From Candidatus Cryosericum terrychapinii (GTDB lineage: Bacteria > Caldisericota > Caldisericia > Cryosericales > Cryosericaceae), in assembly GCF_003570925.1 (NCBI RefSeq), contig NZ_QXIS01000006.1, positions 83,439 to 147,438 of the forward strand: a DNA stretch of 64,000 bases, in the 5' to 3' direction. A program made the translations under genes and the position numbers. Below the pieces are notes generated by a model. The model ran no database searches. It worked only from the letters and a program-made list of their open reading frames with translations, and had not been told where the DNA came from. This document shows positions 1-64,000 of this stretch, one piece after another. Numbering within the stretch: position 1 is the stretch's first letter; each line of letters starts with the position of its first letter.

Positions 1-909
1 CTCATGGTGCTGGCCAACTATCTGGCCGATCCCCACGTTGTTCCAGCGTGGCTGAAGCATGCCCCCGACATAGGATTCACCGTCATCGACATCATCGCGC
101 CGATGTTCATTGCGGCCATCGGACTCACATTTGGTGCGTCGTTCCGAGCCAGGCTGATCAGAGACGGCAGGCGCGCGACCATCGAGCATTTCGTGTTCCG
201 GAACCTTGCTCTCATCGGCATTGGAGCTCTTCTCACGGTGTTGGAAAATGTCTGGGGACTCACTGCCGCCGGGTCGGATTGGGGAGTACTGCAGGCTATC
301 GGGTTCGCGGGGCTTATCGCCCTTCTCTTCATTGCGGTGCCGGCGCGCCTGCGGTGGCTTGCAGGGCTCTTGTTGCTGGTCGCCTACCAGTTCCAGCTCA
401 ACAGTTTCTGGTTGGCGAATGTCCTGAGTTCCACACACGGGGGACTCGAAGGTGCCCTTTCCTGGGGGGCCATGCTGGTGATGGCGACCGCGCTGGGAGA
501 CCTATTCCATGATGTCTCAAAGGGAAGACGCTGGTTTCCCGCGGCGTCAGCAGGCGTCCTCGTCTTAGGCCTCCTTCTGGCATTCATCGTTCCGGTCAGC
601 AAGAACCGTGTCTCGGCCAGCTATGTTCTGATCGCATTGGGCGCAAGTGACCTGATTTTCTGGTGTTTCCATATGTTCGACGAACGTTTTGGTCGCTCGA
701 TACCTATCCTCAGAGAGTGGGGACGCAACTCTCTGTTGCTCTATGTTATCTACGGCGTTCTTCTGGGTATATTCGTTGCGCCTGGAATACCCGGCTGGTA
801 CGAACTAGCCCCCGTGTGGCTGGTAGCTCTTGAGGCGCTGTTCATAGTTGGAACGCTGAGCTGGATCGGGTGGGTGCTGGACCGCAGGCATTTTCATGTC
901 ACGTTGTGA
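1..909 (+). CDS. Multipass membrane acyltransferase-like protein (COG4299/DUF5009 type), 5' partial
   Basis: The reading frame is open to the first base, so the start lies outside the window and the ATG at position 4 is probably internal. About eight hydrophobic segments are visible. The opening residues, MVLANYLADP followed by WLKHAPDIGFTVID and then PMFIAAIGLTFG, match the family related to heparan-alpha-glucosaminide N-acetyltransferase, which acetylates sugars across a membrane. The usual N-terminal RG-x-DxxRG segment would be in the missing part. The substrate is unknown. Amino-sugar genes further right (GlcNAc-type kinase, PIG-L deacetylase) make a sugar substrate plausible, which is inference. 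Confidence 0.6.
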   Translation, partial: LMVLANYLADPHVVPAWLKHAPDIGFTVIDIIAPMFIAAIGLTFGASFRARLIRDGRRATIEHFVFRNLALIGIGALLTVLENVWGLTAAGSDWGVLQAIGFAGLIALLFIAVPARLRWLAGLLLLVAYQFQLNSFWLANVLSSTHGGLEGALSWGAMLVMATALGDLFHDVSKGRRWFPAASAGVLVLGLLLAFIVPVSKNRVSASYVLIALGASDLIFWCFHMFDERFGRSIPILREWGRNSLLLYVIYGVLLGIFVAPGIPGWYELAPVWLVALEALFIVGTLSWIGWVLDRRHFHVTL

Positions 910-924
910 TGCCGGCAAGGAGGA

Positions 925-1206
925 ATGATGGATGAGTACGCAGAAGTCATTGTTGTTGCAGGACAGGCTGAGGCGGAGCGCATCGTGCAGGCTCTTGGAG
1001 CTGCGGGCATCACCGCGTTCTTCCGCGCGACAACGGGCCTCGAAGGGATGTTCCAGGTCATGGCCGTCCAGTCAGGCCTTGTCGAGGCACGCGAGGTCGC
1101 GAGCATGTTTCAGGGCTGTGAGTGCCAGCAGGAAGGAAACCATGACGAACTCGAGGTCCACAGTCAGACCGGAAAGCGCGTGCACCGCAGGGGAATCGTC
1201 GAGTAG
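925..1206 (+). CDS. DUF2007-like small putative signal-transducing protein
   Basis: A 93-residue soluble protein begins with EYAEVIVVAGQAEAERIVQALGAAGI, the beta-alpha pattern of DUF2007 (PF09413), a ferredoxin-like fold annotated as a putative prokaryotic signal transducer. An SD AAGGAGG lies at 917-923. The start is ATG 925 or the adjacent ATG 928; 928 has the better spacing. The last 30 residues are polar and do not resemble the family, so the C-terminus may be lineage-specific. It follows the membrane protein by 15 bases and may share its transcript. No catalytic residues are recognisable. Confidence 0.55.
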   Translation: MMDEYAEVIVVAGQAEAERIVQALGAAGITAFFRATTGLEGMFQVMAVQSGLVEAREVASMFQGCECQQEGNHDELEVHSQTGKRVHRRGIVE

Positions 1207-1279
1207 AGGTGTGTCGGCTGGAATTCGCGTGGGGTTTCTGGCACTTTGCAGGACATTCATGGAACACACGAGGTGACAC

Positions 1280-1882
1280 ATGGACACATCGGGCACACTT
1301 GCAGGCATTGTCTGCCGCGAACTGGAACCGAGGCTCTGGCCGCAGCTGGAAGCACTGTTTGGCATGCACGGAGCATGTGGCGGCTGCTGGTGCCAGTGGT
1401 GGCGCATCGCGGGAGTTGAACACTGGAAGGACGTCCAAGGCGAAGTTGCGCACTCTCGTCTCTGTCGACAGGTGGAGGAAGGGTATGCACATGGTGTTCT
1501 CGCATACGACGGAGATGAGGCCGTGGGGTGGTGTTCGTTTGAGCCGCGTGCTTCTCTGCCACGGCTGCAACGCTCACCGAGGTTCAAGGGCAGGCCTGCA
1601 GAAGGTGTCTGGTTCGTCGGATGTTTCTTCATCCAGCGTGGCTGGAGGCGCCGGGGGCTGGCGGAGGTCCTGCTGGGACATGCGATCGGCGTGATGGAGC
1701 GTGAAGGAGCTCGTGCCGTGGAGGCTGTGCCGACGGCGACGTACGGACGCCCACAGGCGGACGCGTTTCTGTTCACGGGCACGTATGGAATGTTTGAGCG
1801 GCTTGGGTTTCACACCATGATGGACGCGCGCGGCAGGACCACTGTCATGAGACGGGAATTCATTTCAGGAGTGCAGCAATGA
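1280..1882 (+). CDS. GNAT family N-acetyltransferase
   Basis: A 200-residue protein with the GNAT fold: the acetyl-CoA loop is seen in VGCFFIQRGWRRRGLAEVLL (motif A, R/Q-x-x-G-x-G/A region), followed by a helix and the C-terminal YGMFERLGF strand typical of GNATs. The N-terminal part has an unusual Cys/Trp cluster, GACGGCWCQWW, found in a subgroup of uncharacterised GNAT proteins. The substrate is unknown. An SD-like GAGGTG stands upstream of the ATG. Its stop overlaps the start of a 53-codon ORF by four bases (ATGA). Confidence 0.75.
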   Translation: MDTSGTLAGIVCRELEPRLWPQLEALFGMHGACGGCWCQWWRIAGVEHWKDVQGEVAHSRLCRQVEEGYAHGVLAYDGDEAVGWCSFEPRASLPRLQRSPRFKGRPAEGVWFVGCFFIQRGWRRRGLAEVLLGHAIGVMEREGARAVEAVPTATYGRPQADAFLFTGTYGMFERLGFHTMMDARGRTTVMRREFISGVQQ

Positions 1883-2040
1883 CCACGGCTGATATCCCGT
1901 GCATCGTTCCTAAGACACCGTTCTTCTGTTCCTGGAGTGGGCAGTGTGAGGTGGTGGGTTTGAGTAACCTTCGCAAGGGGGCGGACGTAGACAAGGTGGG
2001 CAGTCGGTCAGTGTTCTCAGAAGACCGGCTGCGAGGTTAA
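1879..2040 (+). CDS. Small ORF (53 aa), ATGA-coupled to the acetyltransferase
   Basis: The ATG at 1879-1881 overlaps the TGA of the acetyltransferase, the coupling seen repeatedly in this genome, and the frame stays open to TAA at 2038-2040, seven bases before the SD of the next gene. The product starts MTTADIPCIVPKTPFFCSWSG, has three Cys residues in the first 25 positions and no clear hydrophobic segment. I do not recognise a family. Support comes from coupling and from filling the whole gap; it could be chance. Confidence 0.35.
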   Translation: MTTADIPCIVPKTPFFCSWSGQCEVVGLSNLRKGADVDKVGSRSVFSEDRLRG

Positions 2041-2049
2041 GGAGAAGAT

Positions 2050-2778
2050 ATGACTGAACAGAACACTCGCAGGACCCGTTCCTCGATAGCGAACGTCGGC
2101 ATTCTGCTGATCATCGCCGGCATCGTCATCCTTGCACTGCAGTACGTTCATATCGACATGAACTGGCTTCCAAAGCGCTGGGCAGACATGTCGTGGCCAC
2201 TGCACATCATTATTCCCGGACTTGCGTTGTTTGTGGTGGGTCTGGTGCTGCCGGACCGGGCGGGCGAGGGTCTATCCGGGTTCGGGCTTGTGGCCGCGGC
2301 AGTGGGCACCCTCCTCTGGTATCAGGGTATCACTGGCACATGGGAAAGCTGGGCATATGCATGGGCACTCGTGGTTCCGGCCGCTGGAGGACTTGCAGGC
2401 ATCATCCATGGGACGCTGCACGCCAACTGGCGGCACGTCAGGGATGGAGTGGGAGGTCTTGCCTTCGGTCTCGTCGCCTTCGTAGTACTGGGGTATGTGT
2501 TCGAGGGCTGGCTGGGGTTCGAGGGATTTGGACTCAACCGGATTGCTGCTTGGGTTCCAGGAGTGATCCTGCTGGCAGTGGGCGTCACGGTCCTCTTTGC
2601 GGGCACCCCCGGTGAACGCAGCTCAAGACGCGCCGAGCGCGAACAGAGATGGGCAGAGCGTCGTACGACACCCCAAGGATGGACGAGCGCTCCCGTCGTG
2701 CCTCCCGAGGAGAAGAAGATGGAAACCATCACGCCTCCTGCTGAGCCGACAAAGCCCGACGACGGGCAGCCCAGCTAA
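2050..2778 (+). CDS. Multipass membrane protein of unknown function
   Basis: The 242-residue product has a short cytoplasmic N-terminus and about six transmembrane helices (roughly residues 14-34, 50-68, 76-92, 100-118, 132-152 and 160-185). It ends in a 55-residue charged, Pro-rich tail with RRAEREQR and PPEEKK stretches, probably cytoplasmic. The SD AAGGAG lies just before the ATG. The helix pairs resemble DUF5668/LiaF-type small membrane proteins, but I cannot assign a family. It may be co-transcribed with the upstream acetyltransferase and meets a convergent lipoprotein gene five bases after its stop. Confidence 0.6.
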   Translation: MTEQNTRRTRSSIANVGILLIIAGIVILALQYVHIDMNWLPKRWADMSWPLHIIIPGLALFVVGLVLPDRAGEGLSGFGLVAAAVGTLLWYQGITGTWESWAYAWALVVPAAGGLAGIIHGTLHANWRHVRDGVGGLAFGLVAFVVLGYVFEGWLGFEGFGLNRIAAWVPGVILLAVGVTVLFAGTPGERSSRRAEREQRWAERRTTPQGWTSAPVVPPEEKKMETITPPAEPTKPDDGQPS

Positions 2779-2782
2779 TGGG

Positions 2783-3214
2783 CTACTTGGGGACTGTCGC
2801 TATCTTGACGACGTGACTGGCGTGTCCCTCGCGCCAGGTTGACTCGAGGCTGTAGATATATGTGCCGGGATCGGCAGGCAGCGTGAACGTGCCGCCCCGG
2901 ATCTCGACTCGGGTCGGTTCGTGATCGTTCCAGAGATATGCGAACAGGTCGCGTGGTCGGCGGCCGTAGTCGACTGAGATGCTGGAGCCACAGGGTGCGG
3001 TGACCGCAAGGACGTCGGTGACGAACTCGTCTGGCACCGGGGCGTCAGACTGGACCGAGTGGCCAGGGGCCGACCAGCCGTAGGTACCTAGACGAACCGG
3101 CACAGGACCTGAGGTCACCGTGACAACGGGCGTTACAGGTTCGCTCAGGGTGACACAGCCGGCAAACATACAGCACATGACCACACTCAGGATCAAGGCT
3201 ATGTATCTCATCAA
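2783..3214 (-). CDS. Small lipoprotein, unknown function
   Basis: The 143-residue product has a type II signal peptide, MMRYIALILSVVMCCMFAGC, whose lipobox FAGC places the lipidated Cys at residue 20. The mature part looks like a single beta-sandwich: alternating strands and a closing GTFTLPADPGTYIYSLES segment that resembles proteinase-inhibitor/Ig-like modules. The SD AGGAGG lies upstream of the ATG. Role and partners are unknown; it is probably displayed outside the cytoplasmic membrane. Confidence 0.6.
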   Translation of the reverse strand: MMRYIALILSVVMCCMFAGCVTLSEPVTPVVTVTSGPVPVRLGTYGWSAPGHSVQSDAPVPDEFVTDVLAVTAPCGSSISVDYGRRPRDLFAYLWNDHEPTRVEIRGGTFTLPADPGTYIYSLESTWREGHASHVVKIATVPK

Positions 3215-3289
3215 TTCCTCCTGGACCGCAGCACGGCTCGCGACGGTATACTGGTAGGACGGTTGTGCGGGTCGCAGGGTTCCCGGCAG

Positions 3290-3889
3290 CTAGAAGCGTG
3301 AGGCCAGCAGGCGGGCGAGAGCCTCCAGGACGATGATCGGTCTGGGCGCCGTGCTGGTGGTAGTGGCGTTCAGCGTGTACACGATGGTGAACACGGTGTC
3401 GTTTTTGCGCACCAGGATGGCAGCGACAGCAGGATCGTCGTACCGGGCCGAGGCCTCGCCGACAATTGCCGTCCCCGTGTCATCGATGAGCCCATTGGCA
3501 GTGAGTTTGTCCCTGTACCAGGCATACGCCTGATCACGCAGCGCGTGGTCCGGATCGGGGGTGAACTGCCCACCGAGGAGCGTCAGGGAACCCCCATCAC
3601 GGAAATCGATGGAGATACCGTTCTTTGCCGTGGCCAGTTCCTTGCCCTGGCCGTTCGTGCCTTGATCAGGGAAGAACATGAAGGTCTGGTCGGCGTACCC
3701 GACGTTGACGGCTGTTCCCAGCCCCGTCTCCGTGAAGTCCTGCGGACTCAGCGTCACGCCGGGCAGCACGCCGATGGGCTCGTCCGTGGTCGTCCCGTGC
3801 AGAGCTGAGATAAGCGTGACTGCCCCCCCGCTGACGAGGGCGAGCACGATGACAATGCTGACGAATGTACGCATGCGTTTGCGGTTCAC
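3290..3889 (-). CDS. Exported or membrane-anchored protein, unknown function
   Basis: A GTG start sits behind GGAGG. The 199-residue product starts MNRKRMRTF followed by one hydrophobic helix (about residues 9-30), so it is either secreted or a single-pass anchor. The extracytoplasmic part carries alternating strands and a conserved-looking IVGEASARYDDPAVAAILVRKND segment. No known domain is recognised. A TTGCCC-N16-TATACT promoter begins just upstream, so the gene probably starts its own transcript and may be followed by the lipoprotein gene. Confidence 0.5.
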   Translation of the reverse strand: MNRKRMRTFVSIVIVLALVSGGAVTLISALHGTTTDEPIGVLPGVTLSPQDFTETGLGTAVNVGYADQTFMFFPDQGTNGQGKELATAKNGISIDFRDGGSLTLLGGQFTPDPDHALRDQAYAWYRDKLTANGLIDDTGTAIVGEASARYDDPAVAAILVRKNDTVFTIVYTLNATTTSTAPRPIIVLEALARLLASRF

Positions 3890-3913
3890 GGCTGCCTCCA
3901 GGTACTGACCATC

Positions 3914-3941
3914 AGTATAGGACAGCTCAACGCTCGGGCAA
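3914..3941 (-). promoter_or_regulatory. Promoter for the exported protein at 3290-3889
   Basis: On the minus strand the -35 box TTGCCC (3941-3936) is separated by 16 bases from the -10 box TATACT (3919-3914). The start codon lies 25 bases further on behind an SD. Box match and spacing fit the window-wide pattern. Confidence 0.5.
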
Positions 3942-3946
3942 TGCCT

Positions 3947-4642
3947 TCAGCGCGTCAGCAGATGGCGGACGAGGACGAGGAGCGCGAGGTGAGCCGGGTA
4001 GTATGCATAGAACAGTTCCGGCAGACGGCGCAGGTGCAGCCGGGGTGGCCAGAGGATGAACGGGATGCTGGCCAGCGCGTACACCTGAGCTGGCCAGAAC
4101 AGGACCCCGGCGAGCACGTGCAGGAGTCCATGACCGATGGCGAGCTGCTCTTTATGCTGAAACAGTACGAAGCTGGCAAGGCACAGCAGAACACCATAGA
4201 GACCATAGTCCGGACCCACCTCTGGAAACCAGAGTTGTATGGAAACGAGACTCAGCGGAAGGACGATCGCCCACCACCGGTGGTGATCCCATCCCCAGAT
4301 AGCCAGCAGTCCCAGCAGCAGTGTGGCAAAGATGTTGAGCGTCCACAGGCGCACGCCGAACGCGATCATGTAGATAGGCTGGGCGATGAAACCCCAGATG
4401 GCAAGCCTGCGCGCATAGCGCGCGAGGTTGCGCGTATGCAGATAGCCGACTGCAAGCTGGTAGGCGAAGAGGGGAAAAGCCACGCGCCCGATGATGCGGA
4501 GCCAGCCCACCTGTGGCAGCAGGATGGCTCCCACATGGTCGACGGTCATCGAGATGATGGCGACAAGCTTGAGGGCGTCAGACTGTTCGAGCGTGGGTTG
4601 CCCGTTTTCCAGGGAGAAAGTTCCCTCGTCATGGTTCGTCAT
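3947..4642 (-). CDS. TraX family membrane protein
   Basis: About 231 residues with eight or so transmembrane helices. The opening, SDALKLVAIISMTVDHVGAILLP, and RIIGRVAFPLFAYQLAVGYLHTRN are the hallmark motifs of the TraX family (PF05857). F-plasmid TraX acetylates pilin, but chromosomal copies like this have no conjugation genes beside them and are presumed acyltransferases of unknown substrate. I chose the ATG at 4642; a TTG two codons upstream is possible. It is divergent from the tRNA-Gln gene. Confidence 0.8.
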   Translation of the reverse strand: MTNHDEGTFSLENGQPTLEQSDALKLVAIISMTVDHVGAILLPQVGWLRIIGRVAFPLFAYQLAVGYLHTRNLARYARRLAIWGFIAQPIYMIAFGVRLWTLNIFATLLLGLLAIWGWDHHRWWAIVLPLSLVSIQLWFPEVGPDYGLYGVLLCLASFVLFQHKEQLAIGHGLLHVLAGVLFWPAQVYALASIPFILWPPRLHLRRLPELFYAYYPAHLALLVLVRHLLTR

Positions 4643-4669
4643 TGTCAACGATTCATCGCCTCGCTCTTC

Positions 4670-4697
4670 TTGACAGCCTCCGTGGCAGCACTAGAAT
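4670..4697 (+). promoter_or_regulatory. Promoter of tRNA-Gln
   Basis: TTGACA (4670-4675), 16-base spacer, TAGAAT (4692-4697). The expected transcript start is about 13 bases before the mature tRNA. This is a perfect -35 box. Confidence 0.7.
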
Positions 4698-4717
4698 ACT
4701 GCAGTAAAGCCGCGTGT

Positions 4718-4792
4718 TGGGGCGTCGTCTAATGGTAGGACACTGGCCTTTGGAGCCATGAATTGCTGGTTCGACTCCAGCCGCCTCAGCCA
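4718..4792 (+). tRNA. tRNA-Gln (anticodon TTG)
   Basis: The cloverleaf can be folded by eye: acceptor arms TGGGGCG/CGCCTCA, a D-stem of three pairs with loop TAATGGTAG, anticodon loop CTTTGGA reading TTG, and a T-arm GCTGG/CCAGC around TTCGACT. Discriminator G and an encoded CCA end the gene at 4792. The outermost anticodon-stem pair is a C-T mismatch. Being a monocistronic tRNA, it depends on the promoter directly upstream. Confidence 0.93.
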
Positions 4793-4812
4793 TCTTCTTC
4801 TGACACAGACAA

Positions 4813-4868
4813 ATGCCTCGATCCTGGGTTGACGCGGTCGAGTCAGCACAGCCTCAGGACAGAGGCAT
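4813..4868. other. Imperfect stem-loop between tRNA-Gln and the sugar kinase
   Basis: ATGCCTC (4813-4819) pairs with GAGGCAT (4862-4868), and an inner CCTG pairs with CAGG. There is no T-run on either side. It lies between the tRNA and the convergent kinase gene and may end both transcripts. Confidence 0.3.
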
Positions 4869-4899
4869 GTCCGTAGTGTAGCAATCCCGCCTGTTTTTG

Positions 4900-5898
4900 C
4901 TAGACCACCTGGCCGACGAGGACCGCATACGTGGTCGCCGCGTCGAACTTACCCATTCTTTGCAATGCCATCACGTACGCGCCGAGGACCGGGTCGAGCA
5001 GTGGCGGTCCCAGCCGTGCGAGTGGGGCAACTTCATGGGCCAGCAATGTCAGCCTGTCGATGAAGGTAGGATTGCTGCCCCCGAAGACCGAGCCTCCCAG
5101 GACGACATCGACCGCCTCATGCTCAAAGCCCATCTTGTGGACCAGCCCCGTGATTCCCTCCGCCAGAGACTCTGCCTGCAGCATGAGGATACGCCTGCAT
5201 ACTTCGTCGCCGGCCGTCGCGCCGTCGAAGACAAGTGGTACGATGGCCAGAGCCCGATGCAGCAGTTCTCCGTGTCCTACCGTGTCTTGTACGGCCTCGA
5301 GGAACAGGAGTTGCAGCGTGTCATAGTCGAGAGCACCGATCACGTCCAGTACCATCTGCTCCAGCACGGATTTCGGCCCTGTCCCGTCGTGGGAAAGAAA
5401 CGCATAGTGCAGGATGTCTCTCAGCATGTCCAGTCCGCCGCCTCGCAGGCCGCTCTCGTAGCCGAGGCCCCGAAGCGTGACCCAGGCCCCGTCGCGACTG
5501 CACGCACAGGCGTTGGCGCCCCCGCCACACACCAGGGCGATCCCCCAGCCCTTGTTGCTCCCTGCTCTGAGCATGATCCACGTATCGTTGACAAGGTCGA
5601 AGACGAGCCCCGGGAATGTGGTGGTCAGAGCTGCATCAAGTGCCTCGCGGTCCATGGGTAGGTCCATGCCGGACAGTCCGAACACGGCGCGTTCGATCTG
5701 TGCTATCGAGAGGTCCGCAGCCGTCAGGGCAGCCTGAACGGCGTCGGTGATGCCAGACATGGCAGCTTCGAGCCCCACAACCTGGTAGTTGGAGGGACCT
5801 CCCTCGCCGGATCCGACGATATGGCCGGCATCGTCACCGACGACAGCCTTCGTCCTGGTGGTCCCCCCGTCGACACCGAGATAGTACGTCACAGCCAT
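4900..5898 (-). CDS. BadF/BadG-type ATPase, N-acetylglucosamine-kinase-like sugar kinase
   Basis: A 332-residue ASKHA-fold kinase. The phosphate-1 loop is YYLGVDGGTTRTKAVV at the N-terminus, followed by GDDAGHIVGSGEGGPSNYQ typical of the BadF/BcrA/GlcNAc-kinase family (PF01869). GIALVCGGGANACACSRDG is phosphate 2 and VLGGSVFGG the adenosine motif. No Fe-S Cys ligands of the benzoyl-CoA reductase activators are seen, so a sugar kinase is the better reading. The probable reaction is ATP-dependent phosphorylation of GlcNAc or another amino sugar. The SD AAAGGAGG stands upstream of the ATG. Confidence 0.75.
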   Translation of the reverse strand: MAVTYYLGVDGGTTRTKAVVGDDAGHIVGSGEGGPSNYQVVGLEAAMSGITDAVQAALTAADLSIAQIERAVFGLSGMDLPMDREALDAALTTTFPGLVFDLVNDTWIMLRAGSNKGWGIALVCGGGANACACSRDGAWVTLRGLGYESGLRGGGLDMLRDILHYAFLSHDGTGPKSVLEQMVLDVIGALDYDTLQLLFLEAVQDTVGHGELLHRALAIVPLVFDGATAGDEVCRRILMLQAESLAEGITGLVHKMGFEHEAVDVVLGGSVFGGSNPTFIDRLTLLAHEVAPLARLGPPLLDPVLGAYVMALQRMGKFDAATTYAVLVGQVV

Positions 5899-6026
5899 GC
5901 TAGTGTTCCTCCTTTAGGACTCTCTGATTGCCTTCTCAAGTTGAAGCACTCCCGGTGACCTTTCACGTCTGATTCGTCTGTTTCTTGTTTGGTGATATCT
6001 GGAACATCCCCTCTTTCCACCTGCCA

Positions 6027-6054
6027 AGTATACCATGGTTCATCATGCTGTCTG
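6027..6054 (-). promoter_or_regulatory. Possible promoter of the sugar kinase
   Basis: Minus-strand CAGACA (6054-6049), 16-base spacer, TATACT (6032-6027), with TG two bases before the -10 (extended type). It leaves a leader of roughly 120 bases before the kinase start. The -35 match is moderate. Confidence 0.4.
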
Positions 6055-6286
6055 CATTTGGCAGAGCGCTCGTTACCGTGGCCATGCTGGGAGGAAATGT
6101 GGTCCGAACGCCGTGTAGGTTATGGAAACGGCTTGACGGCCATGAGACTCTACCACTGGTTCGACTGACAATTCGTGTCAGCTTGTCGTTCGCTTGAACG
6201 ATGGAGGAACGGACTAGTCGGCCCTTCTTGCAATTGGTCAACATCGTAGTAACGTAATTGTAGAGACAACAAAACGCGAGGGAGGC
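6055..6286. other. Intergenic stretch at the left edge of the accessory island
   Basis: No convincing gene on either strand. TTGCAA near 6219 followed after 16 bases by TAACGT is a weak promoter candidate for the island. Base composition becomes richer in A and T here. No direct repeat, integrase or tRNA fragment is seen that would mark an attachment site. Confidence 0.3.
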
Positions 6287-6292
6287 ATGTTC

Positions 6293-6676
6293 GTGACCTC
6301 ATCAATCCTGGGCGAGTGGCGGGAAAGGGCGAGTGCACTTCTGATTCACGTGTTCATGAGAGAGGACTTATACCGAAAGCAGTGGTTTTCCAAGCTTTCT
6401 CTCCACGTCGTCCGCAGGGGCGAGTTTCCATGCAACTGGAACCGGACCGTCGTCCAAAGTGCAGACGAGCTCACGAAACGGCTCCAGAAGGACTTTCGAC
6501 TGTGTCGATATCGCATCTACCTCAGGCAGAGGCACTCCCACGAGGTCAAACGGTCGAAGTTTGACCGACACTTCATGAAGCACTTCAGCCCTAATGTCCG
6601 TTTTGGCTGCTCCGCATATATCAATCTGGCTATTGGTGTGGATGGTGGCCACTATGTGTGCGGGTTCATGACATGA
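6293..6676 (+). CDS. Orphan protein (127 aa), first gene of the radical SAM operon
   Basis: GGAGG at 6281-6285 is only one base from the ATG at 6287 but seven bases from the in-frame GTG at 6293, so GTG is the more likely start. The stop TGA overlaps the next gene's ATG (ATGA, 6673-6676), which argues that the frame is real. The product is basic, rich in Arg, His and Phe (RYRIYLRQRHSHEVKRS), and ends in NVRFGCSAYINLAIGVDGGHYVCGF, a possible beta-hairpin. I do not recognise a family. The opposite-strand ORF over the same bases is rejected because of the coupling. Confidence 0.5.
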   Translation: MTSSILGEWRERASALLIHVFMREDLYRKQWFSKLSLHVVRRGEFPCNWNRTVVQSADELTKRLQKDFRLCRYRIYLRQRHSHEVKRSKFDRHFMKHFSPNVRFGCSAYINLAIGVDGGHYVCGFMT

Positions 6677-7995
6677 CAGACGTACTGCTCATCAACTCTC
6701 CACTTTTTCGCGCGAATCGAGACCCCGATTCGGACAGCAGCGTTCCCCCGATTGGACTGGGCTACATCTACACTCAGCTTGTGCTGTCAGGCTACAAGTG
6801 TGACTTCATCGACGCAGTCGTAGACAACCTGCTTCCGAATCAGATTGTTGACATCATCGACCAATCGGATGCGAAATATGTGGGTCTCAATGTCTTCAGT
6901 TCAAATCTCAATATTGTCTGTGACATCGTGAAGAATGTCGCATCCCCGAGGGCTTTTCTCTTGGGAGGTCCGGCAATTCATACGCTGATTGCTGAAATTG
7001 CTGCTTGGGATACAGACAACAGTATCTTCGTGATTACTGGTGAAGCTGAATTGATACTTCCAGAGGTCCTCAAGAATCCAATGCGGTGGGGAGAAGGTTC
7101 TGCCAACATAAGGGTCATACATGTCACTCCTGAATCGCCTTTCTACCCCTCCGATATTGACCTTCCACTTGATCGGTCGATATTTAAGAATGAACCTACT
7201 GTTAGGCCAGACTTGAATCTGATAGAGTCGCATGTCGTGGCAAGTCGAGGGTGTATATACAACTGTGCATTCTGTACGGCTGCTACATCGCTCAATCAAC
7301 ACCTAAGACCTCGCTACCGGTCCTCTGGTAGTCTGAGCAAGGAAATTGCTGACATCAAGAGAGTACAACCCAGCACCAATTGCATCAGAGTACTCGATGA
7401 TCTTTTTCTGAGAGACCAAGCTAGCATCGACCTTGCAATAGGGCTCTTTTCTGAGACGAATCTATCTTGGCGGAGCATGGCACACATCCTTACTTTTCGG
7501 GACGCTCCCTCCAGCTGGCTAGATGGCATAAGACGAAGTGGATGTCGGGAATTGTTCGTGGGTATTGAATCCGGCAGCGACAGAACTCTCACACACATAC
7601 GCAAGCCTTTCTCCGCAGAAGTGGCATATAGAACCGTGTCTCGTGTCTTGGACGCCCAGATTCCAGTTAAGTGCTACTTCATCTTGGGTTTCCCCGGAGA
7701 GACCGAATCAGAGGCAAGAGACACAGTGTCCCTGGCACATCGTATGCAAAGTTATGCTTGCAGCGTCGGCGTTCCGCTGAGAGTCAGCGCTTTTCGATTT
7801 CGGCCCTATCATGGAACGGCTCTCTACAATGAGCTTGTTCAAGAAGGTCAGACTATCAGCCAGATTACAAATCGGGTTGATAGTCTGGAGCCAGGCTCTC
7901 TCGATCCCTACGATTGCACATCAGAAGTATATGCTGTGTATAGTAAGAGTACCTTGGACGGGTATATGATGGAGATGGAGAAGATCAATGGCTGA
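6673..7995 (+). CDS. B12-binding-domain radical SAM protein
   Basis: A 440-residue enzyme when started at ATG 6673, coupled to the gene before it; an in-frame ATG at 6658 is less likely because TDVLLINSP is the usual beginning. Residues 1-150 form a cobalamin-binding-like Rossmann domain (PPIGLGYIYTQL, AFLLGGPAIH, ITGEAELILPEVL). The radical SAM core follows: RGCIYNCAFC gives C194, C198 and C201 for the 4Fe-4S cluster, then LFVGIESGSD and ILGFPGET. The architecture fits B12-dependent methylases and ring-modifying enzymes, including BchE/MiaB-like families. The substrate is unknown. Low-G+C codon use and an eight-base overlap with the next gene mark it as part of the island operon. Confidence 0.85.
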   Translation: MTDVLLINSPLFRANRDPDSDSSVPPIGLGYIYTQLVLSGYKCDFIDAVVDNLLPNQIVDIIDQSDAKYVGLNVFSSNLNIVCDIVKNVASPRAFLLGGPAIHTLIAEIAAWDTDNSIFVITGEAELILPEVLKNPMRWGEGSANIRVIHVTPESPFYPSDIDLPLDRSIFKNEPTVRPDLNLIESHVVASRGCIYNCAFCTAATSLNQHLRPRYRSSGSLSKEIADIKRVQPSTNCIRVLDDLFLRDQASIDLAIGLFSETNLSWRSMAHILTFRDAPSSWLDGIRRSGCRELFVGIESGSDRTLTHIRKPFSAEVAYRTVSRVLDAQIPVKCYFILGFPGETESEARDTVSLAHRMQSYACSVGVPLRVSAFRFRPYHGTALYNELVQEGQTISQITNRVDSLEPGSLDPYDCTSEVYAVYSKSTLDGYMMEMEKING

Positions 7996-8791
7996 CATCC
8001 AACCACAGTTGACTGACAGAAGGCCCCTGGTCTACATCGTGGGGTTGTCGGCAAAACCGCATTGTGAGCATCTCGCTCCAGAAACTCAAACGGGGCATAT
8101 TGTCGAGCAAATTGCCCAACGCCTGCCTTCTGTAAGGATACTCAAAACGAACCTTGTGAAGACTCCGCCCATTGATGAACAAGGCAGACTACGTTACCCA
8201 AATCAAAACGAAATGCAGCTGGGCTGGAACGAATTGCAGGACGAATTGTGTCGAACGGCACCAAACCTGCTGGTGACCCTTGGGCAGCAAGTCTCATCCT
8301 TCTTGCGCTTCCAAATGGGCGTGCAACCCACAAAACCGCATCTGCCTTCTGATTTCTCATGTGAGTCATATCTGCTACAATCCGCATCCTGTATTCTCTC
8401 TGTCCATCATCCATCGTTCGTATATGTGTACTGCAGAAAGGACGTTGACAACTACGTTGCAAACGTAGTTCTGTCAATATCGTCTTTAGTCTTCAAGAGC
8501 GGAAGAAATGCCGAAACATGGAGTACAAAGGCGAGCTGGAACTCACCAACACGCAGTTGCGACAGAAGTCCCTCCGCTATGCTCCACGGGCGAGTTCAGC
8601 CGCTGGACGGTCTGATCGATGATCTTCCGGCGAGTCAACGTGCTGCTGTACAGGTCCGCATAGAATGCTGTGACACGCCGAGGGACACGTGGAAAGTGGT
8701 CAAATGCAGAGGATCTGGTGTCCTTTCGGCGAGGAGTGCCCACCCATATTGCTTTGCCAACCAACTAGGGTTCCACACCCCATGCTTGTGA
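7988..8791 (+). CDS. Uracil-DNA glycosylase superfamily-like protein with unexplained C-terminal tail
   Basis: The ATG at 7988 overlaps the radical SAM stop. Residues 14-165 follow the UDG superfamily layout: YIVGLSAKPHCE (motif near the catalytic loop), LKTNLVKTPP (like TNLVKC-PP in family 4/5 enzymes), ELCRTAPNLLVTLGQQVSSFL, and a closing LSVHHPS with the conserved His. The Fe-S cysteines of family 4/5 are not evident, so activity may differ. Residues from about 168 to 267 do not look like folded family sequence and might be read-through of degraded DNA. The partner is presumably the radical SAM enzyme. Cleavage or recognition of a modified base is inference. Confidence 0.55.
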   Translation: MADIQPQLTDRRPLVYIVGLSAKPHCEHLAPETQTGHIVEQIAQRLPSVRILKTNLVKTPPIDEQGRLRYPNQNEMQLGWNELQDELCRTAPNLLVTLGQQVSSFLRFQMGVQPTKPHLPSDFSCESYLLQSASCILSVHHPSFVYVYCRKDVDNYVANVVLSISSLVFKSGRNAETWSTKASWNSPTRSCDRSPSAMLHGRVQPLDGLIDDLPASQRAAVQVRIECCDTPRDTWKVVKCRGSGVLSARSAHPYCFANQLGFHTPCL

Positions 8792-8823
8792 ATTGGCTGT
8801 CTCTCGATGAATGAAGGAGCTTA

Positions 8824-9801
8824 GTGCCAAGGATACGGACAGTTGGCTCAGTGAAGATCGAGTTAGTCACGAAGGCCAAGGAAGCAGCTTTCTGCGCCAT
8901 AAAGATCTTCAACGATCCTCTCGTGGGTTTCAAGTCCGAGGCATTCATAGTCCTCATGGTAGTTGCCTGGACCTATCTAATGCATGCTTACTACAGACAG
9001 AGCAGAGTCGACTACCGATACTACCGCCAAGGTCTTAAGCGCAAGACCTACGATCGAACAAAACACGGCGCTCAGAAACATTGGGAACTTGAGCGGTGTC
9101 TAGACGACCCGGCCAGCCCCATTGATAGGGATACTGCCAACAATCTGCGCTTCCTCATCGGGTTGCGTCACGAAATTGAGCACCAGATGACTAGATCTCT
9201 TGACAACTACCTGAGTGCAAGGTATCAAGCATGTGCCTTGAACTTCAACGAGTATCTCAAACGACTATTCGGAGACAAATACGCGCTGGACACGTACCTG
9301 ACATACAGTATTCAGTTTGCTGACCTTGCACCGACACAGGTCAGGCCCGTGGAAACGAACGAGGCTATACCCGCGAATCTGCGTTCGTACATCACTGATT
9401 TTGATGGAAGACTGTCGTATAGCGAGTATAATAGCCCGAAGTACTCTCATCGTCTGATTTTTACCAAGAGGATGGTTGGCAGGCTAGGCCAAGCAGACAA
9501 GGTGATCGAATTCATCGACCCTAATTGCGATCAGGCCAAGACCATTGAGAAGGAGTATTGGGTAAGGAAGGAAGTGGAGAAGCCCAAGTACTTGGCAACC
9601 CAAGTAGTTGCAGAAGTCAGGAACGCTGGGTTCTCCAAGTTCTGCAGGAACCCTGAGCATCTACGGATGTGGAAATCGGAGGATGCTAAGAACCCGGCGA
9701 GAGGATATGGTACGATGGTAGCTGGAACTTGGTACTGGTATGAGTCCTGGGTCAAACACTGCGTCAAACTGTGTGAGGATGCTGGTGACAAATACAAATG
9801 A
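8824..9801 (+). CDS. DUF3644 protein with HEPN-type RX4H motif
   Basis: GTG start four bases after AAGGAG. The N-terminus, LVTKAKEAAFCAIKIFNDPLVGFKSEAFIVL, followed by AWTYLMHAYY, is the DUF3644 signature (PF12358). RHEIEH at residues 115-120 fits the R-x4-H motif of HEPN ribonucleases, a fold common in toxin-antitoxin, abortive-infection and restriction-linked proteins. The C-terminal half (residues 190-325) has many aromatic residues (GTWYWYESWV) and may bind nucleic acid. It follows the UDG-like gene on the same strand after 32 bases and probably shares its mRNA. Ribonuclease activity is inferred from motif and family. Confidence 0.7.
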   Translation: MPRIRTVGSVKIELVTKAKEAAFCAIKIFNDPLVGFKSEAFIVLMVVAWTYLMHAYYRQSRVDYRYYRQGLKRKTYDRTKHGAQKHWELERCLDDPASPIDRDTANNLRFLIGLRHEIEHQMTRSLDNYLSARYQACALNFNEYLKRLFGDKYALDTYLTYSIQFADLAPTQVRPVETNEAIPANLRSYITDFDGRLSYSEYNSPKYSHRLIFTKRMVGRLGQADKVIEFIDPNCDQAKTIEKEYWVRKEVEKPKYLATQVVAEVRNAGFSKFCRNPEHLRMWKSEDAKNPARGYGTMVAGTWYWYESWVKHCVKLCEDAGDKYK

Positions 9802-10052
9802 CGATCGAGTCATTGTTCCACCGGATCGTCCAAACTGCGGGCTCACGGTGAACTCTGAGGCAAGCAGGGAGGTGTTGTGCTGAGCCGAATGGTATGCAGC
9901 GACAAACCAATGGACGAATCTCGGGTAACCAAATGCCAACAAGTTGACACACTATCGGCAAGGGATTCGAGCGTGATTAGGCGGGAGAAGACTAGGACGA
10001 ACCATGTTGTACGGATCAGTTCGGTCGTCGTTAGCAACATCAAGGAGCAACC

Positions 10053-10622
10053 ATGAATTGGATGGAGTTCATCGCAGCCATTGTCAGAGCGGTAGCATGG
10101 CCGGCTGTCGTGATGGTGGTCTTTGTTCTGCTGCGCAAGCCTCTAGCAAAGCTGATACTGCGCCTGAGTCACGTCGCAGCTGGGGGAGTTGTCTTCGACT
10201 TCGCCGAAGCAGTTGAGAAGGTTAGCAAACAAGCCAACGAGACCCCTGGTCTATTGGCTGCACCGGCTGCCCGCGTTCCGGAAGAAGACCCCCTTCTCCA
10301 GCTGGTCTCCCTATCACCTCGTTTGGCAGTAGTCGAAGCTTGGCGGCTGGTCGAATCGTCTGCGCGTCGTGCCAACGCGGCTCGGGGAACCCCGGTGGAG
10401 AAAGGCCGCCCACTAGCCGGACTTGACGAAATTCGAGTGCTTCAAAGGGACGGCGTTCTCGATAATGCGACACTAGACATGATGACCCGTCTCCGCTCGT
10501 TGCGAAATCAAGCCATCCACATGGACGAATTCTCCATCGACACGGCGTCCGCTCGTGAGTACGTTCAACTGGCCGTAGCGTTGGTTCAGCGGATTCACGA
10601 GGAGACTCCGGAGACTCCTTGA
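10053..10622 (+). CDS. Membrane-anchored HEPN-like protein
   Basis: The SD AAGGAG lies ahead of the ATG. Residues 5-28 are one transmembrane helix, so the rest is probably cytoplasmic. The C-terminal helical domain ends LRSLRNQAIHMDEFSIDTASAREYV; RNQAIH at 151-156 matches R-x4-H, and the arrangement resembles DUF4145/HEPN-like domains found in defence proteins with a single N-terminal helix. The G+C content is higher than in the four genes before it, and a gap of 251 bases without a recognisable gene separates them, so it could be a neighbour rather than a partner. Confidence 0.55.
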   Translation: MNWMEFIAAIVRAVAWPAVVMVVFVLLRKPLAKLILRLSHVAAGGVVFDFAEAVEKVSKQANETPGLLAAPAARVPEEDPLLQLVSLSPRLAVVEAWRLVESSARRANAARGTPVEKGRPLAGLDEIRVLQRDGVLDNATLDMMTRLRSLRNQAIHMDEFSIDTASAREYVQLAVALVQRIHEETPETP

Positions 10623-10751
10623 CTGCTGTAGCCTTGGCACACTTCACGGAGGAGCCATACGCACATCGGATCTCCTCTCGGGCTATGTGTCATGCCATGG
10701 GTGACATTCGGAGGACCACCGACGCGATAGGCTCGTGAAGAATGCAAAACA

Positions 10752-10808
10752 GTGACCCCCCCAGAGAGTCCTGTATAGGTGCAGGGCGCCCTCTCGGGGG
10801 GGGGTCAC
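10752..10808. terminator. Long GC-rich stem-loop between convergent genes
   Basis: GTGACCCCCCC then AGAGAG (10752-10768) pairs with CTCTC then nine G and TCAC (10791-10808), giving a stem of about 16 pairs with a 22-base loop. It sits between the end of the accessory island and the convergent deacetylase gene. There is no T-run. It could be a bidirectional terminator or a mobile-element end. Confidence 0.4.
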
Positions 10809-10819
10809 ACAGACCTGTG

Positions 10820-11560
10820 CTAGATGAATTCCGAGTCGACGCTCGTGTGGAGGTGGAGCGGCGTCAGGACCTTGTATGCTTCTGCCAGCTGCATGCCGTG
10901 GGTACTGCCCACGTCTGAGGCCTTGAGGTTCAGGTACTGGGTCGCCATTTCCAGGGTATCCGGCGTGAACTGGCTCTTGAACAATCCGAGAGCTGCCAGT
11001 CTCACCTCGTTTTCGACCGAGATGTCGACAAACTGGTTTGGCCTGCTGGTGAGGTAGAACGCGATGAAGAGGACGTCGTGAGGGGGCAGTTCGGGGAGAT
11101 ACAGGGGCAGGTTGCAGTAGATCAAACTGTCCGCCGCTGACCACCCGCAATTCAGGTGGTCCTGATGGGCCTCGTACGTCAGCCACGGGTCGGGCGCCAG
11201 GACGGCCTCCGGACGCTCCTGCCGGATGATGCGGACCATTGCTGCGGTCGTTTCGCCGCAGTGTGGCAACTCACCATCGTGGAAGGGCAGATACAGGTGC
11301 CTCGTCACCCCCATAGCCTCGCCGGCTTGCCGATCTTCCTCATGGCGGATCTCGACCAGGCGTTCTCGTGTCATCGAGACGTCTGTGCTGCCCAGGCAGC
11401 CGTCGGTCATCGTGACGAGCGTGACTTCTTTCCCTGCCTTTGCCAGCTTGAGCAGGAGGCCGCCTGCGAACCAGACCGCGTCGTCGGAGTGGGGCTGGAA
11501 CACGACATATTTCTGTGCTGAATCGATGTGTGGAACAGGAAGGAATTCGTTCCAGTTCAT
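10820..11560 (-). CDS. PIG-L family N-deacetylase
   Basis: A 246-residue protein starting at the ATG that overlaps the previous gene's stop (ATGA); an SD AGGAGG lies ten bases upstream. The zinc motif reads FQPHSDDAVWFAGG, a variant of HPDDE in which the His and both Asp remain, and the second metal-ligand segment is YEAHQDHLNCG. Family members remove acetyl groups from GlcNAc-containing molecules. As third gene of a GH4 glycosidase, GPH symporter and PIG-L operon it probably deacetylates an imported or released amino sugar; the exact substrate is inference. Confidence 0.8.
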   Translation of the reverse strand: MNWNEFLPVPHIDSAQKYVVFQPHSDDAVWFAGGLLLKLAKAGKEVTLVTMTDGCLGSTDVSMTRERLVEIRHEEDRQAGEAMGVTRHLYLPFHDGELPHCGETTAAMVRIIRQERPEAVLAPDPWLTYEAHQDHLNCGWSAADSLIYCNLPLYLPELPPHDVLFIAFYLTSRPNQFVDISVENEVRLAALGLFKSQFTPDTLEMATQYLNLKASDVGSTHGMQLAEAYKVLTPLHLHTSVDSEFI

Positions 11561-12918
11561 AGGATGATAACCTCCTGTTGAGGGATGGGCGTGTCGGCTG
11601 CCGTATTGAGCTGTGCGGCGAGGGTGCACTTCTCCTTCACACGTTCGAGCCTCTTTCCGTAGAGCGGGTAAAAGAAGACGAAGATGAGCCCCACGCCGAT
11701 CAGCGCGGCAGGAACAACGCTCACTAGGAACCTGAAGCCTATGACGGCGGTCGGTGCCATCAGCGTGGGATCAGCCACAGGCTTGTACTTCGTGATGGTC
11801 TGGACAAACGAGATCGTGCCTGCCGAGATGGCGACGCTCATGCGGATGATGAGCGCGTTGACGCCGTAGAACATGCCCTCCCTGCGTGTGTGTGTCTTGA
11901 GGTAGTCCTCGTCACAGATGTCGGCGACCATGATGTCACCTACCAGAAGAAGGGCTCCGAGGCCGATGCCTACGATGGCAAAACAGGTGATGGCCTGTGG
12001 CATCGTCCGAACCAGTCCCAGCGGAAGCAGCGTCAGACCGAACAGGATGCAGGCGATGATGGCTGTCGTGCGAACGCCTTTGCGGATGACGACCTTTGAC
12101 CAGAAGATCTGAGTGATAATGGCGACGATGAAAATGGGAGCCATGATGAGGCTGCTCTGGGAGTCGGAAATGAGCAGAACGTACTTGGCGAAGAAGGGTA
12201 TCACCTGGGGCACCAGCACGATGACCGAGTTCACGAACAGGTTGAACATGACAAACGTCAGGAACGACTTGTTCGCCAGTGTGTTCTTGATGGCAGGGCC
12301 CAGCGGCAGAGGTTCACCGGGGGCATGCAGGTTCTCCTTGGAGCCCAGCAGCGACACGAAGATGGAAATGGCGGTGATCGCTCCGAAGATGATGCCCATA
12401 CCTCTCCATCCGAGCTTGGCGACGATCAGCGGCGTCGCGGCGAGACCGGCCATCGCGCCCAGGATGCCAATTGCCTGGCGCCAGGCGTTGACGGTGCTGC
12501 GGTCGCTCGTGGTGGAGAACGTCTCGGGGTACAGGGACGTCCAGTTGATGATGACGATGGTATAGAACCCATCGTACGCGAAGATGACGGCGAGGTAGTA
12601 CCAGAACAGCGCTGACGTGGAGATGCCGGTCGGCGGGACCCAGATGAGATAGAAGGCAAGCGCAAGCGGCAGCGTTCCCAGGACGATATACGGGATGCGG
12701 CGTCCCCACCGGGTATGCGTCCGGTCGGACCAGTAGCCGAACAGTGGGTCGTTGATGCAATTCCAGATGGTATAGATGAGCATAGCGGTCGCGAACAGCT
12801 GTTGTGGAAAACCCAGCTTGTCCACGTAGAGATACAGCGCCCAGGCCGTGAATGCATTTTCCGGCAGGCCTGCCCCCATCGAACCAAAGCTGTATGCAAG
12901 CTTCTTCCAGAAGTTCAT
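11557..12918 (-). CDS. GPH-family sugar:cation symporter (MFS_2)
   Basis: A 453-residue protein with 12 hydrophobic segments. It begins KLAYSFGSMGAGLPENAF and carries NDPLFGYWSDRTHTRWGRRIPYI, the signature loop of glycoside-pentoside-hexuronide symporters related to MelB, XylP and YicJ. A second diagnostic segment, ADICDEDYLKTHTRREGMFYGV, precedes helix 10. It should import a glycoside with Na+ or H+. Its position between a GH4 glycosidase and a PIG-L deacetylase suggests that it feeds both. The final codons overlap the deacetylase start by four bases. Confidence 0.88.
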   Translation of the reverse strand: MNFWKKLAYSFGSMGAGLPENAFTAWALYLYVDKLGFPQQLFATAMLIYTIWNCINDPLFGYWSDRTHTRWGRRIPYIVLGTLPLALAFYLIWVPPTGISTSALFWYYLAVIFAYDGFYTIVIINWTSLYPETFSTTSDRSTVNAWRQAIGILGAMAGLAATPLIVAKLGWRGMGIIFGAITAISIFVSLLGSKENLHAPGEPLPLGPAIKNTLANKSFLTFVMFNLFVNSVIVLVPQVIPFFAKYVLLISDSQSSLIMAPIFIVAIITQIFWSKVVIRKGVRTTAIIACILFGLTLLPLGLVRTMPQAITCFAIVGIGLGALLLVGDIMVADICDEDYLKTHTRREGMFYGVNALIIRMSVAISAGTISFVQTITKYKPVADPTLMAPTAVIGFRFLVSVVPAALIGVGLIFVFFYPLYGKRLERVKEKCTLAAQLNTAADTPIPQQEVIIL

Positions 12919-12949
12919 GCTACCTCCAGCGAATTGTGGATGCGTTCGG

Positions 12950-14275
12950 CTACTTGAAGCTGTCGAAGTATGGGGCCTCCTGTTCCTTGAATGCCAGGAC
13001 GAGATCTCGTGCCACGGCCGGTGAGGGCACCAGCGGGTTGAGCGCCAGAGCCTCGATGAGAGCCCCGAGGTCGCGGTAGGCGACCGCGTCGACGAGGGAC
13101 CTCTCGTACAATTTTATCTGCTCGATCAGCAGTTGTGACTCCCTGTCGATAGGCCCGACCGCTAGCGGGCGGATGAGTCGTTCGGTGATCAATGACGGGA
13201 CCTCGACGACATCGTCGAGGGCAAGGCCTGCAATCGCCCCACGGTTCATGACATTGACGGGGACGACCGATTGACCCTTGCCTGCGAGGCCGAGAAGCAC
13301 ATCCATGGCAACAGCGCTGTATCCTTCGGCACTCTTGAGGTTCATGGCGGTCCGATATTCCTCTGCGAGGTGCCCATTCTCCCGCCTGCCCAAATATGCG
13401 TCGTAGATGACCTTGGGATCGTCAGTGGTCTTCAGGTCTGCGAACAACTGTGCATTGAGGCGCTCTACTTCTTCGCCGCGGGTTTCCCCGGCAGCCTTCA
13501 GGGCCGCGAGCGATTCGCGCTTGAAGGCGTAGTACCAGATGTACCCATTGGGCAGCTTGCCGAGGCGCTGCACAAACGCAGGCGAGAAGTGTGTCATCGC
13601 CTCGAAGTCGGGCACCTGGTCGATCATGGAAAGGATCTGGGGCAGCACGTCGTGCCCGAGGGCGTAGACACCCTTGACGAAACCGCAGTGGTTCAGCCCG
13701 TAGTACTCCAAGACCAGGTCTTCCGGTTGAACCTTGAGGAGATAAGCCAGCAGGATGCCGATGGAGGTCGGCGCATCACAGATGCCGACGACGTTGTGAA
13801 ACCCTCCGTGGCTGACCATCGCCTGCGTGATGATCCCGGACGGATTCGTGAGGTTGATGAACCAGGCGTCGGGCGCAACCTCGCGCAACTCGTTGAGCAT
13901 GTCCAGCACGACGGGGATGGTGCGGACAGCCATGGCGAAACCGCCTGCGCCGACCGTCTCCTGCCCCAGGACATCCATCGAGAGGGGGATACGTTCGTCC
14001 AGTGTACGCATGTGGTCACCACCCACGCGTATGGCGGCGATGATGAAGGAGGCTCCGGTCACGCACTCGCGGAACGTACCGGCGTGCGAGATCTCGACCG
14101 TGCTGTTTCGGTCTTGGACGATGGCCGATACGACCTTGTCCACGGCGGCGAACCGTTCGCCGTTGGGATCGATCAGCGAGATCTCTGTGAGGTCGAGCCG
14201 TTTCTGAAGGTCAAGGAGAGCGCCCACGAGAATCGGGACTCTTGTCCCACCTCCACCAATGATGCTGACTTTCAT
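12950..14275 (-). CDS. Glycoside hydrolase family 4 (6-phospho-beta-glucosidase-like)
   Basis: The start is the ATG at 14275 behind GGAGG; the longer frame upstream is not coding. The 441-residue product has the NAD-binding MKVSIIGGGGTRVP loop, FINLTNPSGI, GICDAP (the metal-binding Cys region) and GLNHCGF, all GH4 signatures. GH4 enzymes cleave by transient NAD+ oxidation at C3 with a divalent metal. LicH/CelF-like members act on 6-phospho-beta-glucosides, but no PTS gene is nearby and the symporter would deliver unphosphorylated substrate, so the substrate could be a free glycoside or one phosphorylated inside. Confidence 0.88.
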   Translation of the reverse strand: MKVSIIGGGGTRVPILVGALLDLQKRLDLTEISLIDPNGERFAAVDKVVSAIVQDRNSTVEISHAGTFRECVTGASFIIAAIRVGGDHMRTLDERIPLSMDVLGQETVGAGGFAMAVRTIPVVLDMLNELREVAPDAWFINLTNPSGIITQAMVSHGGFHNVVGICDAPTSIGILLAYLLKVQPEDLVLEYYGLNHCGFVKGVYALGHDVLPQILSMIDQVPDFEAMTHFSPAFVQRLGKLPNGYIWYYAFKRESLAALKAAGETRGEEVERLNAQLFADLKTTDDPKVIYDAYLGRRENGHLAEEYRTAMNLKSAEGYSAVAMDVLLGLAGKGQSVVPVNVMNRGAIAGLALDDVVEVPSLITERLIRPLAVGPIDRESQLLIEQIKLYERSLVDAVAYRDLGALIEALALNPLVPSPAVARDLVLAFKEQEAPYFDSFK

Positions 14276-14336
14276 CGTTGCCTCCAGTCGGCGCACACCG
14301 GTACGCCATTGGGCATCCGGCAGAGGGTATCCGCCA

Positions 14337-14380
14337 TCGTATCTTCGTCCAGCGATACGACTGACGCTCCTTCCCGTCAA
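14337..14380 (-). promoter_or_regulatory. Promoter with overlapping palindromic operator for the GH4 operon
   Basis: Minus-strand TTGACG (14380-14375) is followed after 17 bases by TATCGC. Lying across this -10 is the inverted repeat TCGTATC-N10-GATACGA (14337-14360), 24 bases in all, a good size for a LacI/GntR-type dimer. A repressor bound there would block RNA polymerase. No regulator gene is adjacent. Confidence 0.45.
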
Positions 14381-14516
14381 TGTTCTAGCGGGCTCTCTTC
14401 CTTTGTCAAGGAGAGACTCCGGACAGGCGGGAGTCCTGACATGGTCGTGATCATCAGCCGGGATGTTGCTGGGAGGAGGAGCTCCCAGGTAGTGGAGTGA
14501 CCACGCGTCCTCCGGG

Positions 14517-16154
14517 TTATGCCGGAGCGGCCGCTATCCTGACCTCCCAGGGAGCCAGGCTGTCCATGGATGGTTGCTCCTCCGTGCTGAACAGTGGAAT
14601 CTGGTCTGACGTGAAGCTGCCCCGTGGGATTGCGACGGTCTGGTCGGACAGATTGATCGTAATCGTCATGTGCTCTGCTGAGGATGTGCGCGTGAAGCAG
14701 AGGCAGGTGTCCGACGGACCGGCGACGATTGACATATCGCCCGCATTCAGCGCAGAATGGTGCGACCTGAACCAGCTGAGCCGTCTCGTGAAGCTCAACA
14801 CCGAGGTCGGGTCTGCCGACTCCGTACTGTACGACATGGCAGGTGCGCTGACGGGCAGCCACGGGACTCCTGTGGTGAAGCCCGCATTCGCGGTATCATC
14901 CCACGGCATCGGCGTGCGTTCGCCGTCCCGGCCGACCGGCAAGGGCCAGTATCTCTTGCCCACGGGGTCCTGAAGGAGTTTCCTCAGGAGCGGCGTGTTC
15001 GCAAGCCCTAGTTCCTCTCCATTGTAGAGGAATGGGGTTCCCTTGAGCGTCAGAAGTAGACCTATCATACTCTTCGTCATCGGGGGTGAACAATGGTAGC
15101 GTGATACCGCGCGCACGACGTCATGGTTGCTCAGGACCCAGGCGGGCCAGGCACCCTCGGGCAGCAGGTCGAGGGTTCTCTGGATGATGTCGCGGAAGTC
15201 CTTCGCCCGGAAATGTCGAACGAAGAAGAAGAAGTTGAACACTAGGTTCAGCTCACTGTCGCCGTCCCCGTAGTAGGACAGCACCTGACCCTGCGTGCGC
15301 TGTGCGATCTCGCCCACCATCATGTGCCCGGGCTTCTCGTCGATGACGCCGCGCATTTCCCGCAGCGCGTCGTGCGTCTCCGGCTGATCCACGGTGTGGT
15401 CGTACACCTCACGCGACATCGGTATGTACAGTGTCTTCGAAGGGTTGCCGGGCATGGGCTGAGTAATGACAACCTCGTGAGCGTTGTCCCGAAGCTGGGC
15501 GTCCTTGACGTAGTAATTGGCGACGTCGAGACGGAAACCGTCGACGCCCCGGTTCATCCAGAACCGCATGATATCGTGGATCTCCTCACGAAGCCGGTGG
15601 TTGCGCCAGTTCAGGTCCGCCTGTTCCTTGAGGAAGCTGTGCAGGTAGAACTCATGGGTTTGCTCGTTCCATTCCCAGGCCGAGCCTCCGAATGTCGAAC
15701 CCCAGTTGTTGGGGGGTTTGCCATTGGTTCCGTCGCTCCAGAGGTAGTAATCGTGGAATGGGTTCTCGCGGGAGGTACGTGCCTGTCTGAACCAGGGGTG
15801 CTCGGTCGAGCTGTGGTTGACGACAAGGTCCATGATGAGGTGAATGCCCCGTGCACGGGCACCGGCCATGAGGCGGTCGAAGTCTTCCATTGTACCATAC
15901 ACGGGGTCGATCGAGCTGTAGTCACTGATGTCGTATCCGAAATCGCGGTTGGGCGACGGGTAGACAGGTGACAGCCACAGGCCCTCAATGCCAAGGGAAG
16001 AGGGCGTACCGTCCCGCAGGACGTCCAGCTTGCTGGTCAACCCAGGAAGGTCTCCTACGCCATCACCGTTGCTGTCCATGAAACTGCGGACGTAGCAGTG
16101 GTAGATGACGCCTCGTTTCCACCAGGGTTGGCTCTGAGCGTCGTTTGCGGTCAA
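14517..16154 (-). CDS. GH13 alpha-glucosidase / oligo-1,6-glucosidase-like
   Basis: A 545-residue TIM-barrel enzyme: VIYHCYVRSFMDSNGDGVGDLPG, DLVVNHSS, GFRLDVA with nucleophile D210, MVGEIA with acid/base E282, and LSNHD with D345. A short beta C-domain follows. This set fits exo-acting GH13 subfamilies (alpha-glucosidase, trehalose or sucrose hydrolases). The TTG start overlaps the TGA of the glucosyl-3-phosphoglycerate synthase gene (TTGA), so the two are translated together. That context suggests hydrolysis or remodelling of a glucosylglycerate-type solute; plain maltodextrin use is the alternative. Confidence 0.85.
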   Translation of the reverse strand: MTANDAQSQPWWKRGVIYHCYVRSFMDSNGDGVGDLPGLTSKLDVLRDGTPSSLGIEGLWLSPVYPSPNRDFGYDISDYSSIDPVYGTMEDFDRLMAGARARGIHLIMDLVVNHSSTEHPWFRQARTSRENPFHDYYLWSDGTNGKPPNNWGSTFGGSAWEWNEQTHEFYLHSFLKEQADLNWRNHRLREEIHDIMRFWMNRGVDGFRLDVANYYVKDAQLRDNAHEVVITQPMPGNPSKTLYIPMSREVYDHTVDQPETHDALREMRGVIDEKPGHMMVGEIAQRTQGQVLSYYGDGDSELNLVFNFFFFVRHFRAKDFRDIIQRTLDLLPEGAWPAWVLSNHDVVRAVSRYHCSPPMTKSMIGLLLTLKGTPFLYNGEELGLANTPLLRKLLQDPVGKRYWPLPVGRDGERTPMPWDDTANAGFTTGVPWLPVSAPAMSYSTESADPTSVLSFTRRLSWFRSHHSALNAGDMSIVAGPSDTCLCFTRTSSAEHMTITINLSDQTVAIPRGSFTSDQIPLFSTEEQPSMDSLAPWEVRIAAAPA

Positions 16155-17917
16155 GTCGATTTCTTCGTGTTACGTCGCTGGTGCGCTAAAGCGGGAGGAT
16201 CGAGAGGTGGCACCGAGGATGCCGGAGGCCTCACCTCCTGCCCGAGTCGTGCCTGATACAGCGTAAAACCCGTGTCCGAGAGGAAGGGCTGCCGCAAGAC
16301 TCCGTTCATGCGGTCAGCCATGCCGGGGGCCATCAGGCCGTTCGAAAACTGGAAGAAGGCCTCCAGGACCTGGAACGACATCTTGGACAGTGCTTCCAGC
16401 GGCTGATTGCGGTGGATGATCTCGCCCAGCTCCGATTGGGCCAGACCATCGATGCCGTACTTGCGGACGTATTCGATGATATGTCCGATCTCGACGCCAT
16501 AGCCGGTCATGAAATGCAGCTCGCGCAGGATGCCGGCACGTGCCGCGATGGTCCCCGCAAGTGGTTGGAACAGCCCTCCGAGTTCCGGATACCAGAGGTT
16601 CAGCAGGGGGCGCGCGGTGAGCTCCGTGACACGGCCGCCGCCCACTTCCACGAACTCGTTGACGACACGCACGGGCCTGCGATAGAACCCCTTGATGAAG
16701 CTAAGGCGCTCGTCCAGGAGAAGAGGACCGACAAGTCCGGAGACAAATGACGGGTTGGGATTGGACAGATCGGTGTCGACAAAGACGAGAATGTCTCCTT
16801 TTGCGACGAACAATGCTTTCCACATCGCCTCGCCCTTGCCGGCATAGGTTCCGAGGTCCGGGCGTACCTGCTGGTGGACATAGACGGGGATGTCGCGTGC
16901 GGTTGCTATTTCGCGCGTGTTGTCACCACTGTCGCTGTCCATGAGGATGATCTCGTCGAGGAGCGGCCGTTCCTCCATCAGCGGTCCCTTGAAGGCGTCG
17001 ATGACCTGTCCAACCGTCTTTTCCTCATTGAGCGCCGGCAGGATGAGAGAGATCGACAGATGGTGGTCACGCTTGGCCTGGAGGAGCCGGTCGATGTCCG
17101 CAAACTCGTCCTGGGAGAACGTGTTCTTGAGGATCCAGGGCTCGATGGTTTTCGTCGTGGCTGACAGCTGGTCGACCTCTGCGCCGCGCGCGTAGATGAA
17201 CACGGCGGTCACGCGGAGCAGTCCTGCCGTGACCTGCGCAAGCAGGTGCCTGGTTACCGAGTGTTTTCTGGGGTGCTGTGGCAGACCAAGAACGAGCAGG
17301 CCGTACTGAAGCGAACAATGTTCGATGGCGGATTCCACGCCGTCCTCGGCCTGTTCGATGGCGAGACGGGCCTGTGGCAGTTCAGCCTTCACCTTGCTAT
17401 ACGCTTCGAGGACGCTGTCGTCGACGGCAGCCGACTCGCCTGCATGGGTGACGTGGACAAAGCTCGTCCTGTCCACAACTCCGGCCTCTGTGAGCCGACG
17501 CACGACCGTCCCGGCAAGGGTGGCATTGGAGTCGCCACGGGCAAAGATGGCCGCTGTCCTGGAAGGGTTTTGATGGAGTTTGTAACCGATGACCTGCGAG
17601 CTCGAACTACAGGCGGACTCGAGCAGATCGACATTCTCGTGATGCAGGAGGTCGAGGTCGATCACGAGTGTTCGGGAAGGATCCCCGGACGTTGCCAGGC
17701 GGTTCGCCTCATCGATCTCGACGATCTGGAAGGGTACCGACGTTGCCCCAAGAGCCTTGCGAGCTGCCGCTACCAGACGGTGGACACGGCCGATTTCTTC
17801 ATCCGGCGTTCTGGGAAGGACGAGAACAACATCTCCGGCGACGCCGGCCGAACGGACGAATGCGACTTTGGCCATGAGCCGCGTCGGTGCTGTCAGTTCA
17901 ACAAAGTGCTGTGTCAA
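16151..17917 (-). CDS. gpgS: Glucosyl-3-phosphoglycerate synthase with extra N-terminal domain
   Basis: Residues 287-570 match GT81/GpgS: SLILPALNEEKTVGQVID, EIILMDSDSGDNT, GKGEAMWKAL, and VFVDTDLSNPNP with the metal-binding DTD at 381-383, then PLAGTIAARAGIL and MTGYGVEIGHIIEY. It transfers glucose from a nucleotide sugar to 3-phosphoglycerate, the first step to glucosylglycerate solutes. Residues 1-270 are an additional alpha/beta domain (VVLVLPRTPDEE, SFVHVTHAGE, YGLLVLGLPQ) resembling a universal-stress or nucleotide-binding fold. The start is TTG 17917 or ATG 17875. No GpgP phosphatase is visible nearby. Confidence 0.82.
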   Translation of the reverse strand: MTQHFVELTAPTRLMAKVAFVRSAGVAGDVVLVLPRTPDEEIGRVHRLVAAARKALGATSVPFQIVEIDEANRLATSGDPSRTLVIDLDLLHHENVDLLESACSSSSQVIGYKLHQNPSRTAAIFARGDSNATLAGTVVRRLTEAGVVDRTSFVHVTHAGESAAVDDSVLEAYSKVKAELPQARLAIEQAEDGVESAIEHCSLQYGLLVLGLPQHPRKHSVTRHLLAQVTAGLLRVTAVFIYARGAEVDQLSATTKTIEPWILKNTFSQDEFADIDRLLQAKRDHHLSISLILPALNEEKTVGQVIDAFKGPLMEERPLLDEIILMDSDSGDNTREIATARDIPVYVHQQVRPDLGTYAGKGEAMWKALFVAKGDILVFVDTDLSNPNPSFVSGLVGPLLLDERLSFIKGFYRRPVRVVNEFVEVGGGRVTELTARPLLNLWYPELGGLFQPLAGTIAARAGILRELHFMTGYGVEIGHIIEYVRKYGIDGLAQSELGEIIHRNQPLEALSKMSFQVLEAFFQFSNGLMAPGMADRMNGVLRQPFLSDTGFTLYQARLGQEVRPPASSVPPLDPPALAHQRRNTKKST

Positions 17918-17957
17918 TTCCCCACTCCCTCTCTGCAGGACGAATCCTGCTTTGGAA

Positions 17958-17985
17958 AGTATAGCAGAAGCATGGTTTCTGTCAC
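17958..17985 (-). promoter_or_regulatory. Promoter of gpgS-GH13
   Basis: Minus-strand GTGACA (17985-17980), 16-base spacer, TATACT (17963-17958) preceded by TGC (extended -10). It is divergent from the ABC importer promoter 70 bases away. Confidence 0.55.
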
Positions 17986-18030
17986 TCCGAGACGGTATCG
18001 TGAAGGCTACAGGCGTGTTCGCGGTCTCTT

Positions 18031-18058
18031 TTGACTTGCAGGTTGCCGATGATATACT
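18031..18058 (+). promoter_or_regulatory. Promoter of the sugar ABC importer operon
   Basis: TTGACT (18031-18036), 16-base spacer, TATACT (18053-18058), 67 bases before the first permease start. Confidence 0.62.
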
Positions 18059-18125
18059 GAACAGCTGAGTTCACCCGGCCAAGTCGTTTGCGGACTTGAA
18101 ACTGCGGTCTCGAGGTGTTTGGCGC

Positions 18126-19028
18126 ATGGACAACAAAGTCACGCCGGCAAGACGAAAGCAGGTTATCCGCGACAATGTCGCCGGCTGGCTCTTTACATTT
18201 CCCTCGACACTGGTGCTTTTCGCCTTCACCTTCCTTCCCGCGTTCATCGTCGTTGGCCTTAGCCTGTTCGACACGAACCTTGTCGGCCAGAGCGACTTCG
18301 TGGGGCTTGGCAATTTCAGGCAGATGCTTACCTCAGGTGATTTCTGGGGTTCGGTCCTTCGGACACTCTACTTCACGCTGGGCAGCGTCCCGGTCGCGGT
18401 CGCGGTCTCACTGCTGATCGCTGTGCTCCTCAACGCAAAGGTCCGGGGGCGGACGTTCTGGCGCATGGGGTTCTTCATCCCATACATTACACCGCTTGTT
18501 GCCACGTCCATCATCTGGCTCTACATCTTTAACCCCGACTACGGCATGCTCAACGCGGCACTGCACTTCCTTGGTCTGCCGGTCAGCAGATGGCTGACGG
18601 ACACGGTGTCGGCGATGCCCGCGATGATCCTTTACTCGACGTGGCATGACATCGGGTTCGCGGTCATCATCTTCATGGCCGCCCTGTCCAAGGTACCGAC
18701 CGAGCTGCTCGAGGCTGCTCAGATCGATGGGGCCAGCGGATGGAAAACGTTCTGGCATGTCACGTGGCCCATGATCTCGCCCTCTACCTACTTCGTCGTG
18801 ATCATCTACACCATCAGCGCCTTCAAGATGTTCACGCAGGTGGCTGTCCTGACGCAGGGGGGTCCAGTCGATGCGACGACGACGACCGGTTACTACCTGT
18901 ACCAGCAGGCGTTCGGGCAGATGCATTTCGGCTATGCGAGTGCAGTCTCCATCGGGCTGTTTGTCATCATCTTCCTGCTCACAGTGCTCCAGCGCAGGGT
19001 GACCGGACGCAAAGTCTTCTACGGATGA
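18126..19028 (+). CDS. Sugar ABC transporter permease (MalF/UgpA type)
   Basis: Started at ATG 18126 behind GAGGTG, the product has 300 residues and six transmembrane helices. The coupling EAA loop reads ELLEAAQIDGASGWKTFWHVTWPMISP, which docks to the ATPase. The topology is that of CUT1 family oligosaccharide importers. It is followed at 11 bases by the second permease and then by a substrate-binding protein. No ATPase gene is in the operon, so a shared MsmK/UgpC-type ATPase elsewhere is expected. Confidence 0.9.
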   Translation: MDNKVTPARRKQVIRDNVAGWLFTFPSTLVLFAFTFLPAFIVVGLSLFDTNLVGQSDFVGLGNFRQMLTSGDFWGSVLRTLYFTLGSVPVAVAVSLLIAVLLNAKVRGRTFWRMGFFIPYITPLVATSIIWLYIFNPDYGMLNAALHFLGLPVSRWLTDTVSAMPAMILYSTWHDIGFAVIIFMAALSKVPTELLEAAQIDGASGWKTFWHVTWPMISPSTYFVVIIYTISAFKMFTQVAVLTQGGPVDATTTTGYYLYQQAFGQMHFGYASAVSIGLFVIIFLLTVLQRRVTGRKVFYG

Positions 19029-19038
19029 CAGGTGTGAC

Positions 19039-19884
19039 GTGACGGCAATGCGACAGTCCGTCTTCTGGAACAGGGTCAACAGGGTTCTCCTCTACCTTGG
19101 TATCGCAGTGCTCTTCATCCTGGTGGTATTCCCATTCTACTGGATGATCGTCACGTCGCTGCAACCCCAGGACGCAGTCTTCAGTGTTCCCCCCCAGTTG
19201 TGGCCAAAGCACATGACGTTTCAGAACTACATCGACGCCTGGAACTCGGCACCATGGCTGCGCTACTTTGGCAATACGCTCTTCGTGGCCGTCGCTGCGA
19301 CATTGATCTCTCTGGCGACGTCGTCCCTCGCCGCGTTTGCTTTTGCCTGCATCGACTTCAGGGGGAAAGAGGTGCTGTTCAACCTCGTCCTCAGCGTCAT
19401 GATGATCCCCGCGGCGACGACACTGATCCCGAACTTCCTCATCATCCGGACGCTCGGATGGTATGACAAGTTCTACGCGCTCATCATCCCCTTCGCGGCG
19501 AGTGTGTTCGGCATCTTCCTGTTGCGGCAGTATTTCATGTCGATGCCCAAGGAACTGTGGGAGGCGGCACAGATCGACGGCGCGTCACGTCTGCGCTATT
19601 TCCGGAGCATCGCTTTGCCGCTCGCGAAGCCCGCGATCGTAACTATCGCTATCAATTCGTTCCTGGGTTCATGGACGTCATTCCTGTGGCCCACAGTCAT
19701 GACCCAGTCGCAGAACAAGCAGCTGATCGAGGTGGCGTTGAACGCCTTCCTGGGCGAGAAGGGGCAACAATGGTCTCAGCTGGCTGCAGCATCGGTTTTC
19801 ACGACGATCCCCATCGTCATCCTGTTCTTCTTTGTGCAGAGGCAGTTTATTGAGGGTATTGGCGGGGGCGGTATCAAGGGGTAG
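19039..19884 (+). CDS. Sugar ABC transporter permease (MalG/UgpE type)
   Basis: 281 residues from GTG 19039; ATG 19048 is the alternative. Six helices; FPFYWMIVTSLQP and the EAA loop ELWEAAQIDGASRLRYFRSIALPLAKP are typical of CUT1 inner permeases, as is the GGIKG end. It pairs with the MalF-type subunit upstream to form the membrane channel. Confidence 0.9.
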   Translation: MTAMRQSVFWNRVNRVLLYLGIAVLFILVVFPFYWMIVTSLQPQDAVFSVPPQLWPKHMTFQNYIDAWNSAPWLRYFGNTLFVAVAATLISLATSSLAAFAFACIDFRGKEVLFNLVLSVMMIPAATTLIPNFLIIRTLGWYDKFYALIIPFAASVFGIFLLRQYFMSMPKELWEAAQIDGASRLRYFRSIALPLAKPAIVTIAINSFLGSWTSFLWPTVMTQSQNKQLIEVALNAFLGEKGQQWSQLAAASVFTTIPIVILFFFVQRQFIEGIGGGGIKG

Positions 19885-19934
19885 CCGTCTTGATGGAGTT
19901 GAATGGTACCATCCAATTTTCCAGGGGAGGAAGT

Positions 19935-21626
19935 ATGCTCAACGTACGTAGATTGCTGGCTGTTGTACTGGTGTTGCTCATCGCGTTCACCTCGGTGCTC
20001 GCCACTGTTCCGAGTGCCAAGGCCGAGACAATAACAACGATCGAGGTCTACATCGGTAAGAACACGGGTACTGTCAACGGAAAGGCCACAACGCTCGAGC
20101 AGGGCGCTCTGATCAAGAGCGGTCGCACACTGGTTCCACTGCGCTTCATCACTGAGGCTATGGGAGCTACGCTCGTGTGGGACGCTGTGACTAGGACCGC
20201 CAACATCACGCTGGCGGGCAACAAGATTGCCCTGACGATTGATAAGACGGTCGCCAAGGTCAATGGCTACGATGTCACGCTGGATGCTCCTGCCGCAATC
20301 ATCAACAGCAAGACCGTCGTTCCTATGCGTTTCGTTGCCGAGTCCATGGGTGCGATAATCGCATGGAATGCTACGCTCAAGAAGGTCACCGTCCAGTTCT
20401 CGATGGATTGGCTGAAGAACAAGGCCATCGTCCCGTTCTGGGAAGCCATGGCCGCTGCGCTTGGGACGTCCCTAAAGGGTCTGACCGACGAGTTCAACGC
20501 GACCCATCCCAGCATGGAAGTCCAGCTGGTTCAGATGGCCAACTACACCACCTTGCAGACCAAGACCATCGGCGCCATTGCGGCAAAGGATCCACCACTC
20601 ATCGCGCAGGCGTATGAGAACTGGGCTGCTCAGTATGCCACGGGGTTCTATCTCAGCACGTTCGACAGCTATATCAACGGCTCCAACGGTCTGTCGAAGG
20701 CCGAGATCGCCGATTTCTTCCCCAAGATGTGGGATTCGTCGAAGCTTGCTGACGGCAAGCGCTACATGATGCCGTTCAACAAGTCCAACGTCGTGCTCTA
20801 CTATAACAAGGACATGTTCAAGGCCGCAGGCATTACGCGCGCGCCGACCACATGGCAGGAGTTTGCTGATGACTGCGCCAAGCTGAACAAGGTCGACGAC
20901 AAGGGCGACCAGATCCAGTGGGGCGCTTCGCACACGCCGTCCGTCGACCTGTGGTATGGGCTTGTCTATGCATACGGCGGTCGCGTCCTGAACGATACCT
21001 ACGACCAGGTCCTGTTTGCGAATAACAATGGTGTCAAAGCCGGGACCCAGCTGTTTGCAGACCTGTTCGCCAAGAAGTACATGCACTACACGACAGCCTA
21101 CGGTGACCAGACTGATCTGGGTGTCGGCAAGGCTGGCATGACTTTTGGCTCCGTGGCGGGTCGCACCTACTACGAGCAGGCTATTGCTGGCAAGTTCGAA
21201 CTGGGTGAAGCACCTCTGCCCGCGGGACCCGCAGGCGAGGCCGCAGCCCTCTACGGCACCAACATCGTCATGTTCGGCAATGCTCCCAAGTACACACAGC
21301 GCCAGAAGGATGCTGCCTGGGCGTACATCAAGTGGTTCACTTCCCCACATACACAGGCTGTCTGGGCGGCGCAGACCGGCTACATGCCGGCTCGCCAGAG
21401 TTCTCTCAAGGACCCAGTCCTCATCGCGGCGTACGCAGCCAAGCCTGAGACCAGGGCCGGTCTGGAACAGCTCAGCGGTTCTGTTCTTGAGCCACCGACG
21501 GGCGGATGGAACGATGCGCGCAACAAGATCACCACGAATCTCCAGAACATCTTCCTTGGCAAGGTGACCGTTGCCGATGGTCTCAAGAAGATGGCCCAGG
21601 ACGTACAGGCGGTCATCCACAAGTAG
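19935..21626 (+). CDS. Sugar-binding protein fused to an N-terminal copper-amine-oxidase-type stalk domain
   Basis: The ATG at 19935 follows GGAGG. Residues 1-30 are a Sec signal peptide ending AKAE; there is no lipobox. Residues 31-155 hold a stalk domain (PF07833) with the twin motifs GRTLVPLRFITEAMGA and SKTVVPMRFVAESMGA. Residues 160-563 are a CUT1 substrate-binding protein: GLTDEFNATHPSMEVQLV, MMPFNKSNVVLYYNKDMFKAAGI, and WAYIKWFTSPHTQAVWA. Normally such proteins are lipid-anchored; here the stalk probably anchors it to the envelope instead. Third gene of the importer operon. Confidence 0.88.
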   Translation: MLNVRRLLAVVLVLLIAFTSVLATVPSAKAETITTIEVYIGKNTGTVNGKATTLEQGALIKSGRTLVPLRFITEAMGATLVWDAVTRTANITLAGNKIALTIDKTVAKVNGYDVTLDAPAAIINSKTVVPMRFVAESMGAIIAWNATLKKVTVQFSMDWLKNKAIVPFWEAMAAALGTSLKGLTDEFNATHPSMEVQLVQMANYTTLQTKTIGAIAAKDPPLIAQAYENWAAQYATGFYLSTFDSYINGSNGLSKAEIADFFPKMWDSSKLADGKRYMMPFNKSNVVLYYNKDMFKAAGITRAPTTWQEFADDCAKLNKVDDKGDQIQWGASHTPSVDLWYGLVYAYGGRVLNDTYDQVLFANNNGVKAGTQLFADLFAKKYMHYTTAYGDQTDLGVGKAGMTFGSVAGRTYYEQAIAGKFELGEAPLPAGPAGEAAALYGTNIVMFGNAPKYTQRQKDAAWAYIKWFTSPHTQAVWAAQTGYMPARQSSLKDPVLIAAYAAKPETRAGLEQLSGSVLEPPTGGWNDARNKITTNLQNIFLGKVTVADGLKKMAQDVQAVIHK

Positions 21627-21660
21627 CGTCGAAAGGTTCATCACTCCACAGAGACGGCCA

Positions 21661-21686
21661 ATGGGGCGCAGCTCGCTGCGCCCCAT
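21661..21686 (+). terminator. Stem-loop after the ABC importer operon
   Basis: ATGGGGCGCAG (21661-21671), loop CTCG, CTGCGCCCCAT (21676-21686): eleven perfect pairs, no T-run following. From here to 21927 no convincing gene is seen. A frame at 21741-21953 begins with a signal-like hydrophobic stretch but has no SD and runs into mnmE. Confidence 0.5.
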
Positions 21687-21927
21687 CTCGCTCATGAGGA
21701 CAAGGCAACAAAGGCGGTTGATGTGATCCGAAGAGACCAGATGAGTGCAGCGTTTCTGACCTTGCTCTTGCTGGTAGGTGCCGCTTTTGTCATCGTGCCA
21801 CCTGCAGGCAGCGTGCGTGTGGCTGGACACAGTCTCTGGAGCCGTGGCTCTACGCTGGACGTTCCCGGATGCAATCTCCCGGCCACATGGTTCGGGGGTT
21901 TGCTGGGTGGTAGGATAGGGGCTCTGA

Positions 21928-23298
21928 CTACTTGCCGATACAGAAGGTACTGAAAACCGTTGCGAGGATCTCGTCGGGAGCGATGTGCTCGCCTAGAAGT
22001 CGTTGCATCGCTTCACGGGCTTCGCCAAGAAGGTACGCGAGGACGTCTGCCGGGACTGTTGCGGCTGAGTTCATGAACTCGCCCAGTGCGCGGTCGGCAA
22101 TCGTGAGTTCTGCCGCCTGCCGGTGTGTCACCATCTGGCTGGCTGCGACCGTTCCTGCGGCTGCCTCGACCATCTCCGTCAGGCGGTGCGTAAGCTCATC
22201 GAGTTCGGTCCCTTCAGTAGCGGAGATACCCAGGACTGGTCCGCCGACTTCTGCCTCGAGACCCGCGGGGACAGGTCCGGCGTCGATCTTGTTCACGGCC
22301 ACGAGATGGGGCAGTGAACGGGCGCGATCGAGAAGGTCGCGTTCGTGCAGCTGCAATCCCGTTTCAGCATTGAGGACGATCAGGACGATATCCGCGTGCT
22401 CGATGGACTGAGCCGCCTGTTCACCTGCGAGGCTGTCGAGGGCGCCGGCAGGCGGTCTGCCGATGCCGGCCGTGTCGACAAGGGTAACCCGTTGTCTTCC
22501 CAGGAGGATCTCCTCCGCGACCGAGTCACGAGTCGTCCCCGGGATATCTGAGACGATGACTCTCGGGTACTTGAGCAGGGCGTTCATCAGGGAGGACTTG
22601 CCGACATTGGTGGCACCGGCGATCACGACTGTGACGCCGCGCCGCAGCCGAGTGGTTGCCTGCGCGTCCGCGAGCAGCTTCTGGATGTCTGCGTGCGTCT
22701 CTGCAGCAAGACGCGTGGCCAAATGCAGGGCGCCTGCTTCGTCATCCTCCGAGAACTGGTCAGGGAAGTCGACGGGGCCCTCCACGGCCGCGAGGGATCT
22801 TGTGATCAGGCTCAGGACCGCGCGAAAGGGTTGAGACGCATCCGTGAACAGGGACTTCCTGGCCAGGGACAGCTCCTCGTCAGACGATGCGCCCACAAGG
22901 TCGCGCACCGCTTCGGCCTGTAGAAGGGACAGCTTGCCTGCCAGTAGTGCCCGGAACGTGAACTCCCCCGGGCGGGCAGGCTCGGCCCCAAGTTCCAGGC
23001 AGGCCTGCAGAACACTGTCCAGCAGAAGAGGGCTCCCGTGCAACTGCAGTTCGACGGTATCCTCGCCTGTATACGAGTGAGGGCCGCGCATCGCCAGAAC
23101 GATCCCCTGGTCCATGACTTCTCCGGTAGATGGACGGCAGATACGTCGCAGATTGGCCATGCGGTCCACAAGTGGGGGCTGACCTGTGGTCAGCCGTTCG
23201 GCGATTGCCCAGGAGTCCGGGCCGCTGAGTCGTACAATGCCAATGCCGCTGCTGCCACGAGCGGTGGCAAGAGCGGCAATGGTCGAAACGTGCGGCAT
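21928..23298 (-). CDS. mnmE: tRNA uridine-5-carboxymethylaminomethyl modification GTPase MnmE
   Basis: 456 residues. The N-terminal folate-binding domain starts STIAALATARGSSGIGIVRLSG; the central helical part holds LQAEAVRDLV. The G domain carries GATNVGKSSL (P-loop), DIPGTTRD (switch), DTAG and NKID. The protein ends in CIGK, with the catalytic Cys of the FCIGK motif. With MnmG it modifies the wobble uridine of several tRNAs. Last gene of the rpmH cluster, nine bases after khpB. Confidence 0.97.
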   Translation of the reverse strand: MPHVSTIAALATARGSSGIGIVRLSGPDSWAIAERLTTGQPPLVDRMANLRRICRPSTGEVMDQGIVLAMRGPHSYTGEDTVELQLHGSPLLLDSVLQACLELGAEPARPGEFTFRALLAGKLSLLQAEAVRDLVGASSDEELSLARKSLFTDASQPFRAVLSLITRSLAAVEGPVDFPDQFSEDDEAGALHLATRLAAETHADIQKLLADAQATTRLRRGVTVVIAGATNVGKSSLMNALLKYPRVIVSDIPGTTRDSVAEEILLGRQRVTLVDTAGIGRPPAGALDSLAGEQAAQSIEHADIVLIVLNAETGLQLHERDLLDRARSLPHLVAVNKIDAGPVPAGLEAEVGGPVLGISATEGTELDELTHRLTEMVEAAAGTVAASQMVTHRQAAELTIADRALGEFMNSAATVPADVLAYLLGEAREAMQRLLGEHIAPDEILATVFSTFCIGK

Positions 23299-23306
23299 GC
23301 CCCCCG

Positions 23307-23774
23307 TTACCTCGTGAGCTCGACGATGACTCGGCGCTGCGGGTCGCGGCCTTCGCTATGCGTCGTGATCCCCGGGTAGTCCTTGAGGGTCACGTGGATG
23401 ATGCGCCGCGCCTTGGCGCTCATGGGCTGGAGCATGACCGACTGTTTCTCACGCTTGACGCGCAGAGCGGCGTCGATGGCCATGCGCTTGAGCATCTCGC
23501 GCTGGCGCATGACGTATCCGTCGACGTCGACCGTGACGATGCCGGGGGCACCCTCACGGTCCTTGTGCACGACGACATTGGCGATGTGCTGCAAGGCGGA
23601 CAGGCACATCTGGTCCTTGGTAAGGAATGTACCGTTTCCGGTGAGCCCGGTGATATTGATGTACGGGTCGCCGTCCGTATATGCTACCTGAATCTCAGGG
23701 TTCTCGTCAAGTGCCTTGAAGAAATCGACGAGGAAGTCCGTGACCAGTTGCTCAGCATGTTTGGAAAGCCTCAT
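23307..23774 (-). CDS. khpB: RNA-binding protein KhpB/Jag (KH and R3H domains)
   Basis: 155 residues: a KH domain (about 45-95, with DQMCLSALQHIANVVVHKD) and an R3H domain (about 97-155, MKRMAIDAALRVKREKQ, then SAKARRIIHVTLKD and GRDPQRRVIVELTR). The Jag-N domain found at the N-terminus of many homologues is absent. Between yidC and mnmE, its conserved location. Probably a post-transcriptional regulator binding small and messenger RNAs. Confidence 0.9.
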   Translation of the reverse strand: MRLSKHAEQLVTDFLVDFFKALDENPEIQVAYTDGDPYINITGLTGNGTFLTKDQMCLSALQHIANVVVHKDREGAPGIVTVDVDGYVMRQREMLKRMAIDAALRVKREKQSVMLQPMSAKARRIIHVTLKDYPGITTHSEGRDPQRRVIVELTR

Positions 23775-23785
23775 AGTAGTGCCTC

Positions 23786-25060
23786 CTACTTCTTTGATGA
23801 CTTCTTGACGACTGGTTCCGGGACGGGCATGCCCTTCGTGAGGCGTTTGATGACCAGGTACTGCTGCCCCGCCGAGAACAGGGAGAAGAGTGCCCAGTAT
23901 AGCGCGAGTGCGATACTGAAGTTATATGCCCAATATGCAAGAAGGATCGGCATGAAGTACGTCAGCATTGCCATCTGAGACCGGTCCTGTCCCGGGATGA
24001 AGGACGTGATGGATTGCACATAGGTCGAAGCCCCGACGATGATGGGCATGATGAACCCAGTGGCCAGCGGAAGCCCGCTCGAAGTCATGGAGAGTGCAGG
24101 TGCCCACAGGAATGGTGCACTATTGAAGGGCGAGTAGTTGTTGATAGCAGTGAACAGGGCCAGGAAGACGGGCCACTGTACCAGCAGTGGCAGGCACCCA
24201 CTGAACAGGTTGACGTTGTTGTCCTTGTACAACTTCATCGTCTCCTCGTTCAGTTGCTTGGCGTCTTCTTTGTTCGGATACTTTGCCTTGAGCTTGGCGA
24301 GCTGAGGCTGGAGTTTCTGCATGTCGACCGTCGACTTGAACTGCATGCGCGTGAGCGGCTCGGTAATGAGCTTCAGTCCGAGGGTGAGCAGGATGATAGC
24401 GACCGCGTAGTTGTGGACCAGCTTATACAACTGCTCAATGATCCAGCGGATCCCGACGGGCAGAACAGTTCTATTCTTCAGCTGGAATACTCCTGTGCCA
24501 TCCGTTTCCGTGAGCTTGTTCTTGTTGTCGTAGTCTTCATACGAGACGCGAACAATGGTCTTGTATACTCCCAATATTGCAGCCTTTTCACCCGTTGGCT
24601 CCGTCAGATGAATGACGATTGTTCTCGATTCGCCGACTGCCAGTCCAATTCCAGTATCCAACATCTTCTCTATATTGAACACGAGCATGGGACTCTGTTG
24701 AACGAGGACAGCGGGCGAGGTCTTCTCAGTCGGAATAATCCCAAGCAGCTTCTTTGCCGAGAGGTCGGCTGTCCGGCCACTCCAGAGCGTGAATGGACCA
24801 GAACCAGGCTGATCACCAGTACTAACAACAGAAAGTGTCCTCAGTCGGATGTACGAAACAGAGTTGTTGCGGACAGTGACGGTCAACTGCAAGTTCTCCT
24901 TGGGCCCCAGACTCGCCGGCGGGGACACGACGACGGATACAGGAGCAGAGCTCGACGGAGTTGCAGTTGTGACACAGCCGGCAAGCGTCAGGACGCCAAG
25001 GAGCAGGATAACGACGAGCAGCAGTCTGTACGTGTTCTTACGGGAGCTTTTCTGAATCAA
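23786..25060 (-). CDS. yidC: Membrane protein insertase YidC, lipobox-bearing
   Basis: A TTG start at 25060 follows GGAGG. The signal segment ends LTLAGC with the lipid-modified Cys at residue 29, as in Gram-positive YidC/SpoIIIJ, but about 170 extracytoplasmic beta-rich residues follow, more like the Gram-negative P1 region. The conserved core begins at [20 protein letters not shown], with [21 protein letters not shown] and [19 protein letters not shown]. It inserts proteins into the cytoplasmic membrane. The mix of lipobox and large domain is notable. The start overlaps the end of yidD. Confidence 0.93.
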
Positions 25061-25316
25061 GGGAAACCTCCAGTGTGTGAGTTGCATGCGCGCAGTCACG
25101 GTGCAGGTCGGGTACAGGGTCGAACCCTCCCCGATGATATGGATGACACCGAAGAATACGCTTGAGGCCGAGCCACAGCCCAGTCAGGACACCGTATCGC
25201 TCGACAGCCTCGAGCGTGTACTCCGAACACGTTGGGTAGTAGATGCAGGTCGGGCCCTTGAGCGGCGAGAGGAATCGACGATAGAAACGCAGCAGGAATG
25301 TAACGACCGTTTTCAT
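25038..25316 (-). CDS. yidD: Membrane protein insertion efficiency factor YidD
   Basis: 92 residues. [30 protein letters not shown] and [14 protein letters not shown] are the family signature. It overlaps rnpA by four bases (ATGA) and yidC by 23 bases, consistent with tight co-expression of the insertion machinery. Confidence 0.95.
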
Positions 25317-25639
25317 TGCTGGCGGTACTGGGCCGTAAGTCGTGCCAGCTCATGCCGGACGTCCTCGACAGAAGAAGCGACGATAGGCTTGCGAGCCACC
25401 AGGACATAGGCAAAGTCGGGCATGAGGCTGGGCGAGACCGACCGAAACGCTTCTTTCATGAGACGTCTGGCATAGTTGCGCTCAACGGATTCTCCTACCT
25501 TGCGGGAAGCCGTGAACCCCACCACATGCGTAAGGGCGGGAGACACAAAAACCACAATGAACGTACCATGATAGGCCTTCGAGTTGTCGAAGACCCTCTT
25601 GTATACGCTGCCCGGGATTCGTTTCCACAGTTTTGCCAA
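25313..25639 (-). CDS. rnpA: Ribonuclease P protein component
   Basis: 108 residues with [28 protein letters not shown], the RNR motif region that contacts the RNase P RNA. It processes the 5' ends of tRNAs together with the RNA subunit. It lies 46 bases after rpmH in the conserved order. Confidence 0.96.
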
Positions 25640-25685
25640 CTGCTACTGCACCAACAGGTCAACCGTCCGCGGAGCGGAAGGACGC

Positions 25686-25823
25686 CTATGCGACGATGAG
25701 CTTCTTGCGCCCCTTGAGTCTCCTGCGGGCGAGAACGTTGCGTCCACCTGGGCTCCTCATACGGTTCAGGAAACCGAGGGTGCGGTTGCGCTTGCGGTTC
25801 TTAGGTGAATAAGTAGTTCTCAT
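25686..25823 (-). CDS. rpmH: 50S ribosomal protein L34
   Basis: 45 codons, translated by hand from the minus strand: it starts [19 protein letters not shown] and ends KGRKKLIVA, strongly basic, with the invariant GF-x-x-RM-x-x-x-GR-x-V-L core. An SD GGAGG lies upstream. First gene of the rnpA/yidD/yidC/khpB/mnmE cluster. In many bacteria dnaA is its divergent neighbour; here an EamA gene lies there instead, and I see no DnaA-box cluster. Confidence 0.96.
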
Positions 25824-25856
25824 GTATCGATACCTCCACTGATAAAAGTCCTTTAT

Positions 25857-25884
25857 ATCATACCGGAAAGACCGTGGTTGTCAA
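25857..25884 (-). promoter_or_regulatory. Promoter of the rpmH operon
   Basis: Minus-strand TTGACA (25884-25879), 16-base spacer, TATGAT (25862-25857); 34 bases ahead of the rpmH start. Confidence 0.68.
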
Positions 25885-25915
25885 AGCGACCGCGCATCAT
25901 GAGCGGCACAGAGCT

Positions 25916-26800
25916 TCATCTGTCTGCAAGCGGATTTGCAATCACAAGTCCGGCAAGAATACCGGCTGCTCCGAGCATCATTAGCGGCGTGAGCAATTCA
26001 TGAAGAAACAGGACGCCTGACGCGGTGCCGATAAGCGGGTTGAGGTAGACAAACATGCCAGTCTCGGACGCCTTCTTCGTCTCCAGTGCCTTGAACCATA
26101 CGGGATATCCCAGCAGGATCGCCAGGAACGCGAGATAGGCAACGCTTGCCCAGGTTATGAACGGCATGCTCACGACTTGTGACACCAGAGAAGTGGGGCG
26201 AAGCCAGGGCAGCAGGAACAGCGTTCCAAGGAAGAGGCCCCAGATGGTGACATCGAGACCGCGATATTTCGTCACCAGTGGTTTGCTCAGCACCGTGGAA
26301 AGCGACCAGGAGAGAGGCGCGAGAAAGGCGAGAACAACCCCAAGCAGACTCGTCAGCTCGACGCGTCCATTGATTCCCAGGACCAGCACGACGAGACCGG
26401 CAAGAGAGACGACGAGGCCGACGACTCGTCGCCCCGGCAATCGCTCACGAAGGACAAGAGCCGAGAGGACGCCGGTGAGGATGGGGGTGAAGCCGGCCGC
26501 CAGTGCTGCCACACTGGCCGTCACACGTGTTTCGGCGGCATTGAGGGCAAGATGGTAGCCTGCCACCATGAGGAAGCTGACGAGAAGCAGGCGGGGCCAG
26601 TCGCGCCGTTGAAGGTTGCGCAGCCGGTACAAGCCCGGAAAGAGAAACAGGAAGGGCCACACCAGGGCAAACCGGAGGATCGCCAGGTTGGCCGGCGTCA
26701 GCGAGCGTGTCGCGATGCGTATGAACGTGAAGGTATTCGACCAGATGAGGAACAGCCCGACCAGGCTGAGATTGACTAGCGCTGCCTTTCGGTCGCGCAT
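25916..26800 (-). CDS. EamA/DMT family transporter
   Basis: About 294 residues, ten transmembrane helices in two EamA repeats (first: IWSNTFTFIRIATRSLTPANLAILRFAL; second: SLLGVVLAFLAPLSWSLSTVLSKPLV). The ATG start overlaps the thiT stop by one base (TGATG), so it is co-translated with a thiamine transporter under the TPP riboswitch. Efflux or uptake of a thiamine-related metabolite is therefore possible, but the family is broad. Confidence 0.82.
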   Translation of the reverse strand: MRDRKAALVNLSLVGLFLIWSNTFTFIRIATRSLTPANLAILRFALVWPFLFLFPGLYRLRNLQRRDWPRLLLVSFLMVAGYHLALNAAETRVTASVAALAAGFTPILTGVLSALVLRERLPGRRVVGLVVSLAGLVVLVLGINGRVELTSLLGVVLAFLAPLSWSLSTVLSKPLVTKYRGLDVTIWGLFLGTLFLLPWLRPTSLVSQVVSMPFITWASVAYLAFLAILLGYPVWFKALETKKASETGMFVYLNPLIGTASGVLFLHELLTPLMMLGAAGILAGLVIANPLADR

Positions 26801-27351
26801 CAACCTGTTTCCGATCTCCAGAGTGCTGTCACTCGGCGGAGTGGGACAAGGACAAGAATGCAGATGGCAATACTCGGTACGACGTATGCTGCGTTATAGG
26901 TAAGAGAATAGAGCAGAGGCGACTGCCAGCTGGGAGCAGCTGACGCAAAGAACACCAAGCCGGATATGACATGGAAGACGTAGCGTACGAGTCCTGCGGT
27001 CAGAACCCCTTTCCACCAGTTCTGGCCCTTTCGGAAGACGGGCAAGCCGGCTAGTCCGAGTGCGAGCCCCGGCAGGGGGTAGTCGAGGAGGATCTGCACA
27101 GGATTGACGAACCACGGATCAGTGACCAATGTTATCAACCCAAGGGCAAGACCGACTATGAGCCCATCACGCCATCCCCACTTGAGCGCGATATAGAGAA
27201 CTGGAATAATACCTAGTTCGAGCGTTCCTCCCATGGGCATGGACCAGATTGCTTTTGAAAGATACGAGAGCGCAACGCCAAGTGCCACGGCGATTCCCAT
27301 CTCGGCCATTTCCTGTATCGTCATAATCTTTGATGCTGCTGAATGTTCCAC
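26800..27351 (-). CDS. thiT: Thiamine ECF transporter substrate-binding subunit ThiT
   Basis: 183 residues, six helices. MEHSAASKIMTIQEMAEMGIAVALG and SMPMGGTLELGIIPVLYIALKWGW match ThiT/YuaJ, including the Gly-rich L1 region and the Trp-containing loop that bind thiamine. A GTG start follows GAGGAGG. It works with the shared EcfA/A'/T module, which is not in this window. A TPP riboswitch lies in its leader, which confirms the vitamin. Confidence 0.92.
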   Translation of the reverse strand: MEHSAASKIMTIQEMAEMGIAVALGVALSYLSKAIWSMPMGGTLELGIIPVLYIALKWGWRDGLIVGLALGLITLVTDPWFVNPVQILLDYPLPGLALGLAGLPVFRKGQNWWKGVLTAGLVRYVFHVISGLVFFASAAPSWQSPLLYSLTYNAAYVVPSIAICILVLVPLRRVTALWRSETG

Positions 27352-27408
27352 AGGTACCTCCTCAATCTGTATGCGTGATAGATTGCGGGGCGTCGTGATA
27401 CTGCTCTG

Positions 27409-27487
27409 TCTCCCTACGCTGGCATTACCCAGATCAGGTTCAACGAGTTGAGCCGTATGACTCTCTCAGCCCTTTCGGGCACCCCAT
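27409..27487 (-). promoter_or_regulatory. TPP riboswitch (THI element)
   Basis: On the minus strand the aptamer reads GGGGTGCCC, GAAA, GGGCTGAGA, a variable stem, GAACCTGATCTGGGTAATG and CCAGCGTAGGGA: all conserved TPP motifs in order. A 6-bp hairpin CAATCT/AGATTG (27385-27363) directly precedes the SD GAGGAGG of thiT, and no T-run is seen, so control is more likely at translation than by termination. Binding of thiamine pyrophosphate should switch thiT and the EamA gene off. Confidence 0.94.
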
Positions 27488-27490
27488 AGA

Positions 27491-27518
27491 AGCATAATGC
27501 CTGATCATCCCGAGTCAA
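27491..27518 (-). promoter_or_regulatory. Promoter of the TPP riboswitch-thiT transcript
   Basis: TTGACT (27518-27513), 16-base spacer, TATGCT (27496-27491). The expected start, about seven bases on, falls on the first G residues of the aptamer. Confidence 0.55.
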
Positions 27519-27584
27519 CGGTACCATGTCGTGCAAGGGTTTTCACAGCTGAAGGAGCAGCGTGTGGCAGGTCAGGAGCCCGAC

Positions 27585-27612
27585 TTTACTTGCACGGTGA
27601 TGTTGGTACAAT
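27585..27612 (+). promoter_or_regulatory. Promoter of the BMP-type ABC importer operon
   Basis: TTTACT (27585-27590), 16-base spacer, TACAAT (27607-27612). It would leave a leader of about 125 bases before the binding-protein gene. I saw no known riboswitch in that leader, although the frame is open through it. Confidence 0.42.
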
Positions 27613-27745
27613 GGCGTGTGAACCAAGGAATGGGACTGTGCCGGGCATGAAGGTTGTGTCGCAGGAAAAGGGAGATGCCTGGACCAGGGGAACATGCGGA
27701 AACCGTGCTTCAGAACGTCAGTCTTGTAATGGGAGGCTAGAGAGT

Positions 27746-28867
27746 ATGAAGTTCCAGAGAATCTCACTGATTGTACTGCTTGCCATCGCGTTCGTCGTAG
27801 GTTCGACCGGCTGCAAGACGGCGGTAACGCCGACTCCTCCTGCCAAGAAGCTGAAAGTCGCCTTTGTCTACGTTGGACCGCACAACGACGGTGGATATTC
27901 ACAGGCGCATGAAGACGGCCGTCTGTACGTGCAGCAGAATGACCCGAACGTCGAGACCACCTTCGCGGAAAGCATACCAGAAGGTTCTCAGTCCGAGAAG
28001 ACCTTCCGTGATTATGCAAGTGCAGGTTATGATCTCATCTTCGGCACCAGCTTCGGCTTCATGGACGCCATGGTGAACGCGGCCAAGGACAATCCCGCCA
28101 CCAAGTTCATGCACGCGTCCGGGTACAAGCGTTCCGACAACCTTGGAACGTACTTTGGCCGTCTGGAGCAGCCCGATTACCTTTCCGGTCTAGTCGCCGG
28201 CAAGATGACCAAGAGCAACAAGATCGGATTTGTCCTGCCATTCTCCATCGCTGAGTGCATCCGCGAGGTCGACTCCTTTACGGTCGGTCTACGTGAAGTT
28301 AATCCTGAGGCTACGGTCACCGTCGTTTACACCAACTCGTGGTACGACCCCATCAAGGAAGGTGATGCGGCCAAGTCCCTGCTCTACAAGAACTGTGACG
28401 TCATCGTGTCCGGCGTCGATTCCCCTGCACCTCTCGATGAGGCATTCAAGGCCGGCAAATACGGTATCGGCTACGATGTGGACATGGCTGCCGGTATGAA
28501 GACGCCGGAGGAAGCCAAGTCCGTGCTCACGTCCCGCATCTGGAACTGGGGCCCCTATTATCTCAAGGTTGTCAAGTCTGTTGAAGACGGAACGTGGACC
28601 AGCGGTGACTACTGGGGAGGTATGACTGACGGTATCGTAGCCCTTGCTCCCATCAGCTCGGCTGTCCCGCAGGACGTCATCGACTACGTGAACACCCGCA
28701 AACAGCTTATTCTTGACGGCAAGTACACACCGTTCGACGGACCCATGATCAACCAGAAGGGTGTGACCGTGGTTCCTGCCGGCACAACGATGTCCGACGC
28801 TGACCAGTTGACCCTGCAGTGGTTCGTGCAGGGCGTCATCGGCGACATCCCAAAAAGCGGTTCATAG
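27746..28867 (+). CDS. BMP family lipoprotein, nucleoside-type substrate-binding protein
   Basis: The start at ATG 27746 is set by GGGAGG nine bases upstream; the longer open frame to 27497 lacks a signal peptide in place. 373 residues: lipobox GSTGC (Cys at about residue 22), KVAFVYVGPHNDGGYSQAHEDG, DYASAGYDLIFGTSFGF, and YDVDMA are BMP/PnrA (PF02608) signatures. These bind purine nucleosides or similar ligands. It leads an operon with one ATPase and two permeases. Confidence 0.9.
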   Translation: MKFQRISLIVLLAIAFVVGSTGCKTAVTPTPPAKKLKVAFVYVGPHNDGGYSQAHEDGRLYVQQNDPNVETTFAESIPEGSQSEKTFRDYASAGYDLIFGTSFGFMDAMVNAAKDNPATKFMHASGYKRSDNLGTYFGRLEQPDYLSGLVAGKMTKSNKIGFVLPFSIAECIREVDSFTVGLREVNPEATVTVVYTNSWYDPIKEGDAAKSLLYKNCDVIVSGVDSPAPLDEAFKAGKYGIGYDVDMAAGMKTPEEAKSVLTSRIWNWGPYYLKVVKSVEDGTWTSGDYWGGMTDGIVALAPISSAVPQDVIDYVNTRKQLILDGKYTPFDGPMINQKGVTVVPAGTTMSDADQLTLQWFVQGVIGDIPKSGS

Positions 28868-28879
28868 AGAACAGTCGCT

Positions 28880-28915
28880 GCTCCCCGGCGCAATGCCGGG
28901 GAGCCTTTCTTTTCT
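28880..28915 (+). terminator. Intrinsic terminator/attenuator inside the BMP operon
   Basis: GCTCCCCGGC (28880-28889), loop GCAAT, GCCGGGGAGC (28895-28904), then CTTTCTTTTCT. A ten-pair stem with a T-rich tail between the binding protein and its ATPase should lower downstream transcription, giving an excess of binding protein. Confidence 0.75.
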
Positions 28916-28927
28916 GTGGAGGAAAAG

Positions 28928-30454
28928 ATGGAAGGCCAGGAGCAACTGATGCTCGTCATGGGCAACATCACTAAGCGCTTTCCGGGCATCGTGGCCAATG
29001 ACCACGTGAACTTCGAATTGCGGAAGGGCGAGATCCATACGTTGCTGGGCGAGAATGGAGCTGGCAAGTCAACGCTCATGAACGTTCTCGACGGGATCTA
29101 CTATCCCGACGAGGGCGAGATCGCCATCGAGGGAAAACGCGTCAATCTGCGCTCGCCACTCGATTCCATGAAGCACAGTATCGGGATGATTCATCAGAAT
29201 TTCATGCTGGTCGCTTCTCTCTCTGTCATCGAGAACGTCGTCCTGGGGCTGGAGTCTCAGGGTTTCTACATAGACAAGAAGTCCGTGGCCCACCAGATTG
29301 AGGCCATAGCAAAGAAGTACAATTTCCGCGTCGACCCCTATGCCAAGATCTGGCAGCTCTCCGTGGGCGAACAGCAGCGTGTCGAGATTATCAAGACACT
29401 GTTCAAGGGCGCTCGCATCTTGATCCTGGATGAGCCGACCGCCGTCCTGACACCGCAGGAGTCCGAGGAACTGTTCGGCATCCTCCGGGAGATGAAGTCA
29501 GAGGGCAAATCTATCATCTTCATCAGCCACAAGCTCAACGAAGTCATGTCCGTTTCCGACCGCATCACGGTACTGAGAAAGGGACGGCTCGTGGGTACCG
29601 TCGATACGGCTTCCATCACGGAGCGCGAGCTCGCAAAGATGATGATTGGTCGCGACATCTTGTTCCGCCTGGAGCGCAAAGACATCGAACAGGGCCGGGA
29701 GGTTCTCACGGTCGAAGACGCTCAGGCATACAATGACCGTGGTACCATGGCACTCAACAAGCTGAGCATCACCGTCCACGGCGGCGAGATCATGGGTGTC
29801 GCCGGTGTCGCCGGCAATGGGCAGGTCGAGCTGGCGGAATGTATCACGGGATTGCGCCATCTCGTCAGTGGACACATCACGGTCGAGGGCATCGACGTGA
29901 CCAACGCGACCCCCTGCACGCTGGCATCCGCAGGCGTGAACTACATACCAGCCGATCGACTTGGCGTGGGCCTCGTGCCGAATCTCTCCACCGTCGAGAA
30001 CGCCATGCTGCGGAAGTACAGGCAGCAGCCGATGTGCAGAGGGGCATTCATCGACTACGGCGCCGCCTGCACCTATGCTGATGGACTCATCGAGAAGTTC
30101 GACATCGCCGTGCCCCTGAAGAATGCGCCAGTCAAGGTCCTTTCGGGCGGGAACATGCAAAAGTTACTGCTTGCCCGCGAGATCGAGGAAAACCCGAGGC
30201 TCCTGATTGCAGAACACCCGACCCGCGGCCTCGATGTGGGTGCTACCGAGTTCGTGCGCAAGACGCTGCTGGAGCAGCGCGACCACGGGGTGGCCGTGCT
30301 TCTCATCAGCGAGGATCTGGATGAGATTCTCATGGTTGCAGACCGGGTCGCGGTGATGTACGAGGGGCGCATCGTCGGTATCGTCGACGCGCACCACGTG
30401 GACATTGCACAGATCGGTCTGATGATGGCGGGCGCTGTGGGCGTCAAGGCTTGA
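28928..30454 (+). CDS. ABC transporter ATPase of the nucleoside/BMP importer (two-domain)
   Basis: 508 residues from ATG 28928 (SD GGAGG five bases upstream). Two ATPase domains: the first with GENGAGKST (Walker A), QLSVGEQQRVEIIK and ILILDEPTAVLTP; the second with degenerate GVAGNGQ in place of Walker A, and VLSGGNMQKLLLARE and LIAEHPTRGLDVGA. An asymmetric pair of this kind is normal for YufO/NupA and RbsA-like importers. Confidence 0.92.
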   Translation: MEGQEQLMLVMGNITKRFPGIVANDHVNFELRKGEIHTLLGENGAGKSTLMNVLDGIYYPDEGEIAIEGKRVNLRSPLDSMKHSIGMIHQNFMLVASLSVIENVVLGLESQGFYIDKKSVAHQIEAIAKKYNFRVDPYAKIWQLSVGEQQRVEIIKTLFKGARILILDEPTAVLTPQESEELFGILREMKSEGKSIIFISHKLNEVMSVSDRITVLRKGRLVGTVDTASITERELAKMMIGRDILFRLERKDIEQGREVLTVEDAQAYNDRGTMALNKLSITVHGGEIMGVAGVAGNGQVELAECITGLRHLVSGHITVEGIDVTNATPCTLASAGVNYIPADRLGVGLVPNLSTVENAMLRKYRQQPMCRGAFIDYGAACTYADGLIEKFDIAVPLKNAPVKVLSGGNMQKLLLAREIEENPRLLIAEHPTRGLDVGATEFVRKTLLEQRDHGVAVLLISEDLDEILMVADRVAVMYEGRIVGIVDAHHVDIAQIGLMMAGAVGVKA

Positions 30455-30472
30455 CCGGAAAAGGGGTCTGAG

Positions 30473-31582
30473 ATGCTGCGATTTGAGAAACGCGATAAGA
30501 CGCCGGTACGGCTTCGCGTCTTGGTCCCCATCTGCTCGGTCCTGCTTGGCCTCCTCGTGGGGTCTATCGTCATGCTGTTTGCCCGTGTCAATCCCGTGAG
30601 AGTCTATGGAGCCATTGTCAAGGGAGCGTTCGGGTCGGCCTACACCTTCTCCGAGACCCTGGTCATCGCGGTCCCCCTCATCCTCATCTCGGCCGGGCTT
30701 TGCCTGGTCTACCGCATGAAGTTTTTCAACATCGGGGCAAAGGGTCAGTACATCATTGGAGCCATTTGTGGGTCCTATCTGGCGCTGTTTGGCCCGGCGA
30801 CGATGTCCCGGCCGCTGCTGCTGACATTGATGATGCTGCTCGGCACCCTTGGAGGAGCACTGTGGGCTGTCATCCCCGCACTTCTCAAGGTGTACTGGAA
30901 CGTCAACGAGGTCATTGCGACACTTCTGCTCAACTATATCGCCTCGTACATTCTGTGGTTCTTCATGTATGGCACATGGCGCGATCCGGGCAGTCACGGG
31001 TTTCCCCTGTCCAAGAACTTTGCTCTCAATGCTCAGCTTCCGCGTATCATCGCGGCTCCCTCGCGGCTCCACATCGGGCTGTTCTTCGGCGTGGCTGCCG
31101 CGGTGATCGTCTGGATCATCATCCGAAAGACGCGCTTCGGGTATGAGGCCAGAGTCCTGGGCGAAAATGAGCGCGCAGCCAGATACGCCGGCATCAACGT
31201 GGTCAAGACGGTCATCATCGGGGCGGTCATCTCAGGAGGACTTGCCGGCCTGGCCGGCATCGCTCATACCTCAGCGGTGCTGCGCGTCCTGCAACTCGAG
31301 ATCAACTCAGACTACGGGTATACCGCTATCATCGCGGCATGGCTGGCAGGGCTCGACCCATTGGTTGCCATCGGGGTGTCGGTGCTCCTGGCGGCTCTCG
31401 AAGCCGGCGGCTACCAGATCCAGATCGTCATGCGGGTCCCCTTCGGCATCGTCGGCGTGATCGAGAGTTCGATCCTCTTCTGCCTGCTGGCAGGAGAGAT
31501 CATCACGCACTACCGCGTCACCCTGACGAGGAGGCTGAGTACGCCCCTCGCCTTAGACGAAAGGGCTCGGGGGGGCGCATGA
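30473..31582 (+). CDS. ABC permease of the nucleoside/BMP importer (first)
   Basis: 369 residues, about ten helices, with YRMKFFNIGAKGQYIIGAICG and NVNEVIATLLLNYIA, motifs of YufP/NupB-type permeases (PF02653). SD and 18-base spacing after the ATPase; it overlaps the second permease by four bases (ATGA). Confidence 0.9.
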   Translation: MLRFEKRDKTPVRLRVLVPICSVLLGLLVGSIVMLFARVNPVRVYGAIVKGAFGSAYTFSETLVIAVPLILISAGLCLVYRMKFFNIGAKGQYIIGAICGSYLALFGPATMSRPLLLTLMMLLGTLGGALWAVIPALLKVYWNVNEVIATLLLNYIASYILWFFMYGTWRDPGSHGFPLSKNFALNAQLPRIIAAPSRLHIGLFFGVAAAVIVWIIIRKTRFGYEARVLGENERAARYAGINVVKTVIIGAVISGGLAGLAGIAHTSAVLRVLQLEINSDYGYTAIIAAWLAGLDPLVAIGVSVLLAALEAGGYQIQIVMRVPFGIVGVIESSILFCLLAGEIITHYRVTLTRRLSTPLALDERARGGA

Positions 31583-32520
31583 ATCCTACCTTTGGCACCA
31601 TCCTGATCAAGGTTCTCGCAGGAGCCATCCAGTCGGGGACGATTCTTCTGCTCCCCACGCTGGGCGAAGTCCTGACGGAGCGCAGCGGCGTGCTGAACCT
31701 TGGACTCGAGGGACTGATGCTGATTGGCGCGTTCTTCGGGTTTCTTGGAGCCATAAAGACCGGCAATCCCTATATCGGCCTGCTGCTCGGCATGGTAGCA
31801 GCAGGCGCAGCGGCCGCTATCCACGCCTTCATCTGTGTGACTCTCCGTGGTAACCAGACGGTCACGGGCCTCGCGCTCACCATCTTCGGGGCGGGTCTTA
31901 CCAGTTTTTATGGCGACCATTGGGTCTCTCAGCGTCTCACGACCGCCATCAAGCCCATGGCTATTCCCGGGCTGTCACAGATCCCGGTCGTCGGCCCGAT
32001 TCTCTTCAGCCAGGACCTGATCGTTTATGCCGGCTACATCCTGGTCGCGCTGTTCTGGTTCCTGCTGTTCAAGACGAAGGTGGGTGTCAACCTGAGGGCT
32101 GTCGGCGAAAATGCCAAGGCTGCAGACGCTATGGGTATCAACGTGGCGGGCACGCGCTACTTCTGGACTATCCTGGGAGGAGCACTTGCGGGCGCGGGAG
32201 GAGCGTACATCACGTGCTGTATCCACCCGTACTGGCTCAACGGTATCACGTCGGGCAAGGGGTGGATTGCCGTTGCTCTCGTGGTCTTCGCCATGTGGAA
32301 TCCCTTCAATGCTCTCGTCGGAGGGTTCTTGTTTGGGAGCATCGAAGCCATGCAGCTTCAACTTCAGGCGGGGGGCACCTATATCAACAGCGCTTTGCTG
32401 TCGATGTTGCCCTATGTAACGACCTTCGCGGTCATCATCGTGGCAACCCTCATCGTCCGTGTGCGTCACGTCGGGACGCCAAAGGAACTGGGGATACCCT
32501 ATGCACGCGAGGAGAAGTAG
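31579..32520 (+). CDS. ABC permease of the nucleoside/BMP importer (second)
   Basis: 313 residues from ATG 31579. LTERSGVLNLGLEGLMLIGAF and GNQTVTGLALTIFGAGLTSF are typical of the YufQ/NupC-type partner. A TCCIHPYWLNGITSGKGWIA segment lies near the pore. It forms a heterodimer with the preceding permease. Confidence 0.9.
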   Translation: MNPTFGTILIKVLAGAIQSGTILLLPTLGEVLTERSGVLNLGLEGLMLIGAFFGFLGAIKTGNPYIGLLLGMVAAGAAAAIHAFICVTLRGNQTVTGLALTIFGAGLTSFYGDHWVSQRLTTAIKPMAIPGLSQIPVVGPILFSQDLIVYAGYILVALFWFLLFKTKVGVNLRAVGENAKAADAMGINVAGTRYFWTILGGALAGAGGAYITCCIHPYWLNGITSGKGWIAVALVVFAMWNPFNALVGGFLFGSIEAMQLQLQAGGTYINSALLSMLPYVTTFAVIIVATLIVRVRHVGTPKELGIPYAREEK

Positions 32521-32556
32521 AGGGCGTCTCTGAACCTGAGACATCAGGATCCATGC

Positions 32557-32586
32557 GAACCGGCAGCCCATTGCGGCTGCCGGTTC
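32557..32586 (+). terminator. Stem-loop after the BMP operon
   Basis: GAACCGGCAGCC (32557-32568), loop CATTGC, GGCTGCCGGTTC (32575-32586): twelve perfect pairs, no T-run. It lies between convergent operons. Confidence 0.5.
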
Positions 32587-32695
32587 GGTCTATCCAGGGA
32601 CACCTGTCAGGATATTGCCGGCGAGAATAGGAAGGTCAGGGGCTTGTCCTCCACGGTGAGCGTGACCGAGATCATGCCTTGGAGGCACTACGCTG

Positions 32696-33688
32696 CTACT
32701 TCAGAAGGACGGCGACCAGGAGCTTGATGCAGCCTTCGACATCGCCGAGGTCGACCATTTCGCTGGCGCTGTGGACGTAGCGGTCAGGGATGCTGATGAC
32801 GCCGGTAGGGACACCATTGGCTATGGTCTGGATGGCGGCTGCGTCGGTCGTGCCCCCCTGGAGGACCTCCAGCTGAAACGGGATACCGTGGGTCTTTGCA
32901 GCCTCGATGAGCAGGTCACGGACGACAGGCGTCGCGACCATCCCGGCGTCCTTGACCTTGATGGCGGGTCCCTTGCCCAGAGCGATGTCCAGAACGTAGC
33001 TTTCCGGGGTATCACCCCAGGCAGTGACGTCCAGAGCGATGGCGAGGTCCGGCTGGACACCCCATGCGCCGACCTTGGCGCCCCTGATGCCGATCTCTTC
33101 CTGCACGCTGAACATGGCATATGTCTCGTAGTTCAGATCCTTCCCCACTACGGCCCTGAGGGCCTCCATGAGGACGTAGCAGCCGATACGGTCGTCGAGT
33201 GCCGCAGAGGTCACGCGGTTACCCACCTGCACACAGTCGCCTGCGTAGACTGCGAAATCGCCGACGGCGACATGCAGGAGAGCGTCATCCTTCGACGCTG
33301 CGCCGATGTCAAGGAACAGCTTGTCCAGTGTCAGATGCTCAAGCGTCTTGTGTTCCTTGCTTTCCACGGCTGCAACGCCGACGGTGCTGTTTGCGAAGAC
33401 GAAGCGGTGCCCCAGGACCTTGTATGGGTCAAGCCCGCCGACCGCGCCGAAGCGAAGGAATCCGTCCTTGTCGACGTGTGTGACGATGATACCGATCTGG
33501 TCCATGTGGGCTGATAACAGCAGCTTTGGCTTTCCTGGAGCGCGGATGCAGTAGATCAGGTTCCCGAGCGCGTCCACCCTGCAGTCTACATGCAGAGAAT
33601 CGAGTTCGCGCGTGATGACGCCGCGAATGCCCTCTTCGTAGCTGGTTGGTCCCCAAGTCTGTGTCAATGTCCGGATAAGTTCATTCAT
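32696..33688 (-). CDS. M42 family metallo-aminopeptidase (third gene of the trio)
   Basis: 330 residues. LLSAHMDQIGIIV, SAALDDRIGCYVL, FSVQEEIGIRGA, IALDVTAWGD and YVHSASEM provide the dinuclear metal ligands and catalytic Glu of the M42 (TET/FrvX, PF05343) family, which form dodecameric shells that trim short peptides. It follows the second M42 gene with no gap (33689/33688). Some family members are annotated endoglucanases, wrongly in most cases. Confidence 0.88.
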   Translation of the reverse strand: MNELIRTLTQTWGPTSYEEGIRGVITRELDSLHVDCRVDALGNLIYCIRAPGKPKLLLSAHMDQIGIIVTHVDKDGFLRFGAVGGLDPYKVLGHRFVFANSTVGVAAVESKEHKTLEHLTLDKLFLDIGAASKDDALLHVAVGDFAVYAGDCVQVGNRVTSAALDDRIGCYVLMEALRAVVGKDLNYETYAMFSVQEEIGIRGAKVGAWGVQPDLAIALDVTAWGDTPESYVLDIALGKGPAIKVKDAGMVATPVVRDLLIEAAKTHGIPFQLEVLQGGTTDAAAIQTIANGVPTGVISIPDRYVHSASEMVDLGDVEGCIKLLVAVLLK

Positions 33689-34729
33689 CTATGCCTCCGT
33701 GGTGGCAAGTTGTGCCAGGAACTTTGAAAGAAGTGATACGGTGTTTTCATAGTCGCAGACCTTGATGAGCGACACGGGAGAGTGGATATAGCGCGAAGGA
33801 ACGGCGACTGCGAGTGCCCGCACACCCGACTTGGTGAGCTGGATGCTGCGAGCATCCGTGCCACCTGCCGGTATGCGCTTGAACTGCCAGGGAAGCCCGT
33901 TCGCCTTCGCGACCTCGATCAGCTGGTTGCGAAGCCGGTGGTCCGTGATCATGCCGCCGTCCTTGATGGTGAGAACTGTTCCGGCACCCAGGCTGGTGAC
34001 CTCCTGGTAGTCCTTGACCTCACCAATGTCGGCCGCGATGGTGCCCTCGACGGTAATACTGATGTCAGGTGGGTATCGCCACGCTCCGACCATGGCTCCT
34101 TTTGTTCCCACTTCTTCCTGTGCCGAGAACATCCCGATGACGGGGAAGGGCCAATCCATCTTGAGCAGCTCAGCCACGATGGCGCAACCGACGCGGTCAT
34201 CAAACGCCTTGCCGACCAGATACCCGTCGCCGAATGTTCCGAACGCCGTGTCGAACGTGATCTGATCACCGACGGTCACCTTGCCCGCCAACTCCTTGTC
34301 CGACTTGGCGCCGATATCGACGACGATGTCGTCGGCTTTGACAACGGTGGTCTCGATTTCTTCGCGGGTGGACAGATGCACGGCCTTGATGGATGTTACG
34401 CCTGAGAGGCGGTCCTTGCCTACCAGCACCTTCTTGCCCAGCAGCAGCCGGTCGTCGATGCCGCCGGCCTTGCCGATGTGCAGGTATCCTTCCTTGGTGA
34501 TGCGGGTCACATAGAGACCAACCTCGTCCATGTGCGCGTTCAGCATGACGTTGGGTCCCGGTCTGCCCATGCCCTTGATTGCGAACAGATTCTTGATGGA
34601 GTCACGCTCGAACCGGTCGACGTGACCCTCAAGCTCGGCTCTGAGAATGGCTGCGACCTCGTCTTCGTGCCCCGAGATGCCGCGTGCTTCGGTGAGCTTC
34701 TTCAGCAGCTCAATGCGCGTCTGTTCCAT
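33689..34729 (-). CDS. M42 family metallo-aminopeptidase (second gene of the trio)
   Basis: 346 residues: TEARGISGHEDEVAAIL, LNAHMDEVGLYVT, GKAFDDRVGCAIV, FSAQEEVGTKGAMVG and YIHSPVSLI. All M42 metal and catalytic residues appear present. It differs from its neighbours by roughly half of all positions, so specificity may be different. It overlaps the first M42 gene by 20 bases. Confidence 0.9.
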   Translation of the reverse strand: MEQTRIELLKKLTEARGISGHEDEVAAILRAELEGHVDRFERDSIKNLFAIKGMGRPGPNVMLNAHMDEVGLYVTRITKEGYLHIGKAGGIDDRLLLGKKVLVGKDRLSGVTSIKAVHLSTREEIETTVVKADDIVVDIGAKSDKELAGKVTVGDQITFDTAFGTFGDGYLVGKAFDDRVGCAIVAELLKMDWPFPVIGMFSAQEEVGTKGAMVGAWRYPPDISITVEGTIAADIGEVKDYQEVTSLGAGTVLTIKDGGMITDHRLRNQLIEVAKANGLPWQFKRIPAGGTDARSIQLTKSGVRALAVAVPSRYIHSPVSLIKVCDYENTVSLLSKFLAQLATTEA

Positions 34730-35759
34730 ACAGTTCTCCTATGAACGCCGCGTCGAAGCCCTTCGCGACCTCGGCAACGAGTCTCGCTGTCCTGTCGACG
34801 TCAACCTGGTCGGCGGTTTCGACGGGGGAGTGCATGTAGCGCAGCGGAATGCTCAGGACACCAGTGGCAATGCCGGAGCCAACAAGCTGCAACGCGTCCG
34901 CATCAGTGCCGGAATATGACATGCAGGGTTCTTCGCTGGTGGGGATCTCGACTGCCTTGGCTCTTCTCCGAATCAGTTCGAGGACATGGTCATTGGCGAC
35001 AGGGCCGACAGCGACGCCTGGACCGCCGCCGAGAGGGATGGTCTTGTGCTCAGGAACACCGTCGGTGTCGGCATGCGTGACGTCGACGGCGATACCGACG
35101 TCTGGATGCGCGAAGTAGCCGCTGGTCCAGGCACCATTCCCGGTGATCTCCTCCTGGACGGTGAAGGCCATGACAACATCATACGGCAGCGTCATATCCT
35201 TCAGCAGTTCGAGGGCTTCCACCAGAGCCACGCCACAGAGGCGGTCGTCCTGTGTCTTTCCCGCGAAGCGCTCGTTCATGAGTTTGCTGATGCCGGCCTT
35301 GAACGTGACTGTGGAGCCAATGGGGACCATTGTGACGACCTGCTCACGTGGAAGTCCGATATCGATCCAGAGATCATCTGCAGCAACCGGCTTGTCCATT
35401 TCGTCGTGCGACATGACGTGGACCGGCTTGAGTCCGATAATACCGGGCAGAGGTTCTGTGCCATGGACGATGACCTGCAGTCCCGGCCAGACGCGCCCGT
35501 CGATCGAGCGGCAATGGATGCCGAGAAAGCCCTTGTCGTTGATCCTTGTCACCCAGGCGCCCACCTCATCCAGGTGTGCGGCGAAGAGGATAGAGTGTTC
35601 ACTTGACCGACCCCTGCGGACGGCGATAAGATTGCCAAGGGGGGTGTCGTGAATCTCGTCGGCGATGCCGTCGAGTGCGCTGTGCAGGATGTCATGGAGA
35701 CGGCGTTCGTCTCCTGAAACCGCATAGGCGCTTGTCAACTGCTCTACAAGCTTGTGCAT
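34710..35759 (-). CDS. M42 family metallo-aminopeptidase (first gene of the trio)
   Basis: The ATG at 35759 follows AAGGAG. 349 residues: SAYAVSGDERRLHDIL, FAAHLDEVGAWVT, GKTQDDRLCGVAL, FTVQEEITGNGA, DVTHAD, PLRYMHSPVE. The insertion around NGAWTSGYFAHPD and the LD in place of MD set it apart from the other two. It heads the three-gene operon, with the promoter 30 bases upstream. Confidence 0.88.
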   Translation of the reverse strand: MHKLVEQLTSAYAVSGDERRLHDILHSALDGIADEIHDTPLGNLIAVRRGRSSEHSILFAAHLDEVGAWVTRINDKGFLGIHCRSIDGRVWPGLQVIVHGTEPLPGIIGLKPVHVMSHDEMDKPVAADDLWIDIGLPREQVVTMVPIGSTVTFKAGISKLMNERFAGKTQDDRLCGVALVEALELLKDMTLPYDVVMAFTVQEEITGNGAWTSGYFAHPDVGIAVDVTHADTDGVPEHKTIPLGGGPGVAVGPVANDHVLELIRRRAKAVEIPTSEEPCMSYSGTDADALQLVGSGIATGVLSIPLRYMHSPVETADQVDVDRTARLVAEVAKGFDAAFIGELYGTDAH

Positions 35760-35786
35760 GTTCGTCTCCTTTCGGGTAACCAGACT

Positions 35787-35814
35787 ATTGTACGGCAAAC
35801 GAACAGAACGTCAA
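35787..35814 (-). promoter_or_regulatory. Promoter of the M42 operon
   Basis: Minus-strand TTGACG (35814-35809), 16-base spacer, TACAAT (35792-35787). Confidence 0.6.
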
Positions 35815-35834
35815 AGCCGGCTTCGCGCGATGGC

Positions 35835-35862
35835 TTGACCACGTCGTTTGCCGTACTAGAAT
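35835..35862 (+). promoter_or_regulatory. Promoter of the PIG-L gene at 35871, probably leaderless
   Basis: TTGACC (35835-35840), 16-base spacer, TAGAAT (35857-35862). The ATG lies eight bases after the -10, so the mRNA would start at or within two bases of it. No SD is present. Confidence 0.6.
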
Positions 35863-35870
35863 GGACTGCA

Positions 35871-37301
35871 ATGAGGAGACAGACTGACACGATACCCTAC
35901 GAGAAGAGCCCTGGCAACCGGCACATTGCGACAGCGGTGGCTGCACTCATTCTCAGTGCTGCCATGTTCGCCTCTGCATACATCATGGCACGTTTTCCGT
36001 CGGTAGTCGCGCCCGTTGTTCAAACAGACGTGACGATGACGAAGGCGGATCGAGTGCTGGTCGTATCTCCTCATCCAGACGATGAGTCCATAGCATGCTC
36101 CGGTCTCATTCAGCACGCTCTGAAGGCAGGAGCACAGGTTCGTGTGCTGTGGATGACGGCAGGCGATCACAATATTGTGGGTCCGCCGTTGTTCTGGAGG
36201 ACGGTGGCAGTCACACCCGCACAGTTTCGGGACATCGGTCACAAAAGAATGCAGGAGGCGATGGTTGCAGCACACGTGCTCGGTCTGAGTTCGAATGACC
36301 TCATTTTCCTTGGGTATCCTGACGGAGGCCTGTCGGACATCTTCATGAATATATGGACATCGAAGCCGTATCGGAGCGGCCTCACAAACGCGACGTCGGT
36401 CCCCTATGTGGAATCCGCAGTCGCAGGCCAGCCACAGACCGCTATGAACCTCCTCACCGACCTGGAGCAGGTTATGACGTCGTTCCGGCCGACGATTGTC
36501 GCCTATCCGAACCTGATCGACGACCACCCTGACCACCGGGCGACCGAGCTGTTCGTCACTGCCGCCCTTGCCGACCTGCATCTCTCTCCGCAGCGTCTGG
36601 AGTATGTCGTTCACGTTACGGGATGGCCAAGGCCCCTGCGATACGCGCCGTTCGTCGATGCCTATGCTCCTCCAGCTGCACGGGTCCTGGGTCTGCGTCA
36701 GGAGGTCGTCCATCTCACTCCGCAGGAGGTCGATATCAAGACGAGTGCGATCAAGGCGCACGCCTCGGAGCTTCTTCCGATCGCAACCCTGGTCGCATTT
36801 GCCCGCCGGACCGAGGTGTTTCTGGCTCCTGCCGACCTGAATGATCGCACGGATGCAGTCCGGACGGCCCAGTTCTTTTTCCCAGTCAACCGGGTGGGGG
36901 ACGAGGATCGCCCCGTCATTCAGACGTTCTCCGTGACGGATGGCGCTGGTGGTCTCCAACTCTCGCTGGAAATGGGTCGCGTGCTCAATCGGCTCGAGGA
37001 GATGGAGCTGTTCCTGTTTCCAGTCCCGGCGGGCGGCGGCTTCGACTCTGCGCCAAAGCTCCACGTCATCTACCGTGGAGGCGGGGCAACTGCTGAGGTG
37101 TCGGATCTGGAACATCCGACTGCGAAGCCCGTTACTACCACAGTCAGCCATGATGGGACAACGATCAGTCTGACGTTCGACAATGCGTTGACAGGCGCGC
37201 GCCTCCAAGGGTTTTTCCTCCGTATTGAGAAAGGGCCGGGGCGCGTCGATCTGACGCGCAGTAGAATGGTCTGGATTGGCATCGCACCAGCCGTTTCGTG
37301 A
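35871..37301 (+). CDS. Membrane-anchored PIG-L family deacetylase
   Basis: 476 residues from ATG 35871. One N-terminal transmembrane helix (about 22-44) places the catalytic part outside the membrane. VVSPHPDDESIACSG and the second zinc segment DDHPDHRATELF are canonical PIG-L motifs, fully intact here unlike the copy at 10820. The C-terminal 170 residues form an extra beta-rich domain ending GFFLRIEKGPGRVDL. The likely role is deacetylation of an amino-sugar in the envelope; the target is unknown. Confidence 0.8.
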   Translation: MRRQTDTIPYEKSPGNRHIATAVAALILSAAMFASAYIMARFPSVVAPVVQTDVTMTKADRVLVVSPHPDDESIACSGLIQHALKAGAQVRVLWMTAGDHNIVGPPLFWRTVAVTPAQFRDIGHKRMQEAMVAAHVLGLSSNDLIFLGYPDGGLSDIFMNIWTSKPYRSGLTNATSVPYVESAVAGQPQTAMNLLTDLEQVMTSFRPTIVAYPNLIDDHPDHRATELFVTAALADLHLSPQRLEYVVHVTGWPRPLRYAPFVDAYAPPAARVLGLRQEVVHLTPQEVDIKTSAIKAHASELLPIATLVAFARRTEVFLAPADLNDRTDAVRTAQFFFPVNRVGDEDRPVIQTFSVTDGAGGLQLSLEMGRVLNRLEEMELFLFPVPAGGGFDSAPKLHVIYRGGGATAEVSDLEHPTAKPVTTTVSHDGTTISLTFDNALTGARLQGFFLRIEKGPGRVDLTRSRMVWIGIAPAVS

Positions 37302-37325
37302 GAGAAGCGGCGGCCCGACAACAAT

Positions 37326-37356
37326 GAAGCGGCGCTTGCGCGCCGCTTCTGTTTTT
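37326..37356 (+). terminator. Intrinsic terminator, probably bidirectional
   Basis: GAAGCGGCGC (37326-37335), loop TTGC, GCGCCGCTTC (37340-37349), then TGTTTTT. It ends the PIG-L transcript and lies just beyond the convergent HU stop. Confidence 0.82.
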
Positions 37357-37371
37357 CTATGCCAGAGAATA

Positions 37372-37650
37372 CTACTTCTTGGCGATGGCGTCCTTCAGAG
37401 CCTTGCCGGGCTTGAAGAAGGGGGCCTTCTTTTTCGGAATGGTGATGGCCTTGAGGGTCTTGGGGTTGACGCCCTTGCGAGCCTTGCGCTCCTTGACGCC
37501 GAAGGTGCCGAACCCAACGAGTGCGACCTTGTCGTTCTTCTTCATGGCTTCCTTGACGGCATCCATGAACGCATTAACCATGACCTCGGATTCCTTCTTG
37601 GTCATCTTCGTCATGTCAGCGATTCTGGCTACAAGTTCTCCCTTGTTCAT
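37372..37650 (-). CDS. hup: HU family DNA-binding protein
   Basis: 92 residues from ATG 37650 (SD AAAGGAG). MNKGELVARIADMTKMTKKESEVMVNAFMDAV, VALVGFGTFGVKERKARKGVNPKT and the final FKPGKALKDAI are typical HU. The NPKT beta-arm tip carries the conserved Asn-Pro that intercalates in DNA. Confidence 0.96.
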   Translation of the reverse strand: MNKGELVARIADMTKMTKKESEVMVNAFMDAVKEAMKKNDKVALVGFGTFGVKERKARKGVNPKTLKAITIPKKKAPFFKPGKALKDAIAKK

Positions 37651-37709
37651 GCGATCTCCTTTCTTGTTTTTTATCGCGCTTTTCCCCGCGACTGGGAAGG
37701 TACACGTGT

Positions 37710-37718
37710 AGTATAGCA
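37710..37718 (-). promoter_or_regulatory. Extended -10 element of the HU gene
   Basis: Minus-strand TGC directly before TATACT (37715-37710). No convincing -35 is found at 16 or 17 bases, so this promoter would rely on the extended -10. Confidence 0.4.
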
Positions 37719-38098
37719 CATTTTGGCAAAATCGGGTAGCGTCATAGTCACTTTTCATGAGAGATGACAGCGAAACGCGCCTACGATGGGACATCACCGC
37801 GTGGTGATACGAAGTCCTGGACTGCAGTTGGTGGATGTGGCGGGAAAGTTGCCCCTCATGCTGGATAAGCCGAATCTTCCACCGGATTTGTCAAGATTGA
37901 CCGAGGAAATTTGAAAGAACGACAGGTCAGACACCCTGAAATTGGTCGTGTCGGGTCAGCCCGGGCCCCCTCAAGGTTGTTTGTGCGTGATGACGTAATG
38001 ACGACGAGGACATAGCCACCACTCATGGGAGCGCCAGCCATCCACGGCGGCTGGATGGTGCTCCCTGGGATGCTGACAGTCCGACGACAAATCTGGAC
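37716..38098. other. Intergenic region between HU and RidA
   Basis: Both flanking genes diverge from here. I see no gene, no RNA motif and no repeats beyond short GC stretches (CCCGGGCCCC near 37960). Confidence 0.3.
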
Positions 38099-38126
38099 AT
38101 GGCAAGCGCCATGTTGTGTGTATACT
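38099..38126 (+). promoter_or_regulatory. Promoter of the RidA/molybdenum hydroxylase operon
   Basis: ATGGCA (38099-38104), 16-base spacer, TATACT (38121-38126). The palindrome ATGGC-AAGC-GCCAT (38099-38112) overlaps the -35 and could be a regulator site. Confidence 0.45.
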
Positions 38127-38165
38127 ATGCATGAGAAGTTGTCTACATCGTATCGGGAGGTATGT

Positions 38166-38627
38166 ATGGCGATAGATGAGAAGCTTGCAGAGCTGGGTAT
38201 CATATTGCCAGAGGCGACGGCACCCGTTGGCAGTTACGTTCTGGTCAAGCTCACCGGCAACCTTGCGTTCGTGTCGGGAATGCTGCCGAGTGTGAGTGGC
38301 CGTATCAAACAGACCGGGCGTGTCGGAGAAGGTATCACAACCCAGGAAGCCTATGATCTTGCCCGCATCTGCGCCATCAACGGTCTCGCTGCTCTGAAGA
38401 GCGTCATCGGCACGCTGGACCGCGTCAAGGGCATCGCGATGGTGCAGGGATTCGTGCAGGCGGCTCTGGACTATGCGGAAGTGCCCAAGGTGATCAATGG
38501 TGCTTCCGACCTGCTTGTCGCGCTCTTTGGCGATGCCGGTCGCCACGCGCGCTTCGCCGTTGGTGTCGCATCCCTTCCCACGAATGCGCCCGTCGAGGTG
38601 GCGTTCGTCGCGGAGATCATGCCCTGA
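38166..38627 (+). CDS. RidA/YjgF family protein
   Basis: 153 residues from ATG 38166 behind GGAGG. LTGNLAFVSGMLPSVSGRI, TQEAYDLARICAINGLAALKSVIGTLDRVKGIAMVQGFV and an HARFAVGVASLP segment match the subfamily of longer RidA-like proteins (YjgH/TdcF neighbours). The enamine-binding Arg of RidA sits in the GDAGRHAR stretch. It probably clears reactive imines made by the downstream enzyme or acts in purine breakdown. Confidence 0.82.
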   Translation: MAIDEKLAELGIILPEATAPVGSYVLVKLTGNLAFVSGMLPSVSGRIKQTGRVGEGITTQEAYDLARICAINGLAALKSVIGTLDRVKGIAMVQGFVQAALDYAEVPKVINGASDLLVALFGDAGRHARFAVGVASLPTNAPVEVAFVAEIMP

Positions 38628-38705
38628 TACGATCATCGACAGTCGGGAGCCTGCGTTGAAGCGACGCCCAGCATTATTATCGAGCCTGTTCAGGGGGTAA
38701 CCACG

Positions 38706-39179
38706 ATGATCAGTGAGATACGTGTTGCCATGAAGGTCAACGGCACGGAGTATCACGTCACGACACAGACCAGCAGGACACTCGCCGAAGTCCTGCGGGA
38801 GGACCTGGGACTTCTCGGGACCAAGATCGGCTGCAACAAGGGTGAGTGTGGTGCTTGTACGGTCATCATGAACGGCCGTTCGGTCACCAGTTGCCTTGTG
38901 CTGGCGGTGCAGGCGGAAGGAGCAATCATCACGACGATCGAGGGGTTGGCGGAGGGCGGCAAGCCGTCGCCGCTGGAACAGGCGTTCGTCGAAGAGGGAG
39001 CCGTCCAGTGTGGTTTCTGCACACCAGGGATGGTTATGTCCGCAGAGGCACTGCTCGCCCTGAACCCCCATCCATCGGAAGCAGAGATAGAGACTGCTTT
39101 GGAGGGGAATCTTTGCCGCTGCACAGGCTACAGGAAGATCGTTGCTGCGGTGCAGAAGGCAAGTCGGGGCCGCGAATGA
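38706..39179 (+). CDS. Molybdenum hydroxylase 2Fe-2S subunit (xanthine dehydrogenase/CO dehydrogenase small-subunit family)
   Basis: 157 residues. The plant-type 2Fe-2S cluster ligands are C43, C48, C51 and C63; the second cluster ligands are C102, C105, C137 and C139 (CGFCTPG and CRCTGY). It passes electrons between the Mo and FAD subunits. An ATGA overlap joins it to the MocA-like gene. Confidence 0.93.
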   Translation: MISEIRVAMKVNGTEYHVTTQTSRTLAEVLREDLGLLGTKIGCNKGECGACTVIMNGRSVTSCLVLAVQAEGAIITTIEGLAEGGKPSPLEQAFVEEGAVQCGFCTPGMVMSAEALLALNPHPSEAEIETALEGNLCRCTGYRKIVAAVQKASRGRE

Positions 39180-39808
39180 CTGCAGCAGTCGTTCTGGCGG
39201 CTGGACATGCCGACAGGATGGGTTCGAACAAGCTGACATTGCCGCTTGGCTCTGGGACGGTTGTTGGTCGCGTTATTGCAGCTGCGCTCGCTGCCTGTGA
39301 CAGCGTCGTCATCGTCATCGGGCTGCACGATCAAGTGACAAGGACCGCGGTGGAACAGGCGGCGCGAAGCCTTGGCGCCGAAGGGCGGGTGGAAGTGGCG
39401 GAGGGCGTGCCCTACGATCCAGGCATGTTCGTCTCGATTCAGGCTGGGCTGCGGCGGGTCACGGGCGCCGATGTCGTCCTGATCTTTCCCGGGGACATCC
39501 CCCTCATTCTGCCCGAAACCGCAATTGCCGTGAAAGACGTGGTATGCGCGGGAGGGGTCGACGTCGCCGTGCCGTCGTGCGGGGGACAACAAGGTCATCC
39601 CGTTGCGATCAGCGGGCGGTGTGTCCCGGAACTGCTTGCGATGTCGGAGCATTCCACGTTGCGGCAGTTCATGACGCTCCATGCGTCCACCACGAAACTG
39701 GTTCCCGTCGAGGACCGTGGCATGCTGCTGGACATGGATACACCTGACGAGTATGGCCGTGTCCTGGAATGTCTCAAATCTGTGGGAACGTCCACTAAGG
39801 AGGTCTGA
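39176..39808 (+). CDS. MocA/MobA-like molybdopterin nucleotidyltransferase
   Basis: 210 residues. VVLAAGHADRMGSNKLTLPLGSGTVV is the NTP-binding signature; VLIFPGDIPLI and GHPVAIS follow. MocA-type enzymes attach CMP to the molybdenum cofactor for hydroxylases of the xanthine dehydrogenase family, which fits its place between the structural genes. The start overlaps the previous stop (ATGA). Confidence 0.88.
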   Translation: MTAAVVLAAGHADRMGSNKLTLPLGSGTVVGRVIAAALAACDSVVIVIGLHDQVTRTAVEQAARSLGAEGRVEVAEGVPYDPGMFVSIQAGLRRVTGADVVLIFPGDIPLILPETAIAVKDVVCAGGVDVAVPSCGGQQGHPVAISGRCVPELLAMSEHSTLRQFMTLHASTTKLVPVEDRGMLLDMDTPDEYGRVLECLKSVGTSTKEV

Positions 39809-40647
39809 TGGATTCTACCTATCAATACGTAGCAAAGCTCGAACAGGAGGGTCATGAGTTCGCCGTCTGTACCGTCATTGACGCCCAGGGCTCTTCTCCT
39901 GGGCGGACCAGCTTCAAGATGGTTGTCCTGCCCGACGGCACCCAGCACGGGACTGTCGGTGGAGGCAAACTGGAACTTACTGTTCTGGGGGCCGCTCGCG
40001 ATGCCATTGCCGAAGGAAAGTCACGCATCGTCACCTTCGACCTGAGCCAGGACGGCAAGGACAGCCTCGGCATGCTGTGCGGCGGTAGGGTCACGCTGTA
40101 CATCGAGTACGTGGGCAGTCGTCCGCTTCTATATATCTATGGTGCCGGACATGTCGGCCGCTTTCTGGCGACATTCGCGTCTCTTGTCGGTTTCGAAGTG
40201 ACGGTGCTGGACGATCGGCCGGAGTTTGCCACCCCTGGTCGTATCCCCGACGCACACCACTTCCTGACCGGCGATTTTGTAGAACTGGTTCAGACAACCG
40301 CCTATGGCCCGCAAGGGTACCATGTCATTCTCACGGACAAGCACGTGAGCGACGAGCGAGTACTGCAGGCACTTCTGGAGCGCAAGCTGGAGAACCGGTA
40401 CGTCGGGATGATCGGTTCCCGGTCGAAGACGCTTGAGATCTTCCGACGCCTTGAGATCGCAGGAATTGGCAGAGAAGCTCTTGCGCACGTGTATGCCCCA
40501 GTCGGCATCGACCACGGCGGCCAGACTGCCGAGGAAATAGCACTTGCCATCTGCACTGAACTCGTGGCCGCGCGTCACGACCACACCCTGGCCGATTCGA
40601 TGAAGAACAGGGCGAACATCATTGGACTGCTGGAGAGCAAACCATGA
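39808..40647 (+). CDS. XdhC/CoxI family Mo-cofactor insertion protein
   Basis: 279 residues: VCTVIDAQGSSPGRTSFKMVV and GTVGGGKLE form the XdhC N-domain; LLYIYGAGHVGRFLATFASLVGFEVTVLDDRPEFAT is the Rossmann domain. It sulfurates and inserts Mo-cofactor into the hydroxylase. ATG overlaps the previous TGA (TGATG), and the stop overlaps the FAD-subunit start (ATGA). Confidence 0.92.
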   Translation: MDSTYQYVAKLEQEGHEFAVCTVIDAQGSSPGRTSFKMVVLPDGTQHGTVGGGKLELTVLGAARDAIAEGKSRIVTFDLSQDGKDSLGMLCGGRVTLYIEYVGSRPLLYIYGAGHVGRFLATFASLVGFEVTVLDDRPEFATPGRIPDAHHFLTGDFVELVQTTAYGPQGYHVILTDKHVSDERVLQALLERKLENRYVGMIGSRSKTLEIFRRLEIAGIGREALAHVYAPVGIDHGGQTAEEIALAICTELVAARHDHTLADSMKNRANIIGLLESKP

Positions 40648-41525
40648 TCAAGGAACTCGAGTACCATGCAGCACACGACCTGAAGGAAGCGCTGGAACTG
40701 GCGGAACAGTTCGGACCACGCAAGCGCTTCCTGTCCGGCGGCACGGACATGACGGTGCGTCTCAAGGAAGGGCTTGTCAAGGAAGACATTATCGTCGACC
40801 TCTCCCACGTGGCTGAGCTCCGCTTCGTGCGTGAGGAGTCAGGTGTCGTCCACGTAGGGGCCGGTGCCACCCATGCGGACCTCAGCGCTTCTCCCATCGT
40901 GCGCCAGCACGGCCTTGCGCTGGCCCTGGCGGCTTCACGGGTTGGCGGTCCCCAGATTCGCAACATGGGGACGATCGGCGGCAACGTGGCCAACGCGTCA
41001 CCCGCAGGTGACACGATCCCGGCGCTCATCGTCCTCGATGCCGTCGTGTCCATCACCAGCCGGACGGGCACGCGGGAGGTTCCCATCATCGACTTCTTCA
41101 CGGGGCCGGGACGGTCCGTGCTTGCCGCAGAGGAACTCGTGACGGAGTTCCATTTCCCTGCGACGGGGCCAGGTGAACTGAGCGCCTTTGGCAAGCTGGG
41201 TGCACGGCAGGCGATGACGATCTCCACTGCCAACGTGGCCTTCTACTTCAGGATCGGCGGCGACCGGCGCATCGTGGAGGCTCGCATCGCCTTCGGCTCG
41301 GTCGCGCCGACTGTGGTCCGGGCACACAAGACCGAGCAGATGTTCTGTCAACTTCCTCCGCTCCTGTCATGGGACGCCATTCGCGGCGCGGCCCAGATGG
41401 CCTGGAAGGAAGTAGCGCCCATCGATGACCTGAGAGCAACTGCCGTCTATCGCAAGGAAGCCGTCGTCGGGCTTCTTGCCGAGGCCGCCTACGAAGCGCT
41501 TGCCTCCTGCTGGCATGAACGTTAA
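40644..41525 (+). CDS. Molybdenum hydroxylase FAD-binding subunit
   Basis: 293 residues. KRFLSGGTDMTVRLKEG and RNMGTIGGNVANASPAGDTIPAL are the two FAD-binding motifs of the CO dehydrogenase flavoprotein medium chain; a C-terminal CODH_C-like domain ends in AYEALASC. No [4Fe-4S] insertion of the 4-hydroxybenzoyl-CoA reductase type is apparent. Confidence 0.93.
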   Translation: MIKELEYHAAHDLKEALELAEQFGPRKRFLSGGTDMTVRLKEGLVKEDIIVDLSHVAELRFVREESGVVHVGAGATHADLSASPIVRQHGLALALAASRVGGPQIRNMGTIGGNVANASPAGDTIPALIVLDAVVSITSRTGTREVPIIDFFTGPGRSVLAAEELVTEFHFPATGPGELSAFGKLGARQAMTISTANVAFYFRIGGDRRIVEARIAFGSVAPTVVRAHKTEQMFCQLPPLLSWDAIRGAAQMAWKEVAPIDDLRATAVYRKEAVVGLLAEAAYEALASCWHER

Positions 41526-41748
41526 GATCAAGCTCTTTCAGGACTACAAGCAGTACCACGACACGCCCGAATACGAGCTGGAACTCCCTGCAGGAACGAC
41601 GGCCGGGGAGATCGTGAGACAGCTTGGGATCAAGGGCCCGGAACTGGCGTACCTCATTCTCATTCTGAAGGGCAAGCGCGTGTATGAGGAGTATGTCCTT
41701 CAGGACGGCGACGAGCTGGTGTTTGCGGCCCCTATCGGTGGTGGCTGA
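41515..41748 (+). CDS. MoaD/ThiS-like ubiquitin-fold protein
   Basis: 77 residues from ATG 41515, overlapping the FAD gene by 11 bases. The beta-grasp pattern (VKIKLFQDYKQYH, GTTAGEIVRQLGI, VLQDGDELVFAAPIGGG) ends in Gly-Gly-Gly, close to the Gly-Gly end that becomes thiocarboxylated in MoaD and ThiS. Its location between the FAD and Mo subunits points to a sulfur-delivery role dedicated to this enzyme. The function is inference. Confidence 0.78.
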   Translation: MNVKIKLFQDYKQYHDTPEYELELPAGTTAGEIVRQLGIKGPELAYLILILKGKRVYEEYVLQDGDELVFAAPIGGG

Positions 41749-41767
41749 GCGTGAAAGGAGTGATGTG

Positions 41768-44023
41768 ATGGACGATATCCATTTCGAGCAGATCGCCAGG
41801 GTCGACGCACAGGGCAAGGCGTGCGGCACCACGGCGTACATGTCCGACCTCTCATTTCCGGGGATGCTGTATGCGTGGTTTGTGCGCAGCAAGTACCCGC
41901 ATGCCCTGGTCAAAAGCGTCGATATCAGCAAGGCAATGGCGCTGGACGGCGTCGTCACGGTGCTGACGGCGGCAGACGTGACCGGGTTCAACGGGTTCGG
42001 GATCGTTAATCCCGACATGCCGGTCATCTGCGGGGACAAGGTACGGTACATGGGGGATACTGTGGCGCTGGTGGCTGCAACGACCGAACGCATCGCCGAA
42101 CAGGCGGCGGCTCTGGTCGAGGTGGAGTACGAGGTCCTGCCCGTTGTCGACGACCCCATCGAAGCGCTGAAGCCTGATGCCCCCAAGGTCCATGACAAGG
42201 GCAACGTCTGCCTGCATACCCTCATCACGAAGGGTGACGTGGAGCAGGGCCTCCGTGAAGCGGATGTGGTCATCGAGCACGAATACCGGACGCCACGTCA
42301 GGCTCATACGGCGCTGGAGACCGAATCTGGTGTGGCGGTGCCGGAAGCCGACGGCTCGCTGTCGATGTATGCGGGTTCTCAGTATGCGTTCCGTGACCAG
42401 CTGCAGCTTGCCCGTATCCTGGGGATGAATCCCCGGATGATCCATGTCTACAGCAACCCAGTGGGTGGTGGTTTTGGAGGCAAGGACGAACTGACCATCC
42501 AGGGGGGCATTGCACTACTTGCCATGAAGACGGGCAAACCCGTCAAGGTTGTGCTCTCGCGTGAGGAGTCGCTGGTGTCGGGCTGGAAGCGCCATCCGTT
42601 CATCGTGCGCATCAGGACCGGTTTCAAGAACGACGGTACAATGCTTGCCAACGACGTCATCTGCTACGAGGACAAGGGGGCCTACTCGTCGCTTGGCGGC
42701 CCCATCCTCAACTTGGCCCTCGAACATGCTTCGTCCCTGTACCGCGTCCCCAACACGCGCCACGAGGGCTGGGCCGTGTTCACCAACAACGGTGTCTGTG
42801 GCGCGTTCCGTGGGTTCGGCGTTCCGCAGGTCCTGTTTGCGCTGGAATCCAACATGGACGAGGCGGCAGAGAAGCTGGGACTGGATCCGGTCACGATACG
42901 GCGGAAAAACGTCCTGTACCAGGGGGAGGTTTCCCCTATCGGCCATACCCTGCGTACGGGGGTCTCGATGGACCTCGTCCTCGACGCTATTGAGAAGTCG
43001 GACCTGTGGCAGCACCGTGAGGAATACAAGAAGACAGACAAACCATGGCTCCGGCGCGGGGTAGCTCTGTCGCTGGCTCCGCAGGGAGCCGGACTCGGGG
43101 TCGGGATTCCTGACTATGGCGGTGCGTACATCGATCTCGACCGGGACGGCAACTTCACGCTGCGCATCGGTCTTGTGGAGTATGGCCAGGGCACACATAC
43201 TGGGTTCACACAGATGGCAGCAGGCCTGCTGCACGTTCATCCATCGCGGGTGCGGATTGTCGCTGGCCAGACCGAAGGTTCGGTCGACACGGGGCCCGCC
43301 ACCGCTTCCCGCTCGACGTACACAGCCTCGAATGCCATTGCGGCAGCGTTCCACGATTTCGGTGTCAAGGTGGCCGGCGCGCTGGATGCGAAGTATCATA
43401 CCGGAGCGGATGCGGTCTGTGAGGCGAAGGACGGCGGCATGACGACGCTGGTGGGCTTCCGGACGTATGAGGAGCTGGCTCAGGAGTTTGCCCAGGAATC
43501 GCCATTGCGCGGGGAGGGCTACTTTGTGTGGCCGACCGCGGACCGGGAGATTCCAGGTGCTGCCGGGCTGCCACATTGGATCTACAGCTTCGCCGCACAG
43601 GCAGCGCTGGTCGAGGTCAACACCCTGACCGGTGAAACCCGCCTGCTCAAGGTCGCGACAGCCCTGGATACAGGACGCACAGTCAACCTGCAGCAGGTCG
43701 AGGGGCAGATCGACGGCGGCGTTGCGCAGGGCGAGGGGTTCGCCTTGTTCGAGGACACACTGATCGCAAAGGGGCAGGTGCGCACGAAGAACTTCTCGAC
43801 GTATATCATCCCGACCGTCCAGGATGTGCCCGAGCACGAGTATATCATCCTGGAGAATCCTGAGGGAACCAGTGCCTTCGGGGTGCGAGGCATTGGCGAA
43901 GTCGTGATGGTCCCGATCATCCCTGCTGTTGCCCTGGCTATCCACGATGCCACGGGTGTCTGGGTGCGCCAATTGCCCGCGACGCCCGAGCGCCTGTATC
44001 GACTGCTGCATCCAGGATTGTAG
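41768..44023 (+). CDS. Molybdenum hydroxylase large (molybdopterin-binding) subunit
   Basis: 751 residues from ATG 41768 behind AAAGGAG. VDAQGKACGTTAYMSDL starts the hammerhead domain; PVGGGFGGKDE, GAFRGFGVPQVLFALE and GVRGIGEVVMVPIIPA follow, the last with the catalytic Glu. QAHTALETESGVAV sits where xanthine dehydrogenases have the substrate-loop Glu. The operon resembles xanthine/nicotinate dehydrogenases, and the nucleoside importer 6 kb upstream would suit purine use, but the substrate cannot be fixed from sequence alone. Confidence 0.92.
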   Translation: MDDIHFEQIARVDAQGKACGTTAYMSDLSFPGMLYAWFVRSKYPHALVKSVDISKAMALDGVVTVLTAADVTGFNGFGIVNPDMPVICGDKVRYMGDTVALVAATTERIAEQAAALVEVEYEVLPVVDDPIEALKPDAPKVHDKGNVCLHTLITKGDVEQGLREADVVIEHEYRTPRQAHTALETESGVAVPEADGSLSMYAGSQYAFRDQLQLARILGMNPRMIHVYSNPVGGGFGGKDELTIQGGIALLAMKTGKPVKVVLSREESLVSGWKRHPFIVRIRTGFKNDGTMLANDVICYEDKGAYSSLGGPILNLALEHASSLYRVPNTRHEGWAVFTNNGVCGAFRGFGVPQVLFALESNMDEAAEKLGLDPVTIRRKNVLYQGEVSPIGHTLRTGVSMDLVLDAIEKSDLWQHREEYKKTDKPWLRRGVALSLAPQGAGLGVGIPDYGGAYIDLDRDGNFTLRIGLVEYGQGTHTGFTQMAAGLLHVHPSRVRIVAGQTEGSVDTGPATASRSTYTASNAIAAAFHDFGVKVAGALDAKYHTGADAVCEAKDGGMTTLVGFRTYEELAQEFAQESPLRGEGYFVWPTADREIPGAAGLPHWIYSFAAQAALVEVNTLTGETRLLKVATALDTGRTVNLQQVEGQIDGGVAQGEGFALFEDTLIAKGQVRTKNFSTYIIPTVQDVPEHEYIILENPEGTSAFGVRGIGEVVMVPIIPAVALAIHDATGVWVRQLPATPERLYRLLHPGL

Positions 44024-44503
44024 GACGGTGAAGCTGTATCGGGAACCCGCGGGGGTGGAGTGCCGTCTAACAAGAGGGTCGATGTAACCGCACATCGCGT
44101 CTAGGGCCATAAATGAAGTGTGAAGAGGGGCCGAGAGGGCCGTAGATGTGGCCCTGAGCATCTATTGCGGGCCGACGGCTGCGGATTAGTGAACACATTA
44201 GTGTTGCAATATACGATAGTGTGCTCAAACTTGAGTTAGGATAAGAGTGTGGCGGTGCGGTACCTCGTTGATGCACCGTGCGAACGATGAACTGAGAGGG
44301 TAGGGGGGAAGCACATGCGAGGGAGTATCTTGTACTGTCTGTAGTGGTGACTTTGTGAAGGCAGTTGTACTGCACGAAATGCAACAGGAGCACTACTAGT
44401 GTCAGGCAAAGTTCTTGGACATGCGGGTTGGTGGCACCGGAATTGGGGTGCTGCGTATCTTCTGCATAAGTGCCATGTGAATAGGTAACAAGGAGGAATA
44501 GGA
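44024..44503. other. Non-coding leader region before the large surface protein
   Basis: 480 bases without a credible gene; both strands have stops or lack SDs. A/T content is higher from 44170 to 44480. A small GGGCC/GGCCC hairpin lies at 44137-44155. No promoter matching the window's 16-bp rule was found, so the start of transcription is unknown. A long untranslated leader or different sigma factor is possible. Confidence 0.35.
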
Positions 44504-47500
44504 ATGACAAAGCGAATTCTCTCAATACTGATCGTGGCAGCACTTGTCGGTGGGGCAATGTTCAGCGCTCCCGCGAAGACGCGAGCAGGCGCCATCAGCG
44601 CCACTGTCGTAGCAAGCCCCGACACTACCGGAGCGACGAGTGCTGTGACCATCAATCTTACTACGTTGAGTGCGGCAACGACTTGGGAGATAACGTTCCC
44701 GAGCGCATTCACGGTACCATCTTCCATTGCGGTCGGCGCGGTCATGATCGGCATAACGCCAGCATCAGCCAGCGTGGTCGGCAACGTAGTGACCCTCACA
44801 ACGGCGAGCGTCCCGGCGGGCCCCCACAGCATTGTGTTCAACTCCTCAATTGGGATCGTCAATCCCTCCACCGCAAGCAACTACACTTTTGCGATCAGTA
44901 CGGACGGGGGAGATTATGCGAGCGGCTTCTATGCGAGCATCGTAGGTGGTGGTGGCTCCGGCAGTCTCACCATCACCCCGAGCTCCACGACCGCGGGTGC
45001 CACTAACGTGACTCTTCAGGTGGTCTTCACGCCGACCTACTCGGTAGGCTTCATATCCCTCAATCTGTCGGGGTACAATTTCTACGGGACACCGTCAACC
45101 TCCAACGTTTACGGTAGTGGCTCCGGTCTACTCACCAGTGTTTCCGGGTCCGGGAGCGCGTTGTACTTGACCTTCGGCACGGCACTGACGGCCGGCTATC
45201 CTTACACGCTGACTATTACCTCAGGTTGTAGCCTGATGAACCCCACGACAGCGAATACCTACACCATTACCGCGAACCTGACCGGTGGAGGGAGTCAGAC
45301 GCTTTCAGGCACCGTTACGATCGGCGGTGGCTCCGGCGGCCTCACCATCACCCCGAGCTCCACGACCGCGGGTGCCACTAACGTGACTCTTCAGGTGGTC
45401 TTCACGCCGACCTACTCGGTAGGCTTCATATCCCTCAATCTGTCGGGGTACAATTTCTACGGGACACCGTCAACCTCCAACGTTTACGGTAGTGGCTCCG
45501 GTCTACTCACCAGTGTTTCCGGGTCCGGGAGCGCGTTGTACTTGACCTTCGGCACGGCACTGACGGCCGGCTATCCTTACACGCTGACTATTACCTCAGG
45601 TTGTAGCCTGATGAACCCCACGACAGCGAATACCTACACCATTACCGCGAACCTGACCGGTGGAGGGAGTCAGACGCTTTCAGGCACCGTTACGATCGGC
45701 GGCGGCTCCGGCGGCCTCACCATCACCCCGAGCTCCACGACCGCGGGTGCCACTAACGTGACTCTTCAGGTGTCTTTCACTCCGACGTATTCGGTAAGCA
45801 CCATGCTCCTCTACCTCTCGGGGTACACCTTCATCGGGACACCTTCACTCTCCAACGTCTACATATCTGGCGGTTCCGGCTTGCTCACGGCAGTCTCCTT
45901 GTCCGGCGGGAACACACTATCATTGACGTTCGGCACGCCGCTGGTGGCCTACTCCTCCTACACACTGTACATCTATCCGGGTTCTGGCTTGATGAACCCC
46001 ACGACAGCGAATACCTACAGCATTACTGCTAACCTGTTCGGTGGAGGTGGCCAGACACTCACCGGCACCGTTACCATCGGTGGTGCGTCGGTGACTATTC
46101 AGAGCGTCAGCGTCAACCCCCTTACTCCCAGCAGCGTTGCGCAATTCGCTATCACCTTCTATACCAGTTCTTCGACAGCAGGAATCAAGTCCGGTGATAC
46201 GATCAGGGTCGAGTTCCCTGCCGGCACGCAGTTCCCATCTGGTTCGTTCTGCCCTACGTGCTTCGTTATCAACGGACAGACCGTGCAGGTGACGCCAACA
46301 CGGAGCAACTACGTCGTCACGATTACGGTTCCAGCAACAATCCCCGTCGCCACGCAGTATGTGTACCTGACGATCGGCACGACCGCGGGCATCGTCAACC
46401 CCCCCACGTCTGGCAGCTATTCGCTGAAGGTCTCGACCAGCATCGATACGACACAAGTGACCTCCAATCAATATGCGCTGGTCGGCACGTCCATCAGCAG
46501 CTTGGCTGTCACTGCCAACCCTACCGCTCAGGGTGCTTACCCCGAGCTGCGATTCACCTTCACGACGTCGAGTTCAGGTGGGCTCAGCCAGAACGATTAC
46601 ATCTACATTCAGTTTCCAACCGCGATGAACATGCCTTCGTCGGTCCCTGCCGCGTCCGTTACGGTGAACGGCGTTCAGGTATCGTCGATCAGCCTCGACG
46701 GGTCTGACAAGCTGTCCATCTACACGCCGATTTCCATCGGCAACAGCCAGCAGGTTGCGGTGGTTATTGCCGCGACGTCGGGCATCTCCAACCCATCTAC
46801 AGTGGGGACGACCCTGAGCTTCAGTGTCTCGACGTCCCAGGATGTGGGCGCCCAGACTGTCTCATACACGACGACGACCTCACAGATTAGCCAGGCTCAG
46901 GTGACGTTGACGACGAACGGCCTTGGCAAAGCATCGGGCTACACTGTGACTTTCCAGACCGGAGCCGGCGGGGCACTTACGGCCGGCATCGGGCGCATCT
47001 ACATCGTGTTCCCCAGCGGAACGACCGTTCCCGTATCCATGGCTGCGGCGAATGTTCGTGTCAATGGCGTGACGGCCTCCAACGTGTTCACTGTCACGAG
47101 CAACCGTCGCGTTGAGATCACTACGCCCGTCGCGGTAGCGGGATCTTCGCAGATCACCGTCGTCATCGACGTGGCAGCCAACATCGTCAACCCCTCGACA
47201 CCTGCTACCAGCTACACGCTGGCCGCGTACACCTCCTCTGAGCAAACGCTGGTCTACAGCGCTCAGTATTCCATTGTCAACCTCCCGACCAGCACTGCAG
47301 TAACCAACCCAACTGCTCCGGATGGTCTGAACGGCTACTACAGGACACGTCCGACAGTCTCGATAACGGCTACCAGCCCATCTGGGTATCCAGTCTCCAT
47401 CTACTACCGCATCAACAGCACAACTGACACGCTCTATGGTGGACCGGTGCAGATTCCCGATGGCACAGTAACCTTCACGTACTATGGCAAGGACTCGCAG

Positions 47501-48427
47501 AACAACCAGGAACAGGCAAAGCAACTGACTTTCAAGGTCGATGCTACGGCTCCTGTCGTGACGATTCTGAGTCCACTGGAAGGCACTGTCACATCAACTG
47601 GTGCGCTCTCCATTACAGGCCGTACTGAGGCCGGCGCCTCGGTGACAATCAATGGCACTTCTGTTGCTGTGCAGGCCAACGGAGACTTTGGAGGTAGCGT
47701 CGCACTTAGCGAAGGTGCAAATGCCATCCAGGTTGTTGCCACAGATTTGGCCGGCAATGTCGGTCAGATACGTGTGAACGTGACCCTCGACACCAAGCCG
47801 CCCGTGCTAAGCATAACGTCGCCGACGATCTACTCGACGGTGATGACCCAGCAGGTGGCGGTCACCGGCAAGACTGATCCCGGGTCGATCGTGACGGTCG
47901 GAGGCTCGAAGGTGAATGTGGCAGCAGATGGTTCGTTCAGCATCCTGTACATGTTCCCGAAGGAAGGGCTGAACGTCATCGACATAACGTCTACAGACGC
48001 GGCTGGGAATGTTGCCAAGACCGGCCTCCCTGTCACCTATGTGGCGCGCACGCTGATCCGGCTTCAGGTCGGCAACAAGACGGCAATGATCAACGACGCA
48101 TCCAAGACGCTCCAGGCGGCTCCCATCAATGTGAAGGGTGTCGTCATGGTCCCGCTCCGATTCATTGGAGAGGCTTTCGGGGCGACGGTAGAATGGGAGC
48201 CGATATTCAAACTCATCCGGCTTCAGCTGGGCTCCACGATGATTTACCTCCAGATAGGGTCCAACTATGCGTCGGTGAATGGCAAAAAGATCGTGCTCCA
48301 GGGTCTGCCGACCATTATCAAGGGCACGACGATGGTTCCGATCCGGTTCATCTCGGAGGCATTCAACGCGCAGGTGACGTGGGTTGCGGCGACACAGGGT
48401 GTAGAGATCACGTATCCGAAGCCCTGA
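44504..48427 (+). CDS. Large secreted surface protein with repeats, Ig-like domains and C-terminal stalk domain
   Basis: 1307 residues, SD AAGGAGGA. Residues 1-29 are a Sec signal peptide. Residues 155-404 are two nearly identical 125-residue units, and 405-529 a diverged third; each has NPTTANTYTITANL near its end. Further related beta units (NPPTSGSYSL, NPSTVGTTLSF, NPSTPATSYTL) continue to about 920. Two bacterial Ig-like units follow (ILSPLEGTVTSTG; ITSPTIYSTVM). The C-terminus is a stalk domain with GVVMVPLRFIGEAFGA and GTTMVPIRFISEAFNA. Probably a main surface-layer or adhesin component. Confidence 0.82.
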   Translation: MTKRILSILIVAALVGGAMFSAPAKTRAGAISATVVASPDTTGATSAVTINLTTLSAATTWEITFPSAFTVPSSIAVGAVMIGITPASASVVGNVVTLTTASVPAGPHSIVFNSSIGIVNPSTASNYTFAISTDGGDYASGFYASIVGGGGSGSLTITPSSTTAGATNVTLQVVFTPTYSVGFISLNLSGYNFYGTPSTSNVYGSGSGLLTSVSGSGSALYLTFGTALTAGYPYTLTITSGCSLMNPTTANTYTITANLTGGGSQTLSGTVTIGGGSGGLTITPSSTTAGATNVTLQVVFTPTYSVGFISLNLSGYNFYGTPSTSNVYGSGSGLLTSVSGSGSALYLTFGTALTAGYPYTLTITSGCSLMNPTTANTYTITANLTGGGSQTLSGTVTIGGGSGGLTITPSSTTAGATNVTLQVSFTPTYSVSTMLLYLSGYTFIGTPSLSNVYISGGSGLLTAVSLSGGNTLSLTFGTPLVAYSSYTLYIYPGSGLMNPTTANTYSITANLFGGGGQTLTGTVTIGGASVTIQSVSVNPLTPSSVAQFAITFYTSSSTAGIKSGDTIRVEFPAGTQFPSGSFCPTCFVINGQTVQVTPTRSNYVVTITVPATIPVATQYVYLTIGTTAGIVNPPTSGSYSLKVSTSIDTTQVTSNQYALVGTSISSLAVTANPTAQGAYPELRFTFTTSSSGGLSQNDYIYIQFPTAMNMPSSVPAASVTVNGVQVSSISLDGSDKLSIYTPISIGNSQQVAVVIAATSGISNPSTVGTTLSFSVSTSQDVGAQTVSYTTTTSQISQAQVTLTTNGLGKASGYTVTFQTGAGGALTAGIGRIYIVFPSGTTVPVSMAAANVRVNGVTASNVFTVTSNRRVEITTPVAVAGSSQITVVIDVAANIVNPSTPATSYTLAAYTSSEQTLVYSAQYSIVNLPTSTAVTNPTAPDGLNGYYRTRPTVSITATSPSGYPVSIYYRINSTTDTLYGGPVQIPDGTVTFTYYGKDSQNNQEQAKQLTFKVDATAPVVTILSPLEGTVTSTGALSITGRTEAGASVTINGTSVAVQANGDFGGSVALSEGANAIQVVATDLAGNVGQIRVNVTLDTKPPVLSITSPTIYSTVMTQQVAVTGKTDPGSIVTVGGSKVNVAADGSFSILYMFPKEGLNVIDITSTDAAGNVAKTGLPVTYVARTLIRLQVGNKTAMINDASKTLQAAPINVKGVVMVPLRFIGEAFGATVEWEPIFKLIRLQLGSTMIYLQIGSNYASVNGKKIVLQGLPTIIKGTTMVPIRFISEAFNAQVTWVAATQGVEITYPKP
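44966..45715 (+). repeat. Tandem duplication of 375 bp within the surface-protein gene
   Basis: Copy 1 is 44966-45340 and copy 2 is 45341-45715. By eye they differ only at one base, GGT versus GGC, in the terminal Gly-rich linker. A third unit at 45716 is identical for its first 57 bases, then diverges. The period of 125 codons keeps the frame. Confidence 0.93.
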
Positions 48428-48460
48428 ATCCAGTAACAACACATCAGAGGGGCGTGCATC

Positions 48461-49171
48461 ATGAAGCATGAGGGACTGATTGTCGGCCTGCTTGTCGTCG
48501 CAGTAGTCATTTCTGCGGTGGGACTGGTCCTCGGGGTTGCACGCCCTGCTCGCCAATCGAGGGTTGTCGCTGCCACTGGCACAGCTCAGAAGTCGTTTGT
48601 ACCAGATACCGCCCATTTGGACCTCGGTGTTCAGACGGACGCTTCAACAGTGCAGAAGGCTCAACAGGACAATGTGGCGACGATGAACGGCGTCCTGGCT
48701 GCCCTGAAAGCGGCCGGCGTCAAGAGCGAAGACATCCAGACCAGCAGTTTCTACGTCAACCAAAACTTTGACTACTCAAGTGGGAAGTCGTCGATACCCA
48801 CAGGATGGCGGGTCAGCAATACGATGGCTGTCACCACCAAGCCTGAGATCGTGTCGGCTATCATTGACGCGGCGTCGAAGGCCGGGGTGAACATCTTCAA
48901 CAGTATCAGCTTCGAGATCAGCAATCGCGAGGAGCTGAAGGCAGGACTGATGAAGGATGCCATGGCGAACGCGCGGGCGAAAGCCCTGGGGACGCTGGCA
49001 GGCACAACTCATACCCTGGGTGACATCGTTTCGATAGCGGCAGACTGGTCCGGGCCTTCTGTGGTCACCTCTGGTGCAGAAGGAATGGGGGGCTATGCAA
49101 TGTCCGTCCCCGTGGAGGCCGGCACCAATGTCCTGTCGGTCTTGGTATCCGTCACCTTCGAGCTCGACTGA
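48461..49171 (+). CDS. SIMPL domain (DUF541) exported protein
   Basis: 236 residues; helix 6-27 anchors or exports it. ATGTAQKSFVPDTAHLDLGVQTDA, LKAAGVKSEDIQTSSFYVNQ, and ELKAGLMKDAMANARAKALGTLAG are the SIMPL/YggE signature (PF04402). The family is linked to oxidative-stress tolerance and envelope integrity, without a known reaction. It follows the surface-protein gene by 33 bases and probably shares its transcript. Confidence 0.85.
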   Translation: MKHEGLIVGLLVVAVVISAVGLVLGVARPARQSRVVAATGTAQKSFVPDTAHLDLGVQTDASTVQKAQQDNVATMNGVLAALKAAGVKSEDIQTSSFYVNQNFDYSSGKSSIPTGWRVSNTMAVTTKPEIVSAIIDAASKAGVNIFNSISFEISNREELKAGLMKDAMANARAKALGTLAGTTHTLGDIVSIAADWSGPSVVTSGAEGMGGYAMSVPVEAGTNVLSVLVSVTFELD

Positions 49172-49197
49172 AGGTTTCGCCGGTATAGTGTTCGTCT

Positions 49198-49233
49198 GTT
49201 TCGCCCCGTCGATCTCTCTCGACGGGGCGAAAC
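49198..49233 (+). terminator. Perfect long stem-loop after the SIMPL gene
   Basis: GTTTCGCCCCGTCGA (49198-49212), loop TCTCTC, TCGACGGGGCGAAAC (49219-49233): fifteen perfect pairs, no T-run. Confidence 0.6.
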
Positions 49234-49392
49234 CATGTTTCCGGTGTTGCATACCTGCGGCAGGATGGTAGTATGATTTTATGTTCTTCACAATTGGGGA
49301 CGGGAATCCAGTTGAATGCCACTTCTTGGCGTGACTGAACTGCACGCGCTATTTATGCTGACTTGCGGTTCACTGTCTGTTCACATAAAGCG

Positions 49393-49421
49393 ATGACACA
49401 ATCATCCATCGAGGGTAGAAT
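49393..49421 (+). promoter_or_regulatory. Promoter of the two-component operon, probably leaderless
   Basis: ATGACA (49393-49398) with 17 bases, or TGACAC with 16, before TAGAAT (49416-49421). The regulator's ATG follows after six bases and no SD exists. Confidence 0.5.
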
Positions 49422-49427
49422 ACAGCC

Positions 49428-50120
49428 ATGAGAAAGATACTTGTCGTCGAAGACGAAGAGAACATCCGTACGCTCGAGAAGCTTTATCTGCAGAAGGAAG
49501 GCTATGAACCCGTGCTGGCCGCAACCGGACGCGAGGCATTGCGCTTGTTTGACGAGCAGAAACCTGACCTTGTGATCCTGGACCTCATGCTGCCCGAACT
49601 GAGCGGCGAGGAGGTCTGCCGCGAAATCCGCAAGAAGTCGACCGTGCCGATTATCATGGTGACAGCCAAGAGTGATGAGATCCAGAAGCTGGAAGGCTTG
49701 GAGATCGGCGCAGATGACTATGTGACCAAGCCCTTCAGCCCGCGCGAACTCATGGCCCGCATCAAAGCGGCGCTCAGGCGGTATGACTGGGAGCGTCTGG
49801 CTGACACGGCGCCGGTGGAGAAACTGGTCTTCAAGGACATCGTCGTTTATCCGGGCAAGCACCGCGTTGTCAAGGCGGGCAAGGATATCATGCTCACTCC
49901 CAAGGAATTCGAGGTGTTCACGCTGCTGGTCAAAGCCAACGGTGAGCCTGTCTCGCGTTCCAGCCTCATCAAAGAGATCTACGGCGGCAGTGATGACGAA
50001 GTCTTCGACCGCACCATCGATGCCTACATCAAGAATATCCGCAAGAAAATCCAGGACGACCCCGGAAACCCGACGTACATCGAATCCATCTACGGAGTCG
50101 GATACCGTATCCTGGTGTAA
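49428..50120 (+). CDS. OmpR/PhoB family response regulator
   Basis: 230 residues. Receiver domain with D9, the phospho-acceptor D52 (VILDLMLP) and K101 (DDYVTKPF). A winged-helix domain covers 130-230 (MLTPKEFEVFTLLVKANGEPVSR, IYGVGYRIL). Partner of the kinase seven bases downstream. Signal and targets are unknown. Confidence 0.95.
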   Translation: MRKILVVEDEENIRTLEKLYLQKEGYEPVLAATGREALRLFDEQKPDLVILDLMLPELSGEEVCREIRKKSTVPIIMVTAKSDEIQKLEGLEIGADDYVTKPFSPRELMARIKAALRRYDWERLADTAPVEKLVFKDIVVYPGKHRVVKAGKDIMLTPKEFEVFTLLVKANGEPVSRSSLIKEIYGGSDDEVFDRTIDAYIKNIRKKIQDDPGNPTYIESIYGVGYRILV

Positions 50121-50126
50121 CGTGAC

Positions 50127-51296
50127 TTGTTGAAGAAGACGTCCAGCTTCCATACCAGGCTGATCCTCAGCTACGCGGCGCTTCTGGTACTGGTCATGGT
50201 GCTGTCGATCACCGTAGCAGACGCCTTCTTCATACGAGCATTCAAGACCTTCCTGGCCGGCGGATATGGGTCGCCCTTCGGCATCAAGTCGATGGTCATT
50301 GAGCCAAACAGCTATCTGCTGACCACCACGTATCTCAAGTTCCATGACATGATGCGTCTCTCCGTGTGGATCGGCGGATGCGCCGTCATGTTGATCGCGC
50401 TTGGCGTGGCAAGCTGGTTCACGCGACGCTTCTCTCAGCCCATCTCTGGGTTCGCCAGCTTTGCCGACCGCATCGGCCATGGCGACTACGGTGCACAGAT
50501 CTCGAACAATCAAGGACTGCGTGAGTTTGCCGAGCTGTCCGACTCGCTCAATCACATGGCGCATGAGCTAAAGTGCCGTGACGAGGTAGAGCAGGAACTC
50601 TTCTCCAACCTTTCTCATGAGCTTCGCACCCCTGTGACGGTCATCAAGGGCTACATGGAAGCTCTTGATGCCGAGCTGATCTCCAACCCCCAGGAGCTGC
50701 ATTCGGCGGCAGAAGCGATTTCCCAGGAGACGGCCAATCTCGAGGTCATGATCAACGAATTGCGGCAGCTTGCCCAGATCGACAATAATGCCGTCATGCC
50801 CGAGAAGTCGGACTTCGACGTTGATAAATTGCTGGGGTATATCTGGCGAAGGTTTGCCCCCATTGCTGCGGCCCGCGGAGTTCTGTTGCCGCACCAGTTC
50901 GAGGCGCACGTGAGGGTTCATCTCGACCGTCAGCTTCTGGACAGGGCAGTGGCCAATCTGCTGAGCAACGCCATCACTGCTACGCCCTCGGGACACTTCG
51001 TGACTCTCTCCAGCGCAGTTCATGAGTCGCGCGGGGTCAACATCGTCGTCGAGGATACCGGGTCCGGGATTCCCCAAGAAGACTTGGCTCACGTGTTCGA
51101 TCGCTTCTTCAGGGGGGACCGTTCGCGCAACAGGAGGAGCGGAGGCCTGGGCCTCGGTCTTCCCATCGCCAAGGATCTCGTCGAGATCGAAGGTGGTCGC
51201 CTCGACATCAGGAGCACGGTCAATGTTGGCACACGCGTAACCATCTCCTATCCGCGGTCTGTCATCGTACGCGACGAGTCCCTTCTGGCTTCCTGA
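50127..51296 (+). CDS. Membrane sensor histidine kinase
   Basis: 389 residues from a TTG start. Helices at about 12-34 and 78-97 flank a short, 40-residue extracytoplasmic loop; HAMP follows; SNLSHELRTP holds phospho-acceptor H164. The ATPase domain shows NLLSNAI (N box), VEDTGSGIP (G1) and GGLGLGLPIAK (G2). It partners the upstream regulator. Confidence 0.94.
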   Translation: MLKKTSSFHTRLILSYAALLVLVMVLSITVADAFFIRAFKTFLAGGYGSPFGIKSMVIEPNSYLLTTTYLKFHDMMRLSVWIGGCAVMLIALGVASWFTRRFSQPISGFASFADRIGHGDYGAQISNNQGLREFAELSDSLNHMAHELKCRDEVEQELFSNLSHELRTPVTVIKGYMEALDAELISNPQELHSAAEAISQETANLEVMINELRQLAQIDNNAVMPEKSDFDVDKLLGYIWRRFAPIAAARGVLLPHQFEAHVRVHLDRQLLDRAVANLLSNAITATPSGHFVTLSSAVHESRGVNIVVEDTGSGIPQEDLAHVFDRFFRGDRSRNRRSGGLGLGLPIAKDLVEIEGGRLDIRSTVNVGTRVTISYPRSVIVRDESLLAS

Positions 51297-51306
51297 AGAG
51301 CTCGTC

Positions 51307-51334
51307 TTGCACCTGTCGCTCGCAGGGTTACACT
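51307..51334 (+). promoter_or_regulatory. Promoter of the OsmC-family gene
   Basis: TTGCAC (51307-51312), 16-base spacer, TACACT (51329-51334). Confidence 0.5.
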
Positions 51335-51380
51335 GAGACCAGCGGCCCGTGGCGGCTGACTTGTCAACAGGGGGCGGTCC

Positions 51381-51842
51381 ATGGCCGGAGACAACATGCT
51401 GCACGCCGAAGTTCGTCAGACTGAGGGACTCACATTCGTGGCACGCGGGCCTTCCAATCACTGGGTTGTGCTGGACACGTCCGAATCGGGTGGCGGTCAC
51501 GGGGCGGGGTCCAACCCCATGGAACTGTTACTGATGGCGCTTGGTGGATGCACGGGGATGGACATCGTGTCGATTCTCGCCAAGATGAAAGAATCGTACA
51601 TGGGATTCCGTGTCGAGTTGTCCGGCGAACGTGCGGAGGAGCACCCCCACCGGTTCACCCGCATCTACGTTGACTACTACCTGACGAGTGACTCTGTTTT
51701 GACAGACAACGTTGCCAAAGCGATCCGGCTGTCCGCCGAGAAGTACTGCTCCGTCGGCGGGACACTGGTGCCCGGTGTCGCCTTGGTCCATAGGTATCAC
51801 ATCATCCGGGGCGCGGGCGAGGAGACCGGTGAGGTCGTCTGA
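51381..51842 (+). CDS. OsmC family peroxide-reducing/stress protein
   Basis: 153 residues with the two redox Cys of the family: C57 (LGGCTGMD) and C123 (KYCSVGG), preceded by the SNPMELLLMAL helix. Members such as OsmC and Ohr reduce peroxides; the longer YhfA-like branch is less well studied. ATG 51381 was chosen; ATG 51396 is possible. Confidence 0.88.
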   Translation: MAGDNMLHAEVRQTEGLTFVARGPSNHWVVLDTSESGGGHGAGSNPMELLLMALGGCTGMDIVSILAKMKESYMGFRVELSGERAEEHPHRFTRIYVDYYLTSDSVLTDNVAKAIRLSAEKYCSVGGTLVPGVALVHRYHIIRGAGEETGEVV

Positions 51843-51866
51843 TCGCCTGGTTAAACCGGTACGTCT

Positions 51867-51900
51867 GGATTGCTGACACGATGTGTGGTGTCAGCAATCC
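51867..51900 (+). terminator. Perfect stem-loop after the OsmC gene
   Basis: GGATTGCTGACAC (51867-51879), eight-base loop, GTGTCAGCAATCC (51888-51900): thirteen pairs, no T-run. A second hairpin GGAGGGC-GAA-GCCCTCC follows at 51925-51941. Confidence 0.55.
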
Positions 51901-51992
51901 GCGTTCTGACCCCTGACGCTTCGCGGAGGGCGAAGCCCTCCACCAGAACTCGACGCTGGTCATGACAGAGCCTCTGGCCCTGCCACTCCGAC

Positions 51993-52020
51993 TTTACTCT
52001 GGTCTATGATTTGATATGAT
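51993..52020 (+). promoter_or_regulatory. Promoter of the membrane protein at 52027, probably leaderless
   Basis: TTTACT (51993-51998), 16-base spacer, TATGAT (52015-52020), then ATG after six bases. No SD upstream. Confidence 0.48.
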
Positions 52021-52026
52021 AAGAAT

Positions 52027-52461
52027 ATGGGAGCCAGAAGACATAGGAACAGACATCAGGATCAGCCTCCCGTTGGGACGCCAGTCGCTGGGTTGGGCAA
52101 GAAGGAAGTTGCTGCGCCGAGTGCCGCGATAGCAGACACCTCCCAGGACCATACGCTCGACGCGTTCTTTGATCCCGCGCATATACGTCTGAGCAGTGTC
52201 ATGCAGCGCCAATCTGAGCTGGCGACTCTCGCCTGGCACTTCGCCCTAGCGTCCGTGTTCGTGCCTGTGGCCGGCATTGTCCTCGGTCTTCTCGCGGTCC
52301 TGTTCGCGCGCGAAGCCCAGGACATGTTCGATCTTGTCGGGGGGACCGACTTCGACCAGCGCCGGGCACACAAGGCTCTTATCATCGGGGGCACGATGAC
52401 AGGAATCTGGCTGATTGGAACGGTTGTGCTCATCTTCATTCTAACGTCACGCGGATTCTAA
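52027..52461 (+). CDS. Small two-helix membrane protein, unknown function
   Basis: 144 residues: a basic, polar N-terminal 60 residues, then helices at about 73-95 and 118-140 flanking an acidic loop with AREAQDMFDLVGGTDFDQRRAHKAL. The layout resembles DUF4190-type proteins with two helices and a short loop; the assignment is weak. No SD; expression probably depends on a leaderless transcript. Confidence 0.5.
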   Translation: MGARRHRNRHQDQPPVGTPVAGLGKKEVAAPSAAIADTSQDHTLDAFFDPAHIRLSSVMQRQSELATLAWHFALASVFVPVAGIVLGLLAVLFAREAQDMFDLVGGTDFDQRRAHKALIIGGTMTGIWLIGTVVLIFILTSRGF

Positions 52462-52564
52462 CGCCGCGTCGCGTCTACACCGCAGTAATCCCGACATGTC
52501 GAGCTACACGACGCTGGTCTGCGACGCGGAGATTGGCCGATTGTCACAGGTGCAGTAGACTGCC

Positions 52565-53047
52565 TCAGAACTTGTAGCCGAACTGTCGCAGCATAGTCTT
52601 TCTGTCTGTCACGTCGCCGTCGCTTTCGATGCCCTTCGGTTTCTCTCCGTCGATGACGCCCATGATACCACGGCCGGTTCCGTCGTCCGCGACAACCACC
52701 TTGAGCGGGTTTGACGTCGCGGCGAAGATCGTGCAGACCTCCGGCACCGTCTTGAGAGCGTTGAGCACGTTGATCGGGTAGGCGTTCCCAAGCAGCAGGA
52801 TGAAGATGTGTCCGGCGCCGATGGCCAAGGCGTTGTCCCGGGCCAATGTGGTCAGGTGCTCATCCGTTCCGGCGCACCGCACAAGGCAGACCCCCGATGC
52901 CTCGTTGAATGCCAGCCCGAATTTCACGCCGGGCACAGCGTTCACCACAGCCTCGTAAATATCCTCGAGACTCTTGATGAAGTGTGTCTGTCCGATGATG
53001 ATATTCATGTCCTCGTCCTTCCTCACAGCTACCAACTCCAGTTGCAT
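52565..53047 (-). CDS. Adenosine-specific kinase family protein (PF04008)
   Basis: 160 residues from ATG 53047 behind GGAGGTG. MNIIIGQTHFIKSLEDIYEAV, VKFGLAFNEASGVCLVRCAGTDEHL, HIFILLLGNAYPINVLNALKTVPEVCTIFAATSNP and GIMGVIDG match the compact family whose archaeal member binds adenosine. Common in archaea and thermophilic bacteria. Together with the BMP importer and Mo hydroxylase it fits nucleoside salvage. Confidence 0.88.
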   Translation of the reverse strand: MQLELVAVRKDEDMNIIIGQTHFIKSLEDIYEAVVNAVPGVKFGLAFNEASGVCLVRCAGTDEHLTTLARDNALAIGAGHIFILLLGNAYPINVLNALKTVPEVCTIFAATSNPLKVVVADDGTGRGIMGVIDGEKPKGIESDGDVTDRKTMLRQFGYKF

Positions 53048-53065
53048 GGCATCACCTCCACAGGC

Positions 53066-53093
53066 ATTGTAGCGCCAGACACGGTCTCGGCAA
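53066..53093 (-). promoter_or_regulatory. Promoter of the adenosine-specific kinase gene
   Basis: Minus-strand TTGCCG (53093-53088), 16-base spacer, TACAAT (53071-53066). Confidence 0.48.
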
Positions 53094-53292
53094 CGAGTTC
53101 GCACCGAAGCATTTCGGCCAACGGGAAACTGGCCTGGTCCGTGGTCTCCAGCAAGGTCCAGTTGTCCCAGACGCGCATATCGCGCTGCATCCAGTACACG
53201 ACGGGCCTGTCGGACCACCTGGGGGGGGGTTGTTGAACGCTCGATTCTTTCGCGATTGTGCCACACTATTTCTCCTGGGTTCCCTGCGTCGG

Positions 53293-53327
53293 TTGACAAC
53301 CCATGCATGCTTGGTACCCTGCATGCA
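53293..53327 (+). promoter_or_regulatory. Promoter and palindrome ahead of the AIM24 gene
   Basis: TTGACA (53293-53298), 16-base spacer, TACCCT (53315-53320). The inverted repeat TGCATGC-N10-GCATGCA (53304-53327) spans the -10, with the same 7-10-7 geometry as the GH4 operator. The rest of 53048-53292 holds only a nine-G tract at 53221 and no gene. Confidence 0.45.
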
Positions 53328-53371
53328 GGGACAGTACATGTGAAGCTGCGCCCAATTGACAGGAGGTATCC

Positions 53372-54046
53372 ATGCAATACAAGATCATGTATCAGCCGTC
53401 CTACTCCTTGCTCGAGCTGCAACTTGACCCGTCTGAGTCTGTCGTCGCCGAATCGGACGCCATGGTTAGCATGACATCGAACGTCAGGATGGACACAGGA
53501 GCCAAGGGAGGTCTCTTTGGCGCACTGAAGCGCTCTGTCGGTGGGGAGAGCATGTTCCAGAACACCTTTACGACCCAAGATGGCCCGGGCAGCGTGACCT
53601 TTGCCCCGACCATGGTGGGGGACATTGCAGCTCGCGACATGAGGGGCGAGAGCCTGTTCGTCCAGTCAGGCTCATTTCTTGCGTCGTCTCCGACGATTGA
53701 GCTCGACACCAAGTGGGGTGGCGCCCGGACCTTCTTCTCCAGAGAAGGGCTGTTCGTCCTCAAGGCGACCGGCGTGGGCATGTTCTTCATGTCCAGCTAT
53801 GGTGCCATCCACGCTGTAACACTGGCTCCGGGAGAGCAGCTGGTCATGGACACTGGCCATATGGTGGCCTTCGACGCGACGATGGGCTATCACGTCCGGC
53901 CTGTCGGAGGTCTGAAGCAGACACTGTTCTCAGGCGAGGGTCTGGTCGTGGATCTCACCGGACCGGGCACGATCTATATGCAGACGCGCAACTTTGGAGC
54001 TTTCGTGAACTACTTGGTCCCCAAGCTGCCCTTCAAACGTGACTAA
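53372..54046 (+). CDS. AIM24/TIGR00266 family protein
   Basis: 224 residues, all-beta. ESVVAESDAMVSMTSNVRMDT, FTTQDGPGSVTFAPTMVGDI, LFVQSGSFLASSPTIELDTKWGG and a GPGTIYMQTRNFGAF end match PF01987, which forms trimeric beta barrels of unknown biochemical role. An SD AGGAGG is present. Monocistronic, with its own promoter and terminator. Confidence 0.88.
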   Translation: MQYKIMYQPSYSLLELQLDPSESVVAESDAMVSMTSNVRMDTGAKGGLFGALKRSVGGESMFQNTFTTQDGPGSVTFAPTMVGDIAARDMRGESLFVQSGSFLASSPTIELDTKWGGARTFFSREGLFVLKATGVGMFFMSSYGAIHAVTLAPGEQLVMDTGHMVAFDATMGYHVRPVGGLKQTLFSGEGLVVDLTGPGTIYMQTRNFGAFVNYLVPKLPFKRD

Positions 54047-54064
54047 ACGTCTCTCGTGAACGAG

Positions 54065-54094
54065 GAAAAGGCCGGCAGCATTGCCGGCCTTTTC
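54065..54094. terminator. Bidirectional terminator
   Basis: GAAAAGGCCGGCA (54065-54077), loop GCAT, TGCCGGCCTTTTC (54082-54094). The A and T runs are part of the stem, so it works in both directions between convergent genes. Confidence 0.7.
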
Positions 54095-54134
54095 GCATGG
54101 AAGGATGTTCACGAGCACTGACTGCCCGGCAGAA

Positions 54135-56156
54135 CTACTCGACGACGATAACCTCTGGCGCGGTCGACGACATGTTGCTCTGGACGACGGCTGCGCGTTC
54201 AGCGGCGATCGCCCTGAGATCCCTGTCCTGCGTCAGTTCCTCGCGTTCGAGGAGCAGGACGTCGTCGCGATGGTCCAGCCGCCCTCTCTCGACAAGAAGA
54301 TCTCCTGTGTGCAGCAGGAGCATCCGGGCTCGCGACAGCGACTTGGCGATGTAGAACCAGGCCTTCTCTGTGACGGCGGACGTCTGCATCATCGCTTGGT
54401 ACCTCTTCCTGAGCAGGACGTTGTTGCCGCCGGACAGCGAATCCAGCCAGGCGAGCGGATCACGGGCTGCTTGCACGCGAGTGGCTGCCCCGGTTTCGCG
54501 TGCCCGCAGCAGGGCAACAGGAAGCAGGTCACTGCGTTCCTGCAGGGTTGGAGATCCGACGTCGACGATAGATGTCCTGAAGAAGGAGAACGCCCGCATG
54601 AAGGCTTCCAGGTCGCGCTCGACAGTGACGTCCGTGCACAGCATGCGCAGGGCCTGTTCGGAATCCCCCTTCGCTATCGCTTCGGCAGCGAGGCGCGCGG
54701 TATCGTCGGAGACCCTGGCTGCGATGCGGTCGAGATGCGTCCACGGGTCCAGACCGGCCGTGTCGCTGGCTGCCTCGAGGACTTCGCCAAGGCGGTCCTG
54801 GATGCCGCGGTGTGCCAGCGCATGGTTCAGGTCCTCTGCCCGGAACGAGGACGAAACCAGCAGCAGGAGGAGGTCCAGAACGAGAGGATGCATGAAGGTC
54901 AGCAGCTGTTGCAAGCTGGCCAGCGTCTCGTCGCCGGTCAGGGTCTCGACTTGGACGCTGTCCAGCTCCGCGAGGTGGGTACTGTTGTTGCTGATCCATC
55001 GTTCCAGGCGAGGCACGGCGAGCCGAATGGCTACCGCCGCGCGCGATGCACGTGGAAGACGGATGAGGGACTTGGCGGACAGTCTGACTTTGGCAGTCGT
55101 GCGCCTCAGCAGCAGGTCGTCCAGCGCGTCTTGCGGCAGCCCTGCGCGGTCGAGCAGGTTGCGGGTGAAGGTTGAGTCGATGTAGACGGAACCGTCGAAC
55201 ACTCTCGCGACGTCGTCAGGGACCGTCGGTACGGTGGAGCCGAGCAGCAGTGCCCCGGTGTCCTTCGACAAATTGTGGAGAAGTTCGACGACGATATCGG
55301 CTGCCATCGGGGCCAGCGGGCGTGGTGTCAGACGCGCCAGCGCACGTCGTGAGAACGCTCGTGCGCCAACGTGCGCAGGGGCAGGAAGGGCAGACAGGAA
55401 CGTCAGTTCCTGACCGTCCCAGATCCAGTCGAGGATGCAAGGCATGGCCATCCGGTCACCGAGGAGCGTGGCCAGACGTGCAGACTGCGTAACAGGGCGT
55501 TCGTCAGCGGGTGACGGCGTTGGCCGGTGGAGGACCTCACCGGTCGTACTGACAGTCCACTCCCAGGCAGCAGCTTCACCATCGCCTGTACCTAGCGTAC
55601 ATTGTACGATGGCATTCGACTCCCCAAGGCTGGCATTCGGCGACCAGGCGCGGCCCGAGAGTCCGGGGTGGAGCTCGGCGCGTTGCGCGAGGACCGCCAT
55701 GGAGGCGGTCGACAGGTACTTGGCCTCCGTCACGCCGGCGTCACGGGCTCTCTGGATAGTCTGAATGTCCAGAAGTCGCAGCCATGACTCCCGGATGCCG
55801 TCCTGCAACTCCGTGAGTGTGTGGAGGATCTCCGCCGTGTCGAAGGTCCCCGGGTCGAACCAAGACCACGCTCGTGGCACGACCGGGGAGCATCGTTCCA
55901 TGATGTCGGGACCGACCGATTCAAGCAGCCGGGCGAAGGAGAGGGTGTCGGCAGAGAAGTCGTACTTCTCCAGCGCGCGCCGGGCGTCAGCCAGCGTTTT
56001 TGCTCCCGCAAGGGCATGACGGTACGCAGTTCCAGGCAGGACAAGTGTCTCGGTAACGTTGAAACTGCCTGCAATCATGGCAAGGGTGGCCTTGCCAGTC
56101 ATACCGACGTTGCGAACAGGAAGGAGGCGTCGTTCCTGCAATCGGATCCATTTCAT
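54135..56156 (-). CDS. Degenerate PEP-synthase/rifampin-phosphotransferase-like protein lacking the phospho-His domain
   Basis: 673 residues from the ATG that overlaps the upstream stop (ATGA). The N-terminus, LPVRNVGMTGKATLAMIAGSF, and VTETLVLPGTAYRHAL recall the PPDK N-terminal ATP-grasp (GGKAANLA then VPPGFV). PCILDWIWDGQELTFLSALP recalls the IEWAWDG-LWLLQARP segment. Near the end, RMLLLHTGDLLVERGRL then DDVLLLEREEL matches the helix before the His domain of Rph-like enzymes. The protein stops soon after, with no GG-x-x-SH His motif. Catalysis is doubtful; a binding or regulatory role is possible. Confidence 0.55.
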   Translation of the reverse strand: MKWIRLQERRLLPVRNVGMTGKATLAMIAGSFNVTETLVLPGTAYRHALAGAKTLADARRALEKYDFSADTLSFARLLESVGPDIMERCSPVVPRAWSWFDPGTFDTAEILHTLTELQDGIRESWLRLLDIQTIQRARDAGVTEAKYLSTASMAVLAQRAELHPGLSGRAWSPNASLGESNAIVQCTLGTGDGEAAAWEWTVSTTGEVLHRPTPSPADERPVTQSARLATLLGDRMAMPCILDWIWDGQELTFLSALPAPAHVGARAFSRRALARLTPRPLAPMAADIVVELLHNLSKDTGALLLGSTVPTVPDDVARVFDGSVYIDSTFTRNLLDRAGLPQDALDDLLLRRTTAKVRLSAKSLIRLPRASRAAVAIRLAVPRLERWISNNSTHLAELDSVQVETLTGDETLASLQQLLTFMHPLVLDLLLLLVSSSFRAEDLNHALAHRGIQDRLGEVLEAASDTAGLDPWTHLDRIAARVSDDTARLAAEAIAKGDSEQALRMLCTDVTVERDLEAFMRAFSFFRTSIVDVGSPTLQERSDLLPVALLRARETGAATRVQAARDPLAWLDSLSGGNNVLLRKRYQAMMQTSAVTEKAWFYIAKSLSRARMLLLHTGDLLVERGRLDHRDDVLLLEREELTQDRDLRAIAAERAAVVQSNMSSTAPEVIVVE

Positions 56157-56383
56157 GGGGAGGCCGTGACATCGGCGCAGGCCTTGTTGTACACACGCAG
56201 GATCATAAACATTGCCCATGCCAGCAATGTGGTCGTCGCGCCAGCGGCGATCCGCAGGATGAGGATGATGGACGCGGTGGCCGGGATGATGACGCCGGCC
56301 CCGAGGAGATCGATGAAGATGGTCAGGAACATCGCAGCAAGGATCTGCCGCTTCTTGAGTCCACTACACGCGAATTGTGCCAT
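56153..56383 (-). CDS. Small two-helix membrane protein
   Basis: 76 residues with two hydrophobic helices (about 13-35 and 39-62) around a short Ala/Thr turn. It is ATGA-coupled to the PEP-synthase-like gene, which suggests a membrane partner for it. No family recognised. Confidence 0.5.
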   Translation of the reverse strand: MAQFACSGLKKRQILAAMFLTIFIDLLGAGVIIPATASIILILRIAAGATTTLLAWAMFMILRVYNKACADVTASP

Positions 56384-56517
56384 CAGGTCACCTCAACTGG
56401 CCGCTCATGTGCCCAAGTAAAGTCTTTGAGTTCAAAGAGGCCAGCATCGCATCCGTGCGTGGGGGCCTGGATTGATCTGACGTGAGCATCTGGCCACAGG
56501 CATGGACGGTTCCAGAC

Positions 56518-56610
56518 TGGCGGAGAGGGTGGGATTTGAACCCACGTGGCAGGGGTTACCCACCAACCCGCTCTCCAGGCGGGTGCTTTCAGCCGCTCAG
56601 CCACCTCTCC
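56518..56610 (-). tRNA. tRNA-Ser (anticodon GGA)
   Basis: Class II tRNA read on the minus strand: acceptor GGAGAGG pairs with CCTCTCC, followed by discriminator G and encoded CCA. The anticodon loop CTGGAGA reads GGA. A long variable arm and a T-arm with GTTCAAATC are present. Confidence 0.94.
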
Positions 56611-56635
56611 GCATGGTAGGAACGCGAACAGAACA

Positions 56636-56663
56636 AGTATACGGAAAACGTCCCCAGATGCAA
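56636..56663 (-). promoter_or_regulatory. Promoter of tRNA-Ser
   Basis: Minus-strand TTGCAT (56663-56658), 16-base spacer, TATACT (56641-56636), 25 bases before the tRNA. Confidence 0.62.
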
Positions 56664-56691
56664 CGAATTGAGAGCAAACGGCAGACTATTC

Positions 56692-59600
56692 CTACGATCC
56701 CGGCGCAGTCCGCTTCTGACTGGCTAGGCTGTCCAGGACGTAGATGGTGTTCTTGCCGCTCTTCTTTGCCTGGTACATCGCAAGATCGGCGAGCAGGAGC
56801 AGGTTCTGTGGATCGGACACGCGGTCCTCGAAGTTTGCCACGCCGCCGCTCAGCGTGACCACGGAACGGAAGTGGCGGTGGTCACGAGCGCTGTTGCGTT
56901 CGACAGACGCGAGGATACGCTCGGCGGCCTTGCGCGCGTCGGTGGGAGAGGCGCCCGGCATCAGGATGACGAACTCCTCGCCGCCGTATCTGTAGGCTGA
57001 ATCGACAGTCCGGATACTATGGCGCAGGATGTCCGCGATGCCCTGGAGGGCGAGGTTTCCATCCAGATGGGAGTAGGTGTCGTTGTACTTCTTGAAGTCG
57101 TCGATATCGAAGAACAGGAGGGAGAACACTTCACCAAACCGTGCTGTGCGCTCCGACTGTTCAATGGAGTGTGTCACGAACGCGCGATAGTTGCCCAGGC
57201 CCGTCAACTCGTCGGTCACCGAGAGCTCATCGATACGATGGACATAGAGGATGTTCTCGGCGACCAGGCTGCAGTCCGAGACGAAAGCTTCCACCATGTG
57301 CCGCTCTTCGTCCGTCAGAAGCACGGGGCGTTTGAACGACACGTACAGGACACCATACAGGACACCTTCGAGTGTTATGCGGAGTGTCAACTCGGTCATG
57401 GCCCCTGGGGCGAGCGGGACCATAGTGTTCGAGACTTCAGAGTGAACGACCGACATGCTGGGACTGCTGAACGCTTCGGCCAGGATACCCGGCTCGACTC
57501 CTGGCTCCGGAGTGAACCCAGTGATGTCAGCCTGGCTGACGACCAGCTGTCTGGATTCTGCTTCGAAGGGGACGTATGCCGATCCGTCCGCCTCGATGAC
57601 ATCCTGCAGCTTGCGAGCCGTTGCAGCCAGGAACTGTTGCAGGTCTGTGCGCTTGAAGGAGGTGTCGAGCAGTTCCTTTGCCGCTAGTCGATACTTCGTG
57701 AGCAGGGCAGAGCGCTGCTTCAGGAAGATCTTCTGTACGATGGATTCCGCATAAGCCATGAAGAGGTCAAATGCACTGGTCTCGCCGAGAGTCAGCAGTC
57801 TGTGGTCTCCAATGCCCATGATGACGAAGCCCACGAGGCGCTGCTCGAAGTCCAGCCGACGGACCAGCAGGTCGCGACCCTGCAGCAGACCGGTGATCGA
57901 GCGCGACAGCGAGTGCGTTACATCTAGTCGAGCCCGCAACTCGCTTTCGAAGAGACGGACAGGTTCCGCCTCTTCCGCGCTGGCGGCCCGGATGGCAGTC
58001 CAGGCTCGTGCCGTGTTGCCCGAGTTTTCCAGCAGGATGACACTCCCTGGCCTAGGCAAGATTCGCTGCAGGAGGCGACTGAGATGCGCCGTTGCCTGTT
58101 CGGTCGTCGAGACGTCGATGTTTTCCAGCTCTGCTCTATTGATGGCTTCGCGGATATTGCGCTGCTCTTTGACTTCTTCCCAGATCAGCCTTCCCTGCAG
58201 AAATCCCTGTACCTCTCCGGCAACCGCCAGGACGTCAGTGGTAACGTCGTTGGTGAAGTAGTCGCTCTGGCCACTTTCCAGGTTAAGCACGGCGATGACC
58301 CGTCCTTCCGCATTCTTCATCGGGATGGCCAGCTCACTGTGCGTGGTCTCATCGGCCATGATGTAGTTGGCATAGTCGGTGATGTTGGGAACATTGACGA
58401 TCGTTCGCTCGCGCAGTGCTTGTCCAAGGACGCCTGCTCCTGCGTTCATGCGGGCAATGATCTCCTGAGGTGGGACAGGGGATTTGGGCGCCGGCACCGA
58501 AAAGAGCCGGGTGAAACGGTCGTTCTCTACCATCAGCAGGTCAATGCACGACAGCTGGAACGCGTTGTTCATGATGGAGAGGAAACTGCTGATCTCCTCC
58601 TCGAACGGCAAGGGGGAGACGATGGCCGAGGACAGCTGGTTGGTGACGGTGAGCGTGAAGTTCTTGCGCTTCAGTGCCTCCATCATCGTGGCGTTGTCCA
58701 GCACCGAGGCAGCAATGTTCGCAAACGATGTGAACAGGGCCAGGTCGTCTTCGTTGAACGGATTCTCGACGCCGATACGGCTGACAGATACCAGGCCGTA
58801 CTTCTGGCTGCCCCTGCGCAGTGGGGCGACCATTATTGATTCGGGCTCTTCGGGGGTGCCGTAGATTTGCATGGCGCGCGGGTCCAACAGGGCGTTCTTG
58901 ATGAGTTCGGGAGTGTCGCCGTCGAAGGTCTTGCCCAGGATTCCCTCTCCCCGTCGGATGCGCAGGTGCGAGAGAGCCTCGCGGTATTCGCTCTTGGCGG
59001 CGACGACGGACAGGTGCTCCATATCCGCATCGATGGTTGCAACGATAGCGTCGTCGGCCGAGAAGAACAGCGCTGCGCGGTCCGTGATGGCCTCCAGAAC
59101 CTGTTGATAGGCCTGAGACGCGGCCATGTCCTGGATGATGGCGGTAAGGAAGGACAACTTGTGGAAGGCGGCCTGCATGCGCTCCTTGTCACGACTGACA
59201 TCGGCGACGCGGGTATCCATGGCGTGAAGACTGTGCCTGACATGTTCGTCGGCAACATACGACAGGATCCCCACGCCCGCTACAGCAAGCATCCCTGTGC
59301 TGATGCCCCCCCAGTTGGCTGACCGGAGCGCCTGTATGAAGCCGCTGCCCTGCTGCTGAGCAATTGACAACCCTTGGCTTACGACGAGGCTTGCCAGGGC
59401 AGCCGTCAGGTACAAGGGAAAGTGCCCGTTCTGCAGGATGATGGACGCAATGACGAGGAAGGCGCCACTCACGACGAAGCTGGCGTCAAACGGCAGGATG
59501 CGTGTTCCGCCATAGAACACGGGCTTGCCCATCAGTAGGGGGCTGCCCATCGCGCCCAGGAAGAGGTTCATGGCGATGCCATCGAACAGAATCTGGTGGC

Positions 59601-59835
59601 GGAGGATGGCGCGCGCCACGCCGCCGCGAGGCGCGAAGCGTTCCATGAGGTCAAGCGCAACGTTGAAGGCGATTCCGGTGACAAGGATCCCCGGTAGAAG
59701 CACGAGCCGGATAGCTCCAGGGGTCTGGCTGAGCATGGCAAGAAGCCACCAGACGCTGCCTCCAGCAATGACCGCGTACCGGAGCAGAATGAGTATTCTG
59801 GCTGTGTTGCGTTCGCCAGGTTTCACGGTCTGCAA
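56692..59835 (-). CDS. Membrane GAF-GGDEF diguanylate cyclase
   Basis: 1047 residues from TTG 59835 (GTG 59826 is the alternative). About six helices in residues 12-205, then a coiled segment and at least two clear GAF-like regions (about 225-370 and 395-540), with a further one or two before residue 870. The GGDEF domain reads DELTGLGNYRAF, FFDIDDFKKYND, and YGGEEF at 950-955. RTVD, five residues before GGEEF, is an inhibitory I-site. It makes c-di-GMP. No other c-di-GMP gene is in the window. Confidence 0.92.
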   Translation of the reverse strand: MQTVKPGERNTARILILLRYAVIAGGSVWWLLAMLSQTPGAIRLVLLPGILVTGIAFNVALDLMERFAPRGGVARAILRHQILFDGIAMNLFLGAMGSPLLMGKPVFYGGTRILPFDASFVVSGAFLVIASIILQNGHFPLYLTAALASLVVSQGLSIAQQQGSGFIQALRSANWGGISTGMLAVAGVGILSYVADEHVRHSLHAMDTRVADVSRDKERMQAAFHKLSFLTAIIQDMAASQAYQQVLEAITDRAALFFSADDAIVATIDADMEHLSVVAAKSEYREALSHLRIRRGEGILGKTFDGDTPELIKNALLDPRAMQIYGTPEEPESIMVAPLRRGSQKYGLVSVSRIGVENPFNEDDLALFTSFANIAASVLDNATMMEALKRKNFTLTVTNQLSSAIVSPLPFEEEISSFLSIMNNAFQLSCIDLLMVENDRFTRLFSVPAPKSPVPPQEIIARMNAGAGVLGQALRERTIVNVPNITDYANYIMADETTHSELAIPMKNAEGRVIAVLNLESGQSDYFTNDVTTDVLAVAGEVQGFLQGRLIWEEVKEQRNIREAINRAELENIDVSTTEQATAHLSRLLQRILPRPGSVILLENSGNTARAWTAIRAASAEEAEPVRLFESELRARLDVTHSLSRSITGLLQGRDLLVRRLDFEQRLVGFVIMGIGDHRLLTLGETSAFDLFMAYAESIVQKIFLKQRSALLTKYRLAAKELLDTSFKRTDLQQFLAATARKLQDVIEADGSAYVPFEAESRQLVVSQADITGFTPEPGVEPGILAEAFSSPSMSVVHSEVSNTMVPLAPGAMTELTLRITLEGVLYGVLYVSFKRPVLLTDEERHMVEAFVSDCSLVAENILYVHRIDELSVTDELTGLGNYRAFVTHSIEQSERTARFGEVFSLLFFDIDDFKKYNDTYSHLDGNLALQGIADILRHSIRTVDSAYRYGGEEFVILMPGASPTDARKAAERILASVERNSARDHRHFRSVVTLSGGVANFEDRVSDPQNLLLLADLAMYQAKKSGKNTIYVLDSLASQKRTAPGS

Positions 59836-59852
59836 ACCCTTTCCATGGAGAA

Positions 59853-59880
59853 ACTATAGCATGCCCAGCGAAAATGCCAA
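59853..59880 (-). promoter_or_regulatory. Promoter of the diguanylate cyclase gene
   Basis: Minus-strand TTGGCA (59880-59875), 16-base spacer, TATAGT (59858-59853) with TGC before the -10. The mRNA would have only about 10-20 bases before the start codon. Confidence 0.55.
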
Positions 59881-59953
59881 CCATGGCGCAGGTCATGTGC
59901 TGACAGGTCTGGACGAGAGAGAGTCAGGGAGAGCTTGTCAGTGAGATGGCAGT

Positions 59954-60190
59954 CTAGAGACTGAGGAGAACCTCCACAACGCGCGAGGAGGCGAGGATGA
60001 TGAGGAACGAGGCGCCGGCCAGAGCGAAGGCCAGGACTGGCGCCCAGCCGGCCGTGGGCCCGCGTTGCGGTTCGGCTGCTGTCAGGACCTGGCGCAGCAG
60101 GTGCTCCGGTACCGTCACGCCGTCGACAGCCGCGTGATAGTGTGTCCGAAGCAACTGGTCAAGCTCGTCGTTACTGTGTTCGATGGTCAC
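59954..60190 (-). CDS. Probable anti-sigma factor (single-pass)
   Basis: 78 residues from GTG 60190, overlapping the sigma factor gene by 20 bases. An acidic cytoplasmic half (HSNDELDQLLRTHYHAAV, VPEHLLRQVLTAAE) precedes one C-terminal helix (about 50-70). The arrangement and overlap are typical of anti-sigma factors, but the zinc HxxxCxxC motif is absent. Confidence 0.55.
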   Translation of the reverse strand: MTIEHSNDELDQLLRTHYHAAVDGVTVPEHLLRQVLTAAEPQRGPTAGWAPVLAFALAGASFLIILASSRVVEVLLSL

Positions 60191-60683
60191 GATGTGCCTC
60201 CAGGAAGGCCTTCAGCGCTTCCTTCGCGCGGAAGAGGCGCGATTTGACGGTTCCCACGGGCTTCCCGATGAGCCCTGCGATCTTCTCGTAGGACATCTCC
60301 TTGTAGTAGTAGAAGTACAACACGTCTCTCAGGTCGCCCGAAAGGTGCCGCATGCCTGCCGCGACATCCTGTACGGTCTCCGCTTGCACCGGGTCATACC
60401 CTGTCCCATCCGAACCCGGCTGCGGCAGGGCGTCTCCCGGGGTCAGCAGGGGAAGCTCTCGCCCTTTGTGCTGACGAAAGCTGCTTGCTTCATTCATGGC
60501 AATCCTCATGACCCACGTTGTTGGACTGGAATCGCCACGAAAGGACGGGAGAAAATGGCGCACCTTGAAGAACGTGGACTGGAAGACGTCGTCCGCGTCG
60601 AACCGGTTGCCCATTCGTGAGACCAGGTATGTGTAGATTTCATCTGCACAACTGTTCATAAGCGTCTCGAAATCCAGGAGCAT
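60171..60683 (-). CDS. ECF-type RNA polymerase sigma factor
   Basis: 170 residues from ATG 60683. Sigma region 2: YLVSRMGNRFDADDVFQSTFFKVRHFL and TTWVMRIAMNEASSFRQ. Region 4: LRDVLYFYYYKEMSYEKIAGLIGKPVGTVKSRLFRAKEALK. The anti-sigma candidate overlaps its end. No ECF-type target promoter was identified. Confidence 0.9.
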   Translation of the reverse strand: MLLDFETLMNSCADEIYTYLVSRMGNRFDADDVFQSTFFKVRHFLPSFRGDSSPTTWVMRIAMNEASSFRQHKGRELPLLTPGDALPQPGSDGTGYDPVQAETVQDVAAGMRHLSGDLRDVLYFYYYKEMSYEKIAGLIGKPVGTVKSRLFRAKEALKAFLEAHRDHRTQ

Positions 60684-60688
60684 CGATG

Positions 60689-61144
60689 CTAGAAGAAATC
60701 TGTCAGGTTTGGCAGGATGAGATACCGGTACGGCAGGACGACGACCAGTGCCCCGATCCAGCTGACAGTCAGTGTTGCGGCGAAAGCGATGCCCCACCAT
60801 AACACGGCCTGTCTGAACGACAGCCCCAGCATTGCTGACACGACCAGGCACGCGAGCACGAAGGCTGTGACGAACCAGAGGACCGCCCACGGAAGTGCCT
60901 GGAACAGCGTGCCTCGGATAAACGAGAATCGTAGCAGCGCTGTCGTGCGAGGCAGGATCAGCGGCCCAAACAGCAGAAGAAACGAGATGGCAGACACCAG
61001 GAATGCCTTGAACCAGGAGAGCTTGACGGGCAGACGGTACGTGTCATAGTGCACCATGAACAACATGACGAATGGTGCAACGACGACACCGCCTAGCAGT
61101 CCGGTCAGTCGAGCCGTAATCAGGCCCGGAATGATGCCGAACAT
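60689..61144 (-). CDS. Four-helix membrane protein, unknown (Yip1-like layout)
   Basis: 151 residues with four hydrophobic helices at about 8-30, 43-65, 83-108 and 115-140. It lies five bases before the sigma factor start and so is probably co-expressed with it. The spacing of helices resembles Yip1/DUF1282 proteins, but no motif confirms that. Confidence 0.5.
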   Translation of the reverse strand: MFGIIPGLITARLTGLLGGVVVAPFVMLFMVHYDTYRLPVKLSWFKAFLVSAISFLLLFGPLILPRTTALLRFSFIRGTLFQALPWAVLWFVTAFVLACLVVSAMLGLSFRQAVLWWGIAFAATLTVSWIGALVVVLPYRYLILPNLTDFF

Positions 61145-61153
61145 CTGCGCTCC

Positions 61154-61633
61154 CTACCCTCCCATCCCCGTCAGCTGGGCATGCAGTACGTTGCACCTGG
61201 CCACAAGAAGGCGGGTCCGTGTGATAGTTGTCAGGAAACGCTCCTGTCCTGCAGTACTCCTTTTCAGAAGTATCCATGCGGCTTCTACATGCTTCTCCGC
61301 AGCCAGTGCGAGGACGTCGGCGAGAAGGCAGTCACTGGCATGCTGGTCCCGGACAATACGTCGAGTTGCGCTGTTCACCTGATCGAGCGCAGCCAGGTAG
61401 GTGCGGACGAGGAAACGGTACTGTGGCGTAGTCCCTTTGAGTGAGCGCGCAAAGAGCAGTTCAGTGGTCACGAAGGCCGCCAGCCCGCGCGCAGTGTCCG
61501 AAGTCGTCTTGTTGTTGGTCCTGTAGAGATTCAGGTCGTCCGTGAACGTCGATGCCGCACTGGCGGCCGGTGCCAGCAGCGAACAACACAGCACGCCAAC
61601 CATCAGGCAGGAAATCAGTCTCAGTTTTCTCAT
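61154..61633 (-). CDS. Secreted protein, unknown function
   Basis: About 159 residues from ATG 61633. A Sec signal peptide with AASAA cleavage region spans the first 27 residues. The mature part is helical (LNLYRTNNKTTSDTARGLAAFVTTELLFARSL). It may be part of the sigma-controlled envelope operon. Confidence 0.5.
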   Translation of the reverse strand: MRKLRLISCLMVGVLCCSLLAPAASAASTFTDDLNLYRTNNKTTSDTARGLAAFVTTELLFARSLKGTTPQYRFLVRTYLAALDQVNSATRRIVRDQHASDCLLADVLALAAEKHVEAAWILLKRSTAGQERFLTTITRTRLLVARCNVLHAQLTGMGG

Positions 61634-61707
61634 CACATCACCCATCATTAGACAGCCGATGCTCCTGCATTGTTCACGGGCGGGCGTAGTCCCGCCCTGG
61701 CTGGAGG

Positions 61708-63153
61708 CTAGCCCGTATGGCTCAGCTCCAGGAAGGCCTGCAGCGCTTCCTCGAACCGTGAATCTTCCAGCAGACTGTTGGCGTATTGCATCGTCACATG
61801 AACGGGTTCGGCCGGTTGCAGCGGTCGTTTGGAAGGAGTGACCTCGGCGACGAATTCGGCCACAGATACTGGTTCCCGAATGACGGGGGGGATCGGCTGA
61901 GGAACACTGGACACTGGGCTGGATTCTTCCGTGGCTGAGTCCGGGGTGGAGGCCCGGACGACTTCGGGGCTGGTGTTGACCAGCGGACGGGACATCGGAG
62001 CCGGCGCGGGTGTCGGCCGCAAATCGCGTGCGATGAGCTGTGCCTGTTCCAGCATGCTCGCCATGTGGGCCATGACGGGCTGTGAGGGTACTGCCGGTTC
62101 TTCGGTCGTCAGGGAAGCGACCGCGGGGGAGATCTGGGGAGACGCTTCCGGTTCGGAAACTTGAGGTTGCTGGGGAATGCCCGGCAGCATAAAGGTCTTC
62201 TCAAGCGTGGTAGCAGTCCTTTCCTCACATGGCGTCAGGGCCGTTATGTCGAGAGCATCCACTTCCGTCGTTCCAATGAGGTTCTCCAGCTCCCGAACGG
62301 GCAGCACCATGGCGAAGATGGAGTCGGGAAGGTCCTCGAGAGACTTGATGAAGTTGATATGGCGTAGCGTCTCCTCATCGAGGTTGGAGTAGCCCAGGCC
62401 GGTGGCCCGGTCGTTGAGCGGGTCGACCTCGAGCAGACGCCGGACGAAGAGCTCCCCTTTCTGATGGTTGCCGAGCTGGTCGTCATACGTTTTCCACAGC
62501 AGATAGAGTCTCTCAGGAAATGCTTCATAACTTGCCAGACCGCTCTCCAGCAGGACGAGGGCCTCACGGATCTTGCCGCTGCGTCGCTGCAGAGAAGCAA
62601 ACAGTGCCTTCAGCACAGGGTCGGTCGGGTTCTGCTCGACCAGTTGCTGCACATCGGCCTCGGTCATGTCCGGGACGCGCAGTTTGAGGTTGCTGTATGC
62701 TGCGAGAAGTGGGTTCTGGACCTGGGCGACACAGATGGCCCGGCGGTTGCGGAGTCTGAGGTCAGTGAGGAAGGTGTTGTCGGAGGAGAGCGAGAGACAC
62801 TTCAGGAACGCGAGTTTGGCTTCGTCGGTGCGCCGCAGAGCCAGTAGGATGCTCGCGTGGACCAGATAGCAGAGGGGGCTGGCAGGATCGATGTTGAGCG
62901 CGTACCGGCTTTCAATGAGAGCTTCGCCGGGCTTGTTGCGAAGGTAGTACCCCAGCGCGATGGCCAGCTGGACGCGGAGGCTCTTGGAGGAGACCGACAG
63001 TGACGCTTCCAGAGCGGATTTGAGTGCATCCTGCGGGCGGTCGGAGAGGATGTACAGATACGTCTTGCCAACGCTGACCAGCCCGTCGTGCGGGTTGCGT
63101 TCGAACATCGCTTCGTACAGATTCAGCCGGTCGCCCAGGTTTTCCTGTGTCAT
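61708..63153 (-). CDS. TPR-repeat protein with Pro-rich linker
   Basis: 481 residues from ATG 63153 behind GAGGAG. TPR-like helical pairs cover about 8-250 (LYEAMFERNPHDGLVSVGKTYL; ALIESRYALNIDPASPLCYLVHASILLA; GELFVRRLLEVDPLNDRA). A long Pro/Ser/Glu-rich linker runs from about 325 to 445. A last TPR half, YANSLLEDSRFEEALQAFLEL, closes the protein. Lacking a signal peptide, it should be a cytoplasmic scaffold. Confidence 0.72.
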   Translation of the reverse strand: MTQENLGDRLNLYEAMFERNPHDGLVSVGKTYLYILSDRPQDALKSALEASLSVSSKSLRVQLAIALGYYLRNKPGEALIESRYALNIDPASPLCYLVHASILLALRRTDEAKLAFLKCLSLSSDNTFLTDLRLRNRRAICVAQVQNPLLAAYSNLKLRVPDMTEADVQQLVEQNPTDPVLKALFASLQRRSGKIREALVLLESGLASYEAFPERLYLLWKTYDDQLGNHQKGELFVRRLLEVDPLNDRATGLGYSNLDEETLRHINFIKSLEDLPDSIFAMVLPVRELENLIGTTEVDALDITALTPCEERTATTLEKTFMLPGIPQQPQVSEPEASPQISPAVASLTTEEPAVPSQPVMAHMASMLEQAQLIARDLRPTPAPAPMSRPLVNTSPEVVRASTPDSATEESSPVSSVPQPIPPVIREPVSVAEFVAEVTPSKRPLQPAEPVHVTMQYANSLLEDSRFEEALQAFLELSHTG

Positions 63154-63172
63154 TGCGTCACTCTCCTCGCAC

Positions 63173-63200
63173 ATTATTGCCCTCGAAGTTGTTTTGTCAA
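63173..63200 (-). promoter_or_regulatory. Promoter of the TPR gene and perhaps the sigma operon
   Basis: Minus-strand TTGACA (63200-63195), 16-base spacer, AATAAT (63178-63173). Confidence 0.55.
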
Positions 63201-63253
63201 AGCATTTTGGAGCGGCAATGCCCTGCAAAACGGCAGCACGTCGTTACTCCCGC

Positions 63254-64000
63254 CTAGCGCAGGAGCGACACCAGGTTCCAGCCCCAGTTGACCAGGGCGC
63301 CAAGGACGAGCGCCAGCACGACCTCGCCCACACTGACCAGCGCCGCGCGGCGATTGCCGAACTCACGTTTCAGTGCAGCGATGGTGCTGACACAGGGGAC
63401 GTAGAGCATGACGATCAGGGCGAAGACGTACATCTGCTGAGGTGTCACGACTGTCCCAAACTGGGATGTATGCATCAGCGTGGCCAGCATGATGAGCGCA
63501 AGCTCCTTGCGCAGGACGCCAAAGATGAGGACGACCAGCGCCACAGGAGGGAGCCCCAGGACACCCTGAGTGAAGGGCGCCGCCCATGTCGTGAGAGGAA
63601 TCAGCCACCCCAGTTTGTCGACAACATAGAGGACGACAGAGCCGGCCGCGATGATGGGGAACGCGAAGATCACGAAATCCTTGAGCCTGAACCAGGTCTG
63701 CTTGAACGTGATGCGCAGTGGCGGCCACTTCAGCTTCGGCATCTCCATGATGAGTCCTGGATTGGTCCCCGGGATGAAACGGTTCAGCACGCGCCCGACG
63801 ATGAAGACGATGATGAGACTGATGATGTACAACGACAGCGCGGGCCAGAAACCCATGAAGGCGCCTACGAGTCCCAGGATGACGACCGTGCGCGCTGAGC
63901 ATGGGACGAGCGTCGCGAGCACACCGGCGATGAAGCGGTCCCGGTCGCGTTCCATGATCCGTGTCCCCAGGACTGCGGGTACGTTACACCCAAACCCGAG
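63254..64000 (-). CDS. feoB: Ferrous iron transporter FeoB, C-terminal part (5' truncated by the window)
   Basis: The frame stays open to the window edge, where LGFGCNVPAVLGTRIMERDRDR can be read: GFGCNVPA is a FeoB Gate-motif. IAGVLATLVPCSARTVVIL, the FeoB-C helix pairs and VLRKELALIML follow. The G domain must lie beyond base 64000. It imports Fe2+. Confidence 0.9.
   Translation of the reverse strand, partial: LGFGCNVPAVLGTRIMERDRDRFIAGVLATLVPCSARTVVILGLVGAFMGFWPALSLYIISLIIVFIVGRVLNRFIPGTNPGLIMEMPKLKWPPLRITFKQTWFRLKDFVIFAFPIIAAGSVVLYVVDKLGWLIPLTTWAAPFTQGVLGLPPVALVVLIFGVLRKELALIMLATLMHTSQFGTVVTPQQMYVFALIVMLYVPCVSTIAALKREFGNRRAALVSVGEVVLALVLGALVNWGWNLVSLLR

Follow-up and report, generated by a model that had tools for sequence, protein, structure and literature searches.

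A gene for a predicted cobalamin-binding radical SAM enzyme (rSAM) and a gene for a protein with a uracil-DNA-glycosylase (UDG) fold form a rare mobile module that occurs in six or more bacterial phyla, with strict linkage in at least five. Judged from its sequences, the pair looks like an undescribed candidate anti-phage module that would work through altered DNA bases, and no description of an rSAM combined with a DNA glycosylase was found in the literature. One copy is located in the 64,000-nucleotide stretch of Candidatus Cryosericum terrychapinii DNA analyzed here (hereafter, the window).

The Module Is in an Insertion Hotspot With Separate Defense Genes

The copy in the window is part of a low-GC insert of ∼4.9 kb between a BadF-family gene and a PIG-L gene (table 1). 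In the sister genomes L071, L074, L075, and L079, these two genes are separated by 4–5 bp, and in L080 and L081 different cargo occupies the same hotspot. A sequence-only reading of this DNA had described five same-strand genes of lower G+C than their flanks, the first three overlapping. All five ORFs are present and open, and GC is 0.485–0.51 over about 6.0–10.0 kb versus about 0.60 on either side. The stop of orfA overlaps the rSAM start as ATGA, and the rSAM and UDG genes share 8 bp, from the UDG ATG at 7988 to the rSAM stop.

Table 1. Features of the insertion island and its flanks (window coordinates)
Feature	Position	Strand	Basis or remark
BadF-family gene, one flank of the island	4900-5898	-	
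Variable island, inserted	5899..10819		Flanks nearly abutting in sister genomes
orfA, orphan 129-aa basic protein	6287..6676	+	Translationally coupled (ATGA) to rSAM
Predicted cobalamin-binding radical SAM enzyme (rSAM), core gene 1	6673..7995	+	Pfam, AF2/Foldseek, tree
UDG-fold protein, core gene 2	7988..8791	+	Pfam UDG, family profile, AF2/Foldseek
DUF3644 HEPN protein, PADLOC candidate PDC-S19	8824..9801	+	Independent neighbor outside core module
Single-TM HEPN protein, membrane DUF4145-like type	10053..10622	+	Independent neighbor
PIG-L gene, other flank of the island	10820-11629	-	

The product of orfA, previously called an orphan, remains one. Domain and profile searches assigned it no family, and no homolog was found at the 17 related rSAM loci and none that is convincing in the 54 genomes of the phylum. 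It holds the position that a dTMP-kinase gene takes in several relatives. As a degenerate kinase, orfA was rejected; similarity is absent and its MFVT start is merely a chance match.

Downstream of the pair lie two unremarkable HEPN-family genes, of kinds that elsewhere are unlinked to the rSAM–UDG module. The fourth protein carries the RHEIEH motif read earlier (catalytic Rx4H form), matches Pfam DUF3644 at 6e-53, and matches PDC-S19 at 2e-150 over residues 3–324 of 325. PDC-S19 is a single-gene PADLOC candidate, and DUF3644 is a known stand-alone defense candidate. The fifth protein was proposed to be a membrane HEPN-like protein. In favor are its RNQAIH motif (Rx4H), a TM segment containing "WP", a match to phrog_18019 (6.5e-14), and a 52% homolog that L080 carries in this hotspot next to a TIR/NDT-like gene, but its Pfam match is below cutoff (DUF4145, 0.0026) and its HepT matches are weak. 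The motif and the TM segment with "WP" agree with described membrane DUF4145-type HEPN proteins (PMC3710099).

Common strand, common low GC, and close spacing could suggest that the five genes are one integrated defense system in which a base-modification module uses HEPN ribonucleases as its effectors. This is highly improbable. The five genes co-occur in 0 of 17 related loci, DUF3644 relatives are absent from all 17, the L080 hotspot has the membrane HEPN gene without the rSAM–UDG pair, DUF3644 is a single-gene candidate family, and spacings beyond the UDG gene grow to 32 bp and then 251 bp. Because relatives of orfA, DUF3644, and the HEPN gene are missing at the 17 loci, the five genes are not one unit; loci L006–L022 and hotspot alleles L080 and L081 rule it out. 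The base-modification conflict system of the sequence-only reading, with genes expected to recur together elsewhere, is therefore supported for the rSAM–UDG pair but not for five genes. The pair forms a mobile module, and the DUF3644 and HEPN genes are separate defense genes that use the same insertion hotspot.

Core Proteins of the Module

The two domains first read from the sequence of the rSAM, Radical_SAM (9e-15) and B12-binding (1.5e-9), both exceed Pfam cutoffs, and its start, ATG at 6673, is backed by relatives. Its cluster motif CxxxCxxC (CIYNCAFC) is invariant in the alignment with relatives and, with a predicted N-terminal B12-binding domain, fits a cobalamin-dependent radical SAM enzyme (class B). 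The best Foldseek matches of its AF2 model (pLDDT 84) are TsrM, OxsB, AprD4, and MgmA. The enzyme is not a viperin: its best NCBIfam models are B12-rSAMs such as HpnJ, and the B12 domain is there. UDG-linked rSAMs form a clade (support 100/99) in which the window rSAM is on a long branch; it no longer has IGRxQFNF, a C-terminal motif of the rSAM.

For the second protein, the Pfam UDG match is narrowly over cutoff (2.6e-5). The family profile matches type-4 UDG 4zbx at 3e-17 and, across PDB, reaches no chains besides type-4 UDG, UdgX, and phage polymerase domains; the latter include 9qhs, the structure of a phage polymerase on a modified template. Foldseek aligned the AF2 model (pLDDT 80) to 4zbx/4zby, with a probability of 1.00 to type-4 UDG, UdgX, and TDG. 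Profile and predicted structure thus agree on the UDG superfamily fold named earlier. From about 8521 on, the last 80–90 codons of the ORF match nothing in relatives and are richer in GC (0.568; UDG core, 0.488), so the true UDG domain is taken to span ∼7988–8520, followed by an unrelated tail.

The UDG-like clade splits from housekeeping type-4 UDGs with support of 100/100. It shares with type-4 UDG and UdgX the fold, the HPS motif, and, in most relatives, the spacing of the FeS cysteines, but differs in motif 1. The type-4 form GEAPG (GE(A/G)PG) is in 0 of 20 clade members; nearly all have GLSA(K/V) or a close form (VGLSAK in the window), which makes base excision by the UDG-like protein uncertain. 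Motif 2, HP(S/A), is invariantly HPS in the clade (HHPS in the window), and the window protein keeps 16 of 16 invariant columns of the family. All four [4Fe-4S] cysteines are present in 14 members, and the site is lost in six: the window copy, L013 (one cysteine left), L019, L022, L060, and L062. The long branch, absent FeS ligands, odd UDG tail, and lost IGRxQFNF suggest that the window copy may have diverged or be in decay.

Linkage and Distribution

With the window UDG as query, no matches were found in the 54-genome phylum, plasmids, or the genome scan because this copy is divergent; relatives were recovered with the rSAM as query instead. The gene-neighborhood search that had been proposed as a check found the two genes paired in other genomes. 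The UDG-like gene adjoins the rSAM gene in 17 of 17 close rSAM relatives (16 UDG genes are whole; in L014 only the gene start is present, at a contig end), which are from Bacteroidota, Campylobacterota, Bacillota, Cyanobacteriota, and Patescibacteria/Falkowbacteria. Prophage L061 also has a UDG-like gene beside its rSAM gene. The genes usually overlap, by 4–62 bp. Among distant B12-rSAMs, 0 of 18 testable have a UDG-like neighbor, and in the genomes sampled, cellular members of the UDG clade were found solely as rSAM-linked copies. The UDG clade is present in 1 of 396 Bacteroidota genomes, 1 of 397 Campylobacterota genomes, 1 of 380 genomes of the Patescibacteria phylum sampled, 2 of 67 in one Bacillota order, and 1 of 54 in the phylum of the window. 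Because the module is rare clade-wide, the sample is limited to about 18 loci of UDG type and 11 of AlkA type, several of them nearly identical.

Replacement of the Glycosylase and Association With Nucleotide Enzymes

A sister rSAM clade is located on Streptomyces plasmids and prophages (joint support with the UDG-linked clade of 100/100). There, an AlkA-type (HhH-GPD) glycosylase, unrelated to UDG, replaces the UDG-like gene. This partner matches 2jhj at 4e-6, and its profile (A4) matches archaeal and Escherichia coli AlkA, with the catalytic Asp kept and aligned in VYPH(G/D)DLAVR; the window has no such HhH-GPD partner. The swap is the sharpest clue in the data: two unrelated glycosylase folds beside one rSAM clade point to base-level chemistry, whatever the mechanism.

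Loci of the sister clade also carry, in overlapping frames, a gene for a dTMP-kinase-like enzyme together with NUDIX or MazG. Streptomyces locus L045, for example, has the arrangement AlkA–rSAM–TMK–NUDIX, and Acetobacterium locus L017, of UDG type, has TMK–rSAM–UDG. The kinase-like enzyme extends about half of loci, including seven of UDG type (L016–L020, L022, and L061), and is absent from the window island and from Bacteroidota and Campylobacterota loci. Elsewhere in the host MAG (81% complete), a search for a dedicated kinase gave one ordinary tmk-like match and nothing else. A grouping of module kinases apart from housekeeping tmk is favored but weak (70/92 support).

Defense Context and Phage Carriers

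The module is found on plasmids, in a prophage adjoining a terminase gene, and at the hotspot in the genus of the window. Its neighbors include CapP (9.5e-56), an RmrA-like regulator (1.4e-60), and, in L009, Kiwa (KwaA, 1.5e-76; KwaB, 2e-35). The same Kiwa clusters are in L010; KwaA and KwaB adjoin the module in these two loci only and are absent from the window island. Linkage, dTMP-kinase partner, second glycosylase fold, and defense neighbors all favor reading the pair as a conflict system.

These settings also bear on whether the loci are cassettes for a nucleoside antibiotic or other specialized metabolite with self-resistance, aimed at competing bacteria rather than phage. OxsB rearranges a deoxyadenosine nucleotide in oxetanocin biosynthesis and shares its cobalamin-dependent rSAM fold with the module enzyme, but identity is 14–17% and partner and context are different. 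The likeness to OxsB, TsrM, and AprD4, all natural-product enzymes, and the Streptomyces plasmid locations fit a cassette. However, the loci are minimal, with no exporter or extra tailoring genes common to them, and Patescibacteria, prophages, and Kiwa/CapP/RmrA neighbors better fit mobile-element conflict. We regard a cassette as rather unlikely.

A UDG-like gene without rSAM is present in L060, L062, and L049, of which two are large phage contigs and one is a fecal contig. The UDG-only phage contigs may be fragments. The UDG alignment as query recovered L060–L064; in viral contigs, UDG-type rSAM queries had no matches and the Streptomyces rSAM query recovered Streptomyces-type elements.

Proposed Mechanism and Related Systems

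The best explanation, which we advance tentatively, is a mobile B12-rSAM and DNA-glycosylase-fold module that would alter nucleotides and is putatively anti-phage. It builds on what is directly supported, namely folds, linkage, glycosylase swap, kinase and pyrophosphatase neighbors, mobility, and defense context. The rSAM would alter a deoxynucleotide, probably of a pyrimidine/thymidine type, a substrate proposed because of the dTMP-kinase partner. A dedicated or housekeeping kinase would raise the altered nucleotide toward the triphosphate, which would enter or stall phage DNA synthesis, and NUDIX/MazG would clear it from the pool. The glycosylase-fold protein would handle altered bases once they are in DNA, most likely protecting the host by excising or binding them. 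Antidote would be its most likely role, with executioner the alternative; phage records L060, L062, and L049, which have the UDG-like gene alone, fit an antidote. It is possible, though more doubtful, that the product is a replication-poisoning deoxynucleotide, that the paired glycosylase (UDG or AlkA, independently recruited) clears host DNA, and that some phages captured the glycosylase-like protein alone as counter-defense.

Viperin and prokaryotic viperins with CMPK2-type kinases share the logic proposed here, an antiviral nucleotide analog. Like viperin systems, the module can pair a radical SAM enzyme with a thymidylate-kinase-family kinase, but its rSAM has a B12 domain (HpnJ/OxsB/TsrM type) and a DNA glycosylase partner, and its product is putative. 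The PADLOC candidate PDC-M51 pairs the same two superfamilies (A, B12-rSAM; B, dTMP-kinase-like). Module matches to it are weak and partial: the rSAM, at 9e-11 and 39 bits, scores better against HpnJ-type models, and the kinase reaches 1.6e-12. The module is therefore not a PDC-M51 ortholog. The full-length rSAM plus kinase that defines PDC-M51 is not in the window, where the island is without a kinase gene. No publication on PDC-M51 was found in the literature, and a search for its A component across one Bacillota class (391 genomes) gave no matches, an uninformative result because controls were equally silent.

Self-marking, or hypermodification, is a quite improbable alternative in which the rSAM modifies host bases and the UDG-like protein reads them or attacks unmarked DNA, as in restriction-modification. 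Both rSAM and UDG-fold domains are found in phage base hypermodification, the family profile matches the modified-template polymerase 9qhs, and in L013 a gene for an HNH-like protein precedes rSAM. No nuclease or helicase partner is conserved across loci, however, and rarity and a two-gene core are atypical of restriction-modification.

The other close parallel is Brig1–3, UDG-superfamily glycosylases that defend via abasic sites in modified phage DNA and are thought to derive from repair UDGs; the operon partner of Brig3, BapA, exposes the base (PMC13160076). The module likewise has a UDG-superfamily protein in a defense setting, but no rSAM or kinase partner is described for Brig systems, and the module UDG is in a clade that derives from type 4 and has GLSA as motif 1. 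In a comparison restricted to PDB chains, no Brig chain was named among the 50 best fold matches or among sequence matches up to E 0.01. A Brig-like attack, in which the rSAM first converts or trims a hypermodified base, as BapA does for Brig3, and the glycosylase excises modified phage bases, would suit both the UDG and AlkA folds. It leaves unexplained the free-nucleotide enzymes (dTMP-kinase and NUDIX/MazG) and phages with a lone UDG-like gene, and in PDB the family profile reaches just type-4 UDG, UdgX, and phage polymerase domains; we consider it unlikely. If nucleotide alteration by the module is true, radical-SAM nucleotide chemistry (viperin) and base-excision defense (Brig), hitherto separate in immunity, are united in a minimal mobile module, and a new DNA-building-block analog and a phage counter-defense protein are predicted.

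A Conserved Radical SAM–Glycosylase Pair

Querying GTDB genomes with the window's B12 radical SAM enzyme (rSAM) yielded 37 loci, 17 with close relatives (35–44% identity) and 20 with distant ones. A gene for a uracil-DNA-glycosylase-fold protein (UDG-like) adjoins rSAM in 16 of the 17 close loci; in the other (L014), the contig stops about 20 codons into the UDG-like gene. One further such pair is on a prophage contig (L061). In all but L010 and L012, the two genes share a strand and overlap or nearly touch; in those two loci they are divergently oriented with 164–192 bp between them. None of the 18 distant loci having room on both sides of rSAM has a UDG-like neighbor. Among about 1,300 genomes from five groups searched by profile, the UDG clade was found only as rSAM-linked copies; the unit, present in 1 in 380–397 genomes in three of the groups, is therefore rare but strict. 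The sequence-only reading had hypothetically joined five window genes in one system. The pair recurs elsewhere, but relatives of the upstream orphan gene and of the downstream DUF3644 and membrane HEPN genes were found at none of these loci. In L020 and L022, the rSAM frame is split into two ORFs by a frameshift or sequencing error, and the adjoining UDG and kinase frames are open.

Coordinates of features in the window and in comparison loci
Locus	Position	Strand	Feature
Window	5899-10819		Insert of about 4.9 kb
Window	6287-10622		Five co-oriented ORFs
Window	8521-8791		Last 90 UDG codons, GC 0.568
Window	27394-27496	-	TPP riboswitch, 67.9 bits
L020	10007-11342		Split rSAM frame
L022	10037-11054		Split rSAM frame
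L013 (Falkowbacteria)	2599-2973		HNH_5-like 124-aa protein ending just upstream of rSAM ORF
L061 (prophage)	1872-4464		Kinase-rSAM-UDG cassette directly before terminase nuclease-domain ORF (PF20441, 1.5e-42)
L060 (phage, 55 kb)	7980-8402		FeS-less UDG-like protein
L062 (phage, 181 kb)	7992-8429		FeS-less UDG-like protein
L049 (fecal phage, 12 kb)	675-1154		Broken UDG-like gene
L056 (Streptomyces plasmid)	3871-6795		Kinase and non-B12 radical SAM genes
L080 (G037)	4291-5785		TIR/NDT-like gene and membrane HEPN gene (52% homologue of window's)
L081 (G024)	3735-4160		Small HEPN protein

Partners and Glycosylase Exchange

In L016–L020 (inclusive), L022, and L061, the pair has a thymidylate-kinase-like gene next to it; in L013, the HNH_5-like protein is at the kinase's place. 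The L061 cassette may interrupt the terminase gene, and a portal-like ORF is farther along. Four Bacteroidota (L007, L008, L011, and L015) have the pair as the last genes of an operon that also encodes an XRE-M78 regulator (in L011, an RmrA match at 1.4e-60), a PIN-like protein, and a membrane protein. KwaA-KwaB adjoin the module in two different phyla (L009 and L010), with a CapP match (9.5e-56) on the opposite side in L009, and a PDC-S11 relative is near the module in L017.

More distant relatives of rSAM (26–30% identity), on Streptomyces plasmids and virus-like contigs, are in the order about 275-aa protein, rSAM, dTMP kinase, and NUDIX (MazG in L048), with mostly overlapping frames. The protein at the start of this order is unnamed in Pfam. 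Its alignment profile matches archaeal (4e-6) and Escherichia coli (2e-5) AlkA, and both GIGPWTA and the catalytic aspartate line up; it is predicted to be an HhH-GPD DNA glycosylase. The rSAM tree joins the UDG-linked clade (support 100/99) and the AlkA-linked clade (100/100) as sister groups (100/100), to the exclusion of all distant B12-rSAMs. A single rSAM lineage is thus paired with one or the other of two DNA-glycosylase folds; no other observation points as strongly to a nucleobase or deoxynucleotide as the enzyme's product. Separately, the actinomycete plasmid loci L056 and L054 have a kinase of the module type with a non-B12, SPASM-like radical SAM enzyme, beside an EEP phosphatase-fold protein and MazG; a TerD-family gene is near this cluster in L056.

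Proposed Mechanism and Novelty

We favor a working model that extends beyond the level of fold and linkage: rSAM would carry out altered-nucleotide chemistry, a dedicated or housekeeping kinase would phosphorylate the altered nucleotide, and the glycosylase-fold partner would protect host DNA. We keep open a version in which the glycosylase-fold protein is instead the attacker, for which Brig1-3, UDG-superfamily proteins able to defend by excising phage bases, are a precedent (PMC13160076). Phages with the glycosylase-like part alone match the prediction of the protective model. The L060 and L062 proteins belong to the UDG-like clade, and no rSAM is anywhere on either record; the L060 copy has the best identity to the window protein (38%). 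In L049, also lacking rSAM across its contig, an in-frame TAA directly after HPS breaks the gene. A stand-alone copy is possibly a counter-defence gene, or these records could be fragments or the gene could have other roles.

To our knowledge, no system with the module's gene set has been described, and literature searches found none. The PADLOC candidate PDC-M51 likewise combines a radical SAM enzyme with a kinase, both from the superfamilies seen here, but the module proteins match it only weakly. Our novelty claim concerns the gene set. If the antiviral-nucleotide logic is confirmed, the module could also be placed beside viperin as a convergent solution.

The Window Copy and Its Insertion Site

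The five window genes are co-oriented as claimed and lie in a low-GC stretch (about 0.49–0.51 within surroundings of about 0.60). A domain search found both B12-binding and radical SAM domains in rSAM, and its AF2 model (pLDDT 84) matches TsrM/OxsB/AprD4/MgmA. The UDG-fold assignment also holds, with a score slightly over the Pfam cut-off and a model (pLDDT 80) matching type-4 UDG/UdgX/TDG. Housekeeping type-4 UDGs from the same genomes fall outside the UDG-like clade (100/100), which keeps the HPS and TN-V/RYP/E signature and has GLSA(K/V) as motif 1. All four FeS cysteines occur in 14 members of the clade; six members, the window's and both large-phage copies among them, have lost them. Both window proteins retain all invariant residues of their families. 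They are long-branched, and the C-terminal IGRxQFNF motif is missing from rSAM; we therefore regard the window copy as a divergent, possibly relaxed, member of the family. The higher-GC tail of the UDG ORF has no counterpart among relatives; it probably arose by read-through into foreign DNA or marks a recombination joint.

The fourth gene encodes, as proposed, a full-length DUF3644 protein (PADLOC PDC-S19, 2e-150). For the fifth, one TM helix with AWPAVV fits the membrane HEPN type, but HEPN matches are weak. In a HEPN survey (PMC3710099), DUF3644 is counted among the HEPN families, and membrane proteins of a DUF4145-like HEPN type are described as having a TM helix that contains "WP"; judged by sequence, both putative assignments agree with that survey.

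Because the flanking BadF-family and PIG-L genes are 4–5 bp apart in sister genomes (L071, L074, L075, and L079), the window carries an insert. Its left 230–280 bp are common to L080 and L081. The site is a variable insertion hotspot for conflict-type cargo, with at least three cargo alleles within one genus, and the membrane HEPN gene moves independently of the rSAM-UDG pair. Elsewhere in the window, the TPP riboswitch is over the gathering score and ordinary.
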